Shown piece after piece: positions 1 to 39,826 of a stretch of 39,826 nt of DNA. Positions within the stretch are counted from its first letter, which is position 1; the number at the start of each line of letters is the position of its first letter. Made by a program: the position numbers and the translations under genes. Under the pieces are notes generated by a model that worked only from the letters and a program-made list of their open reading frames with translations, had not been told where the DNA came from and made no database searches. This stretch comes from Bacteroidota bacterium (lineage in GTDB: Bacteria; Bacteroidota; Bacteroidia; Chitinophagales; Chitinophagaceae), in NCBI GenBank assembly GCA_029558715.1, contig JAKQEA010000021.1, positions 1-39,826 on the forward strand, read 5' to 3'.

Positions 1-54
1 AATCATTACTTGGTTTAAAAACTATATTGACGCAAAATACCCGACTATTTAATT

Positions 55-1584
55 ATGCTAACCCCAGAACTACGCTCAGACATCCTCAAAATATGGAACG
101 CCTTCTGGACAGGAGGTGTCTCTAACCCACTGGCTGTAATTGAACAGATCACCTACCTGCTTTTTATTAAGCGGCTGGACGAATTGCAGACAGTCAAAGA
201 AAATGAGTCCAATACCCTGGGCACCAAAGTGGAAAACCCCATCTATACCAAAGCACAGAAAGAGCTGCGCTGGAGTACTTTTAAAGATATGGACCCGGAG
301 ACCATGTTTCAGCTGTTCCGTAAAGAAAATGGAGTATTTGATTTCATGAAAAACTATGGCAGCAAAGACAGTGCCTTTGGCAAGTTTATGAAAAATGCCA
401 ATTTTATGATACCCACTCCCCGGTTGCTTGCCAATGTGGTGGACATGATCAGCGGAATTGATATGAAGGACCGGGATACCAAGGGCGATGTGTATGAATT
501 TTTGCTGAGCCAGATCGCCAGCGCCGGGCAAAACGGGCAGTTCCGTACACCCCGCCATATTATTAAGATGATGGTAACGCTAATGGCACCCACTCCGGAT
601 GATGTGGTGTGTGATCCCTCTGCAGGCACCTGTGGTTTTTTGGTGAATGCAGCGGAATATGTAAGGCATCACCATCCCAAATCGTTTTACAATAAAAAGT
701 TCCTGCAGCATTTCAACCATGATATGTTCATAGGAATGGAGTTTGATGCTACCATGATACGTATTGGTGCCATGAACATGATTCTCCATGGTATTGAAGA
801 ACCCTACCTGAAAGATGTGGATGCACTGAGTGAAGCCAATAACGGGTTTAATGAAGAAGCCACCCTGGTGCTGGCCAACCCGCCGTTTACCGGCAGCCTG
901 GATAAAGAAGCCGTGGATGCTTCTATTCTGAAAACGGTGGACAGTAAGAAAACCGAATTACTGTTTTTGGCTTTGATGCTGCGGGGGTTGAAAAAAGGAG
1001 GCCGTGCCGCCGTGATTGTACCCGATGGCGTACTCTTTGGCAGCAGCAAGGCCCATAAAAAAATACGGGAAGAGTTAATTAATAAACACAAACTGGAAGC
1101 GGTGATCTCCATGCCCTCCGGTGTGTTTAAACCCTATGCCGGGGTGAGCACCGGGGTTTTAATATTTACAAAAACCACTACCGGCGGCACCGACAAGGTT
1201 TGGTTTTACGATATGAAGGCCGATGGCTATAGCCTGGATGATAAACGCCAGCCGCAGGGCGAAGAGTTTGGCAGTTTTGAAGAACTGGAAAACCTGGTAA
1301 GCAGGCATACAAAGCAGGCCATCACTTATACCGACATACCCGATGTGATAAACCGCTGGCGCAATAAAGCAAAAGAAAACAACCGCCTGCGCACCGATAA
1401 AAGTTTCTTTGTGCCGGTAAAAGATATTATTGACAACGGCTACGACCTGAGCATGAACCGCTACAAGGAAGTGGTGCATGAGGAGAAAGTGTATGAAAAA
1501 CCGGCTGTCATTATCAAAAGCATTAAAGAGCTGGATGCCGAAAGAGCCAATGCGCTGAAAGAACTGGAAAAATTATTACAATAG
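55..1584 (+). CDS. hsdM: Type I restriction-modification DNA methyltransferase subunit HsdM
   Basis: This is the N6-adenine methyltransferase subunit, which joins HsdS to methylate the recognition site and joins HsdR to form the restriction complex. An N-terminal helical HsdM domain (about residues 8-140) precedes the methylase domain. The SAM-binding motif I reads DPSAGTCGFL at residues 187-196 and the catalytic motif IV is NPPF at 275-278. The flanking QFRTPRHI segment is typical of the N6-DNA methylase family. At 509 residues it has the usual family length and looks intact. ATG at 55 follows an AT-rich stretch without a Shine-Dalgarno sequence. hsdS begins 82 nt downstream. Family assignment is firm; the recognition site cannot be read from this subunit. 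Confidence 0.97.
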   Translation: MLTPELRSDILKIWNAFWTGGVSNPLAVIEQITYLLFIKRLDELQTVKENESNTLGTKVENPIYTKAQKELRWSTFKDMDPETMFQLFRKENGVFDFMKNYGSKDSAFGKFMKNANFMIPTPRLLANVVDMISGIDMKDRDTKGDVYEFLLSQIASAGQNGQFRTPRHIIKMMVTLMAPTPDDVVCDPSAGTCGFLVNAAEYVRHHHPKSFYNKKFLQHFNHDMFIGMEFDATMIRIGAMNMILHGIEEPYLKDVDALSEANNGFNEEATLVLANPPFTGSLDKEAVDASILKTVDSKKTELLFLALMLRGLKKGGRAAVIVPDGVLFGSSKAHKKIREELINKHKLEAVISMPSGVFKPYAGVSTGVLIFTKTTTGGTDKVWFYDMKADGYSLDDKRQPQGEEFGSFEELENLVSRHTKQAITYTDIPDVINRWRNKAKENNRLRTDKSFFVPVKDIIDNGYDLSMNRYKEVVHEEKVYEKPAVIIKSIKELDAERANALKELEKLLQ

Positions 1585-1585
1585 A

Positions 1586-1648
1586 CCAATTCGTTGGATT
1601 CAACGAATTGGTAACCTTATCATTTTGTTGAACCCAACAATATGATAA
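1586..1648. repeat. Two consecutive stem-loops between hsdM and hsdS
   Basis: The first inverted repeat has perfect 11-bp arms, CCAATTCGTTG (1586-1596) and its complement (1601-1611), with loop GATT. The second, 1617-1648, pairs TTATCAT with ATGATAA and TTGTTG with CAACAA around loop AACC, with one T-T mismatch. Neither is followed by a U-run, so they are not classic terminators. They could be a processing or attenuation element that adjusts HsdS relative to HsdM, or operators for an internal promoter. The function is inferred. Confidence 0.6.
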
Positions 1649-1666
1649 TATAATAAAGAAAGGAAA

Positions 1667-2890
1667 ATGAGTTGGGAAAAAGTAAAGTTAAAAGATATAA
1701 CTATTGAGCTTGCCAGTGGAGGCAGGCCAAAAGGAGGTGCTGTTGATAGCGGAATACCAAGTTTAGGAGCCGAACACTTATCTGATGACGGCGCATTCAA
1801 CTTTTCTAAAGTCAAGTATATACCTCAAAGCTATTTTGATGAAATGACTAAAGGGATCATTTCTTCAAATGATATTTTAATAGTAAAAGATGGTGCAACA
1901 ACAGGAAAAGTGAGTATCGTTAATGGTTTGTTCCCTTTCGAAAATGCAGCAATTAATGAGCATTTATTCCAGTTGAAAGTAGATTCAGATAAAATCAGTC
2001 AAAAATTCTTGTTTTACTTTCTTTATTCCAATGAAGGGCAAAAGCAAATACTCTCTGATTTTAGAGGTGCAACTGTTGGAGGTATTTCAAGAGAGATATT
2101 AAACAAAGTATCATTCCCTCTTCCTCCCCTCCCCATCCAGCAAAAAATAGCGGCCATCTTAGACCAGGCCGATGCCCTGCGCAAAAAAGACCAGCAACTG
2201 CTGGCTAAATATGATGAACTGCTGCAAGCTGTTTTTTACGATATGTTCGGCGACCCGGTGAAGAATGAGAAGGGATGGGAGGTGAAAAATCTTCGTTCAT
2301 TTGTAGAGAAAAAGGGAGACTTAGTAGATGGGCCATTTGGATCTTCAGTCAATACCAAAGTCGACTATGTGGAAAATGGAGAAATCCCGGTAGTAAGAAC
2401 TAAAAACGTATACGATTTCGAATTTATTGAAGATGACTTGAAATATATGACAAAAGAAAAATATGAAACTGTAAAAAGAAGCCAAGTCTTACCAGGTGAT
2501 ATTATACTCACAAAAGTTGGGACAATAGGAAATGTTTGTTTATTTCCTAAACATTTAAAAGAAGGAGTACTTTCTACAACAGGCAGTTGCAGAATTAGGC
2601 CAAATGAGAAAATTGTCAACAAGCATTTTCTTATCTATACTTTACATCTATTAAGACCTTATTTGTTACAAATTGCGGCCGAAGGGGTTCAACCTTTTTT
2701 AAATATGACTCATATTAAAGGTATTCCAATTATAAATCCCTCTATTAATCTTCAAAATCATTTCGCAACAATAGCCCAAAATACTCAACTGCAAAAAGAT
2801 CTGGTAAAGCAGGATGTGCAACAATCAGAGGCGTTGTTTCAGAGTTTGCTTCAACGAGCCTTTAAAGGCGAGTTGATTTCCTCCCCCTGA
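1667..2890 (+). CDS. hsdS: Type I restriction-modification specificity subunit HsdS
   Basis: This is the DNA-recognition subunit, with two target recognition domains (TRDs) separated by a conserved helical spacer. TRD1 covers about residues 1-150. The spacer (about 155-195) has the family signature PLPPLPIQQKIAAILDQAD. TRD2 covers about 205-360, and the second helical repeat ends in AFKGEL, a conserved HsdS tail. At 407 residues it is full length. Both TRD-coding stretches (about 1667-2110 and 2290-2790) are visibly AT-rich, while the spacer codons are GC-rich and resemble hsdM and hsdR. That mosaic is expected if TRDs have been exchanged. Five extra genes separate it from hsdR, which is unusual. 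Confidence 0.95.
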   Translation: MSWEKVKLKDITIELASGGRPKGGAVDSGIPSLGAEHLSDDGAFNFSKVKYIPQSYFDEMTKGIISSNDILIVKDGATTGKVSIVNGLFPFENAAINEHLFQLKVDSDKISQKFLFYFLYSNEGQKQILSDFRGATVGGISREILNKVSFPLPPLPIQQKIAAILDQADALRKKDQQLLAKYDELLQAVFYDMFGDPVKNEKGWEVKNLRSFVEKKGDLVDGPFGSSVNTKVDYVENGEIPVVRTKNVYDFEFIEDDLKYMTKEKYETVKRSQVLPGDIILTKVGTIGNVCLFPKHLKEGVLSTTGSCRIRPNEKIVNKHFLIYTLHLLRPYLLQIAAEGVQPFLNMTHIKGIPIINPSINLQNHFATIAQNTQLQKDLVKQDVQQSEALFQSLLQRAFKGELISSP

Positions 2891-2937
2891 TGGGGGAGGC
2901 CAGGTGGGGGCCGGGCTTTTAAGGGGGAGTTGGTAAA
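2861..2937. repeat. GC-rich inverted-repeat element at the hsdS 3' end
   Basis: Perfect 8-bp arms CCTCCCCC and GGGGGAGG flank TGAT, which contains the hsdS stop codon. More G-runs follow. An imperfect direct repeat of 18 nt encodes AFKGEL before the element (2861-2878) and again after it (starting about 2915), where the second copy would read on as VK and stop. The three differences between the copies fall at third codon positions. This could be a small repetitive element inserted in the hsdS tail, or the remnant of another hsdS allele's end. Its composition contrasts sharply with the AT-rich neighbours. Confidence 0.55.
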
Positions 2938-2953
2938 ATAAAATCTTTTAACG

Positions 2954-4549
2954 ATGGCATATACATATGGTGAAACCATAGCTGTACCATTTTGGGCCGA
3001 AGGCCGGGATTTTATTGGTGGCAGAGACCCATTAGGCATACAGAACAGTTCTGTTAGTATTTATAGCACTTTATTACCTGGTTTAAATAATGTAACAGAA
3101 AGATTGCGGTATTATGGATTTTATTGTTGGTTGCTTACCTGTATGGCAGAAAAGAGGCTAACTTTTAAAGAACCGAGGGAGCAGCACAACTTTATCCGTA
3201 AAGCAGAATATACACTGGCCCTGTATATGGCCCTTCATGAACCGGGCGCAGGTAATATAGCAGGTATTGACTATGCCAACAAACAGGTACTGGATAAAAC
3301 TAACAAAGTATTTGATATAAAAAAAGGTGCTGAAAAACACCCAGATACCAGGAAAGGCTCTGTGTACTGGGATTTTGGTTCAGGGGCATTGGGGCAGTAC
3401 TATGTCGGATCTCTTGTATTATTAGGACTTCTGCATGTTCAGGACCGGTATTTTTTTGTCACGGAAGAAGGCAAAAAGATGGGTGCTGCTTTTGATAGAT
3501 CAATTAATAAAGAGGAAAAAGATTTCTTATTTAGTGTGATAGACCAGGGATTATTGCAACGAAAAGATGCCGGGAAGCTGTCAGGTTTCTCTTTACAATC
3601 CATAAAACCTGAAAGCGAAGAATGGGATTATTACATCAATCTATTCTTATCAGCTGATACCATAAAGAATACGATAGATGGATTGGAACAAACAACATTC
3701 CGCCGGGATACCTGGCTGATGTTCATTTCTTATTTATTAAAATGTGAAAACTGGGAGGATTGGAACAGTTTCCCCGATCACATTTATGATAATGCTGGTT
3801 TTATAGGAACTAAAAAGGAAAAAAAGGCAAGCATCGGGTGGTATTACTATTGTACCAATGAACTTATACACTTTGCATTAGAAAGCATTTTCAGTGTAAT
3901 TCTAAAAACCATAGAACAAGGACCGGCCCACATCAATAAACTGACACCCTTACTAACCAGGCAGTGCTTAAAAGCTTTCCGTAATTATTATTCGATAAAT
4001 GAGGACTCCAAAACTTCAGATCTATTGGAAAATATCGATAGTGAAACCCTGTCAACTGAATACCCAATGGGAATTCTTGATCATCTGAAGAAATTTAATA
4101 CTGGAGAAACACTAGCCTGGTCCTTTGAACTGATCCTGAAAGTTTACCAGGAAACACTGCCTTACCGGGAATATTTTAGTCGCTTTACATATGAGACCGA
4201 CACCCGGGAAAAAAGAGGTACAGCTCTTGAATTGTTTGAGGAGCATATTGAGATATTCCTTGAAAAACCAGTTGCTTTATTTATTGAAAGAACTATCAAT
4301 AAAATAATAAATGACCACCTGTATGTGGCTTACCTGAAAATGGGTAATGGTGAAGGACAAGTACACAAACTGCTGTTAGAAGATAATTACCTGGTTCATA
4401 TAGCCAATATTGTCCCCCGTTTCACAACGCCCCGGTTGGGAACAGTGAGAAATTTTTTGCTTGATCTTAACCTTGTCAAAATTCAGAATGGTAAATACAA
4501 GCTCACAGAAGAAGGTAAGGCCATTTATGATAAGTATAAACAAGATTAG
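2954..4549 (+). CDS. Uncharacterised 531-residue protein paired with a PLD-type nuclease
   Basis: I do not recognise a named family with certainty. The N-terminus (about residues 20-65) holds a block rich in conserved-looking aromatic residues, DPLGIQNSSVSIYSTLLPGL, followed by TERLRYYGFYCWLL. It resembles the start of large uncharacterised proteins often found near defence genes. The C-terminus (about 455-530) reads like a small winged-helix segment, ending in KYKLTEEGKAIYDKY. No signal peptide or membrane segment is visible, so it is probably cytoplasmic. Its stop codon directly abuts the ATG of the PLD-family gene (4549/4550), indicating tight co-translation and a two-protein unit. It could be the DNA- or ligand-sensing partner of that nuclease, which is inference. 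Confidence 0.8.
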   Translation: MAYTYGETIAVPFWAEGRDFIGGRDPLGIQNSSVSIYSTLLPGLNNVTERLRYYGFYCWLLTCMAEKRLTFKEPREQHNFIRKAEYTLALYMALHEPGAGNIAGIDYANKQVLDKTNKVFDIKKGAEKHPDTRKGSVYWDFGSGALGQYYVGSLVLLGLLHVQDRYFFVTEEGKKMGAAFDRSINKEEKDFLFSVIDQGLLQRKDAGKLSGFSLQSIKPESEEWDYYINLFLSADTIKNTIDGLEQTTFRRDTWLMFISYLLKCENWEDWNSFPDHIYDNAGFIGTKKEKKASIGWYYYCTNELIHFALESIFSVILKTIEQGPAHINKLTPLLTRQCLKAFRNYYSINEDSKTSDLLENIDSETLSTEYPMGILDHLKKFNTGETLAWSFELILKVYQETLPYREYFSRFTYETDTREKRGTALELFEEHIEIFLEKPVALFIERTINKIINDHLYVAYLKMGNGEGQVHKLLLEDNYLVHIANIVPRFTTPRLGTVRNFLLDLNLVKIQNGKYKLTEEGKAIYDKYKQD

Positions 4550-7189
4550 ATGCAGGAACTAAATGTATTTAAGGAAATACCAGGTGGAGAAAAATTCCAT
4601 TCATGCATACTTGCCTGCTATTCCCTGGACTATTATTTTTTTGAACAAAGGATAGTAAGAACATTGCGATCTAAAGGCATTCGTAATATTTCCGTTATTA
4701 CAGATGCCCGTATAGCTGAAGAATACCAAAAAAATATGATGGGGAATGTTAAAAAAATTTCCTCTTTATATAGTCTTACCTCAATTGTTTCAAATGGGGC
4801 ATTTCATCCAAAGCTTTATTTATTTTTTGGTGATCATTCGATATTAATGATAGCCGGGTCAGGTAATTTAACATCTGGTGGAATGGGCAAGAACCATGAG
4901 TTATTCATCACTTTTTATGCCGACCTCGAAAAAAAAGAACAATTACCGGTTATACTGAACGGATGGAATTACCTGAAAGGAATTACAGATGACACTAAGG
5001 GAATCACCCACAGGCAGCAAAAATGGATTGTTGAATATTGTTCTTTGCTGAAGAACAACATTAAAGCATATACTACCGGTGGTTCTATTCCCCTTGGCGA
5101 TAACAAAGAAGCCTCTTTTTTACATAATTCAGACACATCAATCTGGGCAAAGGCAAAGCAGCAAATAGATAATCCGGGCAGCATTAACAAAATCACTATT
5201 GCCTCTCCTTTTTTTGATAAGAACGGTGTAGTGCTTGACAAATTTGTTAAGCATTTTCCTAACGCAAAGATTGAAGTATTTGTACAGGATACCGATGTAT
5301 TATTACCGGTTGATTTTAAAAAAACTTCATCAGTACGTTTCTATAAATGGGATGACACAGATGTAGCTGTAGAAACTAAATTTAAAAAAAATGATCGCTT
5401 TCAGCATAGCAAAATATTTCATTTTCAAGCGGCAAGCATGGAATATTTGCTCATGGGCAGCCCCAATGCCACATCTCCTGCACTGCTTCAAACGGCGGCC
5501 GAAGGTAATACAGAGGCAGCAATACTATTAAAAGGAAGAAAGGCAAACTGGCTTACTCAACTGGGAATAACAGGCAAGAAGATAGAAATAGATATTAAAT
5601 TAATACCCATAAAGAATAGCCGGAATGCTGAAACGGATAAAGAACGGTTATTCAAATTTAAAATAAAAGCTATTGACAGGTATTCAAAAGAATTTATGGT
5701 ATACCTGAACAAGGAGGCAGGGCATGATTATTTTATAAGATTATCAGATGCCTATGGTGATTTAGTTGATTCAAAACCCGTCCCCGGACATGGTGGTTTA
5801 GAATGGAAAATCAAGTTACAAAATAATAACCTTGCCGAACAGGTTGTATTTGGAACTTTATATGATAAAAATGATTTGCAGGTATCCAATAGCCAGGTAA
5901 TCAATAATGTTTCAGCACTGGAAACACTACATCCCTCACCGGAAAACAGAAGGATCAATAAACTGATCGATAAGATGATGGAGGGAAAATATAGCGAACT
6001 TGATTTATTTGATTTTTATGAGGCAATCCGAGCTGAAAAAAAACACCCCAAAAAAGAATTATTATTAAAAAGAAGCCATCAAACAATATCAAAAGACAGT
6101 CACAAAAGTGCAATCAGTTATGAAGAAGCATTGGAAAATAGGCAAAGAGACCAATCAGTTTTGCATTTAGAAGATTTTGAACCCGTAAGAATTTGGGACA
6201 TTTACTTTGCAAAGCTTGAACAAGAACTTAGAGCAAGGGAGGAAGAGGATATTGATGATGAAGAAGAAGGTGATCTTAGATCAGGAAAAGGAAGAGAAGA
6301 AAAAGAGAAAAAGAAGAAACCTTTTGAGTCAAAAAATGTATTTGAAAAAGCACAAAGAAGGGTTTCACATCTTTTTGAGACTTATATTACAGGACTAACT
6401 GATTCCACATGTGATGCGTTAGAAAAGAAAGGAAACTACGAAGTTACTTTATCCGACTATGCATTTTTTTTGCTAGCTGCTACCCACCTGATAGATATTA
6501 CCGGAAAAAAGTATAGCTATAAAGACAAAAAAGAGGAGATAAAAGAGGAAGTTTTACTTCCATTTATAGGCCCCCTGGATGAATATTGCTCGTTTAATTC
6601 AATCGCAGTAGACGTTATAGGAAAATTCCTTTTATTCCTTCACAATGCGGAGAGAGAAAAGAATTACACGGATGAATACGAGGTGAAAAAAATGCAGCAT
6701 TTCAGGCAGATGGCATGGAATAAGGTTGTGACCATATTAGCTATTATCAATCTGAAATGCCGAATCAAAGAAGAGAAGTACTGGGATAAGTGGTGTATTA
6801 CACTACTGCTTAATGCCAGTCATATATTGCAACCAAGCGGGTTACAAGTAAAGGATATTCTTCGAAAGGAATTTAGCCTGATGAATATGGTAAATCTTTC
6901 AATTGATTTGGGGATACAGCATATCACTCACTTGTATCGGAAGGCCCTTTCGATTATTAACACAAATCCGCTTCAGCAAAAAATGGAAAGAATCCTATTT
7001 ACAAACCAGTTAGGATATTGCTACATTGAAGAAGTAGTGCCTCCGGGTGGGGAAACAAAATTTTATAGGGTAAGTCATCCCGGGCTTGAGTTTGCTGATG
7101 ATGATTTCATTGCCGAAAAACTCTATTCTGTGGAAAGAGGTGTTTTTCTCAGTTCCTTTAGGCGACTGGGTGAGATTTTTAACAGGTAG
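4550..7189 (+). CDS. Phospholipase D-like nuclease with two HxK motifs
   Basis: The N-terminal third carries two phospholipase D-type half-sites: HPK at residues 86-88 with GSGNLT at 103-108, and HSK at 286-288 with GSPNAT at 303-308. The 200-residue spacing of both pairs indicates a complete pseudo-twofold active site, so phosphodiesterase or nuclease activity is likely. After a middle region comes a highly charged linker (about 560-600) rich in Glu, Asp and Lys, then a large C-terminal domain I do not recognise. At 879 residues it is much longer than stand-alone PLD nucleases. It starts at the base after the previous stop codon and is not followed by another gene for 115 nt. Placed inside a type I RM locus, it is probably an accessory defence effector (inference). 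Confidence 0.85.
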   Translation: MQELNVFKEIPGGEKFHSCILACYSLDYYFFEQRIVRTLRSKGIRNISVITDARIAEEYQKNMMGNVKKISSLYSLTSIVSNGAFHPKLYLFFGDHSILMIAGSGNLTSGGMGKNHELFITFYADLEKKEQLPVILNGWNYLKGITDDTKGITHRQQKWIVEYCSLLKNNIKAYTTGGSIPLGDNKEASFLHNSDTSIWAKAKQQIDNPGSINKITIASPFFDKNGVVLDKFVKHFPNAKIEVFVQDTDVLLPVDFKKTSSVRFYKWDDTDVAVETKFKKNDRFQHSKIFHFQAASMEYLLMGSPNATSPALLQTAAEGNTEAAILLKGRKANWLTQLGITGKKIEIDIKLIPIKNSRNAETDKERLFKFKIKAIDRYSKEFMVYLNKEAGHDYFIRLSDAYGDLVDSKPVPGHGGLEWKIKLQNNNLAEQVVFGTLYDKNDLQVSNSQVINNVSALETLHPSPENRRINKLIDKMMEGKYSELDLFDFYEAIRAEKKHPKKELLLKRSHQTISKDSHKSAISYEEALENRQRDQSVLHLEDFEPVRIWDIYFAKLEQELRAREEEDIDDEEEGDLRSGKGREEKEKKKKPFESKNVFEKAQRRVSHLFETYITGLTDSTCDALEKKGNYEVTLSDYAFFLLAATHLIDITGKKYSYKDKKEEIKEEVLLPFIGPLDEYCSFNSIAVDVIGKFLLFLHNAEREKNYTDEYEVKKMQHFRQMAWNKVVTILAIINLKCRIKEEKYWDKWCITLLLNASHILQPSGLQVKDILRKEFSLMNMVNLSIDLGIQHITHLYRKALSIINTNPLQQKMERILFTNQLGYCYIEEVVPPGGETKFYRVSHPGLEFADDDFIAEKLYSVERGVFLSSFRRLGEIFNR

Positions 7190-7224
7190 CAGATAAGGGG
7201 GAACTGCGGGACTTTCCTGTCGAC

Positions 7225-7258
7225 TGCAATCAGATTGCAGGGAAAAATGATTATTTTG
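7225..7258 (+). promoter_or_regulatory. WYL-type operator palindrome with promoter box upstream of the DarT unit
   Basis: The 15-bp perfect palindrome TGCAATCAGATTGCA (7225-7239), extended by C and G to 17 bp, is centred at 7232. A -7-like box TTATTTTG ends at 7258, 26 nt from the centre. The same centre-to-G distance of 26 nt occurs before hsdR and before the HNH operon. A second inverted repeat, TGTTGGA / TCCAACA, lies at 7257-7282, just downstream of the likely start of transcription. The binding factor is inferred to be the nearby WYL regulator. Confidence 0.65.
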
Positions 7259-7304
7259 TTGGATAGTTTATATCGTCCAACACTTCTTACCAAAAAAAGT
7301 AACT

Positions 7305-7949
7305 ATGTCTATAACCTCTCAAGCCGCATTAGTTGAATTGCATAAATCTTTAACCAATTTGCAAAACAGAAAAGGGCAATTGACAAAAGAAATGGTCGAA
7401 ACCGAAGTAATTAATCTTTCATGTCTTGAAATATTAAAAAACCGTCAAACCCATAACGCACATGCAATTACAGAAAAATTTATCGAGGCTGCCCAGCAAC
7501 TAATACCGCAATACGGCGAGAAAGAAGCCCTAAATGCACTAATGGGTGTGCCCATGAATGTGCAGTGGGATGGGATGTGGGAATTTTTGAAGAATTATTT
7601 CATGTCAAATCACGGAATAAACATCGATGGAGATGATAATACAGAATCGAAAATATTTTACTCAACCAGGCACGAAAGGTATGAATTCAACAATCAGGTA
7701 GCCAATACACCAGCCGATCGGACTATTGACCTACTCTTTACTGAGAATAGAAAGGTAATAATTGTTAATATTCAGCCGACTCTTTCAGCTAAGAAGGGAT
7801 TATTAGTAGAATCAACTGGAGATAAACTTGTATACAGAGGATCTGATCCTGATTATAAATTCACCGTGCTCTTCGATGAAATAGACGAGGTAGGCAAGTT
7901 TATACTCGAAATGCCAAACCGAAGCCTTCGTATCGAATACTTTGAATAA
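7305..7949 (+). CDS. Uncharacterised 214-residue protein co-transcribed with DarT
   Basis: I do not recognise the family. The sequence splits into a helical, Gln- and Asn-containing N-terminal half (about 1-95) and a beta-rich C-terminal half (about 105-214) with alternating hydrophobics such as KVIIVNIQP and YKFTVLFDEIDE. No signal peptide, membrane segment or nuclease motif is visible. It is the first gene after the 7225 operator, and its stop codon lies 1 nt before the ATG of the DarT-like gene, so the two are almost certainly co-translated. It might be a partner, an inhibitor or a targeting factor of the ADP-ribosyltransferase. None of these can be decided from sequence. The ATG at 7305 has no clear ribosome binding site. 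Confidence 0.75.
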   Translation: MSITSQAALVELHKSLTNLQNRKGQLTKEMVETEVINLSCLEILKNRQTHNAHAITEKFIEAAQQLIPQYGEKEALNALMGVPMNVQWDGMWEFLKNYFMSNHGINIDGDDNTESKIFYSTRHERYEFNNQVANTPADRTIDLLFTENRKVIIVNIQPTLSAKKGLLVESTGDKLVYRGSDPDYKFTVLFDEIDEVGKFILEMPNRSLRIEYFE

Positions 7950-7950
7950 T

Positions 7951-9063
7951 ATGTTCTTAGCTCCCTATAATGATAATGTATATCTGTCTTTAGCAAGTAA
8001 TATGGAGAGCGGTCTTTCAAAGATCAAATCATTTATTGATGCATCTGTACACTCTGCCTCATATAATCGTCTGGAAGAGCTCACTCAAGTCTATAACACG
8101 ATATTCAGCGACCCTGTACTTAATGCCCACCTGGACTTTGCCATTACAAAGACGCATAAAGTTCTATACTTTAAGGAAGTCGATTACAACAGGACAAATT
8201 CGTATTATCATTTAAAGTTGATTCTTAAATCCGTCGAGATTGTATGGCTTGATCAACTTTATGGGGGAATATTATCAAGAATAATCAAATATTACAAGGC
8301 TTTATTTTCCAAGATTGATAACATTTATGCCAATACCAATAGCAGGCAAGAGTCGTTATTTGAAAGGATAGTTGGCGAGATTAATAATGAGCTAAAAAAG
8401 CTTCATGAAATAGTACAAAATAAAGAGGATATCAATTCTGAAAAAAAAAGACTAAAGGAACAGTATTTGACAAAAATCCCATTTCGTAGTTTGTTTCACA
8501 TTACTCATATTCATAACATTCCCGGCATTCTTAGCAAAGGAATTCTTTCACACACAAAATCGCACAGCAGCAAAATACTACAGGTTGACATTTCAAACCC
8601 GGAAATAAACCAAAAAAGAAAAAGAACTGAGTCAATCAATTACTACTCAATTCATGATTACGCACCATTATACTTGAATCCAAGAAATCCTATGCTCCAA
8701 TCATTGTGCCTAAAAAGAAATTTAAGGACAGAGTTGGTCATTATAAAAGTAAGTCCAAACATACTTGTAAACAAAAATGTGCTATTCACAGATGGTAATG
8801 CTGCTGAAGAATCCAGTAAGTTTTATAATAATCTTGAAGATTTTAATCAACTAAACTGGGAATGTATAAATGACGAATATTTTTTTGGACATACCGATGG
8901 AAAGCGGATAAAATGTTCGGAAGTTTTAGTTCATGATTACATCACTATCCCATACATAAATGAAATGGTAGCATTTAATGAAAATGTTTTCGAGTCTATT
9001 CTGAATCTATATCCAAATCACATAGATATAAAGTTATCGGTCGACAAATCTATTTTCTATTAA
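7951..9063 (+). CDS. darT: DarT-like DNA ADP-ribosyltransferase (DUF4433 family) with N-terminal extension
   Basis: The C-terminal half (from about residue 175) matches the DarT family, toxins that ADP-ribosylate thymidine in single-stranded DNA using NAD. Visible family landmarks are LFHITHIHNIPGIL, the HDYAPLYLNPRNPML block, LFTDGNAA, and the SEVLV segment holding the catalytic glutamate (about residue 324). The Lys/Arg-rich KRKRTES segment is where the family's catalytic arginine lies. The first 170 residues are a helical extension not found in the usual roughly 200-residue DarT. A TTG at 7942 would overlap the previous gene; ATG at 7951 is preferred. The 3' end overlaps the convergent macro-domain gene by 4 nt. 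The enzyme call is strong; the target base is from family knowledge. Confidence 0.88.
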   Translation: MFLAPYNDNVYLSLASNMESGLSKIKSFIDASVHSASYNRLEELTQVYNTIFSDPVLNAHLDFAITKTHKVLYFKEVDYNRTNSYYHLKLILKSVEIVWLDQLYGGILSRIIKYYKALFSKIDNIYANTNSRQESLFERIVGEINNELKKLHEIVQNKEDINSEKKRLKEQYLTKIPFRSLFHITHIHNIPGILSKGILSHTKSHSSKILQVDISNPEINQKRKRTESINYYSIHDYAPLYLNPRNPMLQSLCLKRNLRTELVIIKVSPNILVNKNVLFTDGNAAEESSKFYNNLEDFNQLNWECINDEYFFGHTDGKRIKCSEVLVHDYITIPYINEMVAFNENVFESILNLYPNHIDIKLSVDKSIFY

Positions 9064-10091
9064 TTTGGGTTGCTGTTTGCCAAATGCCATTCAACAATTC
9101 GTAAAGTCAACAACAAAATCCCCTCGGCATCTCGTCTTGTGGGAATAAAATCTGGATCATGATTTGAAAAATTACCTAACAAACGACATGTAGTTAGATA
9201 ACTATAGATACTTGGCGGGGTAGCCCCTTTCAACAGACTAATCCCATCTGCAAGTTTCACTGTATTATCTTTTACCCTGAACTTCACAATAGTTTCGATA
9301 ATAGACCGACAAGTAATTATTACACCCCGAGGGTTTTCATCAAGGTTTCTTAAAGCAGAACTAATCTCCTGTTTAAAACTTGAATACTTATCAATGTCGT
9401 AGTCGGCTGAAAATGTCAGTTCTTGTTCTGGTTTTATTTTTTTGAGCCTATAAATTGATTCAAAAAAATCAACAAATGTATCCAGGTCAAATGAGACAAA
9501 TCGTAAGAAAGTAATATTTTTCGTACTGGCAAATAGGTCAGTCGCCCAATTAATTAACATATCAAAGCATTCCTTTCTTTTAACACCTCCATATTTAGTG
9601 CCCAAAGCAGTTACATCTAACGTAAATAAATTACCATCCCCAGAAAGAAAGTTTCCGGCCTTTTCAAGACCCTGTTTCAAAGAATTAAGTACCAACTCAG
9701 CAAGGTCCTCTTTATTAGATGTTCTAAATAAATCCCTCGATCCCATATTGACTAAAAGAATTTTTTTTAAAGAGAGCCCTCTGCTGGAAAGATCGATTAC
9801 TTGATACCCTTTTCTTTGAAGCTCATCATCTATTAACTCGCTTAAATTAATATTACTTTTTTTTATTAAATATTCATTTAACGCACCAATTGTAGAGTTA
9901 GGAGTAAAAGAAGGTTCCGAGAATGCCGATAAAATCAATACGTCTGCATCACTATTAATTATGTTACCAAAACCAAGACCGATCATTTGGCCCTTTTTAT
10001 ACTCAAAAAGCAATTTAGTTTTAATGAATTCGGTCATGTCCATTGGGGTTTTTTCGAATATACTTAAAGGTTTTGAGCAAAAAAGGCGCAT
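9060..10091 (-). CDS. Macro-like domain protein with DUF4145-like C-terminus; candidate DarG-type antitoxin
   Basis: The N-terminal part (about residues 15-215) has the order expected of a macro fold: DADVLILSAF after the first strand, the glycine-rich TALGTKYGG loop, and a final strand and helix, FLRFVSFDLDTFVDFFESI. The C-terminal part (about 230-340) reads like DUF4145, a HEPN-like helical domain (GVIITCRSIIETIVKF, then LLGNFSNHDP). Macro-domain DarG removes ADP-ribose from DNA and neutralises DarT, so an antitoxin role is plausible. In known DarTG systems the two genes share one operon; here they converge. GTG at 10097 and ATGs at 10043 and 10037 are alternative starts. The macro assignment rests on pattern resemblance and is less sure than the DarT call. 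Confidence 0.7.
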   Translation of the reverse strand: MRLFCSKPLSIFEKTPMDMTEFIKTKLLFEYKKGQMIGLGFGNIINSDADVLILSAFSEPSFTPNSTIGALNEYLIKKSNINLSELIDDELQRKGYQVIDLSSRGLSLKKILLVNMGSRDLFRTSNKEDLAELVLNSLKQGLEKAGNFLSGDGNLFTLDVTALGTKYGGVKRKECFDMLINWATDLFASTKNITFLRFVSFDLDTFVDFFESIYRLKKIKPEQELTFSADYDIDKYSSFKQEISSALRNLDENPRGVIITCRSIIETIVKFRVKDNTVKLADGISLLKGATPPSIYSYLTTCRLLGNFSNHDPDFIPTRRDAEGILLLTLRIVEWHLANSNPN

Positions 10092-10164
10092 TCCCACGAC
10101 AATATTTTGATTTCTTATTTAACCTGCATATTATTAATGACTTATTATAGACCTATTTTGGGGT

Positions 10165-10198
10165 TGCAATTAAATTGCAGGCAGATTTTGCTATTTTG
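10165..10198 (+). promoter_or_regulatory. WYL-type operator palindrome and promoter box upstream of hsdR
   Basis: TGCAATTAAATTGCA (10165-10179) is a perfect 15-bp palindrome centred at 10172. The -7-like box CTATTTTG ends at 10198, exactly 26 nt from the centre, as upstream of the DarT unit. Transcription would start about 10 nt before the hsdR TTG codon, giving a very short leader. The palindrome also lies about 74 nt upstream of the divergent macro-domain gene, so it may affect both. Binding by the WYL regulator is inferred. Confidence 0.65.
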
Positions 10199-10213
10199 TT
10201 GAAAATTTGATTA

Positions 10214-13200
10214 TTGACCTCAAACTTCTCCTTTCTAAAACAAGAGTTTGAGCCGCTGCTGCCCACCGCACAGCGGGCAGAACAGTATGTGCATACCGAT
10301 CCTATGTATTGCGCCATTCTCTGCCGGAAAAGCCTGGAGGAGTTTATTAAATGGTTGTATGACCATGATGAGGACCTGGAAATACCTCCCGATACCACCC
10401 TAAATTCGCTGATGCATGAGCAGAGTTTTAAAAACCTGGTGCCTCCTGCTCTTTTTCGCAACATCAATCTCGTTCGCAAAATTGGCAACAATGCCATCCA
10501 CACCAACCAACGTACAGAAAAGCGGGATGCGATCGCCAGCCTGAAGATCCTGCATGATTTCGGGCTTTGGGTGGTGCGGTTATACAGCCGTGGGCAGACG
10601 CCGGTTATACCTTTTGAAGAAAGCATTTTACCAACCGGGGAACCGGTTGAAAGAACCCGCATGCAAATGCAGGAACTGTCCCGCCAGTACCAGGAGGTGC
10701 AGCAGCAACTGATCCGTGCCAACGAAGAGCTGCAGCGTAATGAACAACTGGCCAGGCAGCTACAGGAAAAGCTGCAGGCTGTTCACGAAGTAAAACAACA
10801 GAATACTGCTTCAGCCGGTGAATTTACGTTCAGCGTTTCCGAAGCAGAGACCCGGAGGATCTATATTGACGCCCTGCTGAAAGAAGCTGGCTGGGACCTG
10901 TCTGCCCCACGTACGATTGAATTTGAAGTGCAGGGTATGCCGCATGATGGCGGCATTGGCTATGCCGATTATGTTTTATGGGGAGATGATGGTAAGCCAT
11001 TGGGCGTAGTGGAAGCCAAAAAAACAATGGCAGATGCTTACAAAGGAAAAAGACAATCAGAACTGTATGCCAATTGCCTGGAGCAGATGTTTGGCCAGCG
11101 GCCGGTGATATACTATACCAATGGTTTTGAAACCCATACCTGGGATGATAGCTTCTATCCGCCAAGACAGGTGCATGGTTTTTATACAAAGGACGAACTG
11201 CAACTGCTGATCAACAGAAGAACAACAAGGAAAAAACTGGCAGAGATTCCGATTGATAAAGAGATTGTGAACCGCTACTACCAGGAAGAAGCCATAAAGA
11301 GAGTGGAAGAAACCCTGGAGAAAAAAGCAAGAGGTGCTTTGCTGGTGATGGCTACCGGAAGTGGGAAAACAAGAACTGCTGCTGCTATGGCCGATATACT
11401 CACCAAAGCCAACTGGGCTAAGAAAATCCTATTTCTTGCAGACAGGAATGCCCTGGTTACCCAGGCAAAAAATGCTTTTAATACATTGCTGCCCCATTTA
11501 ACAGCTATTGATCTGACCAAAGAAGAGGAAGATACAGCCAGCCGGGTGGTGTTTAGTACCTACCCGACCATCATGAACCGGATAGACAGTACCAAAGTGG
11601 ACGGGCACCGTTATTACGGGGTCGGCCATTTTGATGTGGTGATTATTGATGAGGCCCATCGCAGTGTATACATGAAGTACAGGGCTATTTTTGAATACTT
11701 CGATGCCATTTTTATCGGCTTAACGGCTACGCCAAAATCGGATGCGGATAAAGATACTTATGAGCTGTTCGGCCTTGAAGTGCATAACCCCACTTATGCC
11801 TACGAACTGGATACGGCTGTAAATGATAAATACCTGGTGCCGCCGAAAGCTATGAAAGTTCCGGTCAGGTTTCCGAGAGAAGGGGTAAAATACAATGAGC
11901 TGAGTGAGGAAGAAAAAAAAGAATATGAAAAGGAATTCCTGGAGAATTATGGATACATACCGGAAGAAGTATCCGGGAGTGCCATCAATACCTGGCTTTT
12001 TAATGAAGACACCGTAAATAAGGTACTGGATGTTTTGATGGAGCATGGTCAGAAAATTGAAGGCGGTGATTTACTGGGCAAGACCATCATTTTTGCCAAA
12101 AATCACAACCATGCCGTTTACATTGAAGAATGTTTCAATAAACGATATCCGCAGTATGCCGGGAAAATGCTGCGCATTATTGACAACCAGGTGTACAATG
12201 CACAGGACATGATCTACCGGTTTTCTGATCCTGAGAACAAAGAATTCCAAATCGCCGTTTCGGTTGACATGCTGGATACGGGAATTGATATACCCGAAAT
12301 CCTGAATCTTGTTTTCTTTAAGTCGGTTAGATCTAAAGCCAAGTTCTGGCAAATGGTGGGCCGGGGCACCAGGCTATGTAAAAATATATTCGGGCCAGGA
12401 ATGGACAAGGAATGTTTTTACATTTTTGATGTTTGCGGTAACCTCGAGTTTTTCAGTACTAATATTAAAGAAACAGAGCCGGGTCTCCGGGGTACTTTAA
12501 GCCAACAAATATTCACGGCCAAACTGAATCTCGCTTTTCTTCTTGAAGAAAAACAGGCCACCGCAGAGGAGTTGTTGCTAAAAGAGCAACTGCTGGATGA
12601 ACTGCATCAAATAGTCCTTGCATTGAATGAAGAAGATTTCCGTGTACGGATGAAATTGCAATTTGTTGAGAAATACCGGAACCGTGACCAATGGAATGCC
12701 CTCAGCAATCTGGATGTTTTGGAAATCGAAAAGCATATTGCAACATTATACACCGATAGTAAATCAGATGAGTCAGCCCGCTGGTTTGACCTGATGATGC
12801 TGAACCTTATGCTGGCACAGTTGCAACAATCGCCCCGGCAAAATTTTTATCAACTACAGGTTACTGAAACGACAAGGGGATTACTGAAAAAACTCAGTAT
12901 CCCGGAAGTAAAGGCCCGGGAACAGCTGATCCGTCATATCCAGGAAGATGAATACTGGCAGCAGGCGGGTTTGCCAACACATAACCAATCGAGGCTGGAT
13001 CTTCGCCAACTAATAAAATATATTGACCCTGTATTCAAACCTAACCTGTACACCAACTTTAAAGACGAGGTGGGAAATATTGAGGAAGTACAGATCCTTA
13101 CCCAATACCAGGAACTGGGCAGTTATAAAAAAAGGGTGGAGAAATTTATCCGGGACAATCAACATCATATTACGATCCACCGGATCAGGAATAATAAACC

Positions 13201-13582
13201 TATTACGCAACAGGAGGTAGCTGAACTGGAGAAGCTGTTATTTAGTATTGATGAACATGGCAATAAAGAACTGCTGGAAAAAGTAACAAAAGGGCAGCCA
13301 CTGGCGGCGTTTATCCGCGGTATTCTTGGCCTGGATATCAATGCAGCCAAAGAAGCCTTTGCAGAGTTTTTATCAAAAGGTAACTTGTCGGCCACCCAGA
13401 TCATGTTTATCAATTCTATTATTGATTACCTGTCGGTAAACGGCACTATAGACAAAAAGATGTTGTTTGATAAACCGTTTACGGATATTGACTACAGGGG
13501 AATATCCGGGGTGTTCAGTAACGAAGAAACGGCTAAGGTGATCAGTATTATTGATAAACTGAATGAAGTATCACTGGGCTAG
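10214..13582 (+). CDS. hsdR: Type I restriction enzyme endonuclease/translocase subunit HsdR
   Basis: This is the motor and nuclease subunit of the restriction complex. The N-terminal DUF4145 domain (about 1-125) is followed by a coiled coil (about 145-195). The HsdR nuclease domain has Asp at 252 (ADYVLW) and the E-A-K pair at 267-269. The superfamily 2 helicase has Walker A ATGSGKT at 380-386, DEAH at 479-482 and GLTATP, with motif VI around MVGRGTRLCKN. At 1122 residues it is full length. The start is TTG at 10214: a TGA codon lies two codons upstream, and the MTSNFSFLK opening fits the family. An ATG start would remove about 30 conserved residues. hsdM and hsdS lie more than 7 kb upstream, and a dedicated promoter with an operator sits in front. 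Confidence 0.95.
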   Translation: MTSNFSFLKQEFEPLLPTAQRAEQYVHTDPMYCAILCRKSLEEFIKWLYDHDEDLEIPPDTTLNSLMHEQSFKNLVPPALFRNINLVRKIGNNAIHTNQRTEKRDAIASLKILHDFGLWVVRLYSRGQTPVIPFEESILPTGEPVERTRMQMQELSRQYQEVQQQLIRANEELQRNEQLARQLQEKLQAVHEVKQQNTASAGEFTFSVSEAETRRIYIDALLKEAGWDLSAPRTIEFEVQGMPHDGGIGYADYVLWGDDGKPLGVVEAKKTMADAYKGKRQSELYANCLEQMFGQRPVIYYTNGFETHTWDDSFYPPRQVHGFYTKDELQLLINRRTTRKKLAEIPIDKEIVNRYYQEEAIKRVEETLEKKARGALLVMATGSGKTRTAAAMADILTKANWAKKILFLADRNALVTQAKNAFNTLLPHLTAIDLTKEEEDTASRVVFSTYPTIMNRIDSTKVDGHRYYGVGHFDVVIIDEAHRSVYMKYRAIFEYFDAIFIGLTATPKSDADKDTYELFGLEVHNPTYAYELDTAVNDKYLVPPKAMKVPVRFPREGVKYNELSEEEKKEYEKEFLENYGYIPEEVSGSAINTWLFNEDTVNKVLDVLMEHGQKIEGGDLLGKTIIFAKNHNHAVYIEECFNKRYPQYAGKMLRIIDNQVYNAQDMIYRFSDPENKEFQIAVSVDMLDTGIDIPEILNLVFFKSVRSKAKFWQMVGRGTRLCKNIFGPGMDKECFYIFDVCGNLEFFSTNIKETEPGLRGTLSQQIFTAKLNLAFLLEEKQATAEELLLKEQLLDELHQIVLALNEEDFRVRMKLQFVEKYRNRDQWNALSNLDVLEIEKHIATLYTDSKSDESARWFDLMMLNLMLAQLQQSPRQNFYQLQVTETTRGLLKKLSIPEVKAREQLIRHIQEDEYWQQAGLPTHNQSRLDLRQLIKYIDPVFKPNLYTNFKDEVGNIEEVQILTQYQELGSYKKRVEKFIRDNQHHITIHRIRNNKPITQQEVAELEKLLFSIDEHGNKELLEKVTKGQPLAAFIRGILGLDINAAKEAFAEFLSKGNLSATQIMFINSIIDYLSVNGTIDKKMLFDKPFTDIDYRGISGVFSNEETAKVISIIDKLNEVSLG

Positions 13583-13584
13583 TA

Positions 13585-14598
13585 TCACTTGTATTTTAAT
13601 ACTCCTTTTTCGTATAATTCTTTCATTTCTTTCCGTAACGAAACAGGCTTCAGTACTTCCAGTGCTGGCCCATAACTCATCAAAGTAGAAGTCAATTCAT
13701 AATTATTGAACAGTTTCAGTTCAAGCTGGATACTTCCATCCTTGTTTTCTTTTTTAATTATTTGTGATTTATGTATAGGTTTAGTCCTGATATAGTCTGC
13801 TGAAGAAGCTCCCACCTTGACAGAGATTTCCATTGGTTCCTGGTCACGGGGAATCGTTACACCTATCACATTATTGAAATACGTTTCCGGGTCAAACAAA
13901 TCATTTTCAATCAAGGGCACTGACGAGTTTTTAATTTTTCCACAAATACTGTCCAACCGAATATTGCTTAATACAGTATTATTATCCACCCTTCCTATCA
14001 GAAACCACCTGTTTCTATATTCTTTAAGCATATAGGGATGAACAAGCCATTGCCTCTCTTCTTTACCAAAAGGCTTATAATTCAGTTTTACTGTACTTTT
14101 CATTTGTATAGCTGAAAACAATTCATCAAAATATTCCATACCTAATGCCTCAGTATGTTCTTCAAAAGCAATCATGGTATTACTGTCTGGTACATTGGTA
14201 TGAATTTTATTCTCCAGCCTGGCAATCATTTCATCAATTTCACCGGTTAGTTTAATATTAGTCGCTTTTTTAAGAATGGCAACTGCTTTCTTCATGATTG
14301 CAACATCGTCATCATCAACAGGTATCTTTTTTAATGAAAATTTTTCAGTATAAAATATTCTCGGGTCTTTTTTGGTGGGCCTATGAATAGGGGCACCCAT
14401 TTCATTTTCCAAGTATGAAATATCATTTTTCAGCATTCTTTCCTTTATCGGCACTTCACCTTTAAGTTTTAATGTGGCCGACAAGGCCTCCAGGAGCTCA
14501 CTGTATGATCTTTTTCTGGGGCTTCCCAATAACTCATCCAGGATTTCTATCCTTAGTCTGATATGTCTTCTTTCATGTGTAATCTTTTCCCTTTTCAT
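13585..14598 (-). CDS. WYL-domain transcriptional regulator (CapW/BrxR-like)
   Basis: The N-terminus (about 1-75) is a winged helix-turn-helix (RSYSELLEALSATLKLK onward), and the middle is a WYL sensor domain with the block HPYMLKEYRNRWFLIGRVDN; RWFLIG sits where the family has W-Y-L. A C-terminal WCX-like extension follows. Such regulators repress many phage-defence loci until a ligand signals infection (family knowledge). ATG at 14598 is preferred over a TTG at 14628, because the latter would run into a palindromic operator at 14624-14638. The gene converges on hsdR with a 2-nt gap and diverges from the HNH operon. Four related palindromes in the island make it the best candidate local regulator. 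Confidence 0.9.
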   Translation of the reverse strand: MKREKITHERRHIRLRIEILDELLGSPRKRSYSELLEALSATLKLKGEVPIKERMLKNDISYLENEMGAPIHRPTKKDPRIFYTEKFSLKKIPVDDDDVAIMKKAVAILKKATNIKLTGEIDEMIARLENKIHTNVPDSNTMIAFEEHTEALGMEYFDELFSAIQMKSTVKLNYKPFGKEERQWLVHPYMLKEYRNRWFLIGRVDNNTVLSNIRLDSICGKIKNSSVPLIENDLFDPETYFNNVIGVTIPRDQEPMEISVKVGASSADYIRTKPIHKSQIIKKENKDGSIQLELKLFNNYELTSTLMSYGPALEVLKPVSLRKEMKELYEKGVLKYK

Positions 14599-14623
14599 AT
14601 GCAGGTTAATAAGTTTTAAAGCA

Positions 14624-14638
14624 TGCAATCAGGCTGCA
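14624..14638 (-). promoter_or_regulatory. Imperfect WYL-type operator in the wyl promoter
   Basis: TGCAATCAGGCTGCA keeps the TGCA ends and 5 of 7 symmetric pairs of the island's palindrome. It lies 26 nt upstream of the wyl ATG. TTATTAAC on the minus strand lies where the -7 box falls at the other sites, a weak match. Negative autoregulation is inferred. Confidence 0.5.
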
Positions 14639-14693
14639 TTGATCGCAGCCATTTTTACATCATGAACAACAAGATAAAAAAGAAACCCCTGCC

Positions 14694-14727
14694 TGCAAAA
14701 AGATTGCATCCATGGGTTTTAACCTTG
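14694..14727 (+). promoter_or_regulatory. WYL-type operator and promoter box of the HNH operon
   Basis: TGCAAAAAGATTGCA (14694-14708) keeps TGCAA and TTGCA in mirrored arms around centre 14701. The -7 box TAACCTTG (7 of 8 to TAnnTTTG) ends at 14727, again exactly 26 nt from the centre. The predicted transcript begins about 10 nt before the ATG at 14746. Confidence 0.6.
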
Positions 14728-14745
14728 TAAAACAAAACCGGAGTT

Positions 14746-15015
14746 ATGACAAAAGATATCAGTTACATAGAAATGCTCCTTACAGAGCGGTGGAGACAAA
14801 AAAGAGAAAAGATTCTGGAAAGGGATAGTCGTAAATGCAGGAATTGTGGCAGCAGTCAGAACCTGCACATCCACCACCGGCAGTATCATACGGACAACAA
14901 AACAGGCCTAAAAAGGGAGCCCTGGGACTATGACAATAAATACCTAGTTACGCTTTGCGAGAAATGTCATGAAGCCGGGCACCAGCAATATCAAATACCA
15001 TCTTTTAACAGTTAA
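14746..15015 (+). CDS. Small HNH endonuclease
   Basis: The 89-residue protein is almost entirely an HNH nuclease. It has a zinc knuckle with C31/C34 and C71/C74, the catalytic HIHH at 41-44 followed by Tyr47, and a final CEKCHE in which His75 completes the metal site. The first 28 residues are a basic helix (RWRQKREKILERD) typical of this family. No specificity domain is visible, so the enzyme probably acts with partners or as a general nuclease. It is the first gene of a tight three-gene operon (10-nt and 12-nt gaps) behind an operator shared with hsdR and the DarT unit. A role as nuclease effector of a defence module is inferred. Confidence 0.88.
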   Translation: MTKDISYIEMLLTERWRQKREKILERDSRKCRNCGSSQNLHIHHRQYHTDNKTGLKREPWDYDNKYLVTLCEKCHEAGHQQYQIPSFNS

Positions 15016-15025
15016 ATTTTAAGCT

Positions 15026-15586
15026 ATGTTATTATTCAGCTTCTTTCGCCGTCCTAAAAACTCAGTTAATAATGTGGCAACAGACACAACTGTGGCTGAG
15101 CCGGTTATCCAGGTAGACAGGAATCTATTTGTGGATGAAGAGGCTCCGGAACTGAAAAATCCGGTAAAAAAGATAACTAACCCTATTGAAGTTTTTCTTG
15201 ATCAGAATTTTGAGTGGCAAGGCTATAACGACGGATATAGTCATCCAGAAACTGATTACCTCAATAATAACCTGGCACAAATACGTTCTGAATTCAGGCT
15301 GGCAGTTGATAAATGCATGGATATAAAGCGTACGGAGCTGGGTGAACTGAAACTGCACCTGATAGATGCAGAGGGGATTTCTTCCCGGCTGGAGGCTAAA
15401 TTAAAGGAGAAGATCAGTCAACTGGAAGTAACTATACATGAACTGGACACCCAGAAAATACTTTCTGCTGAAAACGAAGGCATTGTCTCTACAGCCATTC
15501 ATGCCTATCGCATTGGGTTCATTAAGGGATTGGAACGTTACCAGCAGGAGAAATTTTTCGCCGACAGTACCGGATTGTTTAACTAA
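15026..15586 (+). CDS. Uncharacterised coiled-coil protein between HNH and DUF4407 genes
   Basis: I do not recognise this 186-residue protein. A short hydrophobic and basic start (MLLFSFFRRPKN) could touch a membrane but is not a clear signal peptide. Residues about 15-60 look disordered. A segment FEWQGYNDGYSHPETDYL comes next, and a long helical, coiled-coil-prone stretch (about 85-150) follows. The C-terminus, HAYRIGFIKGLERYQQEKFF, looks like a conserved helix. It lies 10 nt after the HNH gene and 12 nt before the DUF4407 gene, so it is probably the linker or adaptor of that set. This is inferred from context only. Confidence 0.75.
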   Translation: MLLFSFFRRPKNSVNNVATDTTVAEPVIQVDRNLFVDEEAPELKNPVKKITNPIEVFLDQNFEWQGYNDGYSHPETDYLNNNLAQIRSEFRLAVDKCMDIKRTELGELKLHLIDAEGISSRLEAKLKEKISQLEVTIHELDTQKILSAENEGIVSTAIHAYRIGFIKGLERYQQEKFFADSTGLFN

Positions 15587-15598
15587 TAAATTCTTTTT

Positions 15599-16588
15599 AT
15601 GCTTAAGACTGCATGCACTTTAACAGGAGATAATTATCAGTTGGTAGCCAGCGATACGCCTGCCAGCAAGAAGAAGATAACTGCCATGGCCCTTGCTATG
15701 ATGGTGCCGATACTGATATGGGTATTTAACGGGTTTATGTTATCGTGGCAGGTACTGGAAACAGGCTTGGGCTGGGCTGTTTTAACGGGAATAGTATGTG
15801 GGATCATAGTATTCTTTGTGGAGAAACTGATAGTAATGGCCAATGGAAACAGCTGGCTGACCTTTTTCAGGGTCTGTATCGGCGTGATTGTAGCTGCGCT
15901 TGGCAGTATCGCTATTGACGAAGTAGTGTTCAAAAAAGATATTGATACCAGTGTCGTTAAATTGAAAGGAAAGGCAATACAGCAGACAAGGGATGAAGCA
16001 GCAACCGCTTTTGAATCTGAGTTTGGATATGCACAGTTAAATGCGACTATTGCTTCAGCAAATTCGGCATATGAATCAGCTGAAAAAGCAGTGATTGACG
16101 AGGCTAACGGCACCTATGGAACAGGGAGACGTGGCGTTGGTAAGATTACCGCATTAAAAGATAAGAAAGCATCAGAAAGAAAAGCTGAACTTGATAAACT
16201 GCTCGCAGAGAAAGCAAAGCTTGACGAAAAAAAACAGGCTATTATAGTAGAAGCAGGCAACACTAGAAGTACTACTTATAATGAAAATGCCCTTCTGATA
16301 CGCATTAAAGCCTTGTTTAAGTTGGTTAAAGAGGACAGCTATATGCTTACAACCTATCTGCTCTTTACATTATTGTTATTCTTTTTTGAATTCCTGGTAG
16401 TGGTACTTAAACTCACCTGGAAGAAGACCAATTATGAGAAGAAACTGGAGATGATAGAGGAGATAGGTTACAGACGAATGGAATTTTTAAAACAAAAAAA
16501 CTCACCGCTTACTGATCCTGGTAATTACATGCCTCGTTTTGAAATGGCCAGACAAGCATTAAAAAAAGGATCTTCATTATATAAATAA
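15599..16588 (+). CDS. DUF4407 family membrane protein
   Basis: Four membrane segments are visible: about residues 28-48, 57-77, 88-106 and 249-270. A long, charged, coiled-coil-forming loop (about 120-240) separates the third and fourth. This arrangement, with the VFFVEKL and SIAIDEVVF segments, fits DUF4407, a family without an established function. The N-terminal and C-terminal ends are probably on the same side, and the coiled-coil loop on the other or extended along the membrane. It is the last gene of the HNH operon and is followed by a 6-bp hairpin at 16593-16608. A membrane-acting effector or anchor within a defence operon is possible but unproven. Confidence 0.85.
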   Translation: MLKTACTLTGDNYQLVASDTPASKKKITAMALAMMVPILIWVFNGFMLSWQVLETGLGWAVLTGIVCGIIVFFVEKLIVMANGNSWLTFFRVCIGVIVAALGSIAIDEVVFKKDIDTSVVKLKGKAIQQTRDEAATAFESEFGYAQLNATIASANSAYESAEKAVIDEANGTYGTGRRGVGKITALKDKKASERKAELDKLLAEKAKLDEKKQAIIVEAGNTRSTTYNENALLIRIKALFKLVKEDSYMLTTYLLFTLLLFFFEFLVVVLKLTWKKTNYEKKLEMIEEIGYRRMEFLKQKNSPLTDPGNYMPRFEMARQALKKGSSLYK

Positions 16589-16707
16589 AAAGCAGTCTAT
16601 TCAGACTGGTTATGCTGAATTATCTCTTGTGTGCATCAATTTTTTTTGTGACTTCATTATTTCAAAAGGATTTATTGCTTTAGCAAAATTTTGATACCCG
16701 GGCTACA

Positions 16708-16735
16708 AAAAGGCGCTGATAAATCAGCGCCTTTT
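16708..16735. terminator. Bidirectional intrinsic terminator
   Basis: A perfect 13-bp inverted repeat, AAAAGGCGCTGAT and its complement, with a 2-nt spacer, is flanked by A-runs and T-runs on either side. It can end both the rightward HNH operon and the leftward hybrid kinase gene. Confidence 0.9.
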
Positions 16736-16748
16736 ATTTAATCTGTTA

Positions 16749-18563
16749 TTAGTTTGTCTTTTGCCTTTCTTTAATCACCAGGGCCCATTTCTTCAAATGG
16801 CTTAATAATTCTTCAAGATTGATTGGTTTGCTGATATAATCATCCATACCAGCCTGCAGACAAGCGTCTCGATCTCCCTGCATAACATTAGCCGTCATCG
16901 CCATTATAACTGGTTGTGTCTCCAGACTGGTTTTCCGTATTTCACGGGTAGCTTCCAGTCCATTCATTTCCGGCATTTGCACATCCATAAGAATGATATC
17001 ATACTTCCCCGCCATGGTCATTTCCACTGCCTCCTTACCGTTGTTAGCCACTCCCGGATGATAGCCCAGCCTGGTCAGTATTTTAATTGCAATTTTCTGA
17101 TTGATAATGTTATCCTCTGCAATCAGTATCTGCAAGGGGTATTGAACAGAAAAATTCTCCTCTATTTTTCCAGGCTCCCTCTTTGGTTCTTCAATCACAG
17201 TTCTTCTACATACGGCAATGATAGCATCCTGTAAAATGTGCTGTCGCAATGGCTTTGTTACGATTTGCTTCACCAGTTGCCGGTCAGATTCAGCTATTGA
17301 ATTACCAGCAGTACTCAAAATTATAACGGGCAGGCGCGGATAACGGACATTTAAAGTTCCTAGTAGCTGTTCGCCATTATTCGTAAGCAGGTCTTTATCA
17401 ATAAGCAGTAAGTCAATATTATTTCGTTGTGATAAAATTTCCATTATCTCCTCACCAGCACTTGTACCAACCGGAGCCATTCCCCATTTCTTAAGCAGCT
17501 TTACAAGAATATCAAGAGAGCTTAGATTATCATCAGCTATTAATACATGTTTACCCCTGAGATCTGTCATGCTTTTTGTCAAATAATTATTTTCAACAGG
17601 TTTATCACTATGACTGAATGGGATATTGAAAATAAATGTACTACCCACACCCAACCGGCTCTTTGCTTTAATATGCCCTCCCAGCAACTCAACCTGCTTT
17701 CTGCACATAACAAGGCCCATGCCGGGTTGCTCCTCTTCATTTTGAAACTCTTTTCCGGAAGCAGTATAAAATAAATCGGCAATCTGATGTTCGGGAATAC
17801 CAACACCACTATCCCGAACTTCAAAACTCAACTCAGACCAGGTATCTTCCTTTTGTACGCAATGTACACTTACTACAATTTCACCCTGTTGTGTAAATTT
17901 TACCGCATTCTCGATGAGATTCATCAAAATATCCCTTAGTCGTTTATTATCACCATTAAGTTGAACAGGCACATCTGAATCAATTTCATACAACAAATCA
18001 ACCCCTGTTTTGCTTGTTTTTGCGGCAAACATTGCTATTACCTCTTCCACACAATCTACCAGCCCGAAATCAATATTATCAAGTTTCTTAGTCCTTTTAT
18101 CAAGCTTTGAGTAGTCCAGTATGTCACTAGCCAGGATATCATTTACTGTTGAAAGTAATTGCTGGCCGCTGTTTCTTATTGTATCAGCATATTCCTTTTG
18201 TTCTTTTGTCAATGAAGTATCATGGAGTAGCGTCGTCATGCCTAAAATACCATTCATAGGTGTGCGGATCTCATGTCCGATGACAGTTAACAGTTCTTGC
18301 TTTGACTGTCTTATTTGTCCCGCTTCTTTTATTGCCCTTTCTTCCTTCAAAATCGACTTGTCAAGGTGTAACTGCAATTCCTCTACCTGTGATTCCAGTT
18401 CTTCCACACTGGAAGACATGGCCATCATCCTGGCATTATAAAAATGATAGATCGTAAAAACAATTATGATACCTACCCCGGCCAGAAACCACCAAATGGA
18501 TAAGTATAAGAGAGCCGAAAGAATGATAAATCCAAAGAAAAAAAAGATATAGAATTTTTTCAT
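16749..18563 (-). CDS. Hybrid sensor histidine kinase with two receiver domains
   Basis: One or two N-terminal membrane segments (about residues 4-40) are followed by a coiled coil (50-90), a HisKA domain with phospho-acceptor His97 in GHEIRTPMNG, and an ATPase domain with N-box NLIENAVKF, G1 DSGVGIP and G2 GMGL. Two receivers follow. The first (about 340-450) keeps ADD, an Asp in LLIDKD and Lys in VTKPL but lacks the usual MP after the Asp. The second (about 480-595) is canonical (ILMDVQMPEMNG, then SKPI). No separate periplasmic sensor or DNA-binding output is present, so signals probably pass to another protein. It lies 39 nt after the 191-residue membrane protein gene, and they are probably co-transcribed. 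Confidence 0.95.
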   Translation of the reverse strand: MKKFYIFFFFGFIILSALLYLSIWWFLAGVGIIIVFTIYHFYNARMMAMSSSVEELESQVEELQLHLDKSILKEERAIKEAGQIRQSKQELLTVIGHEIRTPMNGILGMTTLLHDTSLTKEQKEYADTIRNSGQQLLSTVNDILASDILDYSKLDKRTKKLDNIDFGLVDCVEEVIAMFAAKTSKTGVDLLYEIDSDVPVQLNGDNKRLRDILMNLIENAVKFTQQGEIVVSVHCVQKEDTWSELSFEVRDSGVGIPEHQIADLFYTASGKEFQNEEEQPGMGLVMCRKQVELLGGHIKAKSRLGVGSTFIFNIPFSHSDKPVENNYLTKSMTDLRGKHVLIADDNLSSLDILVKLLKKWGMAPVGTSAGEEIMEILSQRNNIDLLLIDKDLLTNNGEQLLGTLNVRYPRLPVIILSTAGNSIAESDRQLVKQIVTKPLRQHILQDAIIAVCRRTVIEEPKREPGKIEENFSVQYPLQILIAEDNIINQKIAIKILTRLGYHPGVANNGKEAVEMTMAGKYDIILMDVQMPEMNGLEATREIRKTSLETQPVIMAMTANVMQGDRDACLQAGMDDYISKPINLEELLSHLKKWALVIKERQKTN

Positions 18564-18602
18564 AGTTGCTGGTTAGTCAATTAATAATCCTGTGATACTT
18601 TA

Positions 18603-19178
18603 TTAATCTTCCACTTCCGTTAATACCACTTCGCCTTTTTCTAATTTCTCAAGTACAGAAATATCTTTCAAAAAAGGGTTCCAGTAAAAAATCAGGCGGT
18701 CAATTGGCTTCCATAATATTACCCAACTAAATACATCCAGGCTATTGCTGAGCCCCGAATGAAGAGAGCTTTCTTCACCCTTCAATAGCAACGGGAGTAT
18801 CCAGTGACAGATCATTACTACTGACATACTCACAAATAGTAACATATAGGTTCTGCGCCTGAAGTTTTCAAAATCATGCGCCATTTTTGCTTTGGCTTCT
18901 GAGAAATGCCTGCGTATGGCATACATCAATGGCTCTGCATTTTGCTTATCTGATTCATTCCTGTAGTTTATTTTATAAAAGATCTTTGAGTCCCGCTTAG
19001 CCGAGCGGACGCAGTTCATTAAGTATTGCTCAAACTCATGATTCAACTGCCTTTTATAAAGGGGAGACGAGTCCTGTGGATTATAATATCCCCTCAGGAT
19101 ATCCCGGTCGAGGGATAAAAAAATATTGATCTTTTTCGAAAGCGACTTTCTCATAGTGGTGGCGAATGAAGAAATCAT
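18603..19178 (-). CDS. Uncharacterised protein with one or two membrane segments
   Basis: I do not recognise the family. The first 115 residues are soluble, basic and helical. A clear membrane segment lies at about 108-130 (YMLLFVSMSVVMICHWILPL). A second, weaker hydrophobic segment (FSWVILWKPIDRLIFYW) follows at about 149-165, and then an acidic tail. ATG at 19178 overlaps an inverted repeat; an internal ATG at 19154 (MRKSLSKK) is possible. The gene precedes the hybrid kinase by 39 nt on the same strand, which suggests a shared operon and perhaps a membrane partner of the kinase. Function unknown. Confidence 0.7.
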   Translation of the reverse strand: MISSFATTMRKSLSKKINIFLSLDRDILRGYYNPQDSSPLYKRQLNHEFEQYLMNCVRSAKRDSKIFYKINYRNESDKQNAEPLMYAIRRHFSEAKAKMAHDFENFRRRTYMLLFVSMSVVMICHWILPLLLKGEESSLHSGLSNSLDVFSWVILWKPIDRLIFYWNPFLKDISVLEKLEKGEVVLTEVED

Positions 19179-19501
19179 TCCGGACAGCTTATATACAAGT
19201 GTTATCCGGAATTTTCACTATTACTACAACGTATAGATGGCTATTTATTAGAAAGTTGGGTATTCTTTTTTAAAGTATAAGTGTATACCAGTAAAAAGGA
19301 TAATTGCTTTCTTCTATTTAGCCAAATAAGTTATGCTGGTTCATCGTGCAATCAGAATAAACAAACAATATTACCGTTCAGCTTGTGTAAAATCCAATTT
19401 TGAAGGAACAGTTTTAGAAAGTGAAAGCTGATTTTGATATAAGAGGCAAGGCTCAGTATTAAAATCAAGATCCTTCACCGCTGTTACTAAACTATCCATT
19501 C
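19179..19501. other. Intergenic region between divergent signalling operons
   Basis: The stretch of 323 bp is AT-rich and holds no credible gene. At its left edge is an inverted repeat, ATTCCGGA (19177-19184) and TCCGGAAT (19205-19212), overlapping the start of the 191-residue protein gene; it could be an operator. TTTG at 19399-19402 and TGATTTTG at 19429-19436 resemble promoter boxes for the rightward kinase operon, but their 26-nt spacing is wide. I see nothing else of note. Confidence 0.5.
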
Positions 19502-20722
19502 ATGGGAAACCACCTTACCCAAACAGAAGACAAACTCTTCATGCTTATGAAACATTCCTCCCACGGAATGGCCGAAATAGACATGACGGGTTCTATCCTC
19601 AACCTGAATGCAAGGGCAGAAATTGCGCTGGCACCCGTTATTACCCGGCATGACATTACCAGCAATAATTTTTATGACATCATAACTGCCGCCGACCCGG
19701 AGCTTGCTGCTACGATCAGACAATACATTGAAGAAACTGACAATCACGAAGAACAAAAAGCATCTTCCTTTGTCTTTTCCACCGGAACCGGAAAGAATGA
19801 AAAACACTTTACACTCCATATTGTTAAGCTATCACCGGAAAGTATACTGCTCAGCTTTGAAGAAAGTACAGAAAAAATTAAAAAGGAACGATTGTTAAAA
19901 CAGGCTATCCTGGAAAAAAATGTATTACAGGGAAAGTTTGAGATCGCTTCAAATGTACTGCATGATATAGGTAACGCAGTGGTTGGCTTCTCTTCCTATC
20001 TCACCCGCATAAAACGACTGCTTGAAACAGATCATTCTGAGAACCTTCAGAACCTGGTTGGTTTTTTTGAACAACAAAGAGCTGCCATGTCTGCTGCTAT
20101 CGGGGATACAAAATCTGATGCCTTAGTGAAAATACTCAGCGGTATAGCACAAACACAAAGAAGTAACCAGTCCGATATCAGTAAATCAATAACAGAGCAA
20201 CAGCATATCATTACGCATATCCAGGAGATATTGAATATCCAGCGTCAATATATAAATGGCAGCAGGCACGAAGAAAAGCCTGTCTCTCTTACCAGCATAA
20301 TTAATGACTGTATGGCCATGCTTTATGCATCCCTTAATAAAAGAAACATCGTTGTTTCACAAAACATTCCTGATGAAGTATCCCTTATAAAAGGAGATCG
20401 CACCAAATTGATGCAGGTAATTCTCAATGTACTCAAGAATAGTATTGAGGCAATTGACATTTATGCTGTAGATAAAACAATTTCAATCGATATAGTAAAT
20501 CAACCGGATGTACTGGTGTTACAAATTAAAGACAGCGGCAAAGGTTTTGACGCAGAAACAGGCAAAAAGCTTTTTACCCGTGGCTTCACTACCAAATCAT
20601 CGGGATCCGGACTTGGACTTGACCATTGCCGGGCCATTCTGGAAAGTCACCAGGCCAGTATTGATATTACCAGCGAAGGACCCGGCAAAGGAGCATTAAC
20701 TAATATAAAATTTAATCTGTAA
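19502..20722 (+). CDS. PAS-like sensor histidine kinase with HDIGN H-box
   Basis: A cytoplasmic N-terminal domain (about 1-125) looks like PAS. The dimerisation helix carries the presumed phospho-acceptor His154 in VLHDIGNAVVGFSSYL, which departs from the standard HE[IL]R[TN]P box. A long second helix (about 180-260) follows, then a complete ATPase domain: N-box ILNVLKNSIEAI, G1 DSGKGF, F-box LFTRGFTT, and G2 GSGLGL. No membrane segment is present. It is the first gene of an operon with a receiver-kinase (41-nt gap) and a paralogous membrane-bound kinase. The downstream receiver (Asp94 of the next protein) is its natural partner, by inference. Confidence 0.92.
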   Translation: MGNHLTQTEDKLFMLMKHSSHGMAEIDMTGSILNLNARAEIALAPVITRHDITSNNFYDIITAADPELAATIRQYIEETDNHEEQKASSFVFSTGTGKNEKHFTLHIVKLSPESILLSFEESTEKIKKERLLKQAILEKNVLQGKFEIASNVLHDIGNAVVGFSSYLTRIKRLLETDHSENLQNLVGFFEQQRAAMSAAIGDTKSDALVKILSGIAQTQRSNQSDISKSITEQQHIITHIQEILNIQRQYINGSRHEEKPVSLTSIINDCMAMLYASLNKRNIVVSQNIPDEVSLIKGDRTKLMQVILNVLKNSIEAIDIYAVDKTISIDIVNQPDVLVLQIKDSGKGFDAETGKKLFTRGFTTKSSGSGLGLDHCRAILESHQASIDITSEGPGKGALTNIKFNL

Positions 20723-20763
20723 GCTAACATCACAATCCATCTTTTACAATAAAATCCAATACT

Positions 20764-22341
20764 ATGAAAGAAGCAGCAAATACATCCGTTTTAGTGATTG
20801 ACGATGAAGAATTGGTCAGGAATGACATTGAAGAAATCCTCATGCCAAGGAAAAGCACAGCAGAAAATGAAAGTGTAGGGCTGGCAGCCAGTATCCTTTT
20901 TAACACTCCGTCATCACCAGCAAACAAAAGAAAAAGCAATATTCCCAGTTTTACCGTGCATAAAGCTGCCAATGGCATGGAAGGACTCGAAATGGTAAAA
21001 AGATCTGTGTCCAAAGGCGCTCCCTATGCTGTAATATTTCTTGATATGCGTATGCCGGGATGGGATGGAATGGAAACAGCTGAGCAAATAAGAAAATTTG
21101 ATACCAAAGCAGAGATCATTTTTGTAACAGCCTTCAGTGATAACTCAATTGATGATATAGTGGCGAGGGCCGGTCAGAATGTTGGCTATCATTGCAAGCC
21201 ATATGCCTCAGAAGAAATTACGCAACTGGCAACAAAAGCTGTAACTGATTATAACAAGCTGCGAAACCTGGAAAAGCTGATTCAGACCATTTCCTCCATT
21301 TCAGTCAATGAACAGCACCTGACATCATTACTGAGAAATATATTGGACCAACTGGTTACTTATGTTGAAACAGATATGGCCTTGCTGGGAAAACTACACG
21401 ACAACGCTGAGTATGAAAAGCTATTCTCTATTGGCGCCATTGAAGAAAAAATAGACCTGAGAGAATTAATTGCCCGTGTAAAGTCAGCCCAGGTAGCTGA
21501 TGGATCAGTAGTGCAACTCGGTGATGTTGTACTGGCACGCCTGAATAATTATTCCATTTTTGCTGTGCTGAAAGACCATGAACAGTTAAAAACAGAAAAA
21601 CTGTACTTGCTGAAACTATTTGTACTAAATGCGGCAAAGGCTATACACAATGCTGAATTACACGAAAAATTACTTCAGAAAGAAAAATTATCTGCCGTTG
21701 GTAAAGCGGTGAGTATGATGATGCATGACCTCCGCTCTCCGATTAAAAACATTAAAGTGCTCACTGATATGATGCGCCAGGAACATCCGGGCAATGAATG
21801 GCTGGATATGATAGATGAATGTGGCACACAAGCTTCAGAAATATTTGAAGACTTTCTTGACTTTATTAAAGAAACCCCGGTAAAAAAACTACCTGTAAGC
21901 CTGAACAAAGTAATAGACGAGGCGCTAAAATCTACCGAGGGCCGCAATACAAATGGACTGGTAACCATTCACAAAAACATTCCTGATAACCTGATGACAG
22001 AAGGTGATGAAAGCAAGTTGAAAAGAGTTTTTATAAACCTGCTGAACAATTCCATTGATGCCCTGACGGATAATAAAATATTTCAACCAAGTATAGACAT
22101 TACTGCGAAAACAGATAAAACTGACAACCATGTTACTATCTCGGTACATGACAATGGGCTTGGAATTCATCCCGAGATCATTAAAACTCTTTTTGAACCC
22201 TTTGTTACCAAACAAAAGAGCAATGGCACGGGCCTGGGGTTAGCCATTGTTAAACAGTATATAACAGCGCATGGAGGTGAGATTAAAGCAGATAATAATA
22301 ATGGAGCTGTATTTACTATCACCATTCCTCTAAAAAAATAA
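20764..22341 (+). CDS. Receiver-histidine kinase hybrid (REC at N-terminus)
   Basis: The N-terminal receiver domain has IDDEE, phospho-acceptor Asp94 in FLDMRMPGWDGMET, and Lys in CKPY. An insertion of roughly 30 residues (about 30-62) lies between the first helix and second strand, a feature of a known receiver-kinase subfamily. A GAF-like middle (about 165-300) leads to a HisKA helix with His321 in MMHDLRSPIKNI and an intact ATPase domain (N-box NLLNNSIDAL, G1 DNGLGIHP, G2 GTGLGLAI). It lacks a DNA-binding output. The position between two HDIGN-type kinases suggests phosphorelay among the three products. Which one drives the others is unknown. Confidence 0.93.
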   Translation: MKEAANTSVLVIDDEELVRNDIEEILMPRKSTAENESVGLAASILFNTPSSPANKRKSNIPSFTVHKAANGMEGLEMVKRSVSKGAPYAVIFLDMRMPGWDGMETAEQIRKFDTKAEIIFVTAFSDNSIDDIVARAGQNVGYHCKPYASEEITQLATKAVTDYNKLRNLEKLIQTISSISVNEQHLTSLLRNILDQLVTYVETDMALLGKLHDNAEYEKLFSIGAIEEKIDLRELIARVKSAQVADGSVVQLGDVVLARLNNYSIFAVLKDHEQLKTEKLYLLKLFVLNAAKAIHNAELHEKLLQKEKLSAVGKAVSMMMHDLRSPIKNIKVLTDMMRQEHPGNEWLDMIDECGTQASEIFEDFLDFIKETPVKKLPVSLNKVIDEALKSTEGRNTNGLVTIHKNIPDNLMTEGDESKLKRVFINLLNNSIDALTDNKIFQPSIDITAKTDKTDNHVTISVHDNGLGIHPEIIKTLFEPFVTKQKSNGTGLGLAIVKQYITAHGGEIKADNNNGAVFTITIPLKK

Positions 22342-22386
22342 ACATCACTTCATCAAAGAACCAGCAGTTGAAAAATCAATAGTGCG

Positions 22387-24639
22387 ATGATGGAAGCCAT
22401 AATTGAAAATCATATTGACACGATCCCAAAGCCTGAAGATATCCCTTTCAGGCACCGTATCAAAAGACGATCCGACAGGCTGATGAACCATTTCCTGGCC
22501 ATTTATTTTGTCGGAGGGTTTATTTGCGCAACATTCTACAATACCTGGCTTGTAGCTACAGGTGGCGGGCTTATATATCTGCTTATTTACTATTCAGTAA
22601 AATTCGGCATCCCTGAATCAAACCTGTACCAGTATGTACTAAGTGGCATACTTGGTCTCTTTATGGTTCAATATATCTACCAGATGCATGGTATGTTTGA
22701 AATATACTTTTTTGCTTTTGTAGGGAGTGCTATTCTCATCATGTATCAAAACTGGAAACTGCAAATACCTCTTTTCCTGATTGTAGTTGTACACCTTGCC
22801 ATCTTTGGCTATCATCAGAATACAGGTTTTGATAACCCCTATTTCAAACAATTAAATTCCCTGGAACTTGAAAGATTCATACTGCATATACTTCTTGTTG
22901 CACTGGTATTCTATATCTGTGGCTTATGGGGTTATCTCCTGAATAAATACAGCGAAATACAAGTGGTGCAAACCACAGAAATGAAAAGACTGCAGATGGA
23001 TGCCCTGCTTGCAGCTAAGGAACAGGCTGCTATTGAAAGTAATAAGCGTTTTAGTTATGCGGCTATGGCGACATCAGATGCTATCTGGGACCGTAACTAT
23101 GCAGAAGATGCAGTTTTCTGGGGAGATGGTTACCGTAAACTTTTCGGCTATCACAATAATATTCCGGAAACAACCTCAGTAAGTTTCTGGGCTTCAAAAG
23201 TACATCCCGATGACCTGGCAAGAGTAACAAGAACAACTCTTGATGCCAAAGAGAACCCGCAGGCCAATGGCTGGTCTTGTGAATACCGGTTCTTAAAAGC
23301 GAATGGTGAATATGCTTTCGTAAGAGAAAAAGCTTTAATACTCAGGGATGAGAAAGGAATACCCTGCAGAACTATTGGCGCCCTTCAGGATATAACGGAG
23401 ATCAAGAAAAATGAACTGATGCTAAAGGAGCTAAACGAAAATCTTGAAAAGGAGAAATATTATCTTGATTGTTTAATGGATAATATGCCTGATGCCATTT
23501 ACTTCAAGGACAAGGAAAGTAAGTTCCTCCGGGTGAGTAAATATATGGTAAGCAAACACCTTGCTGATGTTCCCGGTGCTTCCGAAAAAGATCTGATTGG
23601 TAAATCTGATTTTGATTTTGCAGATAAAGAACATGCCCTCGAGGCTTATAAAGATGAACAGGAAATTCAGCAAACAAGAAATCCGAAAATTGACTATATC
23701 GAAAAAGAAGTAAAAGAAGATGGATCAGAAAGATGGGTTGCCACTACCAAGCTTCCATTGATCAACCCACAAGGTGAAGTAGTGGGTACATTCGGTATAT
23801 CCAGGGATATCACCAATGTAAAATTGCTCGAAAAACAACAGCATGATGCGATGCTGGAGAAAGCAGTTGCACAGGGAAAATTTGAAATTGCTTCTGAAGT
23901 GATGCATGATATTGGAAATGCTGTTGTAGGCTTTGGTTCTTATCTTACCCGAATCAAACGGCTGCAGGAAAAAGATCATTCCGAAAGGCTACTGCATCTG
24001 TCGCATTTTTTTGAAGAACAAAAAGCATCGCTTTCTTCAGCCATAGGTGATAATAAAGCAGAAGCCGTTATCAAATTACTTACCGGCATTGCCGAAACGC
24101 AAAAAAACAACCAGGAAGAAATCACCCATTCTATATCAGAGCAGTTGGGTATCATTGGCAATATTGAAGAAATACTGAACATTCAGCGGCAATATATTTC
24201 CGGTCATGAAACAAAGGAAAGAAAACAGGCCAATATCAAAAATATCATTAATGATAGTCTTTCCATGCTTTTCTCCACTATTGATAAAATGGCCGTAAAT
24301 GTTTACCTGAATGTTGAGGAAGAACTTCCACTGATTAAAGGCGACCGCACCAAACTGATGCAACTGATACTTAATGTTCTGAAAAACAGTATTGACGCTG
24401 TTGAAGCCAATCCTGATGAAAAAAGTATTTGTATTAACGCCTACACTGATGCCAAAAAGCTGATACTGCAAGTAAAGGATAATGGCAGAAGACCAATAAG
24501 CGAATCCTCCGATGCTGGACAAAGCCTGAATAATTGCCGGGCTATAGTAGAAAGTCATGAAGGCACCCTGGATATCAGCAGTGAAGGACCAGGCAAAGGA
24601 ACACTCATCACTATAGGCTTCAAAATACAGGCCGCCTAG
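22387..24639 (+). CDS. Membrane PAS-PAS histidine kinase with degenerate ATP-lid
   Basis: Roughly six hydrophobic segments occupy residues 33-195. A coiled linker follows, then a PAS-PAC pair (about 215-345, with RTIGALQDITEIKK) and a second PAS (about 355-480, ending TFGISRDITNVK). His507 lies in VMHDIGNAVVGFGSYL, nearly identical to the H-box of the 406-residue kinase upstream, so the two are paralogues. The N-box ILNVLKNSIDAV is intact. The G1 motif, however, is DNGRR, and the F-box and G2 (GLGL) are missing: about a dozen residues are deleted and replaced by SSDAGQSLNN. ATP binding or lid closure is therefore doubtful. Two ATGs (22387, 22390) are possible starts. Confidence 0.9.
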   Translation: MMEAIIENHIDTIPKPEDIPFRHRIKRRSDRLMNHFLAIYFVGGFICATFYNTWLVATGGGLIYLLIYYSVKFGIPESNLYQYVLSGILGLFMVQYIYQMHGMFEIYFFAFVGSAILIMYQNWKLQIPLFLIVVVHLAIFGYHQNTGFDNPYFKQLNSLELERFILHILLVALVFYICGLWGYLLNKYSEIQVVQTTEMKRLQMDALLAAKEQAAIESNKRFSYAAMATSDAIWDRNYAEDAVFWGDGYRKLFGYHNNIPETTSVSFWASKVHPDDLARVTRTTLDAKENPQANGWSCEYRFLKANGEYAFVREKALILRDEKGIPCRTIGALQDITEIKKNELMLKELNENLEKEKYYLDCLMDNMPDAIYFKDKESKFLRVSKYMVSKHLADVPGASEKDLIGKSDFDFADKEHALEAYKDEQEIQQTRNPKIDYIEKEVKEDGSERWVATTKLPLINPQGEVVGTFGISRDITNVKLLEKQQHDAMLEKAVAQGKFEIASEVMHDIGNAVVGFGSYLTRIKRLQEKDHSERLLHLSHFFEEQKASLSSAIGDNKAEAVIKLLTGIAETQKNNQEEITHSISEQLGIIGNIEEILNIQRQYISGHETKERKQANIKNIINDSLSMLFSTIDKMAVNVYLNVEEELPLIKGDRTKLMQLILNVLKNSIDAVEANPDEKSICINAYTDAKKLILQVKDNGRRPISESSDAGQSLNNCRAIVESHEGTLDISSEGPGKGTLITIGFKIQAA

Positions 24640-24666
24640 CCGGCAGAACAGGTAACAATGCTATTT

Positions 24667-26907
24667 TCATTTTTCGGCTGTAACCATTTTCTCCAGGGGA
24701 ATAAAAATAAACTCACTAAAAGCATCTACCTGCCCAAAATCTGCCATAGCCGGAGATATTTTTAATGTGGCGGTTTCATTTAAACTGGCTGTTTGTAACA
24801 CTTTGAAAATATCCGACAGGGTTACAATTCCGTTTGATCCGGCTCCCTTTGCCCGTAGTACCTGTAACAGCAGGTTTGCAAAAGGAGAATGACGGCCTGC
24901 TTTACCATCAAAGGCCGGTTCGCTACCTACAGATGATAAGAATTTCCGTGTACGTAACGGTAACTTATCTTTTAAAAACTGCAGCACATTCCTGTTTGAG
25001 ATATTGCCAAATTCCCCTTCTCTTTTTTCCTTGTCAAAAACTTTTTGATCAAATACTCCCCCATGACAAACATCGAGCAATACCAGGATCTGCCGTGCAG
25101 GAATATTGTTCAGCATTTTCTGCAGTTTCAGATAAGGGATATAGGTATTGCGTACAGGATCGTCTTCAACAGACCGGGAATCAGTGCATACAATAAATCC
25201 GTCATCAAGCAATTCGTCATCTACATCTCCATGTCCTGCAAAATAAACCACGAACTGATCATTGGGTTTTGCAATACGATAATACTCCCTGATAGCTTTA
25301 TATATAGTATCCATTGGCCTGTCTTCCAATAGCTGTACTTCAAACCCATAGGAATTGGACAACTCATCTGCTACAGCCTTTGCATCTTTTACAGGATTAC
25401 TTAACCTTTTCCAGCCCTTTCCCTTATAATTGTCAGTACCCACCACTAAAGCATATCGCTTTCCGGCCAGGCCACTTACTTGCTGTTGTATTTCTTTTGC
25501 CCTCACCTTCAACCCCCTTGTCTGCTCATTATCGTCACCAAATATTTCCTTGTATTGCTGGAGGAACTGCTTTTCGAAGAAAATATCAAAATAGTCGTAT
25601 TCATTTACCCTGCAGGCTGTTTCCTTGCTTTTAAGATTAAAAACAATCTCCTGTGACTTATGTCCCCCATTAAATAAATCATAGATGTTTAATTTATCTT
25701 CCAGAGAGGTTATATAATAGTTGATAGGGCCTTTCTCAATTTTCTGACCATTGCAATGAGTATTATCCAGGCCAAATCCATTGGGCACAATGATCACCCT
25801 GTTTTTATTAAGTATCCCGGCTACGGTTGGTGAATTTTGCATCAGCGTTTTAATAAACTCTGTTTTAAATTTCTCTGTAGGCCCTGCTTCTGTAATAAAC
25901 AACTGATTAACAGAAGGTATTACCTGGATGTGCTCCTGCAGTACTTTTAAGGAAATCAATCTTTCATTAACTTCTTCTTTAAACCGGTTAGTGTAGGAAA
26001 CAAAGTCCCTGGTATATTCTTTATCATCATAAGGAAAGAAATGAGTAGCATAATTCAGTGAGTCAAAAGATACTGGGTTACTGAAACCACTGAAATTAAA
26101 CACAAAAAAATCATTAGCAGCTGCTTTTGATGCAATATCCTTCAACGCATTTAAAATAGCTTCTTTTGTAGCATTCCTTCCTATTAATAAGTACTCGTTA
26201 TAATTTATGACAGAATCCTGCATTGCAAATGCCTTCTGGAAATTTTTTTTAAAAAAAGTATTATACGTTATCGCATCAGATTCACAATTAGAAAAAGGTT
26301 TTAGTGCATCTCCCTGGTACCTGTTTATGCCGATAGAAACCACCCATGCTGCGCCTGTTGAATACTTGTTCCTGTCTGAAATAGTGTAAACCTCTTCCAG
26401 CCGCAACAGGCGGCCCAGGGTCGGTACATCCTTTCCTTGTTCCTTAAATTTTTGCGCATAATTGTAGACAAACTTATCCGTCAGCTTCATCGATGAATCA
26501 TAGGCCAATACCCGTAGCATATTTGCGCCAAGATTAAAGACTTTATCTGTTAGCCGAAACTTGTTATCCAACTGCCAGGCACTGTCAACCTTTTCTTTGC
26601 TCCCGAAAATCAGGCGATAAGCTTTTACTCCGCCTTTTGTAGAATCCATCAATCCTTTTAAATTAATAATAGTATCGCCTCTAAAAAAAGAGGCTCTCCA
26701 GCCATCTTTTATATAAGGTCCATTGTAAATGATATATACCTGCGATGGCTTGTACTTTTTCAGACCGGGGGCATACTGAGTATTTTCCAATACATAAGTT
26801 CCACGTATTGCTATTCCCGGATTACCACAAACAGGTACCGGGAAAAAAGCAGCAGCCAGCAGCCACATACTGAAACAAGGTGACACATTTTTAATACTCA
26901 TTCCCAT
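24667..26907 (-). CDS. Secreted caspase-family protein with degenerate plus intact caspase-like domains
   Basis: A signal peptide (about 1-28, hydrophobic core LLAAAFFPVPV) directs export. The C-terminal caspase (C14) domain (about 484-740) has catalytic His559 in YFAGHGD and Cys614 in DVCHGG. A second caspase-like domain lies upstream (about 187-375): it opens with WVVSIGINRY and CESDA like the active one, but has Phe275 in FNFSGFS where His is expected and FITEAG where the Cys motif should be. It is therefore a pseudo-enzyme domain. The first 150 residues are beta-rich and unassigned. The gene converges on the kinase operon (27-nt gap) and diverges from the second caspase gene. Confidence 0.9.
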   Translation of the reverse strand: MGMSIKNVSPCFSMWLLAAAFFPVPVCGNPGIAIRGTYVLENTQYAPGLKKYKPSQVYIIYNGPYIKDGWRASFFRGDTIINLKGLMDSTKGGVKAYRLIFGSKEKVDSAWQLDNKFRLTDKVFNLGANMLRVLAYDSSMKLTDKFVYNYAQKFKEQGKDVPTLGRLLRLEEVYTISDRNKYSTGAAWVVSIGINRYQGDALKPFSNCESDAITYNTFFKKNFQKAFAMQDSVINYNEYLLIGRNATKEAILNALKDIASKAAANDFFVFNFSGFSNPVSFDSLNYATHFFPYDDKEYTRDFVSYTNRFKEEVNERLISLKVLQEHIQVIPSVNQLFITEAGPTEKFKTEFIKTLMQNSPTVAGILNKNRVIIVPNGFGLDNTHCNGQKIEKGPINYYITSLEDKLNIYDLFNGGHKSQEIVFNLKSKETACRVNEYDYFDIFFEKQFLQQYKEIFGDDNEQTRGLKVRAKEIQQQVSGLAGKRYALVVGTDNYKGKGWKRLSNPVKDAKAVADELSNSYGFEVQLLEDRPMDTIYKAIREYYRIAKPNDQFVVYFAGHGDVDDELLDDGFIVCTDSRSVEDDPVRNTYIPYLKLQKMLNNIPARQILVLLDVCHGGVFDQKVFDKEKREGEFGNISNRNVLQFLKDKLPLRTRKFLSSVGSEPAFDGKAGRHSPFANLLLQVLRAKGAGSNGIVTLSDIFKVLQTASLNETATLKISPAMADFGQVDAFSEFIFIPLEKMVTAEK

Positions 26908-27111
26908 AACCCTAATTTTTGAAAAGTTATTACTATATATTCATATAAAGCATACCCTGGAAAAGGTAATTTTATTGGCTTTCAATCAGAAATTCTTAAA
27001 ATACCCTGCAGATGGTATCACAAGAACAAAAAGTATATTTAATATTATACAGTCTATTATTTGGAATAACAAACCCATAGGCCGAATTTTAATAATAACA
27101 AAGCACCCACC
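26908..27111. other. Divergent promoter region between two caspase genes
   Basis: This 204-bp AT-rich stretch separates the two oppositely oriented caspase-family genes and must hold both promoters. I could not identify boxes with the usual TTTG / TAnnTTTG spacing on either strand, and there is no clear palindrome. Shared regulation is possible from the layout alone. Confidence 0.4.
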
Positions 27112-29355
27112 ATGAGAAAGCTCCTCATTACTATTTTTCCTTTTTTTATTGCATTACTCAGTACCGCACAGGAGAAAAGAGCACTTATCATCGGTATAGA
27201 CAAATACCTGCCCCCTCCCAACGCTAAAATTGAAGGTACGGCCAGGTCAGCGTTCAAAAATCTCCAGGGCTGTGTGAATGATGGCAGGGCTATGCATTCT
27301 GTTATTGTATCCAAATTTCAGTTTGATACTAAAAATATCGATACCCTGTTCAATGAAGCTGCAAACAGGAACGGGATATTGAAAGCAATGAATGACTTAT
27401 TGAAGAAAAGTAATGCTAATGATATTGCCTTTATTTTCTATGCCGGACATGGTAGCCAGGTTCCAAACAGCCTTGCAAAAGAAGAAGACAAAAAAGATGA
27501 ATCCATGGTACCCAGTGATACCTGGAAACCAGGTGTAGAGGACATTCGGGATAAAGAATTGGCAAAGATCTATAACGATTTCCTGGATAAAGGGATTAAA
27601 TTGACAGTGATTATGGATTGCTGCCATAGTGGATCTCTTTCCCGTGGCCCGAATGACCCTGGATTGTTTCGTTTTATCGACGATGCTAATTACGATGCAA
27701 AGGATGCCTCCCAGCCAACACCGCCTGAAACCCGGCCTGAAGGTAATTTCCTGATACTCTCTGCAGCCCAGGATAATGAGCTTGCCCAGGAACAAAGGGA
27801 TGAGCATAATATACCGCATGGCGCTTTTACAATTGCACTGATGCAGGCGCTGGAACAGCAATCGGTAAATGCATCTGCCACTAATTTATTTACAAGTATC
27901 AGGGCTATACTGAAAAGTAATGGCAAAAAACAAGAGCCTGTATTGGGAGGAAAATCAGAAAGGCAACAGCAAACATTATTCGGTATTACAAAAGGAACAT
28001 TGCCTGATAAGTCACTGATCGCTATCTCCGGTTTTGAAAATGACAGAGTACTGCTGCAGGGTGGTTTTGCCTTAGGACTGAATAAAGAAAATGAGTTGGT
28101 AAAATTTAAGGGCACTGATACATTAGTTAAATTGGAGATCGATTCCATTTATGGGGTTAATAAGTGCCGTGCCAGGTTAGTAAAGGGAGACATCAAAAAC
28201 CTGAAAGCAGGTGAACTGCTTGAAGTGACCAACTGGGTTTCTTCTTCCGCTCCCCTGCTCAAAGTTTATATACCAGCAGGCAAGCTGAGTTATAATGATG
28301 TAACAAAAATGGCAAGCATCAGTAAGGAACTCAGGCAATCAAAAAAAATCAAATGGGTGAACGAACTGGAAAAAACAGACCCCTACACCAGTATATATTT
28401 TGATGGCGAAAAATACAGGGCTAATATAGATGGTAAAGAAGTGCCTGTTCCCTCCTCTATTTCTGCATCCTCATTACTTCAGTTAGGCAAGCCTGATTCG
28501 TCTTTTTATTTTGAATTACCTGTCTCCAATGAACTTGCTGCAGCCGTAGCAGAAAGATTGCAGTCTGTGAAAAATAAGAGTATTGTTATTGTTAGCAATA
28601 TAGCTGATGCCCATTATGCTCTATATGGAACAATAGATGAAAAAGGTAACCCGGCATATGGGCTACGCCGTGCCCAAACATCTGCCAGGGATAGCCTGGA
28701 ATCGATGCCTGTACAAACAAAGAGTTTTCCACTTGATAATAATAGTCCTGAAACGGCAACAGCAGTATCCGATAGTTTGTATGAATATGCCATGCGGCTT
28801 TCAAAAATTAGAGGGTGGGTACAATTAAAGGGACCGAAAGAAGGAGAAACCAATTTCCCTTTCCATCTAGAAATGAGAAGTAAAGAAACCGGGCAGCTGG
28901 TAACTAATAATGAATACAAAGTGGGTGAGCAGATCGCCTTTCACCTGGTAGCTAATGATGGATATACAGGGGCTAACAAAGTAAAAAGGTTTGTCTATGT
29001 ATTTATAATTGATAAGGCCGGAAACATGATACTGGCTTATCCCGAAGCTGATGCCGGAAATGTAGGTAACCAATTCCCGAAATTTGAGAACTTCAATATT
29101 GTAAAAGATGTTTTCCTGTTTGAAGGAACTGTTTCAGAACCTGTAGGAACTGATAATTACTTTCTGCTGGCATCTGATGAACCTATTACCAACTATGCCA
29201 TGGTATTCAACCAGGAAGGAGTGAGAGCTGCGGGAGGAGAAGAAAGTCCGTTGGGTAACCTTTTAAACATGGGCAACGAAGGCGGTACAAGGTCATTGAA
29301 AAAGACCGTCTCCAACTGGAACCTTATAAGATTATCGGTCAAGTCCCGGTATTGA
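27112..29355 (+). CDS. Secreted caspase-family peptidase with C-terminal DUF4384-like domain
   Basis: A signal peptide (LLITIFPFFIALLSTAQ) is followed by a caspase (C14) domain (about 20-310) with the catalytic pair His113 in FYAGHGSQ and Cys171 in MDCCHSGS, plus the DIRDKEL loop typical of bacterial metacaspase-like enzymes. After an unassigned middle, the C-terminus (about 590-725) reads as DUF4384: YKVGEQIAFHLVANDGY, then YVFIIDKAGNMILAYP. At 747 residues it matches caspase plus DUF4384 architectures seen in bacteria. It probably acts in the envelope or extracytoplasmic space. A terminator follows at 29379. Cleavage specificity (Arg/Lys or Asp) cannot be told with confidence. Confidence 0.93.
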   Translation: MRKLLITIFPFFIALLSTAQEKRALIIGIDKYLPPPNAKIEGTARSAFKNLQGCVNDGRAMHSVIVSKFQFDTKNIDTLFNEAANRNGILKAMNDLLKKSNANDIAFIFYAGHGSQVPNSLAKEEDKKDESMVPSDTWKPGVEDIRDKELAKIYNDFLDKGIKLTVIMDCCHSGSLSRGPNDPGLFRFIDDANYDAKDASQPTPPETRPEGNFLILSAAQDNELAQEQRDEHNIPHGAFTIALMQALEQQSVNASATNLFTSIRAILKSNGKKQEPVLGGKSERQQQTLFGITKGTLPDKSLIAISGFENDRVLLQGGFALGLNKENELVKFKGTDTLVKLEIDSIYGVNKCRARLVKGDIKNLKAGELLEVTNWVSSSAPLLKVYIPAGKLSYNDVTKMASISKELRQSKKIKWVNELEKTDPYTSIYFDGEKYRANIDGKEVPVPSSISASSLLQLGKPDSSFYFELPVSNELAAAVAERLQSVKNKSIVIVSNIADAHYALYGTIDEKGNPAYGLRRAQTSARDSLESMPVQTKSFPLDNNSPETATAVSDSLYEYAMRLSKIRGWVQLKGPKEGETNFPFHLEMRSKETGQLVTNNEYKVGEQIAFHLVANDGYTGANKVKRFVYVFIIDKAGNMILAYPEADAGNVGNQFPKFENFNIVKDVFLFEGTVSEPVGTDNYFLLASDEPITNYAMVFNQEGVRAAGGEESPLGNLLNMGNEGGTRSLKKTVSNWNLIRLSVKSRY

Positions 29356-29378
29356 TAAAAAATATCAGGCACTACAAT

Positions 29379-29406
29379 AAAAAGCAGACTCTACAGCCTG
29401 CTTTTT
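29379..29406 (+). terminator. Intrinsic terminator after the caspase-DUF4384 gene
   Basis: The 9-bp stem AAAAAGCAG / CTGCTTTTT with a 10-nt loop runs into T residues, 24 nt after the stop codon. Confidence 0.85.
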
Positions 29407-29422
29407 TAGTTACTTTGACTAT

Positions 29423-30685
29423 ATGAATCCGCAAGTTCCGCTGGCAGAAAGAATACGACCCCGGTCATTAGATGAGCTGATGGGACAAGAGCACCTCGTT
29501 GGCAAAGGAAGCATTCTCCGCACTTCAATAGATAATAATAAGGTTCATTCAATGATCTTCTGGGGGCCTCCGGGCACAGGAAAAACTACTATTGCCAATA
29601 TTATTGCACACACACTAAAGGCGCCATTTTTTCAACTCAGTGCCATCAATGCAGGAGTAAAAGAAGTGAGGGAGATCATCGAACAGGCCAAAACAAAACC
29701 AGGCGCTGTTCTTTTCATTGATGAAATTCACCGGTTTAACAAAGGACAGCAGGATGCATTACTGGGAGCTGTAGAGAAAGGGATTGTAACATTGATCGGT
29801 GCCACTACTGAAAACCCTTCGTTTGAAGTAAACAGCGCCTTACTGAGCCGATGCCAGGTTTATGTTTTAAAACCACTGGATGAAAATGAATTGATAAATC
29901 TTTTGAAAATTGCCATAGGGAAAGATGAAATCCTTTCCAGGAAAAATATTCAATTAAAAGAAACAGCTGCACTGATAAACATTTCAGGAGGCGATGGAAG
30001 AAAATTACTTAACCTGCTGGAGATTGTATGCGACGCTGCCGGTAGGGATGTCATCATTACCGATAACTATGTAATGGAAATAGCGCAAAAAAGAATTGCA
30101 CTATATGATAAAAGTGGTGAACAGCACTATGATATTATCTCTGCTTTTATTAAATCAATCAGGGGCAGTGATCCTAATGCAGCTGTTTATTGGCTGGCCC
30201 GTATGACCGAGGGTGGCGAAGACGTAAAATTCATTGCCCGGCGGCTTGTCATTCTTGCAAGCGAAGATATCGGTAATGCTAATCCCACTGCACTTGTATT
30301 GGCTAATGCAGCTTTTGATGCGGTGAACAAGATCGGTTATCCTGAAGCCAATATCATACTGTCACAATGTGCCATCTATCTTGCATCATCACCAAAAAGT
30401 AATGCGGCTGTGGCTGCTATTGGAGAGGCACTATCAGCTGTTAAACAGTATGGCGATCTGCCAGTGCCATTACAAATACGGAATGCACCTACTAAGTTGA
30501 TGAAAAATATGGGTTATGGGAAGAACTATGAATACTCTCACAGCTACGAGAATAATTTTTCGCCGCAGGAATATTTACCCAAAGAAATAGCAGGAACAAA
30601 ATTTTTTGATCCGGGGAAAAATGCAAGAGAAGAAGAATTGAGAAAATTTCTAAAAAACCTCTGGAAAGACAAATACAACTATTAA
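29423..30685 (+). CDS. rarA: Replication-associated recombination protein A (RarA/MgsA)
   Basis: RarA is a clamp-loader-related AAA+ ATPase that acts at stalled replication forks. The opening PLAERIRPRSLDELMGQEHL is the family signature. Walker A is GPPGTGKTT (about 49-57), Walker B is LFIDEIHRF, and the sensor 1 region reads IGATTENPSFEVN. The C-terminal tetramerisation part includes IRGSDPNAAVYWLARM and SEDIGNANPTAL. Length (420) matches the family. It overlaps the convergent PhyH-family gene by 4 nt and has a terminator just upstream, so it is probably transcribed alone. Confidence 0.97.
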   Translation: MNPQVPLAERIRPRSLDELMGQEHLVGKGSILRTSIDNNKVHSMIFWGPPGTGKTTIANIIAHTLKAPFFQLSAINAGVKEVREIIEQAKTKPGAVLFIDEIHRFNKGQQDALLGAVEKGIVTLIGATTENPSFEVNSALLSRCQVYVLKPLDENELINLLKIAIGKDEILSRKNIQLKETAALINISGGDGRKLLNLLEIVCDAAGRDVIITDNYVMEIAQKRIALYDKSGEQHYDIISAFIKSIRGSDPNAAVYWLARMTEGGEDVKFIARRLVILASEDIGNANPTALVLANAAFDAVNKIGYPEANIILSQCAIYLASSPKSNAAVAAIGEALSAVKQYGDLPVPLQIRNAPTKLMKNMGYGKNYEYSHSYENNFSPQEYLPKEIAGTKFFDPGKNAREEELRKFLKNLWKDKYNY

Positions 30686-31572
30686 TGAACCTTTTTCGGT
30701 TCAAATAATAAGGGGAAGAACTGTCCCTGCATCTTTTCGCCTTTGGGAACCGCCGGAACCCCATCTAACAAAGGTTCATCTGAATCAGATCTTACTCCGT
30801 CTGCAAAAACATTTATGACAAATGCTCTTCTTGGCCTGGCTGAGGTATTAGCTCCTGATCCATGCAGAGTAAGTGAATGATGAAAAATGGCTTCCCCGGC
30901 TTTTACCTCGGCATACTGCGGATGGTCAAATTTCTTTTTCTGATCCTCATTCAAAAAATCTTTTATACCATGTAATTCCCCGGCTATTATTGGTTTGGGC
31001 AATAAGCCCCAATCATGGCTGCCGGGTATATATTGAAGACATCCATTTTCTTTTGTAGCATCATCCAATCCGCACCAACAGGTAAGATGCGCCACTGGTT
31101 TTGTTCTTGTCCAGTAGGAATAATCCTGGTGCCAGGCTACTACTCCTCCCTGTTTGGCCGGCTTCCAGAAAATCTGATCATGCCAGAACCGCACTGGAAC
31201 ATTACCTAATAATTGACTCGCCGGAACAAGAAAACGGGGATTCCATAGTACATCATGCAAACCCCTTGTGATGCGCCAGGCACCTAAGGCGTGAAATAAG
31301 ATGCTGGAAGGATCTGTTGATTCATTAGAATGGAATTCATAAAACAATTTATGACCAGGATGTTTCGGGTCGGCGATATCGCTTAATTCCCTTCTGATAA
31401 CATCGATCTGCTTTTCATCCAGCAGCTTCACACCACTGAGGAAACCATTTTTTTTGAAAAAATCAATTTGTTCATCACTTAACTCATACTGTTTCCATTC
31501 CTCTGCTGATGCAGGCCAGCGAAAAAGATCGCTAACCAGTTCATGTATGCTGCTAAGATCTTTTATTGCCAT
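30682..31572 (-). CDS. Phytanoyl-CoA dioxygenase (PhyH) family Fe(II)/2-oxoglutarate oxygenase
   Basis: The double-stranded beta-helix fold of this family is indicated by the iron ligands His148 and Asp150 in WHQDYSYW and the distal His237 in TLHGSG. Arg249 in RPRRAFVINVF is the expected 2-oxoglutarate anchor. The segment ENGCLQYIPGSHDWG is a hallmark of PhyH-like enzymes. It probably hydroxylates a small molecule. The bacterial family acts on diverse substrates, and nothing here identifies which. No signal peptide is seen. It converges on rarA with a 4-nt overlap and diverges from elaA. Confidence 0.92.
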   Translation of the reverse strand: MAIKDLSSIHELVSDLFRWPASAEEWKQYELSDEQIDFFKKNGFLSGVKLLDEKQIDVIRRELSDIADPKHPGHKLFYEFHSNESTDPSSILFHALGAWRITRGLHDVLWNPRFLVPASQLLGNVPVRFWHDQIFWKPAKQGGVVAWHQDYSYWTRTKPVAHLTCWCGLDDATKENGCLQYIPGSHDWGLLPKPIIAGELHGIKDFLNEDQKKKFDHPQYAEVKAGEAIFHHSLTLHGSGANTSARPRRAFVINVFADGVRSDSDEPLLDGVPAVPKGEKMQGQFFPLLFEPKKVH

Positions 31573-31668
31573 TGAAACAAGTTTGTTTAAAATTACCGAA
31601 ATACGGGTTATACATGAAATATATCCGCTGATGCTATATTTGCTCTCCTAACGAAACTTCCGGCAACA

Positions 31669-32109
31669 ATGAATTGGGTATTAAAAAAATTTGATGCACT
31701 TACTCCGTCGGAGTTGTATGCTATCATTCAACTACGTAATGAAGTATTTGTTGTTGAACAGCACTGTGTTTACCAGGACGCTGACAATAAAGATCGCTGG
31801 GCTTATCATTATATGGGATGGAAGGATAATAAACTGGTTGCTTACACCCGGCTTCTGCCTCCGGGTCTCTCGTATAATGAACCATCAATAGGAAGAGTAG
31901 TTACTTCACCTGCTGCAAGAAAAAGTGGTTTTGGCAGAGAACTAATGAAAAACTCCATCGATACTATATATAGCTTATTTGGCAAACAACCCATCAGGAT
32001 AGGTGCCCAGCTTTATCTTAAAAATTTCTACGCATCACTTGGCTTTCAGCAGACGGGTGATATTTACCTGGAAGATGGTATTGAACATATAGAAATGATA
32101 CTGTCATAG
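31669..32109 (+). CDS. elaA: GNAT family N-acetyltransferase ElaA
   Basis: At 146 residues this matches ElaA, a small GNAT acetyltransferase of unknown physiological substrate. The N-terminal block YAIIQLRNEVFVVEQHCVYQ and the DNKDRWAYH segment are diagnostic. The acetyl-CoA loop region reads IGRVVTSPAARKSGFGREL, and the C-terminal strand GDIYLEDGIEHIEMI completes the fold. It starts about 97 nt from the divergent dioxygenase gene, so the intergenic DNA probably holds both promoters. No partner gene is visible. Confidence 0.93.
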   Translation: MNWVLKKFDALTPSELYAIIQLRNEVFVVEQHCVYQDADNKDRWAYHYMGWKDNKLVAYTRLLPPGLSYNEPSIGRVVTSPAARKSGFGRELMKNSIDTIYSLFGKQPIRIGAQLYLKNFYASLGFQQTGDIYLEDGIEHIEMILS

Positions 32110-32253
32110 CACATTTTCGTAGAATCACTAAGTAGAAAAACTTTTACAAGCTCCAGAATTAAAAAAATACGGTTGTAAATACCTATCATATTTCTTTCTT
32201 TATCTACTTTAGTTTCGAAATCCAATAGTAGAAAAACCAGAAATCTGATACCA

Positions 32254-33207
32254 ATGAGAACAAGTTTACTCACTGTACGGCTGTCCGTACTAATTTGCTT
32301 ATTCACTTTCATTTCTTTACAATCACATTCACAGTCTATCACCAGCCGCAACGGAAAAGTTGAGATAGGTCTTGGTTTAGGCCCAATGTTTTTCCTTGGC
32401 GACCTGGGAGGCAGTGCCGGTGTGGGAAAAACCTTTGTAAAGGATCTTGACTTTCCGCTGACCAAGCTTAACAAAGGCTTGTACTTTAACTATTACCCTG
32501 CTGAATGGATAGGTTTTCGTGTAGCCGGTAACCTGGGTTATGTGGAAGGAGATGATGCTGAAGCACCGGCAAAAGGTGGTGCTGAAATGGACAGAAGAGA
32601 AAGAAACCTGAACTTCCGTTCCAAAATCAAAGAAGCTTATGCAGCCCTGGAGTTGTACCCCACTTACTTCATGGAAAAATATGATGGATTGGAAGGTAAA
32701 TTCCGTCCTTATGTACTCGGCGGCATAGGTATGTATAATTTTAATCCTGAAACTAAAGATGTGGATGGCAGTTGGGTAAAAACAGCTCCCCTCAGGTTAG
32801 AAGGCCAGGGGTTTGCAGAATATCCTGACAGCAAGCCATATAAACTAACACAGATGAATGCCCTGGTAGGTGTTGGGTTTAAATACTACATAAAAGAGAA
32901 TTCCTATATCGGTTTTGAGATCCTGCACAGGAAGTTATTTACCGATTATGTAGACGATGTTAGTAATAACTATTACATCGATCCAATTTACTTTGATCAG
33001 TATTTAGCACCGGCAGACGCTGTAAAAGCAAGAAGATTATATTATCGTGGCACATATTCTTTCCCGGCTACTCGTCCTTACGAAGAGTTTGCAGAAAGAG
33101 GTGATCCTACAGAAAATGATGCCTTCTTTTCCAGCATTATTCGTTTTGGCTGGCGCCTCGGCGGTAACAGTGCCACCCGACATCTTAAGTGTCCTGTTTT
33201 CTATTAA
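32254..33207 (+). CDS. Outer-membrane beta-barrel family protein (DUF6089-like)
   Basis: A signal peptide (LSVLICLFTFISLQSHSQ) is followed by a sequence of alternating hydrophobic strands with Gly and aromatic residues, e.g. VEIGLGLGPMFFLGDLGG, FNYYPAEWIGFRVAGNLGY, YVLGGIGMYNF and GVGFKYYI. This is the pattern of a small 8- to 10-strand outer-membrane barrel, and the opening fits DUF6089. The last residues (SIIRFGWRLGGN, then a short tail) do not end in the usual terminal aromatic, which is a slight oddity. The next gene starts 38 nt later and is probably in the same operon. Substrate or partner unknown. Confidence 0.85.
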   Translation: MRTSLLTVRLSVLICLFTFISLQSHSQSITSRNGKVEIGLGLGPMFFLGDLGGSAGVGKTFVKDLDFPLTKLNKGLYFNYYPAEWIGFRVAGNLGYVEGDDAEAPAKGGAEMDRRERNLNFRSKIKEAYAALELYPTYFMEKYDGLEGKFRPYVLGGIGMYNFNPETKDVDGSWVKTAPLRLEGQGFAEYPDSKPYKLTQMNALVGVGFKYYIKENSYIGFEILHRKLFTDYVDDVSNNYYIDPIYFDQYLAPADAVKARRLYYRGTYSFPATRPYEEFAERGDPTENDAFFSSIIRFGWRLGGNSATRHLKCPVFY

Positions 33208-33244
33208 AGGACTAAAAACCACCCTGTAAACACCGAACCCTTAT

Positions 33245-33667
33245 ATGAAAACAAACTTTACACTTAAATCATTTATTGCAGTAAGTTTTCTTCCCGGATT
33301 GCTGATAGCTGTTCAACCAGTACTGGCATCAGGAAAACCTGTGAAAGAATACGCCACGTCCAACGAAGATCCGGAAGAAGAGAAGGCAGCAAAGACAGCG
33401 AAAGCAACTACATTCTCTTCCCGTAACAACAGCTCTGTAAAGATTTACCCTGATATTATAAAGAGAGAAATGCATGTAGTGGCAAAAGATAACGGGGGAA
33501 AGGAAGCAGATTTTTTTGTTTTTGACCTGCAGGGAACATTAGTACAGAATTACAAACTAAAAGCAAAAGACCATTACCGGATCACGGGACTTAGTAAAGG
33601 TACCTATGTATACAGGGTGTTTTGCGGCGATGAAGAAACCGTTTCTGGTAAATTTGAAATACGTTAA
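33245..33667 (+). CDS. Small exported protein with T9SS sorting-domain-like C-terminus
   Basis: The 140-residue protein has a signal peptide (about 1-29, SFLPGLLIAVQPVLASG), a short charged disordered segment (about 35-60), and then a domain resembling the C-terminal sorting domain of type IX secretion. It runs SVKIYPDIIKREMHVV, FFVFDLQGTLVQNYKL, GLSKGTYVYRV and SGKFEIR. Normally this domain is the tail of a larger cargo protein; here nothing else is attached. It may be a stand-alone adaptor, a decoy or an outer-membrane-associated small protein. It follows the barrel gene by 38 nt. Confidence 0.75.
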   Translation: MKTNFTLKSFIAVSFLPGLLIAVQPVLASGKPVKEYATSNEDPEEEKAAKTAKATTFSSRNNSSVKIYPDIIKREMHVVAKDNGGKEADFFVFDLQGTLVQNYKLKAKDHYRITGLSKGTYVYRVFCGDEETVSGKFEIR

Positions 33668-34164
33668 GTTATTATAAACGCAGTCCCGGTAAGTGGCAGG
33701 GAGCTTAATAAAATCTGATACCTGGTTGATAAAACCTAATCCGTTCTCTATTGGTACTCTCATTTGTACTCAATTTTATTAATCACTCTCTGCACTGCTT
33801 ACGGGCATCTAAACTCTGAGCTCTTTTAATTGTCATAACTAAGAAAACCCGTACGGGCAGGGAAATTGTTAAAATCCAGTATCCGGGAGAAAAACTAAAA
33901 AACCCTACTGTAAATTTTCTCAATCACTTCCTGCCTATACCTACGGGTTGTACCCCCTCTCCCTCCTTTTTTTCTGCTTAACTCTTCCTGATAATAAAGT
34001 ACTGTTACTAACAGGTTTATAAAAAAAACTGTTATGCTGGTCTGTTTTTCAAAAACTATCTTATATTAGTTTTACCTTAAGCAGGAGGGAGACCTGAACC
34101 CAAAAACCAGGGGCGAATGCCGAAAAGCCAAACGAGTAGGCCCATCAACCAAAATCAACCAATC
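33668..34164. other. Gene-less region upstream of the Yip1 gene
   Basis: No credible gene lies in these 497 bp. The palindrome CCCGTACGGG is at 33848-33857. A motif TACCTACGGGTTGTACCCCC at 33938-33957 closely resembles one at 39757-39777. The last 80 bases before the Yip1 ATG are GC-richer and can form short helices, e.g. CCTG/CAGG and GGC GAAT GCC around 34095-34130, which suggests a structured leader. I could not match this to a known riboswitch class. Confidence 0.5.
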
Positions 34165-34779
34165 ATGAATTTAATTGAAAGAGCAAAGAACATTATTACT
34201 GCTCCTAACAAAGAATGGGATGTAGTTAACGGAGAAGAACCCAATATTCCAGGAATTATTACAGGCTATGTTTTACCGCTGGCCGGTGTGGCTGCTATAG
34301 CTGCATTTATTGGTTATGGTCTCATTGGATTTAATGCAGGTTTCGGAATCAGGATCAAAGGAATGGATTGGGGACTTTACCAGGCCATAACAGTTTTAGC
34401 AGGTGCCCTCTTAAGTGTTTTTGTTAGTGCATTTGTAATTGATGCGCTGGCACCAAGTTTTGGATCCGAAAAGAATTTAGGCAGATCAGTTCAACTGGTT
34501 GCTTATTCGTACACTCCAGGATGGATCGGTGGACTTTTTGCAATCCTCCCCTCTTTGGCCATAATTGGCAGCCTTGCAGGGTTATATGGCCTGTATTTAT
34601 TGTATGTAGGCTTACCGAAATTAAAGAAAACACCCCAGGACAAACATGTCAGCTATTTTGTGGTTTCTCTTATAGTTATGATCGTAGTGTTTGTCGTTAT
34701 AGGATTGATCCTGGCTAAGATATTGATGTCAGTATTCGGCTTATCTTATGGTATAAGTGATATTAACTTTAGTCTTTAA
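34165..34779 (+). CDS. Yip1-family membrane protein
   Basis: A soluble start, MNLIERAKNIITAPNKEWDVV, is the common opening of bacterial Yip1-family proteins. About five hydrophobic segments follow: roughly residues 32-55, 75-98, 112-145 (two close together) and 172-195. ATG at 34165 is chosen over one 48 nt upstream because the upstream residues (SQTSRPINQNQP) are low-complexity and the family begins at MNLIERA. The role is not established in bacteria; it sits in the inner membrane. A long bidirectional terminator follows and a possibly structured leader precedes. Confidence 0.85.
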   Translation: MNLIERAKNIITAPNKEWDVVNGEEPNIPGIITGYVLPLAGVAAIAAFIGYGLIGFNAGFGIRIKGMDWGLYQAITVLAGALLSVFVSAFVIDALAPSFGSEKNLGRSVQLVAYSYTPGWIGGLFAILPSLAIIGSLAGLYGLYLLYVGLPKLKKTPQDKHVSYFVVSLIVMIVVFVVIGLILAKILMSVFGLSYGISDINFSL

Positions 34780-34798
34780 TATTAATATAAGGCGATCT

Positions 34799-34837
34799 AT
34801 AGAAAAAGACCAGTTGCGATAACTGGTCTTTTTCTAT
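34799..34837. terminator. Bidirectional terminator between Yip1 gene and uvrA
   Basis: A perfect 17-bp inverted repeat, ATAGAAAAAGACCAGTT and its complement, surrounds a 5-nt loop. A-runs and T-runs inside the arms let it terminate transcription from either side, ending both the Yip1 gene and the convergent uvrA. Confidence 0.95.
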
Positions 34838-34840
34838 TTC

Positions 34841-37693
34841 TTACAACTCCATTTTCAGAAACTGTGCAGTATAACTTTCTTTGTTTTTTATCAATTCCTC
34901 CGGGGTTCCTTCAAAAAGTATTCTTCCTCCTCCATCACCCCCTTCGGGGCCAAGATCAATAATATGATCGGCTACTTTTATTACATCCATATTATGCTCG
35001 ATCACCAGCACTGTGTTACCCCTGTCAACCAGTTTATTCAGCACTTCCAACAAGTGTTTTATATCTTCAAAATGTAATCCGGTAGTGGGTTCATCGAGAA
35101 TGTAAAAAGTTTTGCCGGTATCTCTCTTAGATAGTTCAGTGGATAATTTTACCCGTTGCGCTTCACCGCCGCTAAGCGTAACAGCTGATTGCCCTAAAGT
35201 AATGTATCCAAGGCCTACTTCTTCCAGCACTTTGATCTTGCGATAGATATAAGGAACATTCTGAAAAAACTCCACAGCTTCTTCCACTGTCATCTCCAGT
35301 ACATCAGCAATGGATTTTCCCTTGTACCGTATTTCCAGCGTTTCCCTGTTATAACGCTTCCCATTGCATTTTTCACAATGTACATACACATCCGGCAGGA
35401 AATTCATTTCTATCACTCTCATACCACCACCTTCACACACATCGCAGCGGCCGCTTTTTACATTAAATGAAAACCGGCCTGCATTATACCCTCTTATTTT
35501 GGCTTCGGGTATGGAAGCAAATAAGGTTCGTATTTCCGTAAAGAAACCACAATAGGTAGCAGGATTACTTCTCGGTGTTCTGCCGATCGGTGACTGATCG
35601 ATCTCGATCACTTTATCAATATGTTCCAGCCCCTTCACGGATTTATATTCCAGCGGGGTCATCTTGGAACCAAAAGCATGTTTGGATAGAATCGGGTACA
35701 GGGTCTCGTTGATCAACGTTGATTTCCCGCTGCCACTCACTCCTGTTACACAAATAAATTTACCCAATGGAAATTTTGCATCTGCATTCTGCAGGTTATT
35801 CCCCCTCGCTCCTTTCAGCTCAAGGAATTTTCCACTCCCTTTTCTTCTTTCGGATGGCACTGCAATACTTCTGTGACCATTGAGGTACCCGGATGTAAGT
35901 GTATCTAACTTCAATAACTGCTTAGGTTCTCCCTGCGCAACGATCTTTCCGCCATGAAAACCTGCCTTAGGACCAATATCAATCAGGTGATCTGCTGCCA
36001 GCATGATGTCTTTGTCATGCTCTACTACCAGCACACTGTTACCAATATCCCGCAGGTTCTTTAAGGCCTCAATCAACCGGTGGTTATCTCTCTGGTGCAG
36101 GCCAATAGAAGGCTCATCCAGGATGTAAGTAATACCCTGCAATTGTGAGCCTATTTGTGTTGCCAGTCTTATTCGTTGCGATTCCCCGCCACTCAGTGTT
36201 TTCGAGGGCCTGTATAATGTGAGATATGTTAAACCGACATCTAATAAAAATTGGACTCTTTCCCTGATCTCTTTTAATACATCTTTGGCAATTGTTTTTT
36301 GTTTGTTTTCAAGCATCAGCTCAATGCCATCAAACCATGCTGCAAGATTATCAAGATTCATATTGCTGAGTTCAGCAATATTCCTCCCATTAACTTTAAA
36401 CCAGAGACTTTCCTTTTTTAATCTTGATCCGCCACATTCATCACAAGGGCGAACGATCATATAATCTTCTGTCCACTCCCTGATTGCCTCACTATAGGGA
36501 TTGGCAAACCAACGTTGAAGCATGTTGATGACCCCTTCAAAAGGAGCACTAGGGTCAAACTTCATGTTCTCAAAATCCAGGTCATCCTGCTGCCCTTCTT
36601 CATTCCCATAAAGCATAATATTGAGTTGCTTTTGAGAAAGTTTACTTACGGGAGTAGTGAGCGATATCTTATTTTTTTTAGCAGCTTCCTGTGCCTGCCG
36701 GTATACCCATGCATCCCTTTCCTCTCCTAATGGGGCTATACCTCCTTCACTAATACTTAATGAAGGATCAGCGATCACAGCCTCCATATTAATATGGTGT
36801 TTAGTGCCAAGCCCTTTACAAACAGGACAAGCCCCATATGGCGAATTAAAAGAAAAAGCATTGGGTGAGGGCTCTTCATAACTGATTCCTGTATCCTCAC
36901 ACATCAGCAGTTTGGAATATTGTACAAATCTGGAATCATCCACCAGTAAAAACATCAAATCCTTTCCCAGCTTTAATGTTTGCTGCACACTTTGACTCAG
37001 CCTGGCTTTAAGATCATCCGTAACCTGCAGGCGGTCCACTACCAATTCTATATCATGGATCACATACCGGTCAACCTGCATCTTCGGCACTATATCCTTT
37101 ACTTCACCATCTATTCTCACTTTCAGGAAGCCTTTTTTTCTTACATCTTCAAAAAGCTCACGGTAGTGCCCCTTTCTTCCCCGTACCAATGGTGCCAGCA
37201 AGGCTATTTTTTTCCCTTTATACTTTTGGAAAATATTGTCTACTATTTCTTCCTCACTCCACTTCACCATTCGCTTGCCGGTATTATAAGAATAAGCATC
37301 GCCTATTCTTGCGAATAATAACCGGAGGAAATCGTAAATCTCGGTAACCGTACCTACTGTCGAACGGGGGTTTTTATTAGTTGTTTTTTGTTCAATTGAA
37401 ATAACCGGCGAAAGGCCTGTGATCTTGTCTACATCAGGTCGTTCCATATCGCCGATGAACTGGCGGGCATAAGCGCCGAATGTTTCCATATACCTTCGCT
37501 GGCCCTCTGAATAAATAGTATCAAAAGCCAGAGATGATTTACCACTTCCGCTGATGCCGGTAATAACAACCAGCTTATTCTTAGGGATGGAAATGTCGAT
37601 ATTCTTGAGGTTGTGAACCCTGGCTCCATACACTTCTATTGATTCATGATCCCGTACCGGTTCTTCTGTGCCGTTATGCTTACTCTTTGCCAT
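34841..37693 (-). CDS. uvrA: Excinuclease ABC subunit A (UvrA)
   Basis: UvrA is the damage-recognition ATPase of nucleotide excision repair and hands DNA to UvrB. Two ABC ATPase modules are visible: Walker A GISGSGKSSLAF and GVSGSGKSTLIN, with signature motifs LSGGESQRIRLA and LSGGEAQRVKLS and Walker B ILDEPSIGLH and ILDEPTTGLH. Zinc-binding cysteines occur as CPVCKGLG, CDECGGSRL, and CDVCEGGG with CEKCNGKRYN. Length (950) and order are standard for UvrA. It converges on the Yip1 gene and diverges from a secreted protein gene. A leftward promoter must lie in 37694-37866 but I could not pick its boxes. Confidence 0.98.
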   Translation of the reverse strand: MAKSKHNGTEEPVRDHESIEVYGARVHNLKNIDISIPKNKLVVITGISGSGKSSLAFDTIYSEGQRRYMETFGAYARQFIGDMERPDVDKITGLSPVISIEQKTTNKNPRSTVGTVTEIYDFLRLLFARIGDAYSYNTGKRMVKWSEEEIVDNIFQKYKGKKIALLAPLVRGRKGHYRELFEDVRKKGFLKVRIDGEVKDIVPKMQVDRYVIHDIELVVDRLQVTDDLKARLSQSVQQTLKLGKDLMFLLVDDSRFVQYSKLLMCEDTGISYEEPSPNAFSFNSPYGACPVCKGLGTKHHINMEAVIADPSLSISEGGIAPLGEERDAWVYRQAQEAAKKNKISLTTPVSKLSQKQLNIMLYGNEEGQQDDLDFENMKFDPSAPFEGVINMLQRWFANPYSEAIREWTEDYMIVRPCDECGGSRLKKESLWFKVNGRNIAELSNMNLDNLAAWFDGIELMLENKQKTIAKDVLKEIRERVQFLLDVGLTYLTLYRPSKTLSGGESQRIRLATQIGSQLQGITYILDEPSIGLHQRDNHRLIEALKNLRDIGNSVLVVEHDKDIMLAADHLIDIGPKAGFHGGKIVAQGEPKQLLKLDTLTSGYLNGHRSIAVPSERRKGSGKFLELKGARGNNLQNADAKFPLGKFICVTGVSGSGKSTLINETLYPILSKHAFGSKMTPLEYKSVKGLEHIDKVIEIDQSPIGRTPRSNPATYCGFFTEIRTLFASIPEAKIRGYNAGRFSFNVKSGRCDVCEGGGMRVIEMNFLPDVYVHCEKCNGKRYNRETLEIRYKGKSIADVLEMTVEEAVEFFQNVPYIYRKIKVLEEVGLGYITLGQSAVTLSGGEAQRVKLSTELSKRDTGKTFYILDEPTTGLHFEDIKHLLEVLNKLVDRGNTVLVIEHNMDVIKVADHIIDLGPEGGDGGGRILFEGTPEELIKNKESYTAQFLKMEL

Positions 37694-37866
37694 ATGATGA
37701 TAAACGAAGATAAGAACAAGCCAAGAATGAAATAGTTACCGTTTTAGACCTAAACTTTTAACGTTGATTCAGCAGAACTTTTCCGAGTTATCCACAAATC
37801 TTTATTCTGGCACAGTATTTTGGAATGAAGCAAAGAGTACCAATTCAATCATTAAAATTATTTCTT

Positions 37867-38442
37867 ATGAAAAAGACCATTGTAATAATGGCTGGAATTG
37901 TTTTATCCCTGTTATCAGTATCTGCAGGTGCCCAGCAAACCTGGGATGCCAAAAAAAATCCCACTGTTGACTCAATAGCTGCATTGTACCGCGACAAGAT
38001 CGTTGCAGCTCCGGTTGCTCCTACCAGGGAAGATATCTTTCCGGTGATCGGGAAATATGAATCTTCAGTAAATGCAGACGCTGCCCATATTACTATTACC
38101 CTTGATGAACAGAATAAAGGCCTCGTATGGATACAAGGTCTGCCACAGGGTAAAGTGAAAGCCATGCTGAGAAAATCACCAGCAACGTATAAAATTCCAG
38201 CACAAAAAACAGCTGAAGGAAATGAAGTGGCAGAAGGCACTTTGATTTTCGATAAAGAAACAAACACCCTGAGCATTTGTCTTGGCAAATCATATAATGC
38301 AGAAGATCCATCTGCTGCATTTGCCGCTCCTGCCGAAGAACCTGCTCCCACTGCAAAGAATTCCAAAGTGAAAAAGCCTGTACAGCCAAAAGCCTGGATA
38401 TACACCGGCACAAAACTGTCAAAAGAAACAGCAAGGAATTAA
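37867..38442 (+). CDS. Secreted hypothetical protein
   Basis: The signal peptide is clear (MKKTIVIMAGIVLSLLSVSAGAQQ). ATG at 37867 is chosen because the upstream in-frame ATG (37825) would put 14 extra residues in front of the signal sequence. The mature part is about 168 residues: an N-terminal segment with DSIAALYRDK, a beta-rich core (HITITLDEQNKGLVWIQGLP) and an Ala/Pro/Lys-rich tail that looks flexible. I do not recognise a family. It is monocistronic, with a strong terminator downstream, and probably periplasmic or outer-membrane associated. Confidence 0.85.
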   Translation: MKKTIVIMAGIVLSLLSVSAGAQQTWDAKKNPTVDSIAALYRDKIVAAPVAPTREDIFPVIGKYESSVNADAAHITITLDEQNKGLVWIQGLPQGKVKAMLRKSPATYKIPAQKTAEGNEVAEGTLIFDKETNTLSICLGKSYNAEDPSAAFAAPAEEPAPTAKNSKVKKPVQPKAWIYTGTKLSKETARN

Positions 38443-38474
38443 GAAACATTGATCGGGCGGTTCATAACAGTATA

Positions 38475-38504
38475 GAAAGAGGCTGCCATATGGCAGCCTC
38501 TTTC
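38475..38504 (+). terminator. Intrinsic terminator after the secreted hypothetical
   Basis: A perfect 30-nt self-complementary hairpin has 15-bp arms (13 bp once a 4-nt turn is allowed) starting GAAAGAGGCTGCC. It is followed by a T-rich tract (TTCTTCTTATTTT). It lies 33 nt after the stop codon and 30 nt before the next gene. Confidence 0.93.
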
Positions 38505-38533
38505 TTCTTATTTTAGCAGGCTAAACAAGAGAA

Positions 38534-39073
38534 ATGTTCAACTTCTTTAAAAAGAAAGCTGCTGAAATAAAAGTAATTGACAAAGTAGTGATCGATGAAA
38601 CAGCAAAGCTTAAAGCCATGCTGGACTTGTGGAATACTGATAATAATATAATTTTCATTTTCTGGTTTGATGAGAGTCTTGATAAAGCCGCAGTGTATTT
38701 CGGTAATCAAACAACAGCACCCATAACATTATTAACCGCCAGGGAGGCCGCTACTCCGCAAATAACCGGCAGGATCCCTGTATTTGGAGAGCACTTTCCT
38801 TTACGTAATAAGGAAGAAGAGCTATTCAGCAAGCTGAACCTGGAAACAGTACAGGTGTTTTCTTCCCTTAGGGAGCCCCTGTTTCAGCAATTTGGTAGTG
38901 ATAAAATCATACAGCTCATGCAACAACTGGGCATGAAAGAGGATGAGATTATTGAACATGCCATGATAAGTAAAGCAATAAAAAGAACACAGGAAAAAAT
39001 AGAAAATAAAGTAACGTCAGATTTTTCCGCCCGGTCTCAACAGGATTGGATCGATAAAAATTATATCCTCTAA
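38534..39073 (+). CDS. Small protein with SecA-like segment
   Basis: Residues about 109-160 read FSSLREPLFQQFGSDKII, LMQQLGMKEDEIIEHAMISK, AIKRTQEKIENKV. This closely follows the SecA sequence that comes after the second ATPase motifs in the preprotein translocase motor (SLED.LM..FGSDRI...M..LGM.E.E.IEH.MI.K.IE.AQ.K). The rest of SecA, including Walker A and B, is absent, so it cannot be a motor. The first 105 residues form an unassigned alpha/beta domain (NNIIFIFWFDESLD, then PITLLTAREAATPQITGRIPVFG). It could be a SecA-derived accessory or interaction module. No signal peptide is seen; it is probably cytoplasmic. Confidence 0.8.
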   Translation: MFNFFKKKAAEIKVIDKVVIDETAKLKAMLDLWNTDNNIIFIFWFDESLDKAAVYFGNQTTAPITLLTAREAATPQITGRIPVFGEHFPLRNKEEELFSKLNLETVQVFSSLREPLFQQFGSDKIIQLMQQLGMKEDEIIEHAMISKAIKRTQEKIENKVTSDFSARSQQDWIDKNYIL

Positions 39074-39092
39074 GGCCCTTGCTGGTAAAGGA

Positions 39093-39126
39093 TTTCAGCT
39101 AATAACCAAACAACTGTTTGCTGAAA
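39093..39126 (+). repeat. Hairpin downstream of the SecA-like gene
   Basis: TTTCAGC (39093-39099) pairs with GCTGAAA (39120-39126), and the loop holds a smaller AAACAACTGTTT repeat. It lies 20 nt after the stop codon. It has no U-run and may be a weak terminator. Confidence 0.45.
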
Positions 39127-39128
39127 AT

Positions 39129-39172
39129 CCAAATCCGGATTTGGAAATCCTGTGTACTAACCCCTATCTTTG
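39129..39172 (+). promoter_or_regulatory. Bacteroidota promoter with palindromic operator, driving the SAM riboswitch
   Basis: The -33 box TTTG (39140-39143) and -7 box TATCTTTG (39165-39172, a full match to TAnnTTTG) are separated by 21 nt. The -33 box lies inside a perfect 16-bp palindrome, CCAAATCCGGATTTGG (39129-39144), which would be a natural repressor or activator site. Transcription would begin about 10-15 nt upstream of the riboswitch P1 helix. Confidence 0.8.
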
Positions 39173-39191
39173 CCCAAGTTCTTTACAGTTA

Positions 39192-39310
39192 CTTATCAAG
39201 AAAGGCAGAGGGTAATGGCCCGATGAAGCCTTGACAACCTCCCACACTTAACTAATACGTACCAGTGTGGAAAGGTGCCAATTCCATCTCGCTAAGGCGG
39301 GAGAGATAAG
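39192..39310 (+). ncRNA. SAM-I (S-box) riboswitch aptamer
   Basis: The core follows the SAM-I consensus: P1 strand CTTATC (39192-39197), AGAGGGTAATGGCCCGATGA, then GACAACC, a CCACACT / AGTGTGG hairpin, GGTGCCAATTCC, and the P1 closing strand GATAAG (39305-39310). SAM-I riboswitches bind S-adenosylmethionine and shut down methionine or cysteine biosynthesis and transport genes. No Met gene is seen within the remaining 500 bases of the window, so the target is a small ORF or lies beyond the right edge. Confidence 0.95.
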
Positions 39311-39384
39311 TCAGATCAACAGCTTCAGAATATTTTGTTTCAGCATATTTAAAGCTCATCTGATTTATCGGGTGAGCTTTTTTG
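39305..39384 (+). terminator. Riboswitch expression platform: antiterminator and terminator
   Basis: The terminator stem pairs AAAGCTCATC (39351-39360) with GGTGAGCTTT (39371-39380, one G-U pair) and runs into T residues. The P1 closing strand and following bases, GATAAGTCAGAT (39305-39316), can instead pair with ATCTGATTTATC (39358-39369), 12 bp with one G-U. That overlaps both P1 and the terminator's 5' arm. This is the standard off-by-termination layout: SAM stabilises P1, frees the terminator, and stops transcription. Confidence 0.88.
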
Positions 39385-39443
39385 TTGCTCTTCCCGGTAA
39401 TCTTTTTTGATAAGTGATGTAAACTGTACACCAATTTTTCATC

Positions 39444-39575
39444 ATGTTTAAAATCAAAAGAGATGAGCTATTTAAAAAAGAAACAGTGCTGCTTAGCAAT
39501 AGCTGCCAGCACTTCATCACCGCAAAGTCATTCAACTGTAAAATGTTCCCTGCCGGAACAAACGGTCATTTGTAA
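39444..39575 (+). CDS. Possible 43-codon ORF downstream of the SAM riboswitch
   Basis: An ATG at 39444 opens a 43-codon frame ending at TAA 39573-39575. The product is basic at its start (MFKIKRDELFKKET), contains two Cys and two Met, and has no recognised motif. It is the first ORF after the riboswitch terminator and lies before a second promoter. It may be a real small protein, a relic of a longer gene, or chance. Confidence 0.35.
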   Translation: MFKIKRDELFKKETVLLSNSCQHFITAKSFNCKMFPAGTNGHL

Positions 39576-39591
39576 ATGCTACTCCTTAACA

Positions 39592-39623
39592 TTTAATTAA
39601 GCAGAAAAAGGCAAATAAATTTG
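39592..39623 (+). promoter_or_regulatory. Second promoter, upstream of the Cys-rich leader
   Basis: A full match to the -7 consensus, TAAATTTG (39616-39623), follows a TTTA (39592-39595, 3 of 4 to TTTG) by 20 nt. The transcript would start near 39630, about 33 nt before the leader ATG. Confidence 0.7.
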
Positions 39624-39662
39624 GAAGAGGGATATAAAGTCCACTAATTTTATCGGGTAAAC

Positions 39663-39740
39663 ATGAATACAAAGGCAATATATTTAAATTCATTCAGCGC
39701 ATCTATCCGGTGCATTTGTTGTCGTTGTTGTATGCCGTAA
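39663..39740 (+). CDS. Cys-rich leader peptide (candidate cysteine-responsive attenuator)
   Basis: A 25-codon ORF starts at ATG 39663 and stops at TAA 39738-39740. Its residues 17-23 read CICCRCC, five Cys codons in seven, directly before MP and the stop. This is the design of attenuation leader peptides, in which a ribosome stalls at codons for the scarce amino acid; here that is cysteine. The perfect promoter box upstream and the hairpin overlapping the stop codon fit this. The N-terminal part (MNTKAIYLNSFSAS) looks like ordinary coding sequence. The controlled gene would start beyond the right edge of the window. No homologue was searched for. Confidence 0.7.
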   Translation: MNTKAIYLNSFSASIRCICCRCCMP

Positions 39741-39747
39741 GGCATAC
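39730..39747 (+). promoter_or_regulatory. Hairpin over the leader stop codon
   Basis: GTATGCC (39730-39736) pairs with GGCATAC (39741-39747) around a loop GTAA that contains part of the stop codon. A ribosome stalled on the preceding Cys codons would cover the 5' arm and block this hairpin. Downstream, ACCC/GGGT (39758-39769) and AAGGG/CCCTT (39764-39779) are alternative, mutually exclusive pairings. None has a clear U-run, so control could be by termination or by masking a start site. Confidence 0.6.
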
Positions 39748-39826
39748 ATAATATTCTACCCAAAAGGGTGTACCCCCTTCCTTTATTGCCGCCATTTTTA
39801 TTAAACCTCAATCTCTCATTCTTAAA

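Follow-up and report, generated by a model that had tools for sequence, protein, structure and literature searches.

The end of one Bacteroidota contig raises the question of whether a short reading frame, rich in cysteine codons and followed by overlapping hairpins, is the leader of a cysteine attenuator, and which operon such an attenuator would control. The stretch of DNA analysed, 39,826 nucleotides from a member of Chitinophagaceae, is called here the window; numbered handles denote loci (L), contigs (C), and genomes (G). A sequence-only reading of its last part had proposed attenuation by ribosome stalling. This proposal is supported by the conservation of both the Cys run and the hairpin that follows it, and by the identity of the downstream gene, metY. 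The element is very probably a cysteine-responsive, ribosome-mediated attenuator of a metY-metX-homoserine dehydrogenase operon, as judged from sequence comparison.

The Downstream Operon and its SAM-I Riboswitch

The window ends at position 39826 together with contig C47. Contig C149 of the same genome begins with the last 141 bases of the window and continues C47; the leader-metY order on uninterrupted contigs of near relatives (e.g., L100) supports this join. The first gene past 39826, which the sequence-only reading expected to be related to sulfur, is identified through the overlap as metY, a sulfur gene. It encodes O-acetylhomoserine sulfhydrylase (TIGR01326, 685.7 bits versus a cut-off of 495.1), starts 94 bases 3′ of the leader stop, and is followed on C149 by metX and a homoserine dehydrogenase gene. 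The MetX assignment is the best match yet falls below the cut-off (340 bits versus the NCBIfam cut-off of 500). An operon under an attenuator is expected to make or feed the amino acid that is sensed, as is the case for metY-metX-homoserine dehydrogenase: homocysteine feeds methionine and, by the established route of reverse transsulfuration, would feed cysteine. The element predicts that, in bacteria with the leader, metY contributes to the supply of both cysteine and methionine.

A second RNA element lies upstream of the leader.

39190–39312, + strand: SAM-I (S-box) riboswitch aptamer, Rfam RF00162, 77.3 bits, E 1.3e-16, kept in 12 aligned relatives
39351–39383, + strand: intrinsic terminator of the SAM riboswitch, AAAGCTCA...TGAGCTTTTTT, recognized by sequence and kept in aligned relatives

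The score of 77.3 against a gathering score of 44.4 places the aptamer in the SAM-I class. The riboswitch with its terminator (39190–39383) and the Cys leader are arranged in tandem on one metY operon, so that two different RNA mechanisms would report on Met/SAM and on Cys, respectively. A riboswitch-only reading of the metY upstream region was rejected, given the SAM-I match together with the shuffle-tested Cys enrichment described below. Further upstream, positions 38534–39073 encode a small protein whose residues 107–159 match a stretch of SecA models (NF009536, E 1.2e-12, far below the cut-off).

The Cys-Rich Leader and its Conservation

The 25-codon ORF with five Cys codons among seven, as originally described, is borne out by the sequence and the ORF translation.

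39663–39740, + strand: leader ORF MNTKAIYLNSFSASIRCICCRCCMP, 25 codons plus TAA, identified by sequence, conservation, and Cys enrichment
39711–39731, + strand: Cys run TGC ATT TGT TGT CGT TGT TGT, five Cys in seven codons, conserved, the proposed stalling site

The Cys codons start at 39711, 39717, 39720, 39726, and 39729, and the stop codon TAA occupies 39738–39740. An amino-acid leader peptide is expected to be a short ORF with regulatory codons upstream of its operon, which describes this ORF.

Among 147 genomes of the family, 66 carry metY at E <= 1e-100, and anchoring succeeded for 65 upstream regions, among them that of the window (L065 was left out, its contig lacking a metY start). 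A short ORF with at least four Cys in its last 14 residues precedes metY in 29 of the 65 regions, compared with a mean of 0.1 in dinucleotide shuffles. Other cut-offs give the same picture: at least two Cys, 39 versus 3.1 in shuffles; at least three, 33 versus 0.6; at least five, 20 versus 0.0. When the test for at least four residues was applied to the other 19 amino acids, at most 2 of the 65 regions passed, and the Cys test on the reverse strand returned 1 of 65. A chance origin of the Cys-rich leader was ruled out by this shuffle control (29/65 observed, 0.1 expected). With the weak calls L035 and L067 dropped, a Cys-rich leader is present in 37 of the 65 family regions; by the tests used, the other 28 are without one. 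A SAM-I riboswitch precedes metY at 29 family loci, and the 65 loci divide into 18 with riboswitch and leader, 19 with the leader only, 11 with the riboswitch only, and 17 with neither, a split that is identical whether sequence match or Rfam at the gathering score is used. The element is present in the genomes of Terrimonas ferruginea DSM 30193, Lacibacter luteus TTM-7, Parafilimonas terrae DSM 28286, and Flavisolibacter ginsengisoli DSM 18119.

With the final two Cys codons of every leader set aside, TGT (143) and TGC (69) both occur, which fits selection on the amino acid. No conservation of the peptide outside the Cys run was seen by eye. The RNA structure is also kept: a hairpin of -6 kcal or lower directly follows the last Cys codon in 30 of the 37 leaders, compared with 11% of shuffles. 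The stem ATGCC..GGCAT is found in 24 of the 37 and a GNRA loop in 20 of the 37, and several loci (L022, L043, L045, L056, and others) have a different stem and keep the hairpin. L028 and L037 read the hairpin in another frame, which indicates that it is kept as RNA. Loss of the Cys run and hairpin in relatives, which would have spoken against the proposal, is thus not what the family shows. In L005, the closest metY relative (94% identity), an H1-like hairpin and the SAM riboswitch are kept, and the leader is degenerate, with scattered Cys codons.

A blind DNA scan of an 84,980-genome collection was performed with the pattern TGYTGYATGCCGYAAGGCAT, which corresponds to the end of the Cys run plus the hairpin. 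Of the 53 stretches returned, 50 precede a metY start. L088 and L106 stop too early for a metY start to be visible, and L091, which carries the label Betaproteobacteria, lacks both leader and metY and is likely a chance match. An in-frame ATG-initiated ORF runs through the Cys codons in 51 of the 53, being absent in L098 (which lies before metY) and L091. Since the pattern holds two Cys codons and the hairpin, the scan cannot count as independent support for these features, but it does count as such for the gene context and for further Cys codons. Thirteen of the 53 stretches duplicate protein-sampled loci, and the pooled set falls accordingly from 115 to 102.

A search for the Cys run in the window's own genome gave six matches, two of which are the two contig copies of the metY leader, and a further three lack an in-frame start on their 5′ side. 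The sixth, MCTVTEMCFSCCCICC at L213 (C181:21670), is a short Cys-rich ORF; no gene of at least 80 codons lies within 350 nt downstream on the strand of this ORF.

The Promoter

The sequence-only reading took TAAATTTG (39616–39623) for a full-consensus -7 box. The spacing in relatives points to another assignment, in which TAAATTTG probably contains the -33 element and TAATTTTA would be the -7 element.

39620–39623, + strand: -33 element TTTG, inside TAAATTTG (39616–39623), its spacing to the -7 element kept in relatives
39645–39652, + strand: -7 element TAATTTTA, separated from the leader ATG by 10 nt, assigned from the consensus of relatives

In 49 of the 73 metY loci with a leader, at least 13 positions match an 18-base consensus, GTCTACTAAATTTGTAGA, which contains TAnnTTTR and lies before the leader ATG, where dinucleotide shuffles give 0.25; a slightly wider search for the promoter consensus found 50 loci. 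In most of the 49, TTTG or TTGG starts 24–25 nt before the TAnnTTTR box (25 and 20 occurrences, respectively, one TTTGG being counted twice). The promoter consensus TAnnTTTG/TTTG is quoted in PMC7366714, which adds that Flavobacterium johnsoniae yielded no -33 motif. The distance of 10 nt from the probable -7 box to the ATG in the window suggests a nearly leaderless ORF. The same distance is at most 12 nt in 23 of the 49 well-matched loci, and thus about half of them look nearly leaderless.

Hairpins 3′ of the Cys Run

The stop codon was placed by the first reading in the loop of a 7-bp hairpin, and the sequence agrees: TAA lies in a GTAA loop on a stem of 7–8 bp (H1). The two alternative hairpins said to follow, TACCC/GGGTG (A:B) and AAGGG/CCCTT (B:C), are also present and mutually exclusive, the GGG block being common to both.

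39729–39748, + strand: hairpin H1, TGTATGCC-GTAA-GGCATACA, 7–8 bp, GNRA tetraloop with the stop codon
39757–39770, + strand: hairpin A:B, TACCC-AAAA-GGGTG, a possible antiterminator; the C-block/G-block/C-block order recurs in near relatives
39764–39779, + strand: hairpin B:C, AAGGG-TGTACC-CCCTT, which excludes A:B; weak and terminator-like, with compensatory changes in relatives
39780–39788, + strand: pyrimidine-rich tail CCTTTATTG 3′ of B:C, an imperfect U-tract

The window and its near relatives share the order C-block, G-block, C-block, followed by TTTTATTG or similar. Column counts over 61 aligned loci (including L058, anchored on a wrong upstream match) place the C-rich block 14–18 nt and the G-rich block 22–28 nt after H1, with approximately 50% T from 36 nt onward. 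The B:C hairpin could be laid out for the window and nine of 12 aligned relatives, counting L121 and L076, which the layout script mis-registered and which pair by eye; in L009, L083, and L005 no B:C-type hairpin was seen by eye. The pair adjoining GGG/CCC is A-T in six loci and T-A in L082 and L094, and at the next pair L107 and L094 have C-G and L112 has T-A.

As an intrinsic terminator, B:C of the window scores poorly (-7.3 in a terminator scan). A score of -10 or lower was obtained for 33 of the 73 family leaders, the window not included, compared with 7.7 in shuffles, many of these matches being H1 itself plus an AU-rich tail. Terminator-like hairpins are clearer in L076, L044, L050, and L095, and in other lineages, than in the window, and the second hairpins of L076 and L094 look like proper terminators. 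Among 19 hand-chosen loci outside the family, 12 score -10 or lower.

A conserved antiterminator was not found in the window's family when duplex energies of H1 or the linker with the B block were compared across 13 loci. The H1:B duplex beats 97% of shuffles in the window, L100, and L112, and fails the 5% level in the other 10 of 13 (L095 7%, L107 8%, the rest worse); the linker:B duplex reaches 5% in none of the 13. No antiterminator is therefore claimed for this family. RNAalifold recovered only H1 from 14 near relatives, its five inner pairs being invariant, and from eight Lacibacter-like loci H1 plus a six-pair helix that in our view is shifted in register relative to the CCCC/GGGG hairpin visible there.

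Probable Attenuators Before metY in Other Lineages

Sixty metY upstream regions from outside the family were collected by class- and phylum-level searches and region fetches; they are best-scoring or hand-picked loci across families and not a random draw (left out were L222 and L240, with no anchored metY start, and L214 and L215, which are family members). At least three Cys in 10 codons were found in 29 of the 60, compared with 3.1 in shuffles; stricter thresholds gave 23 versus 0.0 (at least four) and 13 versus 0.1 (at least five). By the tests used, 31 of the 60 are without a leader. Among other residues, at least four in 10 codons were reached by Met in 12 loci, Leu in 9, Ala in 7, and the rest in at most 5. 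Some lineages mix Met and Cys codons before metY, an enrichment of Met that was seen by inspection only.

The pairing of RNA just 3′ of the regulatory codons with the 5′ half of the terminator was compared with mononucleotide shuffles at nine loci, picked by eye for a clear terminator and belonging to four families by label. In eight of these eye-picked loci a competing antiterminator is found that is better than 94.6–99.8% of shuffles; the share of shuffles as good is 5.4% for L194, 0.6% for L197 (with a hand-set terminator; the automatic pick of a weak hairpin gave 50%), 1.4% for L223, 0.2% for L227, 0.2% for L243, 1.2% for L236, 0.2% for L237, and 1.9% for L241. At L200 the pairing is no better than in shuffles (33–40% as good). 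In L236, L237, and L241 the competing segment is located at the stop codon of the leader, where it would be covered by any ribosome that gets that far, as in textbook attenuation. These three loci, from a distant lineage of the phylum, also carry a SAM-I riboswitch (70.6–74.6 bits) between the Cys/Met attenuator and metY. The window's order of SAM-I riboswitch, Cys leader, and metY is found in L179, L216, L186, and L188, and no Rfam match was obtained in L194, L197, L200, L223, L227, L243, L181, L183, or L207. L181 and L183 have two successive Met/Cys-rich short ORFs, at about -420 to -130 from metY, perhaps tandem attenuators.

Proposed Mechanism and Alternatives

In the proposed mechanism, the promoter at 39620/39645 would start a nearly leaderless mRNA, and the first ribosome would translate the 25-codon leader. 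When Cys-tRNA is scarce, the ribosome would stall within the run of Cys codons, and transcription would read through into the operon; when Cys is plentiful, it would reach the stop in the H1 loop and transcription would end before metY. We infer from the features above that the leader is translated, that the signal is Cys-tRNA, and that control runs in this direction. The weak B:C hairpin (or Rho) may provide the termination step in the window's family. With a ribosome stalled at the first Cys codon, H1 could still form; given this geometry and the lack of a conserved antiterminator, our confidence is placed in the function and not in the molecular switch.

Rho-dependent attenuation, in which C-rich, G-poor RNA after the stop would recruit Rho and the position of the ribosome on H1 would act as the gate, is considered unlikely. 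The segment after H1 in 73 leader loci does contain 23% C and 9.5% G (C/G 2.44) with 62% pyrimidine, whereas the final 80 nt of 27 metY upstream regions with no called leader have C/G 1.63 and 52% pyrimidine, the two sets being unmatched in position. However, plain Rho logic gives the wrong sign, because stalling lengthens the naked RNA, and intrinsic-terminator-like hairpins occur in other lineages and at the family loci L044, L050, and L095. Those terminators in other lineages also argue against a mycobacteria-like translational attenuation, in which stalling would unmask the metY start. The polycysteine ORF, probably nearly leaderless, resembles the mycobacterial case, but in the predicted fold of the window no base pairs involve the 22 nt that precede the metY ATG, and H1 and A:B end well short of this ATG, with only a weak long-range helix reaching approximately -23; this explanation is improbable.

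It is also conceivable, with a very low probability, that the Cys-rich peptide senses metal or redox state and not Cys-tRNA. Copper-responsive Cys-rich upstream ORFs are known in proteobacteria and provide a precedent. Against it, the peptide is unconserved by eye beyond the Cys run while its synonymous codons vary, and other lineages mix Met with Cys codons before metY, a sulfur gene. That the leader ORF is untranslated and the RNA hairpin alone matters is barely credible: L005, with its hairpin and degenerate leader, could be read in this way, but Cys is enriched in frame with codon variation.

Relation to Known Systems

In trp/his leader attenuators the regulatory codons lie at the 5′ arm of the first hairpin and the stop lies between the arms. 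The window shares this placement of codons and stop, and other Bacteroidota lineages have the terminator and competing antiterminator; the window's family differs in that no conserved antiterminator was found and the terminator is weak. Among mycobacterial polycysteine ORFs, we know of none whose stop sits in the loop of a GNRA hairpin. These leaderless short ORFs (Canestrari, 2020, as cited in PMC9031893 and PMC13236596) respond to Cys via ribosome speed and resemble the window's ORF, which is probably nearly leaderless, in their contiguous Cys codons, but they belong to Actinobacteria and are described in the citing passages as translation attenuation (PMC9031893; PMC13236596). The uORFC-8-2 motif, the cysS leader of Rhodobacterales, likewise combines a short ORF, tandem Cys codons in the first stem, and a Cys-linked gene, and ribosome-mediated transcription attenuation was proposed for it (PMC8632094). 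As presented there, it has two tandem Cys codons, usually at positions 14–15, and the U-run of an intrinsic terminator in all described cases (PMC8632094). The window leader, which precedes metY in Bacteroidota and not cysS in Alphaproteobacteria, is not counted as a member of this motif. Within the phylum, attenuation by leader peptides was suggested upstream of amino acid operons of Flavobacterium psychrophilum, and short ORFs were noted in long 5′ UTRs of Bacteroides thetaiotaomicron (the set of PMC9723704 and PMC7366714); neither a Cys leader nor a metY element is named in the passages concerned. Searches of the open full-text literature, which misses most subscription papers, turned up no Cys attenuator for Bacteroidota. 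The element is real and conserved, and Cys attenuators were previously described for mycobacteria and Rhodobacterales.

An Operator-Like Element at the Promoter

A degenerate palindrome overlaps the -7 box.

39639–39659, + strand: degenerate palindromic operator-like element GTCCACTAATTTTATCGGGTA, which reads GTCTACTAAATTTGTAGAC in relatives

In 10 relatives chosen for a good site, matches to GTCTACTAAATTTGTAGAC exceed the reversed-pattern control in nine, with totals of 52 versus 12 when both strands of the palindrome are counted; none was found in G013. The window's own genome shows no excess for the degenerate consensus (4 matches versus 7 in the control). GTCTACTAAATTTGTAGAC is found before metY itself in L153, L156, L168, and L175. 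It may be the site of a sulfur-responsive repressor, which is a suggestion only. A wider scheme is offered tentatively, at somewhat less than even chances: metY attenuators with Cys or Cys/Met codons would occur throughout the phylum and be of class-spanning age, and in Chitinophagaceae the terminator/antiterminator would have been replaced by a GNRA-capped stop-in-loop hairpin after the Cys run, often accompanied by a SAM riboswitch and a promoter operator, so that metY would integrate SAM, Cys-tRNA, and a repressor.

GTCTACTAAATTTGTAGAC also occurs before genes for a tetrapyrrole methylase (SUMT kind), a GAF protein, a DUF4395 protein, three thioredoxin-like proteins, an aldo/keto reductase, a cupin-like protein, and TonB-type receptors, and before a hexapeptide transferase that reads like a serine acetyltransferase. 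At L151, L157, L164, and L171 the element is shared with other genes, some of them sulfur- or redox-like.
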